A stretch of DNA of 64,000 bases, from assembly GCA_015143295.1 (NCBI GenBank), contig CM026570.1:26915250-26979249 (forward strand), written 5' to 3'. The notes below the pieces were generated by a model that saw only the letters and a list, made by a program, of their open reading frames with translations, did not search any database and had not been told where the DNA came from. The DNA comes from Tetracentron sinense (taxonomy: Eukaryota > Streptophyta > Magnoliopsida > Trochodendrales > Trochodendraceae). The position numbers and the translations under genes are program-made. This document shows, one piece after another, positions 1 through 64,000 of the stretch. How positions within the stretch are numbered: position 1 is the stretch's first letter; every line of letters begins with the position of its first letter.

Positions 1-346
1 ACAGTGGCAGTGGCACGGGTATGTACCCTAAATCCCTAATCCTCCTCTACTAAAAAAATCTGTTTTTTGTTTCCTGTTCTACTTCTCAATTCTTAATTTC
101 TGCTTTTTTTGTTTTTTTGGATGGTTTTTGCAACAAAATCCCTGCCGAAAACCCCTTTTTTTTTAAACTATTGAAATAGCGTATCGGCCCGTATCGAGCC
201 ATATCACTCCGTATCGGCTCGATATGCACGATACGTCGACGATACGAGAGGTGTTTTTTTTTCCACCATATCTACATATCGGATACCTAAGAAACCGCTA
301 CGTATCGGCCCGTATCGGCCGATACGTACTGATATTTTGAACCATG
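1..346. mobile_element. hAT-type MITE, right part (runs off window)
   Basis: It ends in TTTTGAACCATG (RC CATGGTTCAAAA), the same terminus type as the hAT elements at 3252 and 28067. The subterminal zone (180-330) is built of inverted CGTATCGGCC/GGCCGATACG repeats. Only one end is in the window, so the target duplication cannot be checked. It lies in the FAN1 intron after exon 12. Confidence 0.6.
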
Positions 347-3300
347 CTCCTTGGACACATATCATGACAATAAAATATGAATATACAAATACAAAGTCAG
401 GCCACGTGATTTGATCTTATTATTTGTCATAGAAACAAAACTTTAAAAAATGACTGGTAACTGAATAATCTTCATACCTTTGCTCACGCTCAAGAAAGGA
501 AATGCCTAACATAACCACCTTTGAGTAAACCCAAGAAGCTGTAAAACACGAAAGAAATGTCCCCCCAGATTTCGGAATAGAAGATTGAGTCGCTTTCCCA
601 TGAGAGCTGGATATTTGGGTGTCCGATATTTCTATGCATCTTGTTACCATTTCAGTGTTGTTTTCATCTAGGGATTGATCCATTATTTGTGCCACTTCAA
701 TGGCCTGTGTCAAATAACTAGTACATTTAGCTACCATCACAGTGGTTTCTTTGTATTTTTGCACAGAATTCAATCACCTCTTCATATGCAAGCAGGTCAC
801 TTCGACCTGGGAAAATTTGGCTTGAAATTATGCAATTATAATCTGGATACTTGACAAGACCCAAATCAACCAGTAGAAATGATGATAGATCCTGCTCTCC
901 ATTAAGGAAGAATAGCCTCTGCATGAAACAAATCAAAACATTTACAAAGGATATGTCAGATATAAAACCAAAACCACAAATTTATCACACCCAATAGAGT
1001 ACATCATTCACAGTGTTGAACACCAAGAAATCACCTGGGCACGCCAGAGAAGTAAGTCAGCAGTGGAAGAAATTTGAACACAAGTTCCTGTCCGATCCAA
1101 AACCATGCTTGGTAACAGTGGGCTGCATATTCAATAGTTGGAAACCAAGAACAAGAAAATCAATTGAATGTGCACTCTAATAGCCCTAATACACAATTTA
1201 TTGCTAATAGGGAATCCTTTATACCACATCCCATCTTCATACGAAGCAAGCAGCAATGCAATCAAATCCTGCCTTCTTGTACGATGGTTGCCTTTCTGAA
1301 GCAGCAATAGAAACACAAAAACTGCTTTGAAAATGCATCAAAGAAACAGTCAAAATTGTGAAATTGCACTGCAATTTTGTAAGTATAGATTACTTGGACA
1401 ATTAATAGGAAGACTCCGGCAGAAAATCCATAATTGAGTTATTCATCTATTTAGCAGACAAGTACTTTTGACTCAAGATGCTACTGTATTGCACATCCTG
1501 TTTAAAAGCCATATTGGAATTGGGAACTCATGGCTGGAAACAATCCTTATGGTTCTTATATCCGGTAGGAATAATAAGAATCAAAATCCAGGTTGGTTGG
1601 TGAGCCTAGTGATAGGAGACTATCTAGCTTGGTTCGGAGAACACTTGGTGGGTTAAAAAAAAAATTGTTTCTAAATGTTACGGCCTAAATGCTGAAATAT
1701 TGACCCTACTTGTTCGGATGGGTGTTCACCCCAAGGTGTTCCCGGACAGCATGCATACATCCGTAACTTATATATATATATATAAGATAAATAATTGTCT
1801 TTTTAGATAGTCATACAAATGGATTAGGCCAAATAATGAGTCATCATACTTAATATAAATCTAAAGGTGGGAAAATAACCATGCATACTGGAAACTAACA
1901 AAAGAAATTAACGTACTGGAAACTAACAAGTCAAAAGATTCAAAACAAAGAAAAAATTCCAAGCCAATCAAATTGTCTGGGAAGTTAACCTTGCTTTACT
2001 ACCTAACCTATCAAACAAAGTTAACCATGCCTGATGGAAACTGACAAGTTATAAAAAATAAAAAAAAAGTTCCAAAGCAATCAAATTGTCTTGGGGGTTA
2101 CTTAATGATTCCAATAGCTAGACTTTAATGTTTATGCTTGATATTCATGCACGTAGAAAAGTAACAACTAATAACAAGGAAAAGGTTCCGGCCCAAAATT
2201 TGATCCCCAAAAATATGTGTATAATCGGTAAATAAACAACATGGGAGGTCATGAGAATTCCACCCGTGAAAAAGCTTTGGAAACAAAAATGACAGCATTA
2301 TTGAAGGACTGGATGCATTATAGATGATATATTTTCATATCCAAGTATATGGAAAATGGTGAAGATGGATGCTAATTGAAGATCTACTTCAACAGCAGCA
2401 AAAAAGATTGTTGTCGGATGTGAGTTATTCCAATCCTGGAAATCCAGTCATAGCAACAGGAACTCACAAAGTGACAGTCCAGGCTTACAAATGACAACAG
2501 TAAAATAAAATGGATCCAAATATTCAGAGTGGTCTCAATCAGCCAGGATGTTCGTTGGAGGCGGAACTAAACTTGGGTACATCAATGACAGTTGGAGGCA
2601 GAGGTAAAGTTAGGTACATCAATGGGCCAATGGGAGAATAGAGGAACCTGAAATACCAAATCCTACATGAGAAGTGGGAGTCTGGTGATCTGACATTGAT
2701 GTCATGGCTCATTCCTTCTATGCAACCTGAGATTAGTAGGGGATTTCTTTTACTGACAACTGTTAAACAAATTTGGGATGCTATTGCTCAAAAATATTCT
2801 CAAGTTCAAAACTTTGCAAGGGTTTATCACCCGAGTCAGAATATTGCCATCGTCAGGGGGGAAATACTTTGGTAAACTATTTTGCTTCTCTACGGATGTG
2901 GGATGAACTAGATCACTATGACAGTTAGAAGCCTATTTGTCAAAATAATGCAGTTGACTACATGAACAAAGTTGAGAGGACACAAATATTTGAGTTCCTG
3001 GCATGTTTCAATCAAGAATTTGAATAGTGTAGGGTTCAGATTCTCAGTAAGGATGTGCTATCATCTCTGAGTCAGGTTTATCCATATTTGCAAAGTGAGG
3101 AGAGTAGGCAAAATGGTACTCCACAATATAATGTTCCACCTCATCGGTTTGCTCTTGCCTCATCTACTGCTACTCGGAGAGAAATAGAGGGGGAGGAAAG
3201 AAATTTACCAAAAGTGGATCTGAACACAAAGATAAGTTGAAGTGTACTCACCAAGGTTCAAAAAAAGGGTTTCGGATACCGTAACAGGCACGGCCGAAAC

Positions 3301-6300
3301 CGTTACGTAACGCCGTTACGTAACGGTTTCGGCCTTTACGGAGTTTTTTTTTTTGGCTTAAAAAATCACAATAAATAAAAATAAATAAATAAAATATGTA
3401 GGTGTAACGGAACGGTAACGGTGTTCACCGAAACCGTTACGTAACGGGCGTTACGTAACGGTTTCGGCTTTTTTTAAAACCATGGTACTCACTATGGGAG
3501 AACCAGACATACAAAGGAAACATGTTGGTATTTGACTGATCGTCCAACAAGGTTTGTCAGCTAGGAATATCAGCAACACATGTCGCATCATCTATCTATA
3601 CCACAAAGCCCAAAGATACTCCTCTGTCTCATCTACTGCAAAATCATGATACACCCCTGACAATTTTTTCTTCCTCCAAGAAGATAGTTACTGAAAGAGA
3701 AAAATCTCTTACATGCCACGCGTCAGTAGCTGCTTAGCTGGTAGAGGAATGATAGCAAAACTCCACCTGTGAATGAATATGAGGGGGGCGGGTGTGCACC
3801 ATGAAATAAGCTCCGATGATAAAGTCGGTATAAGGCACAAGCACATAAACATATGAATATAATAGTATAGAAATACTTATCGTGAGGTCATTGAGCATAT
3901 GCGCTTGAGGACGGGGCACTGATGTTGTGCTCTGGAGGATGAGCTGTGGAGAGGTATAGGACGCAGCTCGGGAGGCACAGAGGACGTAGCTCTCGGACAA
4001 CGTATACGTTATGCATCAGACAACGAGTACGTTGTGCATCTCACAACGGACAACGAGCTCGGCACTATTCACAACAGACAACGTGACAACGGATTTGGCA
4101 CTATTCACTTCAGATAGCGAGACAACGGGCTCGGGCACTATTCACATCAGATAGCGAGACAACGGGCTCGAGCAATACTCAGACAACGTAGCTCAGACAA
4201 CGTATACATAGTGCATCTGACAACGGGTATGTTATCCAACAGACAACGGGTACGTTATTCATCAGACAATGAGTACGTTGTGCATCAGACAACGAGTACG
4301 TTGTGCATCTCACAACGGACAACGAGCTCGGCACTATTCACAACAGACAACGTGACAACGGATTTGGCACTATTCACTTCAGATAGCGAGACAACGGGCT
4401 CGGGCACTATTCACATCAAATAGCGAGACAACGAGCTCGGGCACTATTCACATCAGATAGCGAGACAACGGGCTCGGGCACTATTCACATCAAATAGCGA
4501 GACAACGAGCTCGGGCACTATTCACATCAGATAGCGAGACAACGGGCTCGGGCAATACTCAGACAACGTAGCTCAGACAACGTATACATAGTGCATCTGA
4601 CAACGGGTACGTTATCCAACAGACAACGGGTACGTTATTCATCAGACAATGAATACGTTGTGCATCTCACAACGGACAACGAGCTCGGCACTATTCACAA
4701 CAGACAACGTGACAACGGATTTGGCACTATTCATCAGACAACGTGACAACGGATTCGGCACTATTCATCAGACAACGTGACAACGGATTCGGCTCTATTC
4801 ATCAGACAACGTGACAACGGATTCGGCTCTATTCATCAGACAACGTGACAACGGATTCGGCACTATTCACATCGTCAAGCACAAGTTCAAGTATGATGAC
4901 ACTCAACAGATGATCAATCGCAAGGTCGTGCAGGTGACAGTGTGACCTGAACATTTCACCAAGTAAAACACCAAATATTGACAAGGTATTGAGGTACCAT
5001 TTATGGAGAACATCAAGCGGACATGACCATAATAGATTGTGAAGCCATAGAGAGCATCAAGTGGCCGGAGAACACCAAAGGAAGATGAAAGAATCAGGTG
5101 GGTGGCCTGCATAGCCCTTCAGACTAGAGGTGTAAATGACTCAAGCTTCCCAGATCATCATCTTTTTCTTCTGCATTTCTTTACTTTCTCTCTGGCCTTT
5201 CGCCCCTTCTCTCTCTCTGGAGATTCATGCTTATCTATAGGCATGTGGAGTCATCATAACTTATGTAGTCATGATGAGGTCACCTGTCAGACAACACTCA
5301 AATGAGCCAGCACATAGCCCAAGTGAGCTTATGTCGGCTAAATCGTTAGAATTTGTTAGAATGAGAAATTCCTATTGTACCCCTTCTTTTTACTCCTTTT
5401 TACGAATTTTATCTCTTACAGTTACTATCCCAGAATAAGTATTGGAAAGCCTTCATCGTATGATGTCACAGATGGAGAATCCTTCAGTATTTGCTCTTGC
5501 TCACACCTGTACTCATGCATCTGCTTACATGTTACTTTAAGTATTGTCAATCCTTCATGGATCATCGATTCCGATGCTACAAAGTTCAGACCACATGATG
5601 AGTATGTCATCTTTGTTTTCCTAATCTAACATTTGTTTTTGATAGAGAGAATGTTAGGATTGCAGATAGGTCTCTTTCAACAATCTCTGGTAAAGGGAAT
5701 GTTAAAACCCTTTCTTAATTATTCCCTTTGTCCTTTATGTACCTAATCTTTCAACTAATTTGTTGTTTATTAGTAGCAAGATAAAATGTCGAATTGTAGT
5801 GTCATTTTCTTTCCTAGCCACTATGCTTTTTAGGACACGAGTTTGAAGACGATGATTGACAGTGGTCGTGAGGCTATATGGTTATATCTTCTAGAGGATG
5901 CTCCAACAGCCCTCTTTGTTGTTCATACCACTAGTAGTGTTAGTAGTACTAGTGTAACAAATCTCGTTCTCCGGTTTTTATCGGGTGAAGTTTTTCTCGA
6001 GAGATTTTTAATTCTAAATTTTTTTTCGAGTATTTCTCGCCTAAATCCCAGCAATGGTTTAAAAAAATATACAAAAAAATAAATATCAACAAATTATATA
6101 TTCATAAAACCAACACCATTGAGTATTGCTCACGATGTTTTTAAAATCTCGGTTAAATCTCGTGACTTTAGGAGATATTGACAGATCATGTTATAGAACA
6201 ACAAAGTACCTGTGTAGGCACTCCCCAACAAAAATGGGGTTGTTGAAGCTTGAAAGGAAGAACCGTAGTCTTTGTAAAGTTTCTTGTGCATTTCTCTTTG

Positions 6301-9300
6301 CCATGAAAATTCCAAAACCTTTTGATCTAAAACAATTCTAAGTTCTAACAGCATCTGACCTCATCAACAGAATGCCTTCTAGAGTATTAAACTTTAAAAC
6401 TCCTGCTGAAATCATTTGTCCTAATCGATATCTTTTTCCTATTCATCCTAAAGTTTTTAGTTGGGTATGTTTTGTTCACAGTCATTGATCGGTCGAACTA
6501 AACTTGATCAAAAGGCCCTTAAGTGCATCTTCCTTGGATATCAATCATCTTAAAAAGATTACAAGTGTCATTATCTTGAGTCAAGGAAGAAATTTGTATA
6601 TATGGATGTCACTTTCTTTGAATCTATTCATTTTTCTCTTTAGGGATCTCTCTTCAGTGGGGGAGTGTTGGTAATGAAGAGAGGCCTCTTCCTCGTCTAA
6701 TATCAGTTTTTGTTCCTCCCCCCTTTGTTGATAATAGTAGTGCTTACTAGTCCTGTACATGAAGGTATGGGTGTGCAGGAGAGGGATTTGAGAGTTTACA
6801 CGAGGAGAAAGAAACTGGAGCCCGAGATAGCCGAGTCACCACTTCAAATCATATCGAATTCAGGTAACATCCTTCATGCAGGTAATTCCTTATCACCTGA
6901 GGTGTCTTTCAGTAATATTTAGCTTGTTTATGATTCTAATCTTCTAATTGCAATTCGTAAAGGAAATAGTACTTGTACTCAACAATCAACATCCAATATC
7001 TAATTGCATTTCCCATCAGTCTCAACTCTCAATCTCCATCTTATCATTCCATTATAGCCTCTAATTCTACAATGTCTTTGTTATCCAGTATATCAGATAC
7101 TCTATCTCATCCTAAGTGGAAAGATGCCTTGAAAAAAAAACGTGGGAGTTAGCCGATCTTCATAAAGGAAAGCGGTTGATTGGGTACAAATGGGTCTATG
7201 CAGTAAAACACAAGGCAGAGGGGTCAGTGGACAGGTTTAAGGCAAGATCGGTTGGAAAAGGGTATACGCAGACTTATGGCAGCAAATCTCTCTTAGCAGT
7301 CAGCCGATCTTCCAATAACCAAGACGAACTCTATTAGAGTCATTCTATCTATGGCTGAGAATACTTTTTGGCCTCTACACCAATGTGATGTTTTTTTTTT
7401 TTTGATCGGAAAAAAACTTTATAGAACAAAAAAAGTACATAAGGAGCTAAGGGAAACAGAGACAATGGGAAAGTTTACAAGCACATAAACTCAACCAAGA
7501 ACAAACTGCCAGCCCAAAAAAGCATATCAGCCCACCACTTCCCTCAATGCTTCTGCATCAAAAAATAAGCCCGCCCATTCCAACACCACCATGCGAATTC
7601 GCCCACATAAATGCTCCACAGAGGAGGAATCCTCAAAAACCCTAATATTTCTTTCCTTCCATATCATCCAAGAAATCGCCCCTGGAAGCAGTGCCCAAAT
7701 CGCCTCCCTGGCCCCATCCACAATCATCGTAGGCCAACTGGATAAGAAGTTAAGAAAGGAGGAGGGAAAGACCCATGCCACCCCCACTCGGGAAAGAAAA
7801 AAACCTCATATGCCAGACACAATAGGATAGTGCAACAAGAGATGATCCACCGACTCTTCCACTTGAAGGCACAAAAAACATCGGTTTGCCATTCGCCACC
7901 CTCTATGCTGTAAATGGTCACATGTTAGAATTTTATCCAGCACTGCATTCCAAAGGAAGAATGATACCTTGGATGGAATACCGGGATTCCACACAATCCT
8001 ATGAGGAAACGACCCAGATGGAAAATGATACAAAGAGTGAAAGAGGGATCTAACTGAGAATCGACCATGGTTGTCTTGAGCCCAAATCCTAATGTCTCTA
8101 ATCTCTGCACAAGGGGATACCGAAGCAACCCTCTCCAAAAGACGGGACAAATCCTCAATCTTCCAATCATTCAGATCCCGACGCAACCTTGGACCCTACA
8201 CCACCCCCTCCCCTAACCTCTGAAAAGAATCCTCAACTAATGCCTTCTTATTGGAAGCCAGCGTGAACAAGTTGCCAAAGTCATCCTTCAGCCTAGTGTT
8301 CCCGCACCACACATCCAACCAAGAAGATTTCCACCCAGCTAGGCGATTGGCTACCCGCTCCAAGACAGGGGCCCACACCTCTGAATTTTTGAAATTCGCA
8401 CCCAACGGCATACCTAAATACACCGACAGAAGAGAACCCACAGCACACCCCAGGCAAACTGTTAGCCTATCTAGGTTTGGAACCACCCCTACACTCACAA
8501 TCTCTGACTTTCCCAAGTTAACTCGTAAACCAAACACTGCTTCAAACCACCGAAGAAGACATCTGAGATAGAGAAGGTCTCCACTCTGGGCCCGACAAAA
8601 GATAAGTGTGTCATCGGCAAATTGAAGATGGGAAATACGAAGCCCATTGGATCCCATCAAGAACCCTTCGAACACTCTCCCCTCAGCTCGAGATAACATT
8701 CTACCCAAGGCCTCCGAGACAATCACAAATAGAAAAGGAGACGAAGACCCCTAGAGCTAGGAAAATAACCCACCGAATTCCCGTTTACTAGGATGGAGAA
8801 AGATACAGAAGACAAACACACCCGAATCCAATGTCTCCACTTATACCCAAAACCCATCCTCCCACGCACATAATCCAGGAAGCCCCAGTTGACATGATCA
8901 TAAGCCTTTTCCATGTCCACCTTACAAAGGAGACCCGAGATCTTAGATTTGGATCGGGCGTCAATACATTCATTAGCTATCAAGATTCCATCGATTATTT
9001 GACGCCCGCCTACGAACGAACGCACCCTAATGAGGAGAGATAATGGATGACAACATTACCTTTAAGCGGGAGGCCAACACCTTAGATAAAATTTTGTAAA
9101 CACTGCTAACCAGGCTAATGGGGCGAAAATCTTTGAGGTCCACCGCACCATCCTTTTTGGGGATCAATACAAGGAACATGCTATTGAGCACTCTATCAAA
9201 ACAAGCCCTCTCATATAATTCTTTGATCACCTCCATAAAATTACTCCCCACTATCTCCGAACACGACTTATAGAACTCAATGGAGAATCCATCTAGGCTT

Positions 9301-12300
9301 GGCACCTTATCCCCTGCTAAACTCCTAATAACTCCTAAGCACCTCCTCAACCTCGAACGGCGCTTCTAGAGCCCCCCTTTGGTCTGGAGACAGGACATTA
9401 AAAGTTAAATCGTCTAATCTAGGGCGCCAACTCTCTCTTTCACAATACAGATCCCGGTAATATGATATGACACTATCTGTAATCTCACCCCTCGACTCCT
9501 TCCAACACCCATCCATCCTCAACTTGGATATAAAATTCCTCTTCCTATGAAAGTTAGCCGATCTTTGGAAAAACTTGGTGTTTCGGTCCCCCTCTTTAAG
9601 CCAACGAATTCTGGATTTTTGTTTCCAACTGATTTCTTTCATTCTGAGAAGCAAAACATATTCCAGACGCTTAGACTTTCTTTCCCACTGGTCTGCTGGT
9701 GTGAGCTCACTATTTTCAGCTATGCCATCTAGCCCATCAATCTCCCTTAAGAGTTGAGCTAACCTATTCAGGATATTCCCGAACACCTCTTTGTTCCAAA
9801 TTTTCAACTTCGCTTTAAGAGCCTTAAGCTTCAAACCGAACCTCGTGCTGGCCGAACCCCAGCCCCAATGGTTAGACCACACCTCGGCCACTAAAACCTT
9901 AAACCTCTCATCCTCAAGCCACATATTCTTAAAACGAAATAGACTAGGACCCCAGGACAAACTCCCTGACTCTAAGAGGATGGAGCGATGATCAGAGATG
10001 GGCCTAGGAAGGGATGACTGGATAGAACTCGAGAAGTGAGAATCCCAAGCAAGGTCAACTAAAAATCTGTCCAACCTACTCGCACTCTGGTTAGCTCCAG
10101 GTTTGGACCAGGTGAATTGAGCACCCCTCATCAGGTAGTCTACCAACCCATGACGAAAGATGAAAGCACCAAACCTCCTCATCTTGGCCAAGATAGGACC
10201 GCCCCCTTTCCTATCATATGAGAACCTGATGTTATTAAAATCTTCACCTAAGCACCACGGAGCCCCCCATCTTACACCAACGTGAGATGTTAAGAATGTA
10301 TCTCTATACAAATATCTGGAATAAGTTTATATGATTATTCCTCTAGGGTCTCAACTCTCTGGTAGTCAAGGGAATGTGTGCAGACTGAAAACAGCATTAT
10401 ACGGGTCGAAACAATCACCATGAGCATGTTTTAATAGATTTAATAGTTCTATGAAGAGGATGGATACGTATAGTGTCAGGTTGATCACACATTGTTTATA
10501 GACGTACTAAAGTAGTAGCATTACTGTTCTTATAGTTTATGTGGATGACATAGAGGTAACTGGGGATGAATAGGAAGAAATTCAGTATCTTAACAAATAC
10601 TTTGGGAAAGAGATGAGATCAAAGACCGTGGCTTATTAAAGTACTTTCTTGGCATCCAGGTGGACGATCTAAGAAGAGTATTTTTATCACTCAGCAGAAG
10701 TATGTTCTAGATATAAACCTTAAAGAAATAGGAAAACTATGATCACATACTCTTACTAAACAAAATCATAGGCTGAATATCAATATGGTGATCCTTTGAT
10801 TGAAGTGGATCAATTTCAGCGATTAGTGGGCAAGTTGATTTCTCTCTCTTACCAGGCCAAACATTGCATATGCATTGTGTGTTATCAGTTATGCACTGGC
10901 CAAAATCTATAAACTTGGAGGCTGCCTACAGAGTTCTAAGGTATCACACGTCTTTACTAGGGAAAGGATTGTTATTTTCTAATCATGGACATTTGAGATT
11001 GAAGCATTTATCAACGCAGATTGGGCAAATTCTACTAGACTACTTCAGATTGTAGATCAACCTAATGTTATTGTACCTTTGTTGGTGGGAATTAGGTAAC
11101 TTGGAGGAGTAAAAAGCAACATGTGGTTGCTAGATCCAGTGTAATGATAGGTACAAATCAATGGCTCGTGGTGTTTGCAAACTTATGGATTTTAAGGTGT
11201 AATGCCTTATGAACCTCTATTGTGATAACAAGGCTACCATAAGCATTCACATGATGCAGTTCAACATTGTGCGATAGCCGGCCCAAGTCGATCCCCTCCC
11301 CACATCCGTGTTTTTCAACCGATGAGGAGCCAAGATCTGTTAGAGTCGCCACCAATCAAGATTCTGGGTGTGATTGGTCACCCACAATTAAGAACCCTCG
11401 ATTAAATAAAAAACCGAGAATGGGTCCGGGGATTCTTTTATGAGTTGGGGAAGGTGTTAGGCACCCCACCTCATCCGTCAAGCGACGGTTACCTCTTAAC
11501 TTTCTCCATTAAATTAATTCGAAATTATTTTCTATTTTTTTATTATTATTTCGAGAAAAACCACCCCTCCTTGACCGAGTTAAGGCGATTTCATCCCTAC
11601 TTGTTTTCTTTTATTTCGAGATTGGAAAGTCACCCCTCCTCGACCGAGTTAGGGTGAGTTTCTCTCTACTTGCGCGGCAAAATCCCTTTTCCCTAAATCG
11701 GCAAACGGCCACACATCTCTCCTCAACCGAGTTAAGAGGGGCCCCGCCTACCTTTGGGTGGAAAAGGAGCAAAATACTAATAATGAAAAAAATGAAAGAG
11801 AAGTCGAAGATCTAGTCTTCCGACCCTTTCCTTCACCCGGATTTCCTCGTCCGCACAACCGTGAAGAGGGAAATCTCCGAGCTACTCAGAGAAAGTGAGG
11901 GAAGAAAAGACTTGGACGGGTAGAAACCGAGGATGGGGATGTGGCATACCTTTTCCCTTTTTAATGCTCCAACTGTTTGAAGAAAACGCTTCGACGAGAT
12001 CCGAACTCCCAAGATTTTCCCCCAAAGTTGGTGAAGATCCTTCCTAGGTTGATGGCTTGATGGCTGGAATTTCTGGGATTCGAGGGCTAGGTTAAACTTG
12101 TTTGGAGTTCTCCCAAGCTTCGGAATTTCAAAGCTCTCAAGGATTTTCCCTCAGTTTTCAAGACTTTTCTCCGTCTTTTTAAAGTCTTCAAGACTTTCCG
12201 GATTTTCCAAGATGAGTTATGGGTTGGAGTAAGGCTCCTTTTATAAGGTGAAACAATAGGATTTTCACGTTTTTTCCCGATGTGGGACTAAAAAAATAAC

Positions 12301-15300
12301 CCAAAAGACGAGGTAGCACGCAAAACGAAGACGGATTTCGGGTTTTCCGTGCCGCGCCCTTTAAGAAGCCGCGGAGAGGATTTATGGTAACAATAGGTGG
12401 CGCGCCCTTTTAAAGGGCGCGGGATTTTCTAGGCCTTAAAAGGCCCTATCCTTTGGGTCTTGGCTGATTTACGCTCGGGCTTGGGTTGGGCTTGTTTTAG
12501 GCTTCGACCTTGGAGTGTGTTTGGGGCTATTTCGGAGTCCGGATCTCGTCATTTGAAGCTCGCCTTTCGACACTTGGAGTTAAATCATCGGGGCATGCAA
12601 AAATGGGGTGTCTACAAACATGATAGAATAAAACACCTTAAAGTAGATTATCATTTCATCAGGGAGAAGTTAAGGTCTGAGCAAATTTGTACTCCTTGTA
12701 TGAGATTGGAACAACAGTTAGCTGATGTTCTCACCAAAGATTAAATAAAGCTAGGTTGTCAATGATCTCAAGCAAGTTGGGAGTGATAGACATCTATTCA
12801 CAAACTTAAGGGGGAGTGTTGTCTAATGTTGTCTAAGACACCAATGTTCTATTCTATTATTGTGGGCCCATAACATGTGGTTATCCCTGAAAGCGCATTT
12901 TTGTCCAACTTTAACAAAGTTTATAATAAAAGGAGAACCAAAGTCTAAAGGGGACGTGAAATTCAATTCATGTTTTTCCCTATTTCCTCTTCTCTTGTCT
13001 TCTTATTTCTCCCACTAAACCCTAGAATCTATCAAGTTACAGCTAAGATATCTCAGAGCATTTCTTTAAAAAGGCTCCATAGTCTTTGCTTTAATTGTTC
13101 CAACTACTTAAACCAATGCAACTGAGGCACATGTTTAGTATTATGACTTCTTGACTAAATTATGCATGCAACAAGAGATATTTCAGATGATTTTCTACTC
13201 CACTACTCTTTTTTCTTCTAGGCATCAGGAGATGAATCACCTTGTAGATTACAGATTGGACATATCTCCCACACCCAACAAAAGCCAAACCTTCATAATG
13301 ATGAACAAACAAATTTAGACATTCAATATAACTCTTCGATGAGGTGGCAGTCATTGTGGAAGAGGAAATTGCTTTCAGCCTCAGTCCTAGTCAAAACTCA
13401 ACATTATTTGCATTTTTATTTAGTACTCCCATTTATTATCATCGTTTGTGCCAAATTCCAAAACTTTGGGGTCTGAAACAAGAATCCTGTTCTGTCGTTT
13501 CAATTCTAACATATAAAGAGAGGTCACAGAAAAACAAAACATTCAATCAAAAATACCGCGCATTCTTTTTTGGTTCCTAACACGTCCCTCAAGTTTGATA
13601 CCCAAAATGCCCTATATCTTTTTTTGTTTCAAACATATCTCTAAAATTTCTATACCCAAGAAAAAAATAGAATATAAAGACTTTCACACAATGAAATATG
13701 AACTTCAATAGCATCATAGATAAATAAGTTATAAAGATGACTAATAATTTGTCTGGCCCGTATCTGTCCACACAGTAGGCCTTTTACTGTGCAGTCATCA
13801 GAAGCCAACTCATCAATATAGGAGCAAAACTATGGCAACAACCATATTTAGGAGGAGCCATCCATAATGCTCCAAGGAGAATATATATCTTATAAAAGAT
13901 GCCCTCTTTTTATACAGCTACAGTTGGAGATGCTTCATGGTATAAAAGATGCCTGAATGATGGTAATTATTTTGGTTTTTCCTCCATAAGAAAATCATAA
14001 GAGGCTGAAACCACACACAAGCACAATAAGAAAATAAAATATTTTCACTGTACATAAAATACTTTAAAGACCAAGTCTAAAGACGTTGTTGGATGGAACA
14101 CTTATAAAACAATGAGAACATGGTAAGCTTAGAGGAAATAGAAGACACTAAAGCTCTTTAACTTCTCAGTTTTATGTGTGCAGTAAAATATGTAATCTAA
14201 AATATAAGCAAAACAAGAGAAGACAATTACAAATTAGTAAGTGGGGACTGTTTATATATCGTATCCAAGGCAAGGATTTGATATGTAAGGTCCTCTGAAC
14301 CCTGATATATCATGACATAAGAACAGAGGTATTATGCAAGTGCGAAAATTGTCAGAAAACGATAAATTTTGTTTGGAGTTAAAAGTTAAAACAATCAATA
14401 TTGACTTTATTAATCAAAAACCAGTGGAAGATAAGAACCAGACAACTTTATTATAATAAAGAAGGAATATCAGATATTACCCCTCATTTTTTTTCGAAAT
14501 TATCAAATCAAAAGCCCAAGGGATTGTTTGAATGAGCACCGAATTCATCTAATCAAGACTTGAGCATAACCTTAATCACATATTGTTCAAAAGCAATTAA
14601 GATCAAATTGAAAAGGAAAAAGGAAACAGAAACTAAGACTTTTCATGCATGTGCAGTTTACTTGGTGTGTGTAAATTTTAGAATTACGTAAACTGCATTA
14701 ACAGAATGAAATTTGGCTGGCTGGCTGGCCCAAAATGGTTTTTCTGACTGTGGTAGTGACAGGGAGAGTAGTGATAAGGATGGTGGCGATGATGACAGTG
14801 ATAGAGGTGCTGGTGGCAATCGATGATAGTGGTGGAAACGGAGACAGCGTTGGTGATGATAAAGTCATAAAACTGGGCAATGGTGGAAGCTGCAGCAGTT
14901 ATCGTGCTAGTGGTGATGACAGCGGCATTAACAGTGGTGGTCTTAGACCCCAAAGGTGCTAGTGGTGGTGTGAACAGAAGGTGGGGCTATTGGCAATAGT
15001 GGTGGTGCCGATTATTGGGGGAAGCGAGGGATGTGGCAATAGTGGCAGAAGAATAGTGTAAATTGTTTTGATGGCACCTAGAATGGATACAGCAATAGTT
15101 TTCGCGTATGATGCAACTTATGATTTGACAACTATTAGTTGTATTTTCTTTACTGTAATTTTGGAGTTTGAAATTTGTTATTGTCAAATGAGTACCAAAA
15201 CATGCTTAATCTGCAAAATCGTAAGATGTAGCAATGCCGCATCCCTCACCTGACTCATATCCTTCAAAGTCAGCACCTTGGAATTTTTTAAGGGCCTTGG

Positions 15301-18300
15301 GAAATCAAAACTTCAAAGCGTCAGTAAAAATACTCCCCCTTAAGTTGGAGCATAGATGTTACTAACAAGCTGGTCCAGAACAACATAGTACTCTAATTAA
15401 TAGCGAGAACAGATCAGCTAACCAGTCCTTTGGCATTATGTACAGAGTGCAACACCTACAAAATATTAATCCATGTACTATGTTTTGCCCTCTCATGAAA
15501 CGAATGAATTACAAAATTATGTACATATGTTTGATTGTCGCAGACCATTTGCATTGAATCCAGATCCCGACTCTAATCATGATCATGAGTATCAGTACAT
15601 CATCTTCCAAGCCACCACTAGTACTTGGCCTCAAGACTCGAATTAACCAGAAGAAATTAGTCCTAGAAAACTAGACACAAATGTACAACAGCTAGAACTA
15701 GAAGTAGGTAACATATTAGCCATAGGCAAAACTCTACAGATATTTGTGCAAAAGGAGCCTCATGTCGAACATAGAGAAATCTAACTGCCTGTTAATAAGA
15801 TAACCCTGTGACAAGTATGCAGGGTTTATAAACTTAGAAGCCCATATAATCGAATAATGGGGCCAGAAAAATTATATTCTCATCCTACAGGGTTACATGC
15901 AAAAAACAAAAAACAATGAATTCACTAACTTCGGTAGTATCCTGCCATTTACATATTGTCATTCCCTTGGTACAGTATGATAGTTCCAAGAGGTTGTATA
16001 GGGTTGTTTTACCCATCAGGTAACATTCTTATGACATTAGTGCTATAATAATCTAAGATCCCAGACCTAGGTAATATGAACATCTTTGGCTGAGCACAAA
16101 AACTCGATGGATTTATCTCTTTTATTTGGAAAAATAAATTGAAAAACAGAGTCTAGCAATGTGTTACCGATGTCAGCAAGAGGAGATACATAATATAAGA
16201 AAATATCAAAACATGCATACCTTCAAAAGTGTCGAACACGAAATTTCTCGTAGCTCGGACACAGTAAGCAAGTCCAAAACCTCCTTCATGTTTTTATCAT
16301 GCAGTTCGTTCATGCACTCCAAGGAACATATATAACCTGTTGCTGTAATCTTAAAGCTATAAGACATATGAACAAGTATGCCATCAAAGGATCCCAACTT
16401 GCAAATTTGACATGAAAGAGTATTACATATATAGTTAAGTAACAGAATTCAATTACCAGAGAGTCCCTTAATTGCTTGTCGAGAATCCAATATTTCTGGG
16501 TAGGAAATGTTGGACATACGAAACCAAGGCCCTAAATAAGATAAGCCAATATGAAAATACTACTCAGTTCTTGGAGATGGCCATATCTATAAAATTAATC
16601 ACTTCCTATGCCAAAAAAAAATTATTTAGCTTACATTAAAGAAGAGAAACCAATCAACGTGTTAATAAGGATCAAAACCATGATCTAACCAAAGAAAATC
16701 AAAATGACCAACATGAAAAATGCAATTTAAATAATCTAGATCAATTTGTGAAGCTGTTTCTGCAAGCATTTTGAAGGATTTATCGGACCATAATAACAGG
16801 TTTCTATAACACTGTTTCAAAAGAGGATCCAATCAGTTAAACTTTTGTTTCAGTTTCTATCGCCTTCTCGGGAGGGATTGTTAGGGTTGTGTGGAATCCC
16901 AGAATACCCTCCAAGGTTTCTTTCTTATTGACTGCAGTGTTGGACAAAATCCTAATTGGGGATCATTTGCAGCATAGAGGATGGAATATGGCTAACCGGT
17001 GCTTTATGTGTTTCCAAGCGGAAGAGACGGTGGACCATCTTTTTTTGCATTGCCCAATAGTGAAGGAGGTGTGGAACTTTTTCCTGTCTCGCATGGGGGT
17101 GGCTTGGGTTTTTCCCTCTTCCTTTCGAAATATCCTAGATTGTTGGTATTGGGATAGAGGGGCGGATGTTTGGGAGGTGATTTGGGGAGTCCTTCCTGGG
17201 ACTATTTCTTGGCATTTATGGAAAGAGAGAAATCGTAGAGTGTTTGAAGATGTTTCGTCTATCATGCCCTGCCTTTGTGACCGTATCCGGATGGTAGTTT
17301 TGGAGTGGGCAGGGGTTCATTGTTTAAGGGAGGAAATCTAGGATATTTTGCTTTAGTTTGTGATATATCCCAAGGGAGGGGGGGTTCATTGTAGTGTCGC
17401 TAGCCGGTGTTGAGCTTACTTGCTTGTAAACTCTGTGGTCGTTTGTATCTTTCTTGTTTTTCTTTTGCTCCTGTTTTTTAATAAAATGTGCTATTGATAT
17501 AAATTTAAATAAAAAAAGGATCCAAATTAATGATCTAATTCAACAAAATGTAAAGGGGCTGAGCAAAGAGATTATTGTAAACCTTTCCATTAACCCGACA
17601 GGGTTCATCACCACAAAATGGTCTATGAAATCCCTTAAGCTTATAGATGTGTTGGACCAGCTAGCATCCAACTAATTCCTTGGTTTTATATATCACTGAT
17701 TACACCCAATGCGTCCCACCAAAGAAGTGTTCCATCAAGTATTGATATTTTATTGTGAAGAAATAATCATGGGTAAATGCGTAAAATGAGATATATAATC
17801 CAATAAATACTAAACACTGCCCTTTTGTTTCATATTCATACTTAAGAGTAGGTGGGGTGTGTTTAAAAAAATAAAAAATAAAACAAAATTTGGTCACTCG
17901 AGTAGGCCGGTTTACTTGATTTTTTGTTTTAACAAAAAAAGTATAAAACTCGGGGCGAGTCACTTGGTTTTCAGTGTCAAAATCGAGTTTTACCTCAAAC
18001 TTGACTCAAAACCTGACCAAGTCGAATCGACTTGGCCGAGTTTTAATACTATGTGTTACAATACCATATGGTCATTATGCTCACTCTCAGTCATCGACTG
18101 ACAGTTATGGACAGCTCTGGAATCAGCAACTGACGTGCGTACATCTGTACCAAGGCACGTACCACACTTTCATGAGTTGGCCACAATATTTTCACCATGT
18201 CTGGCTTACATAAAATGTATCACTCTACTCAATTCATGAGCCTACAGAGTATGAGCTACAACAAAGCTCAATGTGGTATAAAGCTTCGATCATCTTTGTC

Positions 18301-21300
18301 ATTTGATTTATGATTATAAGTCCATATTTTCTAATGTATTTCATTAAATGTAAGGTTTTAATATCTAAATTGTATTTTCTAACTTGGTTAAGTGACCATT
18401 GTTAGTATTTTCATCCCTATTCATTAGCACGCACACCTTTTTTAACTTATAAAATTCTTAACTCTCATATCTATGTTCATAAATGTAGTTTGAGACGTAC
18501 ATTTGGTTTGTTTATAAATTATATTTTTATTAAAAGAGGTTTTATACAAGCTATCTAAGTTTTTCCTTGCGTATCCAAGCTTTTTTTAGCATATCCTATT
18601 TCTTTTCTGTCGTATCCATCCGCTACGCCGATACGTATCCTATTTTGGACTTACCGATACGGCACCCAATACCGATATTTTAAAATTTAAACGATTACCA
18701 CAAAAAAAATATCATACACATAAAATGGTCACAACCCCAATGTAACATCTTGCAGATTTACGATTGGAGTTCTATATTTGTTTTCAGGGCAAATTTTGTG
18801 ATGTTTCAATTTTAATACATTTCCCTCTTGCTATAAGCACATGAAATGTGTGTAGGATAATAGATGAATGCATATTTACTAAATCCATGGATCTATGATT
18901 AAATTAAAGTTCCAGTGTAAGTTTTGTGATATTTCAATTTTAATATCTTTCCCTCTTACTAATAAACACACGAAATGCGTGTAGGGTAATAGATGTTTGC
19001 ATATTTATTAAATCCATGGATCTATGATCAAATTATAACGAGATCTAAAGATTTCCATTTTGAAATCTTGAAAAATAGAGAAAACTCAAAAAGAACAAAT
19101 TATAATGACAAATCTATGAGATCCCTAGATCTATTTCTCTAAAAAGCTCTTATAAATGATTCCAAACAGAAATGGATAAACAATCATAATCTAACATAAT
19201 CATAATTGATACCTCTATGATAAAACTCGGCGAGTCGACCCGAAACTCGACCGAGTCGACTCGACTCGGCCATGTTTCGGGTCTAATTTGAGGTAAAATT
19301 CGGAAATGACACTAAAAACCAAGTAACTTGCCCCAACTCGATCGACTCGCCCCCGAGTTATGTACGTTTTGTGTTATAACAAAAAATCGAGTAAACCGAC
19401 CTACCCAAGTGACCAGATTATGTTTTTTTTTTTAACACACCCCACCCACCCTTAATATAAATACAAAACATAAGGAGAGGTTTTAGCATATATTGAATTA
19501 TATATCTCATTTTAAGCATGTTTTATCCTTAATTTTGAATTTATACCATATATATTATTTCCTAATACATATTTGCCAAAATGCTCCAAAACTTGGAAGG
19601 AATAATGAGGGAGTGGTGTGCACTAAAAATGTTTGTTACACTTCTCCTATTATTACTCTTGTTGCTTATGATCTTGAGTTGTCTATTGCTCATCGCAAGG
19701 GTGTTCGTTCCTTGTGTTACTCCTTACCATCTTGCCAAGTATGTTTGTTATCAGGCTCTATCTCCCTCGTATCAAGCTTTCCTCTCCGCTATTGATATTG
19801 TAACTATTCCTCGTTTTGTTCGTGCTGCTCTTCTTCATCCTGAGTGGACGGGTGCTATGGTTGACAAGATGAATGCCCTTCAATTTAATCATACTTTGAA
19901 TATGGTTCCCCTTCTAGTTGGGAAGAAACTTGTGGGTTGCCGTTGGGTTTTCACAGTCAAACATAACTCTGATGTCAAAGACCTAAGTCATGTGAAGTAC
20001 TTCGGTTTAGAGATTGCTCGATCTAAAAAGAGAATTTTTCTGTCACAGCGGAAGTATGTTCTTCATTTGTTGAGTGATACTAGTATGAGTGGAGTGTAAA
20101 CCCACTACTTCTCCCATGGATCCGAAACTCTCTTTATATGATATTGAGGGTGATCTTCTTCCTGATCCTCATGCCTACCAGCGTGTCGTGGGCCGCTTGA
20201 TATATCTCTCTCACTCAACTGGATATTAAGTTTGTTGTCAACATGGTTAGTCAGTTTATGCATGCTCCCCGTGCTTCACACTTTGTTGTTGTTCATCGTA
20301 TTTTTCGATATATCAAGTCTAAACCCAGCTGTGAACTTGTATATCGCTCACATAAGCATCTTGAGATCTCCGGCTATACAGATGCCGATTGGGCCAGATC
20401 TACTACTGATCGTCACTCCACCTCTGGCTATTGTGCCTTTCTTGGGGGCAACTTGGTTGCATGGAAGAGTAAAAAGTAACCTGTTGTTTCTCGCTCTAGT
20501 GCCGAAGCAGAATATCGGGCTCTTGCTCATGGGACTTGTGAAGTTCTATGACTTCGTTCTCTCCTTTCCAAGTTAGGGTTTCCTGTTAAAGGTCATATGT
20601 CTTTATATCATGATAATCAAGGTATTAAACTTCGGCTTCGGTATAAACTTCGTTCACTAAGGAAGTTGACTCAATTCGAGGAAGTTTAAGGAAGTGCGGG
20701 GAAGTTATGTAAAAAATAAATAAGTCTAGGAAACTTTAAGGAAACATTGGAATTTTAAGATGAACCTTTAGATGTTCAATATTTAAGGATAAATATATAT
20801 ATCTAGAATTCATTATATTATTGGATGCAAGCATGTAGAGATTCAAATGTGAGAATCATATTAAGTGACATGCGTTGTCTGCTTGTCTTTGCTGTAATTT
20901 CTTCTTGATCTTTTTTCTATATCCTCTAAAAAAAACAATACCATAATATATATTTACTAAAATATATCATTCCAAAAAAACAATATTATAATATAATTTT
21001 ACTGTTATTAAATCATATATTTAGTGAATTTTATATATTATTTTTTAGTAAAATAAATTATATGATCTAGTATTGTAGATGTTATTATGTATATTTTTTA
21101 GAGTTATTAGCTATTAATAATAGGTATTAACATTCATAACTAATATTAATTTATGAATATTGTTAATATATTAAGTTATATTATGATTACATTGAACCCG
21201 GAGAGTGTTCAATCGTATCCACAAGCCAACACGTGTCCATTTTAACCGATATTAACCATGGTTAAGGTTCATTAGTCCTTGGGTTCAACATATAAACCCT

Positions 21301-24300
21301 TGTGGTTAATATTTTTATAGTATTTTTTTTTTACAAATACCAAGTTATATTATTAAACTGCAAGGGTTAATGAATCTTAACCACGGTTAATAAAGGTTAA
21401 AATGGACAAGTTTTGGCCGCAATTGAACTCTCCCCAAGTTCAATCGCAATTGGTTGTGATCCGAAATAGTGATAGAATGGTAGCTGTAGCATTACTCTTT
21501 GTTGGATAGTCAAAAACAAATGGAGTGGTAATAGCATTACCCAATTTAGTTAAAAGGTTAAATCAAAAGGAGTGGTAATAGCATACCCATGAGGTTAAAG
21601 CTTGGAGTGATAATAGCATCACCCATAAGGTTAAAACTTAAAACAGCATTCTGATTCACGATATTTCTCATTCACAATATGGGAGAGGGAGAACGAGAGA
21701 AAAACTTAGGGTTTGGGCTGCGATTGGCGACGACGATGGAGACGGCAACTTCTATTCCTCCAAGTAAGTACCCTAAGCTATTCCTCCAACTATTCCTCTC
21801 TCTCTCTCTTTCATTTCTCAGTTCTCACATGAGATTCTTGAAATTGTTGTTGTGCTTTTCTCACTTGATTTTAATCTGCAAATTTGTCACAACTCACAAA
21901 CACTGTAATTTTTTTTTTAATGTTTTCGTAGACTTCAGTGAACTTCCACTGAAGTTAAGTAATTTTTCTAACAAAATTTTTGGTTTCGACCGAAGTCCAC
22001 CGAATTCTACCGAAGTTGACCGAAACACATCACGAATTTCAGAATTTTTAAAATACAAGTTGATTTTACTTCGGTCACCACCGAAGTCGACTCAATTCGG
22101 CAGAAGTTGACCAAACTACGTCGATTTTTAATATCTGCTGATAATGAGGTTGCCACGAAGATTGCTTCTGATTCTATTTTTCATGAGAGGACAAAGTACA
22201 TTGAAGTTTATATTCATTTTCTCCGAGAGAAAGTTCGGGATTATTCATTATCTCTTCAGTATGTTTCATCTTCTCAACAACTTGCAGACATCTTCACTAA
22301 GCATGTTGGCTCTGCTATCCTCCAGGATATTACTGTCAAGCTGGACATGCTTAATATTTATGCCCCAGATTGAGGAGTGTTGATATATGAAATATCAAGG
22401 GTATATTTGTAAAAGGGAATATATGTGATGTTCTCTTCTTAATATACCCTAATCTCTCTTCTTCTCTCTTCTCTGTTCTCTAAACCCTAAATCCTCCAAA
22501 CCCTTTCTCCAACATAAGATACCTACATGTATGACACTTTGAAAATTTGGGAGCACATGCCTTTGTGAATAAGTGGCCTAGCCACTTGAAGAGACACAAA
22601 AACAACCCTTAAAACCTCTACCCCTTCCTCTCCTCTCATTTTTGTTTCTTCATTTTTTGCTAAAGAGAGAGGGGAGAAAAGAAAGACAAAACGGAGAAAA
22701 GATAAGAAAAAAAAAAAAAGGAATGAGAGAGAGAAGGCAATTTTTATTTTATTTTTTTTACATGCATGCATGACATTCTTTGAAATTTGGAAAAATTATG
22801 CTACTTGATAAAATTCTGTAGAGGGAGTTGTACACATAGCAGATTGTGAGAACCCATTTGAAAGAGCTACATCTATAGGTTCCCCGTAAGATTATTACCT
22901 TAGTTAGATAGAATAGGGAGGGTTTTATAGTGAAAGGTTGAAGAGCATCCAACAGTTTGAATTCAAATTAAAAATTATGGAAGACATACTTGAGAATCTA
23001 ATTGGGCTACAGTCACAGGCCGACTCTTCTCTGTTTATGGCATCAAATCTCAACCAATATTTGAAATTACTTCAAATATTTCTAGACTTCCCTAGCTTTC
23101 AAATGGCATTGGTTTGGGGAAATTCTGAGTTTAGAAAGCCTTATTTTAAAGCCCATCTTCTCAAACCATGTGTTTTGTTAGCAACTGTAGACAGAAACAT
23201 TGACTCATGTTCCAGTAGCTATAACTTGACCATCTAAATTCTGATCCAAGTGATTTCAATTGGAAAACATGTTATTATAAGTTAGCTTTCCAATAAAGTA
23301 AGAATCATGAGAATGTAATGGACATTTTTAAACATATGAATTTTTTAGTAACAAGCTATCTTGCTGGAATTTTTTGTATTGAACTTGTGAACATATTTTT
23401 AACATGCATGCAACTATTGTACAATTTCTGTTGTGAAATCTTTTATAAATGTTTGACATCTAAGTATGAAAAGCTAGCTGACAAGCATGCAAGTTATGAA
23501 CTGATTAGAAATGAGTAATTAACTTGAATTTGTGAGTGGCTATGCAATTAGCGAATATTACTCTCCGCCTGACACAACATGATGTTGGAATGATGCAAAA
23601 ACAATCTGTAGAAAGATGTTTTTGAAATGATAGTTCATATAAAAGTAAAATTTGAATGACAAAATGACATGATTGCTCAACAAATGATAAAGATAAAAAT
23701 GAAATTTTAAGACTCCTTCGAGAGGTAAGACTCCTTCGGGAGGTAAGACTCATTCAAGAAGAAATAAAGCATGTTTTCAGATACTGTTAGGGTTTACGAA
23801 CCACAAGAAAGACCTAACTAAAATGCACAACACCAAAGACAAAAGTTAAAGTCAAGACGAGTTGTTTGGTAATAATCCTTGAGAGACAAAAGACTGGCGA
23901 GTTCCAAGACAGGGCGGGTACATGGTGACTGCCTGACAAACATCCATGACGGATAAAATCTGTGAAAGACCAGTGAGTCCCAAGACTGGATGGTCAGCAG
24001 ATTAATTACCAACTAGCAATCATCTTTGAGGTACAAAACCCTTGAAAGAGATATGAGTGCCAAGAAAAGGCAGGTTCATTCGGGTATGACTCCTTAGTCT
24101 GAGGACGGGAGGTATATTAAGTCTAGGATACAAGATGTGAAAGATGTTATGACGAACAAAGAATAAGATGTTACGCAAAAACATAAATTTGACTTAAAAC
24201 ATGACAAGCGAAAGATAATCCGTTAAAGAAATCATCTATCAGAAATACGAACCTTGAAAGATTTACGCATGAGTTGTAGTAAGTAACGATGACACACGAC

Positions 24301-27300
24301 CAGATGACACAATGAAAATTAAAGTAAAAGTAATGAATGGATTAAAGTGGGGTTAATTTTACTTTCAACTTTTTATGTCAACAAATAATGAGTAAGGTGA
24401 AGCCTAATTTTCGAGAAGACGGGACCTTGAATTCGAGGAATATTTATTTCTTGCATGTTGAAGTTTCTTTTTTTTATAGAAATGACTTGTATTTTGTTAA
24501 CATCTCAAGCCAGATGTGTTAAATGTAATTATTCGGGTATGCAGATTATTTGGATGGCTACTGTGTTATGTTGAGGATCATTGTGGTGACCAAGAGGTTT
24601 TAAAGCTTTTCATGTTTTAGCTTCAGCATATGTATGTATTTGAGTTCACAATCCAAATTTGTAAATGAATTTAGATTTGGAAATTCAAGTCTAAATCAGG
24701 GTCGTGACAAAAGTAGGTCGTCGTCACTCATCACAGCAATTCTTATGTTTTGATGCATGTGTTCAGATCATTTCTTGGCACATCATAACACCACAATCTA
24801 ACCAGAAATAGATTAAGAAGAATTAGAAAATAATGAAGGGGAGAGAGAGAGAGAGAGAGAGAAACAAAGCTCAAAGCATATCAAATTTACTTAAAGAACG
24901 AATAGAGTTCCATCAATAATAGAACCTAATAAAGGGAGTTTGGTTTACTTCAGGGTTCCAATTCTCATGGAGAAGGCCAGATTCAAAAAGGGAAGTGATT
25001 GAAGATGAGACAAAAAGTTATGATTTCCTTTAGGGTTTGTTACTTTATTTCTTTTAGTTTTATAATTATCATTAATATCATCATCCTCAATACCATAATC
25101 AAAAGATTTGGGGTTGAAACACAAATCTTGTTCCACAATTATGTTCTATTAGAAGTCAAAATTTCAACTAAGTCGTGTTTTATCAAAACTTTTCTCACCA
25201 ACTCAATCCACGTCATTTTTAGCCTTCCTCTTCCTCTTTTAGGGTCTTCAACTTGAACCAAGTCACTTCTTACTAGAGACACTAATGATCTTCACTGAAT
25301 CCGTCTAAATCATCTCAATCAACTCCCCTATTCTAACCCCCCTATTGGAGCTACTCCTAGTTATATCAAAAGCGCTTATTTTTTAATCTTATTTTTCCTT
25401 GTTTTCCCACTCATCCATCTCAACAACATCATCTCGGCTACACTAATTTTATTATGTTAATATTCTAAGACACAAAGCATAGCTAGTCTTATTGCTATCT
25501 TATTAAAAAAAAAATTAGTTTGATCAGGATGCGTAGGTCACATAGCACTCCAGCAGCACTTCTTCATTTTATCCATGCAACTCCAATTCAATGGGCAACA
25601 TTTTCTTCAATCTCTCCATCATTATGAATAATTGAGCCATGATACAAAAATTGGTATCTTTGAAGTATCTCTTGGCCATATATCTTAACAACCGTCTCTA
25701 CCTTATTTGTGTTCTTATTAAAGTTGCATTCCATATATTCTTCTTGGTTCAACTTATTTTGAAATCCTTAGAATCCAAGGTATTTCTCCAAAATTCTAGT
25801 TTTGCATTTACCCCTCATTAATTTTATCCATTACTACCACATCATCTGTAAATAGTATACCCAAGGGATCTCCTCTTGAATATGAGCCACTGATTCATCC
25901 ATAATCAATGTGAAAAGCTATGGACTAATAATTGATCCTTGATGTAACCGTATTGTCACTGAAAACTCATTTGTCTCGCCAACAATTGTTCTCATGATAG
26001 TTAAACTCCCTCATACAAGGCCTTAATAATATCAATATATTTTCTTAGAACTCCTTTCTTTTCCAACACCCACTAGATTGATTCTCTAGTGACTATCATA
26101 TCTAATCTAAGTTACCACAGTCATCTTTTTTCTTCACCCTAAACTTCATCAATTGTCTAAGTAAGAAGATAACCTCAATCATAGACCTTCCCAACACGAA
26201 TCCAAATTTCAGTACCCTAGGTACTTCTCTTAATATTTGTTCTAGCACTCTCATAATAACGTAATCATTAAGACTTATCCTACAATGGTTCATACTTTAA
26301 ACCATAGTTGCAGGGAAGCTATGTACAGAATGGGAAGCTCGCTTCCCAAAAAGCTCATTTCCCAGATTCGCTTCTTCTGACAGACCAGCTTCCTAGGAAG
26401 CTCGCTTCAATCACATCCCATTTAGTAATCAAAGAGAGTTTTATGTGTGAAGTGATGGGGTCGATCGAAGTCTATAGCCTAGGGTGTAAACTCTAAATAA
26501 GTATCGCCGGTTTGGAACCTAAAGCACCTACTTTTTCACAAACATCTCATGTAAGATAAAATCAAAGGTGTAGTTACTAATAATAACATAATGAGAATGA
26601 GGAGCCTATATCTCATTTCTCACTTCCCCTTTCGTAAGATTTTTTTGAGCCTCACTTCCAACTTCTCACTTTCGCTTTGCTTCTCGCTCTAGTAACTATG
26701 CTTTAAACATCTCTTTTATTCTTGTACAAAGGTACCACAATACTTCTCCTGCATGCTTCCTATATATCATCCAAACACATTTTTCTCTTTTTTAAGAAAT
26801 AAATACTATGCTGTTTGGTTACCAATAAGCATCGTACTCATATGATTAGTGTAGCCCCCCTCCAACAAAAGGTAAGAGTGTAGCTTAGATACGAATGTCA
26901 AGATGGATAAGTGGAAAATTGAGAAAGAAAAAATCAGAAATGAGCATATCGTGTAAGAATTCAAGCAATGCATGAACTCCGTAAAGTTCAAACAAGTTAA
27001 AAGTAGAAAGCTATCAATGACATTCTTGTAATTATATATTAAAGAAATGGCATTTTTCTAAAAACATTTATAGATCATAATTACAAGAAAGCCCTTGATT
27101 ATTTTCATAATTACAATAATGGCACATGTTTTTGGCTTGCGTGAACTTTTAGAGTTCACGCATTGCGTTAACTCTATCATTCCCCTATATATATCCTTAG
27201 GGTTTTGTTTAAATCACCCTCAAAACTAATGAAATCCCAAAATTTTCAAGAATTTAGAAGAAATTCAAAAACTTGTGTGCAACCATATGTGATGTTGGTC

Positions 27301-30300
27301 ATTTAGAAGGAACGTCTTGGATTGGGAATTTACAAAAGTAAAAGGCATGGACCGCATCGTTGGATAAGATTCTTACTGCGGACCACCTCATTCATAGAGG
27401 AAACAGCATTCCCATAATTGCTGAATGTGTTAAGAACAAAAAGAATCTAAGCCACATCTTTATGCATTGAGAAGTAGTTTGGAGTCTTTGGACTATGTTC
27501 CATCTTCACTTCAATATGTCTTGACCATTCTCTGTTTCCGAACAAGTTTGTCCATCTGGAATGGGGATCACATTGGTGGGGATATAGGCCGATGATACGT
27601 CTAGAGCCCGTGTTTCAATGACGGATAATGCAGTTGAGTTACCTGCAGCTATGTGGTCTGATCGTTTAGCGGCTCTTTCTAAGAGACGGGAATGTAAATA
27701 GAATGGTGGCTTTGTTTCGTGGTTGGGTGTTGGCTTTTTTTGGTCCAAGAGGCAAGATCTTACGAGAGAGTTCTTCCTTATGCCGTTTGTTGGGATATAG
27801 AAAAATATTTTAGAAAAGTGGAGTGCCTACAGAAACTTGCAACATTGTTTGGTGCTAAGTGGTCTCTGGTAAGCATTGTTACAATTCTCCCGAGAAATAC
27901 CCAATTTCTCCCGATAAAAACATCTAAAGTTTAAAACTCCGTTTTTATCGCGACATTTTAAAAATCTCACGAGAAATATAATTTTCTCTTTTTATCCCGT
28001 TAATATCGCAAGATTTAGCCAATATTTAACCGATATTTTTAAAATATCGTGAGAAATACTCAATATCATGGTTTTAAAAAACACTGAAACCGTTCCGTAA
28101 CCGTTTCAGTGAACACCGTTACCCGTTACCGTGACGATTCACCAATTTTCCCTTCCAGGTACTGTAACGGTAACAGCGAGAATCTGCTTTTGCAGGTTTT
28201 GTTTTTTTTTCTTTTTGCAGGTTTGCAGTTGCTTTTTGCAGGTTTTGAGTTGTTGACCCATGAGTCCGTGACCGTGAGTCAATCTTCTACTCTTCTCTCA
28301 TTTCATTTTCTCTCCGTCTCCGAGTCTTATAAATTATAAACTCTCTCACAACATAATCCTTCATTCCCTCAAGTAAAGACTGAAGAGTGAAGAATCCCGT
28401 AAAACGATAGGAGAGGAGCTCCAGTACTCCCTCCTTGCGTCATCGTCGTCTTTCTTTGTCGCAGAGCAAGGCACTTGGTCTTGGCTACCCATTTTTTCTC
28501 AATTTCTCGTATTCGCCTATTCGGTATTCCTCTCTCTCTAATTTTTTTTGGAATACCAAATGTTAGTATTAATTATTAAATGTTTGTATTTTTTTTCGGA
28601 ATATTATTAAATGCTAGAAAATGTTAGTATTTTTTTAGAATATTATTAAATGTTAGAATATGTTAGTATTTTTTTCGGGAATATTATTAAATGTTAGAAT
28701 ATGTTAGTATTTTGTTCGGAATATTATTAAATGTTAGAATATGTTAGTTTATTTTGGAATATTATTAGAAAATGTTAGTATTTTTTCGGAATATTATTAA
28801 ATGTTAGAAAATGTTAGTATTTTTTTTCGGAATATTAATAAATGTTAGAATATGTTATTAAATGTTAGAATATGTTAGTTTATTTTGAAATATTATTAAA
28901 TATTAGAAAATGTTAGTATTTTTTTTGGAATATTGTTAAATGTTACAAATTTATAATATGTTAGTATTTTTTTCGGAATATTATTAAATATTAGAATATG
29001 TTAATAAATCATTAAATGTTATAATATGTTAATTTATGTTGGAATATTATTAAATGTTAGAAAATGTTAGTATTTTTTTCAGAATATTATTAAATATTAG
29101 AAAATGTTAGTATTTTTTTCGGAATATTATTAAATGTTATTAAATGTTAGAATATGTTAGTTTATTTTGGAATATTATTAAATGTTATAAAATGTTAGTG
29201 TTTTTTTCGGAATATTATTAAATGTTACAAATTTACAATATGTTAGTATTTTTTCGGAATATTATTAAATGTTAGAATATGTTATTAAATGTTAGAATAT
29301 GTTAGTTTATTTTGGAATATTATTAAATGTTAAAAAACATTAGTATTTTTTTCGGAATATTATTAAATGTTACAATATGTTAGTATTTTATTCGGAATAT
29401 TATTAGAATATGTTAGTTTATTTTGGAATATTATTAAATGTTAGAAAATGTTAGTATTTTTTTCGAAATATTATTAAATGTTACAATGTGTTAGTATTTT
29501 TTTCGGAATATTATTAAATGTTAGAATATGTTTTGTTTATTTTTCGGAATATTATTAAATGTTAGAATATGTTAGTTTATTTTGGAACATTATTAAATGT
29601 TAGAAAATGTTAGTATTTTTTTCGGAATATTATTAAATGTTACAATATGTTAGTATTTTTTTCGGAATATTATTAAATGTTAGAAAATGTTAGTATTTTT
29701 TTCAGAATATTATTAAATGTTAGAATATGTTAGTTTATTTTGGAATATTATTAAATGTTAGAAAATGTTACTATTTTTTTCGGAATATTATTAAATGTTA
29801 CAATATGTTAGTATTTTTTTTGGAATATTATTAAATGTTACAATATGTTAGTTTTTTTTTTTGAATAATGTGAAAAAATGTTAGCTTTTTTTTCTGAATA
29901 TTATTAAATGCTAGAATATGTTAGTATTTTTTTTGAAATATTATTAAATTTTAGTATTTTTTGTAGATTAGGGTATTCTTAGAGTACTTATTGAATACTT
30001 GACATAATGCCGAAAAAGATAAATAACACAGACATTGGTTGGGAGTTTGGGCAGAGAGTAGTGAATAATAGGCATAAGATCAAATGTAATTATTGTGTTA
30101 GATTAATTACTGGGGGGATTACAAGATTCAATGAGCATTTGGCTCACAAAGTAGGTGATGTAGCAGGGTATACTGCAGTTCCGAAAGAGGTTCATATTAT
30201 GATAAAAGATCATTTGAAAGATGCTCAAGCAGCTAAAGCTCAGAAAAGAATAATTGCTGAGAAAATAGCTAACATGGACAGAGTTTCAAATGATGAAGAA

Positions 30301-33300
30301 GAAGATATTGAGTTAGTGGAACAGACACTAGATGATGAAGCTATTTTAGAGGCGGGTTCGAAGGCCAACATGGATAGCTTTCAGTCAGATGAGACTAGTC
30401 GACGGTTTACTGCTGCTACTGGGAGATGTTTTGACTCTAGAGGGTCATTATCACAACAACCACCAGCAAGCTGTCCATCACATTTGCCTAGGTCTTCAAG
30501 CTCACAAGTACCTGGTGAGAGTTTACATGGTGTTAGAGGAAGACTTGGTCGAGGTTCTATTGACCCTTTCTTGATGCAACCCGAGACTGCCACTCAGCCT
30601 AGTGTGAAATCCAATTTCGATAAGGGGATAAGGGCAAAAGTGGCAAGGCAATTGCACGATTTTTCCATTGGAATTGCATTCCTCCTAATGTAGCGACCTC
30701 CCCTTACTTCCAAGCTATGATAGATGATATAGCAACGGCAGGCCCAGGGGTTAAAGGACCTAGTTCTTACGAGATTGGGGGAAGATATTTGGTTGAAAAA
30801 GTTCAAAACTTAAAGCTTTATATTCAGAAGTTTCAGAGATCTTGAGAGGAATATGGGTGCACTCTAATGTGTGAGGGATGGAGTAGCCCTACTCGAAAAT
30901 CAATTGTGAACTTTATGGTATACAATGAGTAAGGTACTATATTTCAAAAGTCGGTGGATGTGTCTGGAAAAGTAAAAGATCATAAGTTCTTATTTAAATT
31001 GAAGGATCAAGTTGTTGAAGAAGTCGGTGAGAAATACATAATTCAAATAGTCACTGATAATGAAACTGCTTATAAGGCAATTGGGAAGAAATTAATGAAG
31101 AAGCGGAAACATTTATACTGGTCTCCCTGTGCAGCACATTGCATAGACTTACTTCTAGAGGATATACGTAAGCTTCTTTCAATAGATGTAATAGTTAATC
31201 AAGCTAGAAAGATTAGTGGTTGTATCTACAACCACAACTGGATGGTGGCGGTTATAAGGGAGTTTACTGGTGGCAGAGACTTACTACGGCCAGGCATTAC
31301 TAGATTGGCCACAAACTATATTGCCCTCAAGAGTATTGTGCGATATAAGGCACAATTACTACAGATGTTTTCTTCTGAAAAATGGGTGGAATCTAGGTAC
31401 GCTCGTGAAGAGAGCTTGCCTAAGCAGATAGCTCAAATCGTCATCTCCGAACAGAATACATTTTGGGCAAAGGCAGAAGAGATTGTGTAGACTGTACAGC
31501 CCCTAGTAAAAGTGTCAAAATTAGCAATCAAAGAGCTTAATAAAGCATCGTATAAAAAATGTTGGGCTTTGATTGATAAGCGCTAGGATAAGCAACTTCA
31601 TCAAGATATCCATGTTGCAGATCCGTATACACAGTTATTTAATTTATTAACTCTCACTTTTCTTATTTTATTATTTGGTCTTTATACAGCATATTTCCTA
31701 AATCTCGTCTGCTATTATTCAAACACTTTTTCCAACCATCCAACGGTATTTTTGGGCCTGAAAAAAAAATCCAGAGACTTGAGCCTAGTAAAGAAGGGCA
31801 AGTAAGTGCCTTGAGTCAGGTATAATTATAAATTATAAGTTTATACATTTATGATTATTAATTAGTTAATTTAGTTGTATACTTATATACTAATTGAAAT
31901 TCAATTTCTTTTAGCTTAAGCTGTATAAGCAACAACAAGGCTCTTTTGGAAGTGATACAGCACGACTGGCAAGAAAGATGACTGAACCAAGTATAACCGT
32001 ATAATTTCGATTATGACTTATTAGTTATAAAATTATGACTGAATTATACTTTATGATATTTTCATTTTTCAGGCGAATGGTGAGGTACATATGGCGAGGA
32101 TGCTCCAAATCTTAGAAAAATTGCAATGAGGATCCTAAGTCAGACTTGCTCCTCATCTAGGTGTGAAAGAAACTGGAACACATTCTCATTGATTCACACG
32201 AAGCCGCGAAATAGGCTCACTTCCGAAAAGTTGGACAACTATAATATGAGATTGCGTGCACGTCATTTAACAAGGAGAGAGCAAGACGATGATTTTTATA
32301 ATCCAATCAATTTGGATTATATTTTTGCCGATGATACCCCCTAGAGTCATAGTTGCATGAAATAGAAAAACCGATTCTAACTGATGTATCTTTCCTTGAA
32401 GGACATGTGGATGTAACTAATGAAGAGTTGAGGGTCGCAGCAGGTGCCATCACAGGTACAAACATACAACCACCTACTGTTACCCCTACTTCAGAGACTA
32501 TAAGTACAAGCAGAGCCAGAAAAGGAATAGGCAAAGACAAGGCGATCGGCACAATTACCAGCAACTATTGAGGAGGTTAGTGAAGGGTCAACGGGAGAAG
32601 GGCAAGAGCTCTCATCTACTAGTAGTACTAGTAGTGGACCTAATGGTGATAAAGGTGGAGATGCAGGTGCTACAGCAGTTATTTATGATGTAGATGCTGG
32701 TCAGTGGCAAGTTGTCAATTGGACTGGAGCTAAGATTCAAGTGAGTCCTAATGCAAGTAGGAGGAGAGAGGTTCAGGAACCTGAGGCTGAAGCTGAACAA
32801 TATTTGACTTCTTCAGACTACATGGAAGGGTATGCTTTGTTTCCTCAGTATCAGTATAGAGCTTATGGTTATGGATACCCTCCCATATATCCCCAGCAGG
32901 GCCAGCAGTAATATCAGCCACAGGATTTTTTCAGTGAATTCCCACACGACTATGCTCAAGCCCAAGCCCAGCACTATGAAAGTCTCTACCACCAGACTTA
33001 CGTTCAACCAAATAGAAATGATGATGATAATGATGAGTCAGCCCTGTAATTCTATGTGGCTTTAGCACTTAGCAGATGTGTATGAGTTATGACTATATGT
33101 ATCATTATATATTTGTATCTGCCTATCAGTAGCTGGAGTCTCGAGACTCTCGACCCATCTAATTTTATTATGTTTACATTTTGAGCTTCATATTGGCTTT
33201 ATAAGTATATTTTTACTCATTTATTGCATTTTTATTTTTTTTTTTTCTATTTATTAGAATTTTTTTGATTTTTTAAACCAAAAAAGAGGGAAAAATAACA

Positions 33301-36300
33301 TAACGGCCGAAACCGTTACGTAACGGTTTTGGCCGATACCATTATGGTGGCCGAAACCCTTCTTTTGATCATTGCTCAATATTGTTGGTTTTATGAATTT
33401 ATAACTAAGTAATATTTATTACTATTTTCTGTAATTTTAATATATTTTTTTAATCATTGCCGAGATTTAGGCGAGAAATACTCGAAAAAATTTCAGATTT
33501 GAAAATCTCCCAAGAAAAACTCCGCCCAATAAAAACCCGAGAACGAAATTTGTAACACTACTGGTAAGAGGGGTCTAATTCTGAAGGAATATTTTAAAAT
33601 TTACAAGTTAATTCGGAGTTTATAAATCATAGCAGTTATAAAGCAAAGGGGGAAGTTCCCAATATTTCCTGGATCCAACATGTATAGACGAACACAAGGA
33701 GATTATTGAGGTGCTTTGGTTTGGCTTGATGCAATAGAGGCCTGCAACAAAACAAAAGACAAAGCTATCCTACAAGGACCAGAGATTATAAGAGACTACT
33801 CTGGGGTACTTAGTGGTGGAGGGCACTCCTCCAATGGTATAAAGTTCCCAAGGAGGGGATAATGAACTTAGGAGAGTCTCCAATGTTATTGATGAAATTA
33901 AGGAAGTTGTGAAGGGGAAGAACTATTATTTTTTGTCGTGCTCCGAAATCCGTCATCTGCTCAAAGGATATGCAGTCCTGGATATCCAGCTAGGGGAGGG
34001 AAGGCTGGTTTGACCAATAGTGATAGCTAGTCATCGGCTAAATGAATTGGAAGACTTCCTGATCAAAGAAAAAAGGTGGCATACGGAAGCCTTTGTATTT
34101 CTCTTCCCTAGCTTTGGACATTGTTTCCACAATACAAGTACTCTAGATAACTCATCCAACAAAATTTGGGAGAGTTTTCCTTGGCAAAATACTCCCGAGA
34201 AGATTTGGAATAAAGACTAAAGAGTGAAGCAACTCACAAATCACAACAAATGTACCTCCGATTTTGACAATCATGGTGGCTCCTCTTTTGACTGATAGAC
34301 CATGCATTTCCACTCCTGTCTGCATTGGCTGCTTTTCATGCTACATTAAGAATTCCAAATTTTACACAATATAGGCAGTCACATCCAAACTCACCTGATG
34401 TCACAAATATGTTCATTTATTGAGGAATTAAATTGTGACCGAGCCAACTGTGACTCAGCATACTCGTGCCATTATTGAGCAGTGCTGATAGAAGCCAGTA
34501 ATTAAGTGACTTGGCAAAGTCACATCAACTTGCAGCATATAACAACTCAACCAAGTAGGAACCACCTCATTTTGGTCTTGGTATTGCTCGAATCACATAC
34601 CAAAACCAAAACTTAATCCTTGTCCTCGACAGTGCATGAGTTCAAAAACCAATGCAATCTGGGATAAGTAAAACACTCTCAAATGGAAAATCGGTACATA
34701 GGCAGTGTCAATCACCCCAAAATGATGCAAGACAAGTTCTCAAACTCTACACACATACTCTATAGAATAAACCAACATACTATAACCTCATATTATGCTC
34801 AAGTCTCTGATATGCGTCCCTAGTTTCCTACTAGGGAAATGCACATTAAGAGGTTGGTTTTTCCAACAAATCTAGCCCATGCACAATTCTAGATACATGG
34901 AGTATTATTCAAGCATTATTAGACAACAAAATCATGACAACAAAAGAGACCATGCCATTCCTTGAAAATTACAAGGTGTCAATCCTCAAGACATGTCAGA
35001 TGGAAGCCTCATGTTGATATGTATTATGTCATATGAGACCAACTCAAAACAGTCAATCCAATAGGATGCATGTGGCTAGCCACCAAAGTTTCCCCTTCGA
35101 CTAACCAATATCTGGCCATGTATGGATCATTTGCAGTTTCTCTGTTCCAACCAAGATCCTAGTCAATAATTTTATTTTCTTTTGCCGAAAATGCCTCTAG
35201 AGCTAAAGAGGAAGTTCTAGAATCCAGACAAAAATAAATTTTTAACATAAGAAACAACTAATCCTTGTAATAATAATTTTTGAGACTGCAATCTTATTCC
35301 TCCTAGTTTTAAGCAACTAAGTAGCAGTATGTTAAGTATAACATTTATATGCAAGCACTACAGCATCAGTTATGGACCAGAGGTACAAAGTTGATAAAGA
35401 GGGAAATTGTCATACTTTTTACTTATTCGACTGAAAAAGAAAAAAAAATTATGTATAGCAGAGAAACTAAGTGAATAAGAATGATTTTGATGTCTCTTAC
35501 AGCTGCTCTGTTTCATAGCACAGCAACTAAAGGGTAGAAATGTCAAAGAACAGTAGTTGAAAATAGTCAAGAAGAATATCATAATTTTTTTAAAGGGTAA
35601 TGCATTAAAAGCTAAGCTATTTCCATCTTCAAAGGGCAGGAACAAACAATGCAACAATTGATTGGCAGGGATGCGCTTAGGAAACACCTTCTGAACATGA
35701 GAAAAATAACAGTAAATAAGTTGGTAAGTGACCTTTTCGTGTATAAAGTCGGATGAAAAGCCTCTGACTATCATCTGAGAGTGACTTGAAAGATTCTGTC
35801 AACAGATAACACAAATATTAAAGTCAGAAATACTAAGAAAACATAAGAAATAACAACGCAAAGTGCTCGAACTGGTACCTAGAAACAGTTTTTCATCATC
35901 TGTGAAAAGGTGAGGGTGATTCCTCAAAACCTCTTGGACTAACAAACAAAAATTCTGCTGATATTTTGTCATGCTGGGGGGATAAGCTTTCGCATTTTCA
36001 ACCACGTGAACCGCATTTTTCCACAAGGACTCAAAAAGCCGAACATCATTAGATTCTTTTTCACCATGTAGTGTCATTTCTTGGCACACTATCTGAATTG
36101 GAACAACATCAAGAGAATGTTTTGGAAGAGAGGTCACACATCCCTGCCAGACATATCCACAGTACGATTTCATGAGGTTCAGAGTGGTCAAATCTAGCGA
36201 CCATGGATTATTTACATCATACGATGTCATATTATGACATACAATCTTAATTGGAACATCCAGTGGATGTTTTACAAGAGAAATCACATATCCTTGCTAC

Positions 36301-39300
36301 GCATCTCCACAGTTATGCAGAAAAATTCAACAGCACAGAACAAACATCGGGAAACCAGTAGCATCACATGAATCTAGGTCTATGACATCTCCACACCACA
36401 TAACACCACATCTCCACTCTATGTTGTCGGGAGGAGGGAGTCATCCACTAGTCACTGTCATGAGAGGAGCATCAAAACCGTTTTTCAATCTCTCAGGGAT
36501 TTGGCTGAAAAACCTGGTGCTTCTCCAGCATACTTGTGTCTCTGGCAAGCGAAATTTGTGGACATGAGTTCGTTTTCTAGGTGGGTTTGCTGCTGAGTCT
36601 AGTGAGGGTAGGCACATTGGTTGGCTGCCATTGTTGAGTTCTTGTCCCTATCTTTCTTCTCTATCTCACTGTCATCATTGGTTAGGTTAGGCTCTCATCT
36701 GGTCTTGGTTCCTGTATTTTCTCTCCTGGTCATCTTCCTCAGTTTCAGGTGTTCGGTTGTGTTTTTTTTTCCCCGTCAGTCATCTTCCTCAGAGCTCTCA
36801 AGAGTTTTCTCATCTATAGATTTGGGGTTTTGTCAGTGTCTTTCTAGTGTGGAGGTGTCTTTTGATTTGGATCATGTTTGTCTCAATCTGTTGGAGATGC
36901 TCCTATCGAATCATATCAAATTTTTTTCTCAGTTTGTGTGATAGCATATCAATGACTTTGCGTAATCATTCTTTTGACATGGAGTTTAAGTCGTTCGACT
37001 TGAAAGAAGTAGAGAAGAGTTCAGAGCCTTGTATCAAAATCACAGACAGAGGTCAAGGAGTCTACGTTAGTGCTATGGGGGTTCCAGAGGACGCGTATAG
37101 TTGGGTGGAAAACTTGGTTGGTAAGCTTCTGAATGCCTGGAAGCAGTATTTGGTGAGAAGAATCATGGGCAGTAACTGCTCCTTGCGGAGAGAAATAAGA
37201 AGCAATGATAAGGGTGCTTATAAGGTGTTAATGGCCTTCCAGGCAGGGCAATGCTAAATGGGTGGTATTCCCTGAAGGGGAGCTCAAAGTGGGCTGGAAA
37301 GCTTTCGATGCTGCTATCAAATACCTTGTTACCAAATCGAGGACTAGGGAAGTGATGGATATCAGGCCTCACAATGACTTATAAAACATCCAAGTTAGAA
37401 TGCAGCTGCAGCGTTGAGGGTGAACTCTATGGTGGGTTTTTCCGGCCATGTGGAAACGGAGGAGGGTGTTAACATCGTGGTGGTAGACTTAGACGTGTGC
37501 ATTCGATCGTTGTTCCAACACGGTGGTGTGTGTTCAATTGATGGTGCGACTATTGAAGGTGATTGGGAGGAGGTTACCCAAGCAACATAGCACTTATTAA
37601 TACTTTAAGCTATGAATATGTTTATGAAGGCGACAAAAATATATCCAGAAAAAATTAAGTGCAAGCAAAAAGACAACAATATTATGTTCCTCAACAACAA
37701 ATGCAAGCCTGCAATGGAAGATACATAGGACTTCAAGAACTATACTAATACTTTCCAATAAAGACTTGCAATACCTCAAAGTTCATGCAATACTTCTCAA
37801 TTAGAGGAGAGATATATCGAGCCAACTCTCGAGGAAGAAAACCAAGTACGTTATGGGTACCAGAATCTGAAGAAAGCACCTGACTCAGAGGGACCATGTG
37901 AAGCCTTTAAAATGAATAAATCAAAAAAAGAAATCTACATCAAAGTATAAATAAAAAAATCAAAAATGTAACTGAACCTTGATAGCATTGGGATCCTTGA
38001 CATTATTTGGGTCTCTCACAAAATAGACACTAGCTCCTTGCTTTAACTCAACTTCATCATTAAACCTCCGGCCAACAATAAAAGTCTCAAGAATTGCCCC
38101 AGATATGTCATCTATAGAAACACCAATATCAAGCTCAGTCATCTTTGAATTAGGGTGTAATGATGGAGTGTCCAACTCCTTATAGTAGACAATGTCATCC
38201 CTGGTTGGATTTTCCACCGAAACCTCTAAATAAGTTTCTACAGTAGATTCTGCATTTGAGGGTGAAGTGCATTGATTTCCATCATTATCTTTAACAGCAC
38301 AATCAGGCAACATAAGAATGCTATTCTGTAGAGGATTGTTATCAGGACACCTTCGCATTACATTGGCCCCTTTATTATTTAATTCAATAGAGTGAATTTC
38401 ATCCTTCGATCTTGAGCAAAAGTTTAACTGAAGAAGTGTGCACTGGGACATTTTCCGTTTGGTTCCTCTAGTAAGACATGCATCTACAAACCAATGTTAG
38501 AACCATAAGCATCAAAGAGTATAGAACCAATAAACAACAATGTCAAGCAAAGCTATGTCAATAAACTTGGAACACGATGGATATCTTACTATCGTAAATT
38601 TAACAAAAGAGGAAGTTTATTGGACTAACAATACAGGTTTCTTCTTTACATCTACGAGACCTCCTTGCACTTAAGACGCCAAATCATCAATCTGAACGTC
38701 CAAATTGTTTGGCCAGAAGTTGTATAGGCCACACCCCAAAATTCACACTGTTCTGTAACCACAACCATCTGATCGATTCAATTCTGACCATCGAATTGCA
38801 AGTTTAAGATTGTCCAAATTAGAGCCCTGAATTGGAGCGCAGACAGTGTGAATTTTGAGTTCAGCCAATCTAAAAGGTGGACAACATTAGAGCAGCATAG
38901 ATTGATACTGGTGAACACACATTAACCTCACTACTTCTGGAGAATTGCCTATGAAGGTCCTTGACACAATGGTTAGGATTGTCTGAAAGATGTGAATTTG
39001 GATTTCTGACCAATACAAGAGCTTCCCAACATTCTTGTCACGTTTATGGAACCCCAGTAGATGAAGTGATGAAGCCTAGAATGCCAGTCCATGAAACCAG
39101 TCTTCTTAACTAGACCCTGAATATGGAATACAGATAACCAGAAACTACTGGAACGAAATTCAAGATAAAGGATAAGCCTCTCAATCATTAGGTGCTACTC
39201 TATGAGTTTCGCCACGGACAATTTCTCTAGAAACAATAACCTGAATGTGAAATTATCAAATTTTGCAGTTTCTATAGATTTAAACTATCAAGATTGGATA

Positions 39301-40259
39301 TTTAAAATCACTTTAGGCCATATTCTTTTTGCGGGAATTGGAGGTGAAAATTCATAATCTCTTGGAATTGTCAGTTTTTATGTTGTTGTTTTGCCTTTCA
39401 TTTCTCGGGATTGCAATTCCCGTGAAACTTCAAAGGCCGCAAAATGAGGGATTTGCAGTCTCACAAAAAAGATCGGGACTTGAGGTCTCATGATGGTAGG
39501 AATTTGTTTTATCTAAATATTGCACTCAAGTCAAAAGAACAAAAATAATGCCAAATGATGAGACTTGTAAAACCCAAAACTTAAAAGTCTTGAGACTTGC
39601 AAGTTTTGTCATTTGACAATATGCATTTTCTTTTGAGAACTAGATGAATTGTGTTTTTCATCTCTTATGTTGCGAATCCCTAAGACTTCAAATGCAGAAA
39701 AATGAACCATTTCAAATCTCATAAAACATGATAAGACTTGAAATCTCAAGATGATAAGAATTAATTTTGTTAGAAACCTTGACAAAGTGACTCATATTTC
39801 CTAACAACTACCATCACAGAGTGCAATGTGCCAAGCTTTATGAGTCTCAGCAAAAGAACGGACATGTGTTTTTAAGAGAAACAAACCTAGATGAGTGTTT
39901 AACATGTAATTAGCCCCGGGAACGGTGTTTCCACAAACAGGGCATGTAACCCTATCATTTCCAGATTCCGCAGGTCTAGAAACGTCCATTTCATGCCCTG
40001 ATGATCCTTCTGTGCGCAAGGAAGATAAGACTCCGCCGTTTTTCTCTCTTGGGAGATCCAAAGATCTCTGGAAAAGAAAATGCATGGAATTTGAGATGGT
40101 TTCAAATGATTGAAAGTAAAATAGAAACTACAAGGAGAGATCTGCAAAGAGAGGGGAAAGATATACCTGGAGCTGCGTGGAGAGGAGAGATTGAGGGTTG
40201 GGGAGGATCCTCCTCCGCTTCCCGATCAATCTGAGTAAGCTCTCTCTTCCGGTCAGCAT
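1..40259 (-). CDS. FAN1: FAN1-type DNA-repair nuclease gene (12 exons in window, 3' end outside)
   Basis: Spliced minus-strand gene whose exons join in one frame as a plant FAN1 homologue, a structure-specific nuclease of the Fanconi/interstrand-crosslink repair pathway acting in the nucleus. Seen in order: N-terminus [20 protein letters not shown]4 finger with Cys73, Cys76, His90, Cys94 (ubiquitin binding); HIRAN domain from about residue 223 to 295 (DNA-end/ssDNA binding in this family); a SAP-like stretch at about 448-493; then a conserved helical region with [13 protein letters not shown] at about 524-536. About 645 codons lie in the window. The TPR-like end and the VRR-NUC catalytic domain, which complete a protein of roughly 900 residues in plants, are beyond base 1. 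Every junction used has GT..AG sites and a matching phase, with no stop or frameshift, so the gene looks intact. Introns 6 and 8 are swollen to 19.2 and 14.9 kb by transposons. Identity comes from domain order and remembered family motifs, not from a search. Confidence 0.93.
478..704 (-). CDS. FAN1: FAN1 exon 12 (last exon in window)
   Basis: 227 nt, acceptor TTGACACAG|GCCATT, donor GAGCAAAG|GTATGA. It reads [16 protein letters not shown] ... [20 protein letters not shown] and leaves two bases of an Arg codon. The following exons, including those for the VRR-NUC domain, lie beyond the start of the window. Confidence 0.92.
778..918 (-). CDS. FAN1: FAN1 exon 11
   Basis: 141 nt, 47 codons, acceptor TTCATGCAG|AGGC, donor TATGAAGAG|GTGATT. 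It encodes [20 protein letters not shown] and [17 protein letters not shown], one of the most conserved blocks of plant FAN1. Confidence 0.93.
1035..1122 (-). CDS. FAN1: FAN1 exon 10
   Basis: 88 nt, acceptor ATATGCAG|CCCAC, donor GCCCAG|GTGATT. It reads [19 protein letters not shown].. ending in LLWRAQ, as expected just before the [11 protein letters not shown] block. No stop codon in the joined frame. Confidence 0.88.
1225..1295 (-). CDS. FAN1: FAN1 exon 9
   Basis: 71 nt, acceptor TGCTTCAG|AAAGG, donor GATGTG|GTATAAA. It reads [23 protein letters not shown] plus two bases of a Cys codon, completing the SAP-like motif (RRQDLIALL). Confidence 0.88.
1296..2480. other. Intron 8, unassigned part with a tandem duplication
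   Basis: No gene seen. A block of about 100 bases occurs twice (near 1878-1980 and 2025-2098; both contain GGAAACT.ACAA and CAATCAAATTGTCT). A short TA run lies at about 1770-1783. It may hold the decayed 5' part of the copia element that follows, but I could not find its 5' LTR or primer-binding site. Confidence 0.6.
3252..3484. mobile_element. 233-bp hAT deletion derivative (MITE)
   Basis: Flanked by an exact 8-bp duplication GTACTCAC (3244-3251 and 3485-3492), the hAT hallmark. Ends CAAGGTTCAAAAAAAGGG and, on the other strand, CATGGTTTTAAAAAAAGCC. Subterminal inverted GAAACCGTTACGTAACGG palindromes at both ends. It splits the zinc knuckle of the copia gag. Its two ends match the two different ends of the 28067-33374 hAT. 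Confidence 0.92.
3692..5420 (-). mobile_element. TRIM-like LTR element rich in tandem repeats
   Basis: A 1729-bp insert starting TG and ending CA, with a 5-bp duplication GTTAC (3687-3691 and 5421-5425). Joining across it restores the copia reading. The right end (5362-5420, TGAGAAATTCC..TCTTACA) resembles both LTR ends of the 55055-60537 element squeezed into 59 bp; the left end keeps only 22 bp ending in the same ATCTCTTACA. The interior near 4880-5300 resembles 58250-58680 of that larger element in the same orientation. No coding capacity seen. Confidence 0.65.
3993..4870. repeat. Degenerate short tandem repeats (ACAACG-based)
   Basis: About 880 bases of repeats built on gACAACG words, with unit lengths of about 22-36 bases, for example the unit around CAACGTGACAACGGATTCGG repeated at 4716-4870. 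A longer block of about 265 bp (4005-4270, 4280-4560, 4570-4740) is itself repeated with small changes, showing higher-order duplication. Confidence 0.9.
5950..6190. mobile_element. MITE fragment, relative of 27874-33560 without the hAT
   Basis: It begins TAGTGTAACAAATCTCG after the 8 bases agtagtac and runs parallel to the reverse complement of the MITE arms around the big hAT: CTCGAG..GAGTATTTCTCGCCTAAATC and ATAAAACCAACACCATTGAG. At the point where the other copy holds the hAT, this copy is uninterrupted (CCATTGAGTATTGCTCACG). Its far end is rearranged or deleted near 6190. Confidence 0.75.
7389..10285 (-). mobile_element. 5'-truncated L1-type LINE in copia RT
   Basis: Poly-T at 7389-7401 is the poly(A) tail on the minus strand. 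In order: end of the apurinic endonuclease ([17 protein letters not shown]), a long linker (10285-9325), RT in broken frames with LIPKKDG and DFRPISLVS (9350-9027), [11 protein letters not shown] (about 8905), FADD (about 8605-8616), and a zf-RVT domain [18 protein letters not shown] (7980-7900). Frameshifts at about 9340, 8740, 8190 and 7800. The start is lost at 10285. GATGTT is present on both sides, and joining outside it restores copia codons QCDVKNV, so the duplication is at least 6 bp. Confidence 0.9.
11268..12616. mobile_element. Solo LTR, 1349 bp (Ty3/gypsy-like)
   Basis: TGTGCGATAG ... GGTGTCTACA with an exact 5-bp duplication AACAT (11263-11267 and 12617-12621). Removing it restores the copia RNase H codons for VQHDR. 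Interior text such as ggggaaggtgttaggcaccc (11448-11467) is common in plant gypsy elements. No internal domain remains, so it is a recombination product. GC-rich tracts at 12340-12430. Confidence 0.88.
13080..15325. other. Intron 8, unassigned part
   Basis: No exon or domain found. The stretch 14740-15050 is a decayed GGT/GAT triplet repeat (gtggtgatg-like) that gives spurious open frames on both strands. The rest is AT-rich sequence without clear structure. Confidence 0.6.
15325..15660 (-). mobile_element. Ty1/copia 3' fragment
   Basis: The minus strand reads SSLEAKY (about 15632-15652), then [23 protein letters not shown] (15553-15485), the copia RNase H tail, and later [10 protein letters not shown] followed by a purine tract aagggggag (15329-15340). 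Stops interrupt it. The body is missing; the LTR should lie below 15325 but is not recognised. Confidence 0.7.
15660..16220. other. Intron 8 end, nothing recognised
   Basis: AT-rich intron sequence beside exon 8 with no element or motif I can name. Confidence 0.5.
16221..16342 (-). CDS. FAN1: FAN1 exon 8 (SAP-like region)
   Basis: 122 nt, acceptor GATTACAG|CAAC, donor TTTTGAAG|GTATG. It encodes residues 430-470, with [16 protein letters not shown], the first part of a SAP-like helix-turn-helix. It ends in phase 0; intron 8 (14.9 kb) follows. Confidence 0.9.
16457..16531 (-). CDS. FAN1: FAN1 exon 7
   Basis: 75 nt, acceptor TTATTTAG|GGCC, donor CTCTCTG|GTAATT. It reads [19 protein letters not shown] once joined to exon 6; RKGPWFRMS is the expected family sequence. 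It lies 19.2 kb from exon 6, which links the two halves of the window into one gene. Confidence 0.9.
16880..17517 (+). mobile_element. LINE 3' fragment (zf-RVT domain)
   Basis: An open frame 16889-17341 (after a 5' truncation) matches the 3' end of the 7389-10285 [45 protein letters not shown] (zinc ligands C, H, C kept), [19 protein letters not shown]. It lies in the opposite orientation and ends in an A-rich tail after about 17490. A missing WN pair (SFLLTAVLD) shows small deletions. It lies in FAN1 intron 6. Confidence 0.88.
17765..18050. repeat. Left arm of an inverted repeat pair (CGAGT-rich)
   Basis: About 285 bases matching the reverse complement of 19215-19530: AAAATGAGATATATAAT, then GGTGGGGTGTGTT, GTCACT.G.GTAGG.CGGTTTAC and CGAGT/ACTCG repeats ending GGCCGAGTTTT. 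Either two MITEs in opposite orientation or long terminal inverted repeats of one element. Confidence 0.75.
18784..19036. repeat. Tandem duplication, two copies of about 123 bp
   Basis: 18784-18905 and 18913-19036 are near-copies: TTTTGTGAT.TTTCAATTTTAATA, then GTGTAGG.TAATAGATG and AAATCCATGGATCTATGAT. They lie between the two arms of the inverted repeat at 17765 and 19215. Confidence 0.85.
19215..19530. repeat. Right arm of the inverted repeat pair
   Basis: Reverse-complement partner of 17765-18050, rich in CGAGTCGACTCG palindromes near its inner end and AATATA-rich at its outer end. Similarity fades beyond about 19530. No clear target duplication found. Confidence 0.75.
20618..22137. mobile_element. 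Non-autonomous hAT-like element, 1520 bp
   Basis: It sits in the copia RNase H between ATGATAAT (20610-20617) and CTGATAAT (22138-22145), an 8-bp duplication with one mismatch. Ends CAAGGTATTAAACTTCGG and, on the other strand, CAGATATTAAAAATCGACG. Subterminal GAAGTTGAC/CTTCGG repeats occur at both ends. Inside are a nested MITE (21192-21443) and a GC-richer block at 21680-21770 followed by GTAAGTACC, which looks like a first exon and donor site. Confidence 0.72.
21192..21443. mobile_element. Nested MITE with long inverted ends
   Basis: About 250 bp. The left end ATTGAACCCGGAGAGTGTTC matches the reverse of the right end ATTGAACTTGGGGAGAGTTC; inner parts pair too (GTCCATTTTAACC, TTAACCATGGTTAAG). 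No clear target duplication. The inner GGTTAAG motif is shared with the MITEs at 42790 and 61490-62300. Confidence 0.75.
22515..25300. other. Intron 6, mostly unassigned
   Basis: No exon found. Contents: a pyrimidine-rich stretch near 22600-22760, three copies of a 19-bp unit near 23708-23758 (AGGTAAGACTC-CTTCG), imperfect repeats with the words gagttccaagac/gagtcccaagac at 23895-24080, and a GA run at 24839-24863. Confidence 0.55.
25540..26290 (-). mobile_element. RTE-type LINE reverse-transcriptase relic
   Basis: The minus strand reads [22 protein letters not shown] and [15 protein letters not shown] (26260-26130), [14 protein letters not shown] (25990-25925), [15 protein letters not shown] (25905-25860), [10 protein letters not shown] (25856-25827, the xxDD box) and later [15 protein letters not shown] and AAGVLCD (25760-25540). 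This order fits RTE-clade RT rather than the L1 elements above. Multiple stops and frame changes. Confidence 0.75.
26303..26700. mobile_element. hAT-type MITE, 398 bp
   Basis: Exact 8-bp duplication CTTTAAAC (26295-26302 and 26701-26708). Ends CATAGTTGCAGGGAAGC and, on the other strand, CATAGTTACTAGAGCGAGAAGC. Subterminal words GGGAAGC/GAAGCTCGCTTCC and TCTCACTTC repeat. Non-coding. Confidence 0.85.
27340..27540 (+). mobile_element. LINE fragment (zf-RVT domain)
   Basis: It reads [20 protein letters not shown], then [14 protein letters not shown] and VVWSLW, the same zf-RVT block as the other LINEs but more diverged. A stop replaces the expected Cys after MH. Flanking sequence to 27865 and from 33561 was contiguous before the MITE inserted; it is not recognised. 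Confidence 0.6.
28540..29960. repeat. AT-rich minisatellite inside the hAT
   Basis: About 35 imperfect copies of a unit near 39 bp, consensus words TTTTTTCGGAATATTATTAAATG followed by TTAGAATATGTTAGTA. Two alternating subtypes occur (GTTAGTATTTTTTTCGG and GTTAGTTTATTTTGG), which points to expansion of larger blocks. It lies between the left end and the transposase start codon. Confidence 0.95.
30007..33048 (+). pseudogene. hAT transposase (BED finger, DUF659, dimerisation), broken
   Basis: Starts at ATG 30007 ([15 protein letters not shown]). The BED zinc finger is at residues 12-53 (CNYC and [10 protein letters not shown]). A one-base loss near 30660 shifts the frame, after which DUF659 reads [41 protein letters not shown] and [11 protein letters not shown]; then [16 protein letters not shown] and [16 protein letters not shown] (31045-31160). 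The hAT dimerisation region is at 32126-32344 ([19 protein letters not shown]), followed by a Gln/Tyr-rich tail ending near 33048. In-frame stops lie at about 30844, 30931, 31488 and 32341; some may sit at intron edges, but the frameshift and the early stops make it inactive. The product would cut and paste this element. Confidence 0.9.
33569..35732. other. Intron 6 end, nothing recognised
   Basis: No exon, domain or repeat boundary that I can support. Short open frames here (for example 34020-34220) have no family features. Confidence 0.5.
35733..35795 (-). CDS. FAN1: FAN1 exon 6
   Basis: 63 nt, acceptor GTTGACAG|AATC, donor CGAAAAG|GTCAC. With the G carried from exon 5 it reads [21 protein letters not shown] and leaves one base for a Gly codon. 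The downstream intron is the 19.2-kb intron 6. Confidence 0.9.
35879..36143 (-). CDS. FAN1: FAN1 exon 5
   Basis: Acceptor TCTGGCAG|GGATG, donor TTTCTAG|GTACC, 265 nt. It encodes [19 protein letters not shown] through [27 protein letters not shown] to DDEKLFL, strongly typical of plant FAN1. The reading frame stays open upstream of the acceptor for another 153 nt through a duplicate of the first third of this exon (see separate entry), so a longer exon starting at 36296 is possible. Confidence 0.9.
36225..36317 (-). repeat. Partial duplicate of FAN1 exon 5 with its intron edge
   Basis: About 90 nt in intron 4 match the exon 5 start and the intron bases just before it (36061-36165). The duplicate reads [19 protein letters not shown] against [19 protein letters not shown] of the real exon. 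The acceptor AG of the true exon is AA here (bases 36294-36295), so the original site is lost, but a new AG lies three bases upstream (GCGTAG|CAAGG) and would keep the frame. There is no stop codon between the duplicate and the true exon. Confidence 0.85.
36580..37590 (+). mobile_element. Possible LINE 5' ORF fragment in FAN1 intron 4
   Basis: A CT-rich leader (36640-36800) precedes open sequence 36950-37380 on the opposite strand to FAN1: [49 protein letters not shown], then after a frame change [23 protein letters not shown]. This order resembles the region in front of the endonuclease in plant L1-type elements. No RT is present. Could be another repetitive protein. Confidence 0.45.
37775..37879 (-). 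CDS. FAN1: FAN1 exon 4 (rest of HIRAN)
   Basis: Acceptor GAGTCAG|GTGC, donor TTTGAG|GTATTG, 105 nt, 35 codons, phase 0 on both sides. Residues [27 protein letters not shown] complete the HIRAN fold. Too short to stand out as an open frame; found by following the expected protein across a 98-nt intron. Confidence 0.9.
37978..38483 (-). CDS. FAN1: FAN1 exon 3 (end of UBZ4, linker, start of HIRAN)
   Basis: Acceptor TTTGTAG|ATGCATG, donor ATCAAG|GTTCAG, 506 nt. It starts with the split Asp codon, then [10 protein letters not shown], which supplies the last zinc Cys. A low-complexity polar linker follows (about residues 107-210), and the exon ends in the HIRAN domain (ETFIVGRRF ... [14 protein letters not shown]). 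Confidence 0.92.
38484..39886. other. FAN1 intron 2 with a small inverted repeat and a duplication
   Basis: Inverted ends CAAAATTCACACTGT (38741-38755) and ACAGTGTGAATTTTG (38847-38861) mark a MITE-like block of about 130 bp. Two related blocks of about 100 bp (39414-39516 and 39674-39770; shared words CTTGA.ATCTCA.GATG.TA.GAATT) are a tandem duplication about 260 bp apart. No exon seen. Confidence 0.6.
39887..40067 (-). CDS. FAN1: FAN1 exon 2 (UBZ4 zinc finger, first part)
   Basis: Acceptor TTTTCCAG|AGATC and donor CATCTAG|GTTTG, 181 nt. It encodes residues 32-91 plus one base of 92 and carries the [14 protein letters not shown] half of the UBZ4 finger with His90. The last zinc ligand, Cys94, is completed in exon 3. 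Confidence 0.9.
40167..40259 (-). CDS. FAN1: FAN1 exon 1
   Basis: 31 codons from ATG (RC of cat at 40257-40259) to donor CCAG|GTATATC. The Arg/Lys-rich start (GKRRRILP) is usual for plant FAN1. Phase 0 at the end. The next in-frame upstream region is the GA-rich leader, so this ATG is preferred over the later Met codon inside intron 1 (about 40085), which lies in intron sequence. Confidence 0.88.
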
Positions 40260-40320
40260 AGATCAGATGGAGGATGCCCTAATCTCTCTTTCTCTCTCTC
40301 TTCCCCGCTGTCGCTACCTA

Positions 40321-40329
40321 TAATTTATA
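40321..40329 (-). promoter_or_regulatory. Candidate TATA box of FAN1
   Basis: Minus-strand TATAAATTA, 62 nt before the FAN1 ATG, placing a start site about 30 nt from the ATG with a short GA-rich leader (40262-40305). Position and sequence fit a plant TATA element; not proven. Confidence 0.5.
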
Positions 40330-40354
40330 AAAAAGAATCATATATTAATTATCA

Positions 40355-40365
40355 TCCCGCCAAAA
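40355..40365 (-). promoter_or_regulatory. Candidate E2F site upstream of FAN1
   Basis: Minus-strand TTTTGGCGGGA matches the canonical E2F site (TTTSGCGS) and lies about 96-106 nt above the ATG and just above the candidate TATA box. E2F sites are known upstream of plant S-phase and DNA-repair genes, so S-phase expression is a reasonable inference. Confidence 0.5.
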
Positions 40366-40689
40366 ACAGAGGAGTATTCGGTGTGAAACAGCGCCATGGC
40401 CCATTTTAGAAGAGTATCAACAAACATTTTGATGACCCATTGGAGTGGTTGCTTGGAGCACCTTAGCGGCTACCTTAGGTTTAGGTTTGGCTGTGTGTGA
40501 GTGTGTGTTAGTTATATGATATCATTTCAACCCTAAAAACATGAGTGCTGAATCGGGATGCACTAAGTCAATTTTATTCTACAGACACAGCATGGTTGCA
40601 ACATGTGGCGTTGCACCCTATAACAAGGAGACCTTACATCACGGGAAGATTGCGACTAGGGTTAGCATTTTTGTACCCCCCTCCCCCCA

Positions 40690-41690
40690 ATTATTAAAAG
40701 GGGTTTTCCCTTATTAACCCTATAGTTTGGCTTTGTTCTCAAAATACTCACCTCTTAAAAACCTTTCTCATAATGCCTTTATGACTGTTTTCTCATAATT
40801 CCTTATTCATGAAACACCCCTCCACTTCCCTCTGAAACACCCCTCCGCTACCCTCAACACTTAAAGGAATAGTTTTGTAGAAAAAGAAGAGGGTTTTACA
40901 TACTTGCACATGAGATAGGAGAAATTTTCCACTCTCCTTGCCTTCCCATCTCACAAAGCTCCTCACTCCTTTCTCCTTTAATGGGTGTTTTAAAAGAATA
41001 GTTTTTTTATGTGCAGGGTCGATACATATTGATACTAGTTAATACTGATATATATCGAGATTAGTTGATACACGTGGTGGATACACCTACTTAATTCCCA
41101 TATCGATACAGGTCGTCTTAACCTTGGAACCCAATCAGTATCGACCCGACTTATTGAGTATTGCTCGTACATTGTAAAACATTAAACATGTAAAGAAAAT
41201 ACATGTAAACTCATCTAACATGAGATTTGAGGTTTAAAATCGTAAATGTCATGTTTATAATTTTTTTCTTTAGGTTAAATAATTAAAAAAAACACACACA
41301 CACACACAAGAAATCCGAAAATTGGAGTTTTTCTATGTTAAATGGCCGTTCTCTCACAGTCGTGGATAATAGTTTAGAGGAATGAAGCTCTCTTATGAAA
41401 ATCTTAGTCGAAACAATAAGCAATAAAAATATTTGGAACTCTTCTTGATCAATGAAAGAGCTTCATTGTTGATAAGGAATGAGGGATCTCTCCATGGTTG
41501 AGAAAGAATGGAGGAGACACAAATGTCTTTCCTTCAAATGGTTTGGATATAATGAAGAAAAGTTTGCATGTGCAAACTCCTTCACATGTGTGTGGGGGCA
41601 TTCAGATAAGGGTTTTTAAAAGATTGGTATTTTGAAAACAAAGCCAAACTAAATGGGCAATCAAGGAAAACCCCCTTATTAAAAACTAGT
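40690..41690. mobile_element. Long-TIR DNA element of about 1 kb upstream of FAN1
   Basis: The left end (40690-40795) is matched by the reverse complement of the right end (41590-41690): TTATTAAAAGGGG..TTTTCC, AGTTTGGCTTTGTT.TCAAAATAC and CTTTTAAAAACC. Similarity extends inward at lower level. The middle holds TATCGATAC-type repeats (41020-41190) and a CA run at 41292. No clear target duplication, so the family is not assigned. Confidence 0.65.
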
Positions 41691-41739
41691 GAGTTGCATA
41701 CGAGAGAGAGGGAAGGAGAGAGAGAGTGGGAAGAGGGAA

Positions 41740-41925
41740 GAGGGACCCAAGTAAGGGGGTAATTTTGTCATTGTGACAATTCAATCAACATTTTTAACTG
41801 CCTCATTCTATTTATAATAGTAAAAGTAGAGGATAAAAATAAGGGTAATTTTGTCAGTATGATAAAATTTAACCAATGCTTTTAACTGGCTCATCCTGTT
41901 TATAATAGTGGGCTGCAAGTGCAAT
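41740..41925. repeat. Two copies of a 75-bp module, third copy at 47877
   Basis: 41750-41824 and 41848-41920 share AAGG.TAATTTTGTCA, CAATCAACATTTTTAACTG-like words and end ATTTATAATAGT. A third copy is 47877-47955. Probably LTR- or MITE-derived. Confidence 0.7.
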
Positions 41926-42149
41926 GCATGTGATATCAACTATAGAACAGTGCATCGAAATAATATCCTTGTACATGTGGGCATGCACATGCATAGATAG
42001 TATAAAAATTTGAGGGCCATTTTAGAAGGGAAAACTTAAGAAACTTTTTAGGTTTAAAAACTTAAGCGACATTTTAGGTAAAAAAATTGTGAGGAGCACG
42101 TTGTGAAAGACATAAATATAAAAAAAAATTGAAGTACTATTTTTAATTC

Positions 42150-42790
42150 AAACTTGATTTTGATCTAATTAAAATTTTCTCAATGGTCATCTTATGATCA
42201 TATTGAATTATGGTGTGAGAAACCATACTTACAAAACTTCTCACCCGGAGTTAGTCATGTCGATTCACACGAACCTACTTTGAATGTCCCAAGCTTTTCT
42301 CTAATGAAAGTTAATGGCTCTTCCGATCAATGTTCTTTAATATTTTCTTGATTTAAGAACCTTTCTTGATCCAGACCTTCCAATTCAAACTCTACGATTA
42401 TTTGTTCTTTTATTGAATGCAAGATCATTTCTTTATCAATAAGGACTGAATCTTTATGTTCAAAGATTGGTTCTAATATTATTCAAGATTGGTTATGATA
42501 TTATTAAAGATCAAAACCAAAATCAAGAGAGAAGAGGAAGAGGTGGCCGTACACTTTTAGGGGGGAGAGAGAGTAAAACGTGTGAGAGAGAGAGAGAGAG
42601 CTACTTGTATAGAAATTCCACTATAGGGGGGTCCTTATATAGAATCCTCCTTAAGCTAACTTGTAGCTCAAGTAAAACTCATTTTTAAATTCTAATCAAA
42701 TTAGAACTCTCTTTAATTATTTAATGATAATTATAATCCAATTAGGATTTAATCAAAATAGAAACCAACATTATCGATTTCCTATTTAAT
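42150..42790 (-). mobile_element. LTR-like fragment related to 44320-44820
   Basis: It shares, in order and orientation with 44320-44820, ACAAAACTT..CA, GTTAATGGCTCTTCC, AGATTGGTTATGATAT.AT, AAGAGAGAAGAG, TATATAG.. and AATTAGAA.TCTCT. Together the two may be LTRs of one minus-strand element with little interior, or two solo copies. Confidence 0.5.
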
Positions 42791-42794
42791 AGAT

Positions 42795-43050
42795 CGTCAT
42801 GTGTCCCTATTATTACCCCTTAATTGTGGTTAAGATTCACTCACCTATCCTTGGTTTTTTTTAAAAATATCAAATTTATTTTCGAACCCTAATTTAAAAT
42901 TCACTAACTCCTAAGGTTAAAATTATTTAAATATTATTTTTCTAAAATCCAAGGATAAGTAGGTGAACCCTGAGATTGGGTGAATATTTTAACCATAGTT
43001 AAGAAGTGTCAATAGAGACATGTGGCAACCTCAAGGACTCCATTAGGGGG
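42795..43050. mobile_element. MITE of the GGTTAAGATTCA family
   Basis: Left GTCATGTGTCCCTATT..TTGTGGTTAAGATTCACTCACC pairs with right GGTGAA..TTTTAACCATAGTTAAGAAG..GACATGTGGC. Same family as 61490-62300. No exact target duplication seen. Confidence 0.65.
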
Positions 43051-44181
43051 CCCACTATATATATGACAAAAAAAATTGGGGGGGGGCACAAATACACTAA
43101 AAAGAAATTGAGGGGCCCACTATCCATACTACACCAATAAGGTTTTACAAAAAATTTGAGGGCCATGGCTCCCCCCCGGCTCTGCCTGCCTATGGTTGAA
43201 ACCTACTCATCCCTATAACCTTTAGGGTTAATGGAGGTTAGTTTAGTGATCCATTTTACTTTTCAACATTTATAATGCTTAATGTCTTTTCAGACACGAT
43301 TATCATATAATCTTATAAGTCAAGGTTTTTCGTAAAAATTTTCGCATGGGTCACAAACTCCATGTCCAAAAGAGCACTAGTAATATGTTGTGACTAAATA
43401 TAAACAATTTACAATTAAACACAACTTATTTAACATAGTATAATACAATTATTCTAAATTCTCATAAAAACGATAATCACAATTATCTAAGTTCCGGACT
43501 TAAAAGAAATATTATAAATCATCTCATGAACAATAATATATTATTATAAAAATATAATAACCTCACAATGGGTTCACAAAAATCATACGAATTTATTTAA
43601 TTACAACCAAAAAATTAAATAAAGCCCTATAACTATTGAAGATCTTCCATCTCGCAATGGTTCACTAGGAAAACTCATTCGATTGATATTCTCCACCAAA
43701 ATTCAGCAACCCTAATTCTAAAATTACAACTTTTTCAAAATAAGAAAAAAGGGGGAGGGGAGGGAAAGAAAACGAGGTATGATTTGTGGAACCCATCCAA
43801 TATTTACAATAATAATTATTTATCATGATAAATATAATATATTAGGGCTCTCGAGAATAAATTAAACAATTTAATTTAATATGCAAGAAGGATTTCCTTA
43901 AAGGAGCTTTAAACAAATTTATATCTCAATATATCTATCCCTATCAAATTTTGGAAAAATTGGCTTCATCCAATAATTAAATTAGTATCGCACTAATTTA
44001 TAAGGGCTTGATTACTCCCTCAATAACTAGAGGGGGATCCCTTTAAAACCATAGGATAGTGATTATCCAATAATCACTTAGAAAAAGAAAAATTCAATTC
44101 CTAAGCTGATCGAAATTCATAGGGACTTATATTATGATATAAAACATCATAAAGTCCTATAAAATCAAAGAGAAGCATAGT

Positions 44182-46340
44182 TGGGGCTCTGATACCACGG
44201 AATGTATGTCTCTTTTTAATTTAAAAAAAAAAACAGTTATTGGGAGGGGGGCATACATCAAATCCCAATATCTGACTATAGTTCTAATTGATTTTATTCA
44301 ATAAAGGATAAAAACAAATTACCTCCGTGACTTTGATATAGAAAAGTCGTTTTCACAATTTGAATAATAGAACGATACCCACAAAACTTTACAAATGAAA
44401 AAGTCTCATTCGCGATTCTCATGAACCTTCTTTTTATTTAAATTTTTTCTCAAATAGAAGCTAATGGCCCTTCCAATCCAAGGTCTATGATCTTTTATTT
44501 TTCTCTTGAATTCAAGATCATTTCTTTTACAAGATTGGTTATGATATCATCCAAGATCAAACAAAAAACATAAGAGAAGAGAGAGGGGGGCGTGAGCTAC
44601 AAGGGAGGGAGAGAGGAAACTGTGTGAAGTAGTAAACCTCCAAGGGTGGGCGTCCCACCCTATATATAGGCCTTTGGCCTTCTATTCTCTCTAATTCTAA
44701 TCTAATTAGAATCTCTCTACTTGATTCCTTAATGATGCTTTCTTAATCCAATTAAGCTTTATCAAAAATAGAAATCAATTAATAAGTAGTTAATCTTATT
44801 TCTGTTTAATAGGAAATCATTAATTAGTAACTAAACTTTTTAGCAACTAACCAAATTAGTAACTAAACAAAATTAGTAATTAACCAAATTAGTAAATAAC
44901 CAATTTAGTAACTCAACATTTTAGCAACTAATAAAGTAACATCTAATGAGATGGGTGTCCCACCCTAGGTGGGCCCCACTAGCTCACGCCCCTCTATGAG
45001 TTCCAAACTCATGTTGGTCAATGTTTTAATCTTTATCAAAATTCTCATATGGGTCCTACCCATTTAATTAATCACATCTTATGTGATTTGATCTATTACA
45101 GCTTTACTATGCCATATAGTGAATTACATGGAGAATTTAATTAATTCAATTAAAGCTTTAAGAATGTCCTAGTGTGTGAGATTTAAAGGGATCTCTTATT
45201 TCCGGTAGTGGGACCAAGTGCTTAACCTTTTGGTTGAGCCATGTTACTAGGAAACACTTTTCTACAATTCCATTAGGATCTTAGAATTTTATTTAGGTCC
45301 CTGGACTTCCACTAATCACAATAATGTCCATTAACACAATGTGATTAACCTCCAGAAAAAGGAGAATTACTTGCAGGTATTATCTATTACAAAGTTTGTT
45401 TTATAGATACGTCTTTCCACCTCCAATATTGTTATAAGCTTACACGACATTATCTTATACTGGTAATCTCTAGCTTATACTGAGAACTCTTTCGCTTTGA
45501 TATTTTTAGTCAAACTTGGACTTTCAAAACTATTTGAAATCTTTTTAAAATAAATAATAATAATAATTACTTTCTTTTATATATAAAATAACATTCTTGA
45601 TAAAACCATTTCATCGATAAATACTAACGCTAGTTTTTCAAGTCCAGTTTGATAAGTATCAACTCAATATAAATTACTCTAAGAGAGGAGTGGTGGATTC
45701 CTTGTTGAGCATACACACACTTCTTCTATTATAGTGTACATAACCCAACGAGCCCATACTTAATCCGGTGTATTGGACATTGACAATTGGCTACATCAAA
45801 GCTATATAGGCAAATACTATAGAAGATGTCGACCTCTCTGGTTAAGGACATTCTGTTAAATGGACTATCCTAAATATACAGACAACATATTTCTAAGGTA
45901 TCCACTAAGCGATCTTGTTTCAATATAAGTACCTCTTACTTATATCCGCATCTTAGTCAAAAGACCCTTCTCTCAGTGATTGAGATTCATTATTCCATCA
46001 TATGAAACAAACCATGTGTAAGTTAGTAAGAATACATTGTCCAGATGTATCCTAAATAACTTAGAACAATTTTAAATCTACAAGGAACTGAAAAACCATA
46101 TCTCCTTAGCAATTAGTTCAAAACCAACTGGATGGTTTTTCTACAATATTACCTAAAGGATAAAGTAGTCTCATCATATGAAACACTTTATAATATATAT
46201 TACCCAATATAGAAGACAATGTGTGAATGTAAATATGTTTTTATTAATGAAGTAGATTAGTACAATCCCGGAATGTCTTCTGTGGGTTAAAAGACAAAGT
46301 AGATTAAAAGACCGTCTACCGTGCATACGCCCTAGAAGAA
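44182..46340 (-). mobile_element. LTR-like region with tRNA-Met-type primer-binding site
   Basis: The minus strand reads TGGTATCAGAGC (44184-44195), the standard plant initiator-tRNA primer-binding word, directly below sequence that resembles 42150-42790. The 5' LTR would therefore extend upward from about 44198, perhaps to 46340. No gag-pol found at 43050-44180, so this looks like a non-autonomous (LARD/TRIM-like) or decayed copia-type element. The upper boundary is uncertain. Confidence 0.5.
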
Positions 46341-46564
46341 AACTCTACGTTTGACTAAAACCAATTAGCAAGTCAAAAGGAATAGATACCTACAGTGCTC
46401 TCTCCTGCTTTCCAGAATTTCGGAGTCGCTCTTTGTGAAGCGATTCTCAAGCCACATAATGTGGTACCTTCCAATCAAAAAAGTTTGAATTCAATAAACT
46501 GAAATATTTTTGTGGTTTTTTGAATAAAAATGACTCAGCCTTAATCTCTTGAACTAAGCAACTA

Positions 46565-48480
46565 AAGCATTCTAGCAATTCCCAGCAACGACGCTAAAAA
46601 TTGATCGTCAATTTATTAAATCTCGTAGTAGTTACAATTTCATAGAATAGCGCTAGCAACTAATATGGGGTGTCGAACCACATAAAGTTGCGCTGGTTTC
46701 GTTGCCTTTTTCTCCAGATCAATTTTAAGTCAATAGGTAACAAGATTGATTGGATTTAACCTAAGATCAGAAATTAAACTAACAGTTTCAATTTTAACCA
46801 ATCAAACTAAGAGTTTTTGGTGATATATAAGCGAGAGAAGATCCAGGGTGTTTGAATCCACCACTAGCTTCATAATTAAATCCACCTTCGTTCATTCAGG
46901 CCTCTAAAGCGTAAACAATAGGGATGAGATCAACTATAAGTCTCAACTCATCAAAGTAAGAATGATTTAAGAGATCAAACTATAGGTATATCCTATCTTT
47001 AATTAGCACGAGTGATACACACTAAACTAGGGTTGTGAAATCACCTGTCTTTCCTAAGTATAAAATATCTTATAATTCAATTCCTTGACAGTAAAAGCAT
47101 TGCATAAAGTCCATACCACTAATCATAGAAAGATGATATGAATGATTTCAATCTGAACACAATAAAACCTAAGACAAGAATAAGATCATATTGAAATCGA
47201 TTATAAACTTGAATAAATTAGTTGAAGAACAACCCTCTCATTATGCAATCATTATTTACATAGGGAGATACCTAAATAAAATACAATGGATGCAATTACT
47301 TGGCTAGGGTTTCATCTAAACCCTAGAAAAAGAGATTAGTTCATGTCGAGGGTAAGGGACACCGCTTTCGATGAAGAATGCGAATAATCCATCCTCCAAC
47401 CTTCACAGATCTCCAGAGTCTTCTTTCTTCTAAATCCCCAAAATCCAGATCATTTATGTGAGTATTACTTTCTTATTTATAGAGAAGATGAGACAATGCC
47501 AATTTGGCTTTAGAAACTCTCAAAAAGGGCCAAAAACGGATTTTCGCGTAACCCAAAATGGAGCATATTAACATCACCTGATTAGCCCAGGGTGGCCGAT
47601 CTATCATGTTGGGTCCGATCGATTGGTTAGGGGCGATTTTCGTTCGATTTTTCGTTCTTTTCTTCTCCTTTGTTCTCCTTGGCTTAGATCTCTGCTCGAT
47701 TGAGTTTCATATGAATCTCTTTAGTTTGTAAATCTTCCATTTAATTCAAATTATTTGCATTAAACCTGAAATCAACAAACATACCCAAGTGAAATAACGC
47801 AGTGGATAAAGTGGCTCAACATGATTAACAGATGCAGTTTGAGGTACATAAATGTGTAACAATTAGCACCGATCAGACCCAAGTGAGGGGGTTTTTCTAT
47901 CATTATGACAATTCAATCAATATTTTTAACCAGCCTATTCTATTTATAATAGTAAATGAGGACGATCTCGATGGAATATTGGTAACTAGGAAGATATATC
48001 AAACCTTTCACAATCGCTTCCCTACGATTTATCGCTTGCGAATGCTCTTGAATCTTGATCTCCAAGTTCTTCTCCAAGCAAAACCTTAGGTTAAACTCTT
48101 TCTGAAATTTCCAATTAAAACTCTTAAAATGTTTAAAACCCTAAAACCCACGAGTTAGTGGTCAATTTATAGAGTTAAGAGTCCTAAAACTTACTAATTC
48201 TCAGAATCCTAGTCAAATTAGGAATTTATGGGCAAATTCCATAACTGGCAGTCAACTGATGGAATGAGGTGATCGACTGGTGGAAAATCCATTGTTTGCC
48301 AAATATTTCCATACATTTTTTGTGTCTTTTTGTACTATTGGTCGATCGATGGTCATAGTGGTCAATCGGTGGACTTGGTTTTTAGTTGGTTTCGTTAGTT
48401 TTCTTCACTTAAACACTTAATCGATTTGAACATAACTATTTTAATTCATAGAGAACACTAACTTCAGTATTTCAAAACAC
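46565..48480 (-). mobile_element. Ty3/gypsy-like LTR remnants
   Basis: AGCGTCGTTGCTGGGAATTG on the minus strand (46571-46590) and GGTGTCGAACCAC (46667-46679) resemble the LTR end and leader of plant gypsy elements. The words GATCGATTGG and GTCGATCGATGG (47627, 48342) occur in gypsy LTRs too. No coding domain. Boundaries not found. Confidence 0.45.
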
Positions 48481-48499
48481 AATTTCAAATGCTATCATT

Positions 48500-48711
48500 T
48501 AATTTGCACAAATTTCGATACATAAGAGTTTTGGGTCTCTTCATCCGTTCCGACCGGTTCTACCACTGGTTCCCGATTCAACCAGCCGGTTCTTTAAAAA
48601 ATGGTCAATTTTTAATGTGGTCTAATTTTAGGGTTTTGGAAATCGGTGAGGGGACCAGTTCCCGATTTTTCCGGTTTGACTAGCTAGTCTAGTCTGGTTC
48701 TGATAACACTG
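48500..48711. mobile_element. hAT-like MITE fragment (CCGGTT-rich)
   Basis: The right end on the other strand is CAGTGTTATCAGAACCAG, matching the ends of the 53821-54110 MITE. Repeated CCGGTT/AACCGG words inside. The left end is not clear. Confidence 0.6.
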
Positions 48712-48719
48712 CTACAAAG

Positions 48720-50098
48720 TACTTGATCCTATATCTACCGTTTCATACACCTCATGACCATCTAAGCTAGAGGGGCAAGTGTGTCTAATGGACTGTTTGG
48801 AAAACTTTTCTAAGAAAAGAATTTTTTTAGAACTTTGAAGAAAATAAACTTTCAAAAAAAGTTAAAATGTCGACTTCCCACAGAAGTTTTATTCGGCTAG
48901 CTTGGGATTTCGATTAACTTTTAATTTTTTTGGAGTCAAAAGTTAGTAGAAGTCAATTTAGAAGTTTATTCAAATGCAACCTAATGGTTGTTTACTTGTC
49001 CCTAACTTGGCGGAAACCGTAATATTAAATCAACTTACCATTTGAAAATGCACAAATAAAATCTAGATTAATGCAACCCAATAGATTGTTCCAACTATGA
49101 CCTTGGACTTCTACTTGAACCTCATATTATAGTATAATATCCTCACTAATAGTAAACATAAAGATTTACTTATATGTGTTCTTTTTTGGTTCGGGCAACA
49201 ACACCGCAAGGCGATATATATATGTGTTCATCTTTATCTTTACTATTATAATGCAAAAAGGAGGGTCTGATTGATTTTTTTTAAAGACTATAAAACCCAT
49301 AATTTTATATTATCGTTTCTCTAAACTTAAATAAAGTTTTGGGGTATTATAGTAATTAGAATAGTAACTACCCGCATTCCTATCACTAGCAAGAATCTCT
49401 CACTTGCACGATTCCCTCAAAGTTCACTTCTTTCTCATATCATCTCTCTTCCATATAGTTTTAAGTTCTAACCACCTTATCCCATATCTTCTCTCTCCTG
49501 TAACCACCCCATCCAATAACTTCTTTCTTATCTTTCTTTTGGATTAGAAGCGGTGATTGAAATCTTCCCACACAAAAACATTTATTCATTTAATTTCTTA
49601 TCTCTTCTATCGTAAGGCCAGCCCACCAAAGAGGGGTTTTGGGTAGTTACGAGAAGGTAAGTGGGAGAGAGAGTATGTGTAGAGACGTCTGTAACTGCAC
49701 AAAAGTAACCGTTTTCCCTCCAAATGAAACCCACCTCTTCATTTTTTTTTGGATTATAGAGTATTCCATTTCATCAACGACTGACCAGAGGAAAAACTCA
49801 CCTCTTCGTTGGCACTATAGTAACGAAGGTTTACCTCCCCACTATTAGATGACTCTATATTTCCTATATATATATTTCCCTAAATAGGTAACTATTGTTC
49901 AAGCCCTCATCTGTTCTTCAAGTTCGGAATTAGTATTGGCTGACAAAAAAAATATCCAGATTCCTTCGACTGTTCTAACGTGACAAAGACCATCCGTTTT
50001 GGTAGCCTTTTACGCTCATGAAACAGTTCCTTACCGAAAGTTTTTTGTTCTTTTTGGAGAAGACAATAAATAGTCCCTAAGACCTCTCTGCAACAAAA
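48720..50098. other. Intergenic, nothing recognised
   Basis: No domain, LTR or inverted-repeat boundary seen; short TA runs at about 49214-49224 and 49867-49875. Confidence 0.5.
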
Positions 50099-50460
50099 AT
50101 GGAAGCTTTATCTCAATTTTTATCTCACCTTTCTAATTTCATTTTCATCTCTATGCTTCCTCTCTACAGTTTTCTTGATCAGATGGGTTTTATGGAGTTT
50201 ATGGGGGCACCCACAAGCGTTTGATCTCGACTACCTAGTTTCTAGCATTGGTAGAAGAAAAGAGGCCAATAATTCATTACAATATCAAACGGACGTTGGA
50301 CTTGATCGAATGCGCTATATGTTTTTTCTGTATTCAAGGAAGGTGAAAAGATCAGAGAGTTGCCATGCATGCATGAATTCCACAAGGATTGCCTGAATAA
50401 GTGGCTACAGCATGATTGGACAACATGTCTGCTTTTTTGGTGTTTGGTGTTGCCAGAGTA
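50099..50460 (+). pseudogene. Decayed RING-H2 finger gene (E3 ligase type)
   Basis: ATG at 50099 starts a hydrophobic N-terminus (MEALSQFLSHLSNFIFISML) that stops at about 50225. Further on, FKEGEKIRELPCMHEFHKDC and LNKWLQHDWTTC (50333-50430) are the middle and end of a RING-H2 domain. The first zinc pair is lost (Y-V-F-S where C-x-x-C is expected), the last is C-L-L-F instead of C-P-L-C, and the frame between start and RING is broken. Family knowledge: such proteins ubiquitinate targets with an E2; this copy cannot. Best described as a pseudogene of a short membrane-anchored RING-H2 type. Confidence 0.75.
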
Positions 50461-50742
50461 GATAGTGATTAAGGCGTCAGTTGTAGAGCGAGTGATTAGA
50501 ACCTAGCCCTAGGTGATTAAGGAATGGAAAGCTAAGTCCATATACATATACATATGCATATAGTGTATGATGGTAGCGACGACAAAATGATTTCCTTGCT
50601 GTCTTCGTTACATTGTAGTAATTTACACAGTCAGCTTTGCTACCACATCACTTGGAAATCCATTAGTTCTCAATAGTAAATTAATGCGCGCGAGTTACAA
50701 TTCTCCACCTGACTGGATTTCTTGCCACAATTCTCATGCCAG

Positions 50743-51360
50743 TCATTTAGAATGTTTTTGTAAAGTAAGAATCATTCTATCATATAATTCTATTTTATGC
50801 ACACCGCACTCATATAATCTAAATGTATATTTGTGACAGATATGCACACGATGAGGCGTCAGCTGATGATACAAATCTTTGTTTACTCTATAAGTAGCCT
50901 GTTGAGCTTTGATACCACGTAACCCCCAACCTGAGTTGCTTTCCAAGTTTGGTGGAGATGTAGAGGAATTTTTATCATTAAATAACCATTCTCTACTGAT
51001 CTCTCTCTCTTCCCTACTCATGTTTGTGTATCATTAGGTTTCAATATTGGTATTTTGTTCACGGTTAAAGTGTCTCAAGCATTTCCCACATCATTGATGC
51101 TTTAGGTATGCTACACTCATCTCCTCCTCCCCTCCCCTCCTATTTCAGTATCATGATTTTTACTTTCACATTTATTGTTTTTTTTTTAAAGGTTTTCTGA
51201 ATATGTAGGATCATTTAAAATTCATGATCCAGATGAATCTTTGCTTGGTAATGGGTGTTAAACCAGGCAATTACAGTGGTATGAACGTAATACTATTATA
51301 AATAGTTAAATTTCATAATACACTGGTTGCCTTCTCATCATCTCTCTCTCTCTCTAGCTA
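50743..51360 (-). mobile_element. Possible LTR-element piece with primer-binding-like word
   Basis: Minus strand TACGTGGTATCAAAGCTCAAC (50905-50924) is one mismatch from the TGGTATCAGAGC primer site. No LTR pair or coding domain was found around it, so this is a weak call. Confidence 0.3.
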
Positions 51361-53260
51361 ACTGTCTCCAGCTATAACATTCTAGAACTTGGGTAAGTTT
51401 TTCCCCATTCTCCTCATTTTGTTTTTTTTCTTCTTATTTTGTTTTTTATATTTATTGTTAATATTTGGGTTAATCAAAGATCTGATTCAATCATGAGGAA
51501 AATGTCGCAAGATGAAGATGCCATAGGAAGGGTTTCTTCTCCCTCTCTATCTTTGTAGAAATCCCAGGTCTATGCTATGAAATGATTGAAGCATCCAGTC
51601 AATCATTTCCCTTTTGATTGCAAAGCTATTGTCACCAATAAAAGGATTTGAGAGGTGATGCTAATTAGTTATTATCTCTTCCTTCAATTATGGTCTACCA
51701 TATTGAAACAATTTATTCTTTTTCATATTCATTGGTTTTTTTTATCCAATCTAACTTGCTTTGCCTTTTTATTTGGACTTTGGGGGATCTTAAATTGCAA
51801 GTCGGGGGGGAATGGTAGAATTGAGTATCACGGTTTTCAACAATTGTTGTTTGTAGTGCCATCTTGATACAAGGGTATCTGATGTTACAAGCTTCATTGT
51901 ATTCAATATGATTGGTAATAGAGTTAGACCGACAGTAAGGTGTGGGTGGTGCAGAGACATTAGCTTTTTGTTTATAGATAAGTATCGTTTAGTCACCCTA
52001 AATAAAAAATATCACCTAAAAAGGCGTAGTTGAAAAGTTTTACCAAATAAGGTATTTACTCCAATATTACCCTTATCTGTGTTTGTGTTTTATATGCATA
52101 GTTAAGGGGTAAATATGTCAAAAGCACGCTCTTGTAGGTAATACAAATTCGCCCTTTTAGATTTAGCGCCCTTTTGTTTATTGAAAATGTGTTACAATCT
52201 AGAATAGCAAAATCAATTGCTAGAGACAGAAAAAGACTTCCATTGTTTCAGTATTTTACATTGGACTTGAAATTCTCTACGATTATAACTGAACTCAAAG
52301 GAGACCGGTTATAACCATGTTATTACACATCTCTTTTCTATTAGTGTTTCATTAATATTTTATTATTGTTGACGTTATCATGGAATGAAAATGTACAAGT
52401 GTAATTACACGGTTATAATGGGAGACCGGTTATAACTGTTAGAGAATTCCAAGTCGTTCCCTTTTAAATACCATAAAATTTTCTATAATGTGTTAAAAAT
52501 GTCAAATACTTAAGTTAGGTCTAGCAAAACAACCGGTACGATGCACATAAAATAACAATAAACGGCGATCAAAGACAATATTTAAGATTTGGGATCTGGA
52601 GATCAAGAGGGTTTGTTCAAGATTCGAAGCTCGAAGCACATCACAGGATCTAGAGCTAGGTTACAGTTTATTTGTTATTGCTTATTGTTGTTAATATATA
52701 TTTCAATTTAGGTGATAATTTGTGTTCATTGTTTTTTATGTTTGTTATATTAATATTAGATCTAGCGGATCATCATAAAATTTAGGAAATATGTTCATGT
52801 ATCAAACGACAAATTTATTAATTTCATGCTTTTCAATACTACCATTTGTTATAATTCTTTGTACTCATTAGGATTGAACACTCACGTGCATCTCACGTGC
52901 ATTCCACTAATCTATTGATATATGGAGAATGCAAACTGTACCTTTCCGAGGGTCTCGACTTTTGCAAAGACATGAATGTGTATTTCAAACACATCTTCAC
53001 TACTTCTAGAAGCCTAGATTTCAAGTGGCCGTGCCTTCCCACTTTCAAAGTGGCGGTCCCTTCGTTCTAAGAAAGGACAGCTGCGACCATTCACAAATCA
53101 CAACCTGCCCATTACGGAAAAATAGAAGAAGAAGTCCAACAAATACACATGTGCCATGCTTCTTTTAAAAAAGCTTGAACAGTCTCTCAACAAATTTTGT
53201 CATATATTTATTGGTCCTCAATTTTTTTGTCATTTATATACTTGGTCCCCAATGGAGTCC
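51360..53260. other. Intergenic with a 193-bp inverted-repeat element
   Basis: 52263-52455 has inverted ends GACTTGAAATTCTCTA / TAGAGAATTCCAAGTC, and both arms carry GGAGACCGGTTATAAC, a MITE. The rest holds nothing I recognise. Confidence 0.65.
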
Positions 53261-53264
53261 TGTT

Positions 53265-53700
53265 ATTTCCTTGAGGTCGCCACATGTCCCTATTGTCTCT
53301 TTTAGTCAACATTAATTTCATAGGATTAACCGTGTTTTGAAAACCGAACTGACTAGTTGAACCAGTAAAATGGTCAGATCAACGGTTTCGAAATCCTCCA
53401 AAACCGGGCATAATTCAAAACTGGGTTCAGAATAGGGAACCGGCAGAATTGGGTGGTAAAAAAAAAAAAAGGAAGTAAAAACTTTTTAATAATAAAAGGA
53501 ATCGGTGAGCTTTTTGACCCTTACTATTCATGTTGGGGGATTTAATAATAAAAGGAATCGGTGAGATTTAAGGGTATAAAAAAAAATTTCTCGGGCCTAC
53601 GCCCCTGAACCCCCAACATGAATAGCATGTTAATTAGTTGGGCTAAACAGTGAGCTTTTTGACCCTTACTCCAACTCGTGGGAGTCGATCTCAGTCCACC
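53265..53700. repeat. Rearranged MITE debris
   Basis: 53266-53340 resembles one arm of the GGTTAAG MITE family. 53340-53455 carries AACCGG-type words like 53821-54110. AATAATAAAAGGAATCGGTGAG occurs twice (53490, 53542), GTGAGCTTTTTGACCCTTACT twice (53505, 53650), and TATTCATGTTGGGGG has an inverted partner at 53612-53626. Confidence 0.65.
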
Positions 53701-53820
53701 CAAACAGGGATACACACGGCCATTTATACATATATATTACACAAATATTAATAACAAACGATTGTGAATATAATTTATTTATAAAAAATTAGGCACGGGT
53801 GACTTAAGTTTGGTTTCAGG

Positions 53821-54110
53821 CAGTGTTGTCATCAGAACTGGACCCAGCATCGAACCGGTAGAGTGGCCGGTTCCCGGTTCCACTGGTTCAATCGGTCCGA
53901 TTCGACTGTGTACTTTTTGTAAAAAAAGAAAATTATTTTTAATTTTTTCCTAAGTTCTCCCCGGGTCTGACTGGTTCTGACCGGTTCCCAACAGGTTCTA
54001 CCGGTTTTGACCGGTTCAAGTTCTTAAAGAATACCGGTTTTGAGGATTTTGGGAACCGGTGAGAGGGCCGATTCCCGGTTCCACTGGCCGGTCCGGTTCT
54101 GACAACAGTG
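53821..54110. mobile_element. hAT-type MITE, 290 bp
   Basis: 8-bp duplication GTTTCAGG / GTTTCAAG (53813-53820, 54111-54118; one mismatch). Ends CAGTGTTGTCATCAGAAC and, on the other strand, CACTGTTGTCAGAAC. Many ACCGGTT words inside. Confidence 0.85.
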
Positions 54111-54500
54111 GTTTCAAGTAATTTTTCAACCCATTAATTTATAAGTAGGTCGAGTTTGTGATATTTTACCTATCCAAAATACAACCAGGCCCATTTTTTT
54201 GTTCAAGATATATAATTTACCCGCAACCCAAGTTACTATATGTTCTAGGTTGTGAATTACGTGGATATCTCAGCTATGCATCACACGTCTCTGGACTTAA
54301 TCACAGATACAAGTAGTGGACTACAAACGCTACCAATGCGACAAGCTTTGAGTTGTTGCAAACGAAGAATATTAGTTAAGAGACTGTTCAAGCTTTTTTA
54401 AAAGAAATTTTATTTGGCAATAAACAAAGAATAAATTAACCTTTTAATAAATAAACATGAACTCTTAAGATTAATAGATGGAACTAGCGGGGTGGGGAAT

Positions 54501-54655
54501 TCTTTTTTTGGATAGCCGTGGATATCCTGAGCCTTGAAAGCTCAAACTAATCCCATGGGGAATACCCCCATCCCATGCAACCGTTAGTGAGATGAGCGAA
54601 TCAAACTTGGGACCTCTGGGTTTATGGTTCGTCCAAGTGACCACTGGGCTGCGGG
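54501..54655 (-). mobile_element. tRNA-derived SINE
   Basis: On the minus strand, GCAGCCCAGTGGTCACTTGG (A box) and, about 40 bases on, AAGTTTGATTCGC (B box) are in the position of a pol III promoter. The element ends in an A run before GAATTC. Likely target duplication GGTGGGGAATT (left) and GGTGGGGATT (right). Confidence 0.7.
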
Positions 54656-55054
54656 TGGGGATTGGATAGCTTAGAATTCTACTGGTTAAATAAGAATTCA
54701 TAAATTGTGGTTAGGTAGTTATTAAGGCTGACTACGAGGAGAAATCCTATGGTGAATACTTCCAGATCTTGGCTCCACTTTTAGCTCCACTTTTAATAAA
54801 AGTATAGATATTGAGAAGAATGTTACTTACAAAATTAAAGTTAGTTGACTAAAGTAAAAACGTGGTTCTTGAATGCTATGTAACCGACACATTCTAATCA
54901 AATTAAAATGAATTATTTGACAACAATAAGGCTATGTATATTTTAATGGAAGTAACCAAGAAAAACATATTCATTAAATACGTGTAACAGAGATGAGGAT
55001 ATTGAGATGGATGATTGAGAATTTTGGAAAAAATTAAAAAAATTAGCACATATG

Positions 55055-55941
55055 TGTGGGGGAAATTCCTCTGATCGTTCATATGTCATTAGCTCAGGTT
55101 GTATGGTAGAAGGATGCAAGTATCATCACTGTTTGCCTTTGTTGATGCGGGTGGGGGCCTTTCTGTCAAAGTTCTCCGACGATCATGTCAGTACACGTAG
55201 AAAATGCATTATGAATAACAAGCTTTGAGTAAGAGAATGTCTTAATGCCCTTCGTTTTTGGGTAAGACTCTTCCCTCGATGAAGGGCCCCCTATTGTCCC
55301 GTCCTCTCGTCCTGCCCTCTCGTCCTGTCCTTTTCTCTTGCCCTCTTTAATTTCGTGTCCAGAAGCCCCCTTATCTCTGTGAGAGATCGGGGTATTTATA
55401 AGCTTGAGTTAGGATGCCTCTGCATGCTCATTAATGCTCATGCATAATCTTACCACTTGCTTTGTGATCATTACCAAATAGGTCAGACAAATTTTCCTTC
55501 ATACATGCCGCACGTGTAAGCCTACTTTCTTTGACAGTGTCACACATGTAAGCCTACTTTTTTGAGGTCGGTTTTGGACTGTTTGTGGGCTGAGATGACC
55601 ATCATTAACTCCTAATTGTCATAGCGTAGAGATCGCCTCCTGATTATTTCATCCTGAACGTCTGTTCCGTATTCTACGTTAGTCTCGTCCTTCACGTTAT
55701 TATTGTCCCCTACGTTGATACTGTCCTCTGACCATGAATGCTGATATCATGAGCTATGACATTGCTCTGGTAACGACGATTTCAGATATTGTCCTGATAA
55801 CGATGATTTCGGGCACCGCTCTGATGACGACGATTTCAGACACCGTCCTGGTGATGACGATTCCAGACACCATCCTCTAGAGCACGAATATTCTACTCTC
55901 CTTTGCCATACTTGCTCATTATACGAATTTCATCCGTTACA
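55055..55941 (-). repeat. 3' LTR of the 55055-60537 element
   Basis: Matches 59658-60537 throughout, about 85-90% by eye. Near 55765-55880 it has four imperfect copies of a 28-bp unit (GACGATTTCAGACACCGTCCTG type), also present in the other LTR. Confidence 0.88.
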
Positions 55942-58900
55942 ATTTGCCCATTTGCGATGCTTTGAACATCCGTTTAAAGTATCGTAAATGAAAGATTGGA
56001 GTTGGAGAATACCTGCTGACCTGCGGAAGGCGAAACGTTTGTATGCATTTGTGAGCATAGGGACTGTCATAACAGTTGTTCGCAATTGCTTCACTTGTAT
56101 GGCGAACAGTCATGTCTCATTTAATGTTAGCAGGTCATCATCATTACTGATCGCGGGACTCGATGCACGCAAACATTTGTGATGGTTGGCCTAGCATAGA
56201 AGAAGACGATCATATCCCTGAGCTTCATTCATGTACGGCAAAGATGATGGCCAATTTTGTCCTGCTGTATTTTCCTTTTGACATGCCGTCTTCAATTATG
56301 CGTGTTACAATCGTGTCTTTGCACATATACTCGTATATGTTGGAGATGGAGGGTATTCTCGTCCTGACCTTTGTTGATCCTTATATAAATAAGATGGGAT
56401 AGTCTTCATTTCTTCACTTCGATCTTCATTTGTATCGATACCTTGTTGTCCGGAAGAACTCTCTTGTGACTGTGACCAATCACCAGTGTAACCTTGCCTT
56501 TTTCGATTTTCAGACCTTTTTTCATATTTTTGACAAGTTCCTGCTTTGGTGATCTTTCCTGACTTTGGCTTCACAAGCTGGATCGTGCCTACGGTTCATG
56601 TTGTCCTTAGAGGTTTTGGAGAAGGAGATGACAGAGGACTGTAATGAGCAACTGAAGACTTTCCGAATTTGAGCACCGATCGAGGATTCTCAGGGTAAAG
56701 CCATCTGGGATGGTGGTTCTTTCGATGTCATCATCATCTCTCTCACGGTGGAGCATGCCCCATGATGGTTTGAGCCTTCTACTAAGCCTAGTGAACCCCC
56801 GTCGAGTTCGTGTCTGAACCTGAAGAGCTTCTCGGGGACACACCCCTCGTCGGCTTGTAAAGCAGACTTGATTGCCGCCTTAAATTCCCGATCATTTCTT
56901 TTTACTGTAATGGTTGCATTTAGCTTGCATGGTTCTTTGTATTTTCCTTTCTCTTGTAATTGCCTCGTCCGTCCTTCAGATGTTCTATGAATAACATGCC
57001 TCTTTACAGTTATTTACATTGACTTTCACATTTTGCCTTTACATTAAATTTTGTATATTGCCTTTACATTGATTTTACATTTGATCGTCCTTCTTCCGAA
57101 AGTAAGGGCGGAAAACATGATCACGAGTAACTAACTTTAAGCTCGGAAAATATAAGCATAGAAACATGATAAGCACGAAAGCATAAACACATAAGCATGA
57201 TAAGTACGGAAGCATAAACACAGAAGCATGATAAAACAATACATCGTAAATGCAATAAATCAGATGAAATTTCGTAGGTTGAACCTTGAATTCTTTTATT
57301 TAAGAGAATACTTGGTTTAGATGACATTTCATTTGATCGTGTCCCGTGGTGAGTTCCACGCTCATATGGAAAGTCATGACAATTAATCTAACGCGTTTTT
57401 AGACAATTCCTCTGAGCTTTCACCAGACACTGCATTGGATATTCGGTTTTGACAATTCATTGATCGTTCATCGAGGTTTTGACATTTCATTTGATCATTT
57501 ATCAAGGCTCGACATTTCATTGAGCATTCATCAGATATTGTTTTTGTTAGTTCATTCGTTTATATGATTTTGACATTTCCTTTGATATTTCATCTGACAA
57601 CTCATTTAGAGGATAGAGAAGCATCTCCATTCTCGATAGAGGATGGAGAAGCATCTCCATACAGGGATGCATGCTATTTCTATTGCTCAATATAAGGGGC
57701 AAGATCTTACTTGTTGAAGGCGGCATGGTTCGGGCCTGGTGCAATCGTTGGCGGGCGTACGTCCTCTGTACTTTTGTTGTATAGTATGTTTCGACAAAGG
57801 AGATGACATTCTGCATGGGTTCATTCATGGTTTAGCTTCGGGTTTGTCTTTTAACTCATCAAGGGTTTGTCTTTCGTAAGGTGGGCAGTCATCCGTCTTA
57901 TCGTGCGGTTGTTGTTTGGTCAATATAGTGTAATCGGATGTCGGAGGTTGATACAGGTTGAGGGCATCGTGCATGATCATTAGGGGACGTTGCTTGGAGA
58001 CCTGAGAACGCGATCATCTCAAGAACTGGACTGTGGAATCGTGCTCTGAGGACAAGCTCGAGGATCCTGCTCTTCGGGACGCGCCTTTGTAGATGTGGTT
58101 TTGAGGACTTAGCTTATGAGAACATAGCTTGGGAGACATGCTCATTAGGACGAGCTCGGATTTCGTTGTGGTGGTTGTGAGCACGGGAACAGTGGACGAC
58201 ATTGGGCATGAGCTCAAATACTAGCGTTGAGCATGAGTGTTCCCAACCAGGTAATCAATTACGTGACCGTTCATGTGTCAATGCGATATCGACATGCCAC
58301 CAAGTAGATAGCGGGAAGCATCAAGTATTGACAGAGTGTAGGAGGTACCTTCCTTGAAGAACATCAGGTGGACAAGGCAAATTTGATAAAGGACTAGGGG
58401 GTTATCATTGAGCGTGACGTCATAGAGGGCATCAAATAGTGTAGAGAGCATCAAATGAAAGGGAGGGCATCAGGTGAGTGACGGTCTTCATCTGTATAGT
58501 CCTTCGGGGTCGTGGTCTGCATGTCCCAAATCCCGCAGTCTTCCTTCTTCTCCTGGCTTTCTCCCCTTTCTCTCTCGTCTTTCGCATTGTCATTCTCTCT
58601 GGCGATTCTTTGCTTTATTCATAAGCTTTCAGAGTCACCATGGTCTGTGTGGTCATGATGATAGATTTTATCTTGCGCGTTCGCCTTTGATCGGTCAAGA
58701 ATGGTGCTGAGAGGGGACGAAATCAAGGACGAAGAATCAATTAGAGCTCCCTGAATTGATGAGTACGGTTGCCAGTGAGGGTTTGCTAGATGCCCCTTGC
58801 CACGAGCTGAATTTGACCCTTTTTTAATTGTAGGAGATGACTTCATTGCCTTTTTGTGATCATCCAAGTGCTTTCGTCGACTAGTCAGATGGCCACGATA

Positions 58901-59657
58901 CTTATGACTTCTCGAGCTTGGGATCCTTTTGGTGAGACAAATGACAATTTTGAAAGGGCCGCTCATCTTACGATTCCTTCATTGCGAATTGTGTTATGAC
59001 CAACGGATAATTAACAAGGACTTGGTCAGCCTCGTTTTGATATAGGCCCCTTGCTATCACCTGATTGCCTCGTTTCTAACAACGCATGCTCGGCCATCTC
59101 TACTACTGATGTTGGCCATGACTTTGCTGATCATGACTTTTGTCCAACTCGCACGGGAATCGATCTGGCTGCTCTGATTAGTTTGCATGGACTGGTTTCT
59201 TACGTTGTGCAGGCGTGGGGAACTCTTCTCATCCAAAGAATCTTACCGTGGCCCTGCCTCGGACAGCTTGCTTCTGAAGGGATTGCTATGCACTGGCGGG
59301 AATGCTTGTCATGCACCCGATCTTTTGAGAGGGGATAGAAAATGAAGTCGACATCATGCGTCATGCCTTGGTGAGGCCTTTCTTCGAGCATCATAATACT
59401 GTAAGCCTGGTCACCTAGCCTTGCCTTTCGGGTTATCTCCGCTTTTTTGGATGTAACGTCGGGTCTTCCCTTAAGAGGAGATGTTCGGGGTGTATGCTAT
59501 AATGCATCCCTCCCTTCAAGAACTTATCTTGATGTCGAACCACTTTTTGAAGTAGCAGGCCTAGTCCTTTCTTTGAGACGCTATCTATCATGAGCAATTA
59601 GTGTATACGACTGGTGGTGGGATTGTTTATGAGTTTCCCACATATTGCGCCAATTTT

Positions 59658-60537
59658 TGTGAGAAAAATTCCTCTGATTGTTCACGCGTCATTAGCTCAA
59701 GTTGTCTAGTAGAAGGATGCAAGTATCATCACTGTTCGCACTTGTTGATGCGGGTGGAGGCCCCTCCTATCAAATTCTTCCGACGATCAAGTCGTAGAAA
59801 ATGCATTATGAAGAATAAGCTTTAAGTAAGAGAATGTCTCAATGCCTTTCATTTTTGGGTAAGACTCTTCCGTTGATGAAGGGCCCCCTATTGTCCCATC
59901 CTCTTGTCCTGCCCTTTTCTCTTGCACTCTTCAATTTCGTGTGTCCAAAAACCCCCTTATCTCTGTGAGAGATCGGGGTATTTATAGGCTTGAGTTAGGA
60001 TGCCTCTGCTTGCTCATTAATGCTCATGCATGATCTTACCACTTGCTTTGTGATCATTACCAAATATGTCAGAAAATCTTCCTTCATACGTGATGCACGT
60101 GTAAGCCTACTTTCTTTGGCAGTGTCACACGTGTAAGCCTACTTTCATTAGGTCGGTTTTGGACTGTTTGTGGGCTTAGATGACCATCATTAACTCCTAA
60201 TTGTCAGAGCATAAAGATCGCCTCCTGATTATTTCGTCCTGAACGTTGGTTCCGTTCTCTACGTTAGTCTCGTCCTTCACGTTATTACAGTCCCCTACGT
60301 TGATATTGTCCACCGATCATGAATGCTGATATCATGCCTCCACCACGAGCTACAACATTGCTCTGATGACGATGATTTCAGATACCGTCTTGATAACGAA
60401 GATTTCGGGCACCGCTTTGATGACGATGATTTCAGACACCGTCCTTGTGACGACGATTCTAGATATCATCCTCTAGAGCACGAATATTCTACGCGCCTTT
60501 GCCGTACTTGCTCATTTTACGAATTTTATTCGTTATA
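59658..60537 (-). repeat. 5' LTR of the 55055-60537 element
   Basis: Direct repeat of 55055-55941 with the same 28-bp internal tandem units (60365-60480). Ends TATAACG.. where the other LTR has TGTAACG.., a decay of the terminal TG. Confidence 0.88.
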
Positions 60538-60542
60538 GTATG

Positions 60543-61285
60543 AGAGTAGCTCTAATATGTAATAAAAATAAGAGAGAGTGAACTGAGATATGTTGAATAT
60601 GTTAAATGAAGACTAATGACAACATATGAGAAGAGTGAGTTAGTATAAGTGAATGCTTTAAAAGCATATAAAATTTTTTTTGTAACTTTCTTTATCATAG
60701 ATTATAATAATTTTTAATAAACAGATTTAAGAAAATTATAATAAGAATAAAAAGGTTAAGAAGTTAGAAGAGTTTTTGTTATTTATTTAACTCTCTACTT
60801 TTTGGATCAAAGGGCTACTACCAAATTTTATCTTTGTATATGAAAATATTAAGTTTTATGTAGTTTATTGAATTATAAACACTTTTATTAAAATCATGTA
60901 AAATAAAACAAAATAATTTCATTAATCAAGCTTGAGTCAACCTGAGCTCAACTCTGCTTGAATAAAGTTTGAGCTCGCTTAAGCTTGATCAAGCCAAGCT
61001 CAGGACTAAACATTCGAGCTTGAATTAAGCTAAAGCCAAGCTCAGCTTAGCTTAAATTCAACCTTAATTAGTTTTTATCACAATTATTTCTTGAGTCGGT
61101 CTATGGGTATTCCCAAATATACTCCCTAATCTGAATTGTTTATAATTAACAACTAAGGGCCAGGATTTAGCTTGACTTATTTTGTTTTTTCTAATGCCAC
61201 ATCCACTCTAATCTTAACCATTTAATAATTGAGTTAAATGGTTAGGATTTGGGAGTACACTTTAGGAGTATCGAATACTACTTCC
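60543..61285. other. Intergenic with AAGCTTGAGC-type repeats
   Basis: 60928-61075 is built from GAGCTTGA / CAAGCTCA / AAGCTTGA words in both orientations, the style of a hAT MITE subterminal zone; no boundaries found. The remainder is AT-rich without features. Confidence 0.5.
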
Positions 61286-61289
61286 CACA

Positions 61290-61425
61290 TGGACCTATGG
61301 GCTACACAATGAGGGGTAGCCCTCCCACTCCCGTGACCCCCCCTCCCCCCTTTGTAGTTGGGATTTGATCCAGGTCTTTAGTACATCACCAAGAGGCTTT
61401 ACCAACTAAATTTTAGCTGACACCT
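61290..61425 (-). mobile_element. tRNA-derived SINE (Au-like)
   Basis: The minus strand starts near 61425: TCAGCTAAAATTTAGTTGGTAAAGCC carries an A-box-like word (interrupted), and GGATCAAATCCCAAC (61372-61358) is a clear B box. CCTCTTGGTG between them is typical of plant Au SINEs. The tail continues to about 61290. Confidence 0.7.
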
Positions 61426-61489
61426 ACAACTAATTCTTATTTCAAATACCTATTGAACCATTTTCAAAGGAAAATACTTAACCTACCAG

Positions 61490-62300
61490 CGGTTTCCATT
61501 TTGTAACGAAATGGCTAGTCCACGCCTTACTTTTAACACTCACCAACTGTGGTTAAGATTTACTCATCCCTAAGGTTAAGTAATCCAACCTTGATTTTTA
61601 GTAAAGAAGCCAACATCTTAACTTTACTTTAGTTAGGGTTAAATGAGTGTTAAAAGGGACACTAGGACACGGTGATACGTTAGATAACGTAGCGAACATG
61701 GTATGCTAATCACTGCTTTGATCTATTTTGAAAAGGAACCAAATCCTCTATGGTTATAACTAGACTCGGGGAGTCTGGTTCCGCCATTGAGGTTGCCACG
61801 TGTCCCTTTTGTCACCTCCTAACTCTGCTTAAGATTCATCCACCCCTATGGTTCACCCACCTATCCTTAATTTTTACGAAAAAAATATTAAAAATATTTT
61901 ATTATTTTTTTCTAACCGCGGTTAATTTAAAAAAAAAAACCAAGAATAGTTGGGTAACAACCCTAGGGGTGGGTGAATCTTAACCATAGTTAAGGGGTGT
62001 CAACATGGACACGTGGCAGACTTCCCGAGTCCGGTTATAACCTTAGAGGATTTGGTTCCTTCTCAAAATAGAAAGGAAAATAGTCATCTCTGAGGAGGTG
62101 AGTTACCGTCTCGTCCTCCCTTTTTGGGGCCACTTGTCCCCTTTTTACTTCCATTAACTGTGGTTAAGATTCAGTCACCCCTAAGGTTCACACATCTACC
62201 CTTAGTTTTTAGGAAAAAAAAAAAAAAGTTAACCATAGGAGGTGGTTAATATTTTAACCATAGTTCAAAGGGTTCGTGAGAGGGAGGAGGATCGGCACGA
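61490..62300. mobile_element. Cluster of three GGTTAAG-family MITEs
   Basis: Three neighbouring inverted-repeat elements: 61520-61670, 61720-62075 (ends CTATTTTGAAAAGGAACC / CTATTTTGAGAAGGAACC on the other strand, then CCAAATCCTCTA.GGTTATAAC) and 62120-62280. All share TGTGGTTAAGATTCA.CCACCCCTA and ACGTGTCC-like words. They lie just upstream of the WD40 gene. Confidence 0.75.
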
Positions 62301-62693
62301 GGAGGTTACTATTGCTCAAACAGAAAAGTAAAAATGGTCCCGAAAGACTTTAGGGCGTTTCGGGAAAGAGGGTTGAAACAAGCAGAGCGTCCGAGAAATA
62401 GGGCATCCATGCCGTCACGCAAACCAAGTGTAGTGCCGTGCATTTCAATTACATTTATCTTTCTTGTAGAGGAGACGTCTCTTGTCGACGCATAATCAAA
62501 ACTCTCATTAACATAGATAGATCACAACTAACTTCATCTCTGGGATCGTCGCTTTCTGGGGTTCGATTTCTTCTTTTCTTCATCTACACTCAATTTCTTC
62601 CTTTATTCTAGGCTTTGTTTTTGGTTTGAATCGAATGAACCGGAATTCTCTCTCTCTCTTCAAGATTTTGCTTAAGATAGTTGTTAGGTTCAG

Positions 62694-63227
62694 GTATTGA
62701 CGACCACAGAGAGGTAATGTGAATGATTGGAAAACCCTAGCAATCACAGAGAGGCGCTGTAAATTCCATCTTTTCAATATCTTGATGTGTTTAGTAAGAA
62801 CTCAGGTTATGCTTGGCATTTGGTTTGTGAACTGAACAAACATTGAGAGGCACTAGAAATGACTGCAAAACCCTAGGATTTGATGAGGGTTTCTTTTAAT
62901 TTTTTTTTTCCTGTGGTGGCTGCATTACTCTCAATTTGTTCTGCTAGAGATTTAGATTTTATCAAGTTTTATACTTTCTGGTTATTGATGGACTTCCTTT
63001 GATATGGAAAATAGAAAATTTCGAAACCTGTATGCATGTAATTTTTATTTCACCGTTGACTTGTCGATACACAATTTGTTTTTTGTTCTTTTTGTTTTGG
63101 TGGTTTCTAGAGATTTGAATTGGTATTGATTGTTCTCTTTGTAAAGATGGTTGAATTGATGTTAGAGATACTTACCTTATGTTAAACATTGTAAACTTTT
63201 CCTAATCTACTCGCCACTGTAATGCAG
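62694..63227 (+). other. Probable 5' UTR intron of the WD40 gene
   Basis: Acceptor AATGCAG at 63221-63227 lies 7 nt before the start codon, and a donor-like TTCAG|GTATTG occurs at 62689-62698. A pyrimidine-rich leader (62530-62665) fits an untranslated first exon. The transcript start is not defined. Confidence 0.55.
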
Positions 63228-63234
63228 ATATAGC

Positions 63235-63357
63235 ATGTCCCATCATCGAGGGGGCGAATTTGATTACATGGCTGATGAGGGAGAAATTGATAATGCCATG
63301 GATGAGGAGTTTCATGGAAGAGGTGATGTCGAAACAGAGGTCGATGACTATGACATG
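63235..63357 (+). CDS. WD40 gene exon 1
   Basis: 41 codons from ATG to TATGACATG|GTTGGA. Asp/Glu-rich. Phase 0. Confidence 0.83.
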
Positions 63358-64000
63358 GTTGGATTTTTTTCCTGTTCCTGGAAATTTTACTGCTACTTGT
63401 ATTAATTTGATTGAGGATATGCTGAATTAATCTGAATTGCTGCTTTACTTGAGGTACTTTTTGATTATATTCTTGCTTGAATTTGAATGAGATTGGCTTT
63501 AATGATTATTAACTTTCGTACACCAGGTTTCTCGTTTTTTGACCATACCTATCTTTTGATGATTATGTTGGGCAAGACATTTTTTTTTTTTTCACTCTTA
63601 CAACTTATGGTTGTCTTTAACTTTGAGCAGCTTACTAAGGTCACGGATACATCTTCTGCTCAAGCGAGGAGAGGAAAAGATATTCAGGGAATTCCATGGG
63701 ACAGATTGAATATAACGAGAAAAAAATACAGACAGACGAGACTGGAACAGTACAAGAATTATGAGAACCTCCCTTCATCTGGGGAAGTCGCAGACAAGGT
63801 CTGTTACTGGCCCAAAAATATGTGTCTGTCAGTATACGAAGTTAGAATCAGCTTTTATCGTTCAATATTTTGTTGATTGTACTGGTCTATTAGGAATGCA
63901 AACAAGTGGAGACGAGTGGTAACTATTATGAGTTTCGCCACAATTCAAGATTGGTGAAACCTACAATCCTTCATTTTCAGGTCAGTGGATTTGGTAAATA
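63235..64000 (+). CDS. Plant WD40-repeat protein, 5' part (3 exons, runs off window)
   Basis: Three exons join in frame: MSHHRGGEFDYMADEGEIDN.. (acidic start), then QGIPWDRLNITRKKYRQTRL and EQYKNYENLPSSGE, then NYYEFRHNSRLVKPTILHFQ. This is the conserved N-terminus of an uncharacterised plant WD40/transducin family (the C2A9.03-like group, about 450 residues). The WD40 repeats themselves would follow outside the window. In-frame ATG at 63235 follows a 5' UTR acceptor. No stops or frameshifts. Identity rests on remembered motifs of this family; molecular role is not established. Confidence 0.85.
63631..63798 (+). CDS. WD40 gene exon 2
   Basis: 56 codons, acceptor TTGAGCAG|CTTAC, donor GACAAG|GTCTG. 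Contains KDIQGIPWDRLNITRKKYRQ, the family's most conserved block. Confidence 0.88.
63894..63980 (+). CDS. WD40 gene exon 3
   Basis: 29 codons, acceptor TCTATTAG|GAATG, donor TTTTCAG|GTCAG. Reads NYYEFRHNSRLVKPTILHFQ, continuing the conserved N-terminus. Confidence 0.88.

Follow-up and report, generated by a model that had tools for sequence, protein, structure and literature searches.

The FAN1 gene of Tetracentron sinense carries the edge of one of its introns and the start of the following exon twice, which raises the question of whether the outer (upstream) copy allows the plant to make a longer FAN1 protein, as the first-pass annotation had suggested, or whether it is a remnant that splicing passes over. 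We examined this in a 64,000-nt stretch of genomic DNA (the window), in which a FAN1 gene of the plant type is encoded on the minus strand (Table 1). When spliced, its exons 1 to 6 form a single open frame, and the resulting protein matches both the Pfam HIRAN domain (PF08797; residues 223-305, E 2.2e-15, 56.7 bits against a cut-off of 24.7) and FAN1_HTH (PF21315; residues 356-434, E 7.6e-18, 64.6 bits against a cut-off of 27). Human FAN1 was also matched when the spliced protein was compared with the PDB (best E 8.3e-11). The HIRAN and FAN1_HTH matches recall Arabidopsis FAN1 (AT1G48360), in which, according to the excerpted text of PMC4402529, HIRAN occupies the place of the SAP domain in human FAN1. 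The two plant genes differ in size, as the recognised exons 1 to 8 in the window span 24 kb with big intron insertions, whereas the whole Arabidopsis gene is given as 4382 bp in the same excerpt (PMC4402529). They also differ in the duplicated start of exon 5 in the window gene. A further likeness to plant FAN1 is a zinc-finger-like CPVC...HLDAC pattern near the N-terminus, noticed by eye; the PDB matches for this region were RAD18 (E 0.0005-0.005) and WRNIP1 (E 0.13). The gene continues toward the left edge of the window.

Table 1. Positions in the window of the FAN1 exons, the repeat and the candidate splice sites.
Feature	Position	Strand	Basis or remark
FAN1 exon 1	40259-40167	minus	
FAN1 exon 2	40067-39887	minus	
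FAN1 exon 3	38483-37978	minus	
FAN1 exon 4	37879-37775	minus	phase 0 end at 37775
FAN1 exon 5, canonical, 265 nt	36143-35879	minus	joined translation open; spliced protein matches HIRAN and FAN1_HTH
FAN1 exon 6	35795-35733	minus	
FAN1 exon 7	near 16531-16457	minus	ends by eye; exon 7/8 join uncertain
FAN1 exon 8	near 16336-16221	minus	ends by eye; exon 7/8 join uncertain
Outer copy of intron 4 edge and exon 5 start	36310-36204	minus	local alignment with the inner copy
Spacer between the outer and inner copies	36203-36161	minus	pieces used in the alignments were a few bases off these limits
Inner copy: final 17 nt of intron 4 and initial 94 nt of exon 5	36160-36050	minus	same alignment
Outer-copy candidate acceptor AG (TAG/CAA)	36298-36297	minus	exon would begin at 36296; ad hoc matrix score 2.6, rank 21/111
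Acceptor AG of canonical exon 5 (GGCAG/GGA)	36145-36144	minus	ad hoc matrix score 7.2, rank 2/111
Candidate exon 5 extension, 51 codons/153 nt	36296-36144	minus	translation and frame table
Candidate phase-0 donor before GTATGT	exon end 36243	minus	ad hoc matrix scan; 99-nt intron to 36144
Candidate phase-0 donor before GTAAAT	exon end 36216	minus	ad hoc matrix scan; 72-nt intron to 36144

The duplication itself proved to be robust. Local alignment of the outer and inner copies yielded a score of 251, while shuffled sequences averaged 74.0 (sd 12.3) and none of 2000 shuffles scored as high, and a blastn search of intron 4 against the window recovered the same pair at 75% over 92 columns (E 5e-11). 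Thus, the intron edge and the exon start are indeed present twice, and the description of the repeated portion as the first third of exon 5 is likewise accurate (94 of 265 nt). The ungapped core of the two copies has a start-to-start spacing of 153, mismatches occur at about a quarter of sites, and the first indel within the coding part amounts to one codon (DVVP in the inner copy, DVP in the outer copy). Outside of these limits, alignment of the upstream intron tails of the two copies was at chance level (60/300 and 257/500 shuffles as good, and 723/1000 in another form of the test), and alignment of the spacer with the upstream tail of the outer copy was also no better than chance. We rejected the spacer as a continuation of exon 5, as 491 of 1000 shuffles aligned equally well. 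A third copy was rejected in both places where it was sought, namely 36450-36316 (1048/2000 and 365/2000 shuffles as good against the two copies) and 37774-37600 (707/2000 against the inner copy and 1164/2000 against the outer copy).

The repeat could have originated either as a tandem duplication whose longer tails have diverged since then or as a dispersed copy of ~107 nt, both of which are possible. Between the copies, dS is 0.53-0.62, with 7.5 synonymous differences in 17.8-19.8 sites. Plant substitution rates of 1.5e-9 to 7e-9 would very roughly place the duplication ~40-200 million years ago. Among 8 pattern matches in viral collections and 45 in bacterial and archaeal collections, no relative was confirmed, as is expected of a plant gene. 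The matches listed in literature searches on FAN1, HIRAN, exon duplication, and splice-site duplication did not report this duplication either, which is not proof of its absence from the literature.

At the splice junction, the outer copy reads TAGCAA and the inner copy TGGCAG, such that AA stands where the canonical acceptor has AG and another AG is found three bases upstream, from which an exon would start at 36296. The first-pass annotation had described the original AG as lost and the upstream AG as new. The arrangement is as it described, but a history of loss and gain goes further than the evidence, as two copies cannot give the ancestral state. NAGNAG motifs are tandem acceptors, an arrangement brought to mind by the outer TAG and, three bases away, the position corresponding to the canonical AG. 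However, each copy retains a single AG of such a pair, and neither copy is now a NAGNAG site. From 36296, the 153 nt (51 codons) leading to the canonical exon contain no stop and continue in phase 0 after exon 4 according to the translation and the frame table, exactly as had been claimed. The stretch from 36500 to 36144 holds 15 AGs, of which just two, opening an exon at 36296 and 36245, provide an open in-frame join. A join of 37775 to 37708 would run into a stop five codons later. In random codons of the intron's composition, an open frame has a chance of 0.05 for 51 codons and 0.26 for 23, and the chance for the 51 codons is ~0.14 as the product of figures in which the 24 coding-descended codons are treated by simulation. 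The phase of the outer extension would match by chance in 1 of 3 cases.

To compare splice sites, we used ad hoc matrices of plant preferences, and all splice-site scores given here are values from these matrices. The outer acceptor at 36296 received a score of 2.6 and the inner acceptor 7.2, while the six other acceptors of the gene model ranged from 3.8 to 8.7 (that of exon 8 being uncertain), which makes the outer acceptor the weakest of the eight. By the same ad hoc matrix, the outer and inner sites rank 21 and 2, respectively, among the 111 AGs in 37740-35900, and 997 of the 3759 minus-strand AGs in the window score at least as high as the outer acceptor. Its context includes GGAGA at -12 to -8 and a C at +1. 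Over positions -50 to -4, the outer site is richer in U (0.45) than the inner site (0.32), and inspection by eye revealed a U-rich stretch and a branch-like TAAC motif upstream of the outer acceptor.

We were also interested in where an insertion would fall within the protein, as the extra residues had been predicted to lie right after the HIRAN domain. This placement is incorrect, because exon 5 begins at residue 296 and the exon 4/5 junction therefore lies within the HIRAN match (223-305), with exon 5 coding for the end of the domain. The HIRAN of HLTF is described in the excerpted text of PMC4666394 as a six-stranded barrel plus two helices, and in our alignment to it, FE/GCVTS of FAN1 stands opposite IE/GVVPF. 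As a result of the junction being inside HIRAN, a long form would contain an altered HIRAN end, followed by a linker and a second, proper end, rather than a repeat behind the domain. The HIRAN profile scored 52.7 bits for exon 4 alone and 60.3 bits for the canonical join, compared with 53.9 bits for exon 4 joined to the outer copy as far as the start of the canonical exon and 52.9 bits for the whole alternative product. Removal of the extra Gln from the join of exon 4 and the outer copy gave 57.8 bits.

A key question is whether the outer copy has been maintained for coding. We compared the copies with simulations in which the ancestor was assumed to be the inner copy minus one codon, the inner copy was constrained, and the outer copy was either neutral or constrained. 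Over 24 codons, the copies differ at 5, 4, and 9 sites in codon positions 1, 2, and 3, respectively, which is about the expectation for one constrained and one free copy. Pairwise dN/dS was 0.36, 0.45, and 0.49 for comparisons of 24, 26, and 27 codons, respectively; when the outer copy was simulated as neutral and the 24 codons were considered, values ≤0.36 arose in 18-33% of open pairs, and 22-41% of outer copies acquired a stop. The numbers of amino-acid differences were similarly unexceptional under neutrality, both for 7 of 23 residues (neutral means 8.6-8.8, P 0.19-0.24) and for 10 of 26 residues (neutral means 11.1-11.5, P 0.28-0.35). These counts are also compatible with an outer copy held at a dN/dS of 0.2, for which the means were 5.3-6.6 of 23 and 7.1-8.7 of 26 and 72-98% of runs had no more differences than observed. 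When runs were instead required to match the observed position counts, with stop-containing runs scored as misses, the matching fraction was 0.009-0.013 for a neutral outer copy, 0.021-0.025 for a dN/dS of 0.5, 0.010-0.021 for 0.2, and 0.004-0.016 for 0.1. Relative to neutrality, the fit was thus 1.8-2.3x at 0.5 and 0.75-2.2x at 0.2, a preference of ~2:1 for partial constraint that is not decisive. Finally, 20 simulated neutrally decayed copies, conditioned upon an open frame and the same 15 differences over 69 nt, scored 53.9-64.7 bits against HIRAN, and 5 of the 20 fell below the 57.8 bits of the outer copy. The score of the outer copy is therefore within the simulated neutral range, and its fit to the profile bears no sign of constraint. 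Overall, the comparison of the copies does not clearly point to the outer copy being preserved for a coding role, and neutral drift is not rejected. The longer FAN1 that had been envisioned is possible, and its ingredients are present, namely the duplication, the open frame, and a candidate acceptor, but the constraint tests stay within neutral expectation, with one simulation leaning mildly toward partial constraint.

From these results, the locus is probably best explained by an old duplication that spanned a 3' splice site, with the outer copy normally skipped and drifting as an intron relic. According to this scenario, an old duplication in a plant FAN1 gene would have copied the 3' edge of intron 4 together with the first third of exon 5. 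The inner copy (36143), attached to the remainder of the exon, presumably stayed the coding copy, while the upstream outer copy would have become part of the intron and then drifted. The usual splice would join 37775 to 36143, and the outer TAG would serve as a weak acceptor that may be used occasionally. Since the intervening 153 nt are open and in frame, any transcripts from the outer acceptor would be read through, but the end of HIRAN would be disturbed in the resulting long-form protein, which is probably not selected for. Against this scenario stand the open 51-codon frame and its matching phase, a dN/dS below 1, the fit of a half-constrained outer copy, and the higher U content at the outer site.

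It is unlikely that the outer acceptor instead functions as a regular alternative 3' splice site, which would produce a FAN1 isoform with 51 additional residues whose HIRAN end comes from the outer copy and is then repeated. The 51 open in-frame codons would suit such a role, as would the U-rich stretch and TAAC motif seen upstream by eye, and the inter-copy dN/dS below 1 and the mild lean to partial constraint point in the same direction. Opposing this are the weakness of the acceptor on the ad hoc matrix, the GGAGA and the +1 C in its context, and a likeness of the outer copy to HIRAN that does not rise above the neutral simulations.

A second route to an altered protein is illustrated by the potato RdRp gene PGSC0003DMG402000361, in which, as described in the excerpted text of PMC4974935, an intron was gained by a duplication across an intron-exon border. 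The new potato intron consists of part of the exon of the upstream copy plus the intron portion of the downstream copy, and 106 RNA-seq reads span the join (PMC4974935). FAN1 in the window is similarly a plant gene in which the duplicated piece unites the tail of an intron with the beginning of the exon after it (17 nt and 94 nt in the inner copy), with a second acceptor following the upstream exon piece. The potato copies, however, are in tandem and have ten nucleotide differences, whereas about a quarter of sites differ between the FAN1 copies, whose longer intron tails, where a branch site and pyrimidine tract would lie, align no better than chance. In addition, RNA reads support the splicing of the new potato intron (PMC4974935), whereas splicing at the altered outer acceptor of FAN1 is putative. 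A new intron of the potato type in FAN1, with a small exon at 36296-36243 or 36296-36216 (54 or 81 nt) followed by removal of 99 or 72 nt and a gain of 18 or 27 residues, appears quite improbable. Besides the layout shared with the potato case, the two best-scoring candidate donors are both in phase 0 and would keep the frame, and their ad hoc matrix scores of 1.0 and 1.1 are inside the -0.1 to 4.9 range of six donors of the gene model. This arrangement would nonetheless depend upon the same weak outer acceptor, and both donors lack a G at -1. Moreover, an intron of 72 nt is close to the lower limit for plants. Whether through regular use of the alternative acceptor or through a small exon and intron newly formed, it is conceivable, if rather doubtful, that FAN1, a nuclease of DNA crosslink repair, exists in two forms differing in the last part of HIRAN. 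Given the joins that keep the frame, a tolerated or useful isoform is possible.

Constitutive use of the outer acceptor in this species, which would place the 51 residues in the standard protein, is highly improbable: although an open frame does run without a break into exon 5, the ad hoc matrix puts the inner acceptor at rank 2 and the outer one at rank 21 of 111 AGs, and HIRAN is better with the canonical join than with the alternative product (60.3 vs. 52.9 bits). A chance similarity or an assembly error, for which nothing was found to speak, can practically be dismissed, as none of the 2000 shuffles reached the observed alignment score and copies with mismatches at roughly one site in four are not a single sequence that was assembled in duplicate.

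Duplications that span an acceptor are a natural route to both alternative 3' splice sites and new introns. If the outer copy in FAN1 is only a decaying relic, as we consider probable, the locus would caution that an open frame running on from a real exon says little about whether it is used. The published plant case, as presented in the excerpt of PMC4974935, is young; if the old in-frame copy in FAN1 has been kept open in relatives of this plant, it would represent a later stage along the same route.

Intron 4 of FAN1, which lies on the minus strand between exons 4 and 5, contains a strong acceptor-like AG 66 nt from its start (37774-37709, TATCTTCCATTGCAG), with 37708 as the next base. When scored with a matrix of plant acceptor preferences, this AG ranked highest among the 111 acceptor-like sites in 37740-35900 and fell within the top 8 of 3759 such sites on the minus strand of the window; approximately 0.24 sites as strong would be expected by chance per 111. 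As read by eye, splicing to this AG would lead to a stop after five codons. The site may have arisen by chance, or it may be an older or unproductive acceptor.

The same intron also includes what looks like an insertion (36820-37381), whose reading frames, on the plus strand opposite to FAN1, are broken. Its likeness to the first ORF of plant LINEs is one seen by eye only, and a Pfam search of three pieces of it returned no families above cut-off.

Tandem repeats, transposon-like features and a group II intron match in the window
Feature	Position	Strand	Description	Location
Group II intron match	1600-1674	plus	40.2 bits vs gathering score 40	
LINE-type retrotransposon, broken	7530-10326	minus	reverse transcriptase pieces	
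Tandem array	28578-29954		~35 units of 40 bases, or 17.5 units of 80 bases	between FAN1 exons 6 and 7
hAT-like transposon pieces	30007-31490	plus	domain matches	between FAN1 exons 6 and 7

The region that holds the tandem array is very AT-rich (23% GC in 28001-30000). The hAT-like pieces include a DUF659 match (E 6.4e-31) and a BED zinc finger match of 19.8 bits, slightly under its cut-off of 20.6. Within the LINE-type element, reverse transcriptase pieces were found at 8199-8750 (E 2.9e-07) and, under the cut-off, at 9030-9365 (E 9.1e-05), and its segment 7560-8001 is a 71% match to 17325-16882 on the opposite strand. The group II intron match may represent organelle-derived DNA.

An open minus-strand segment at 981-730 looks by eye like a later FAN1 exon and is a candidate only; a 68-residue piece of it had no match in a Pfam search. 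If this segment is truly a FAN1 exon, the gene would span ~40 kb.
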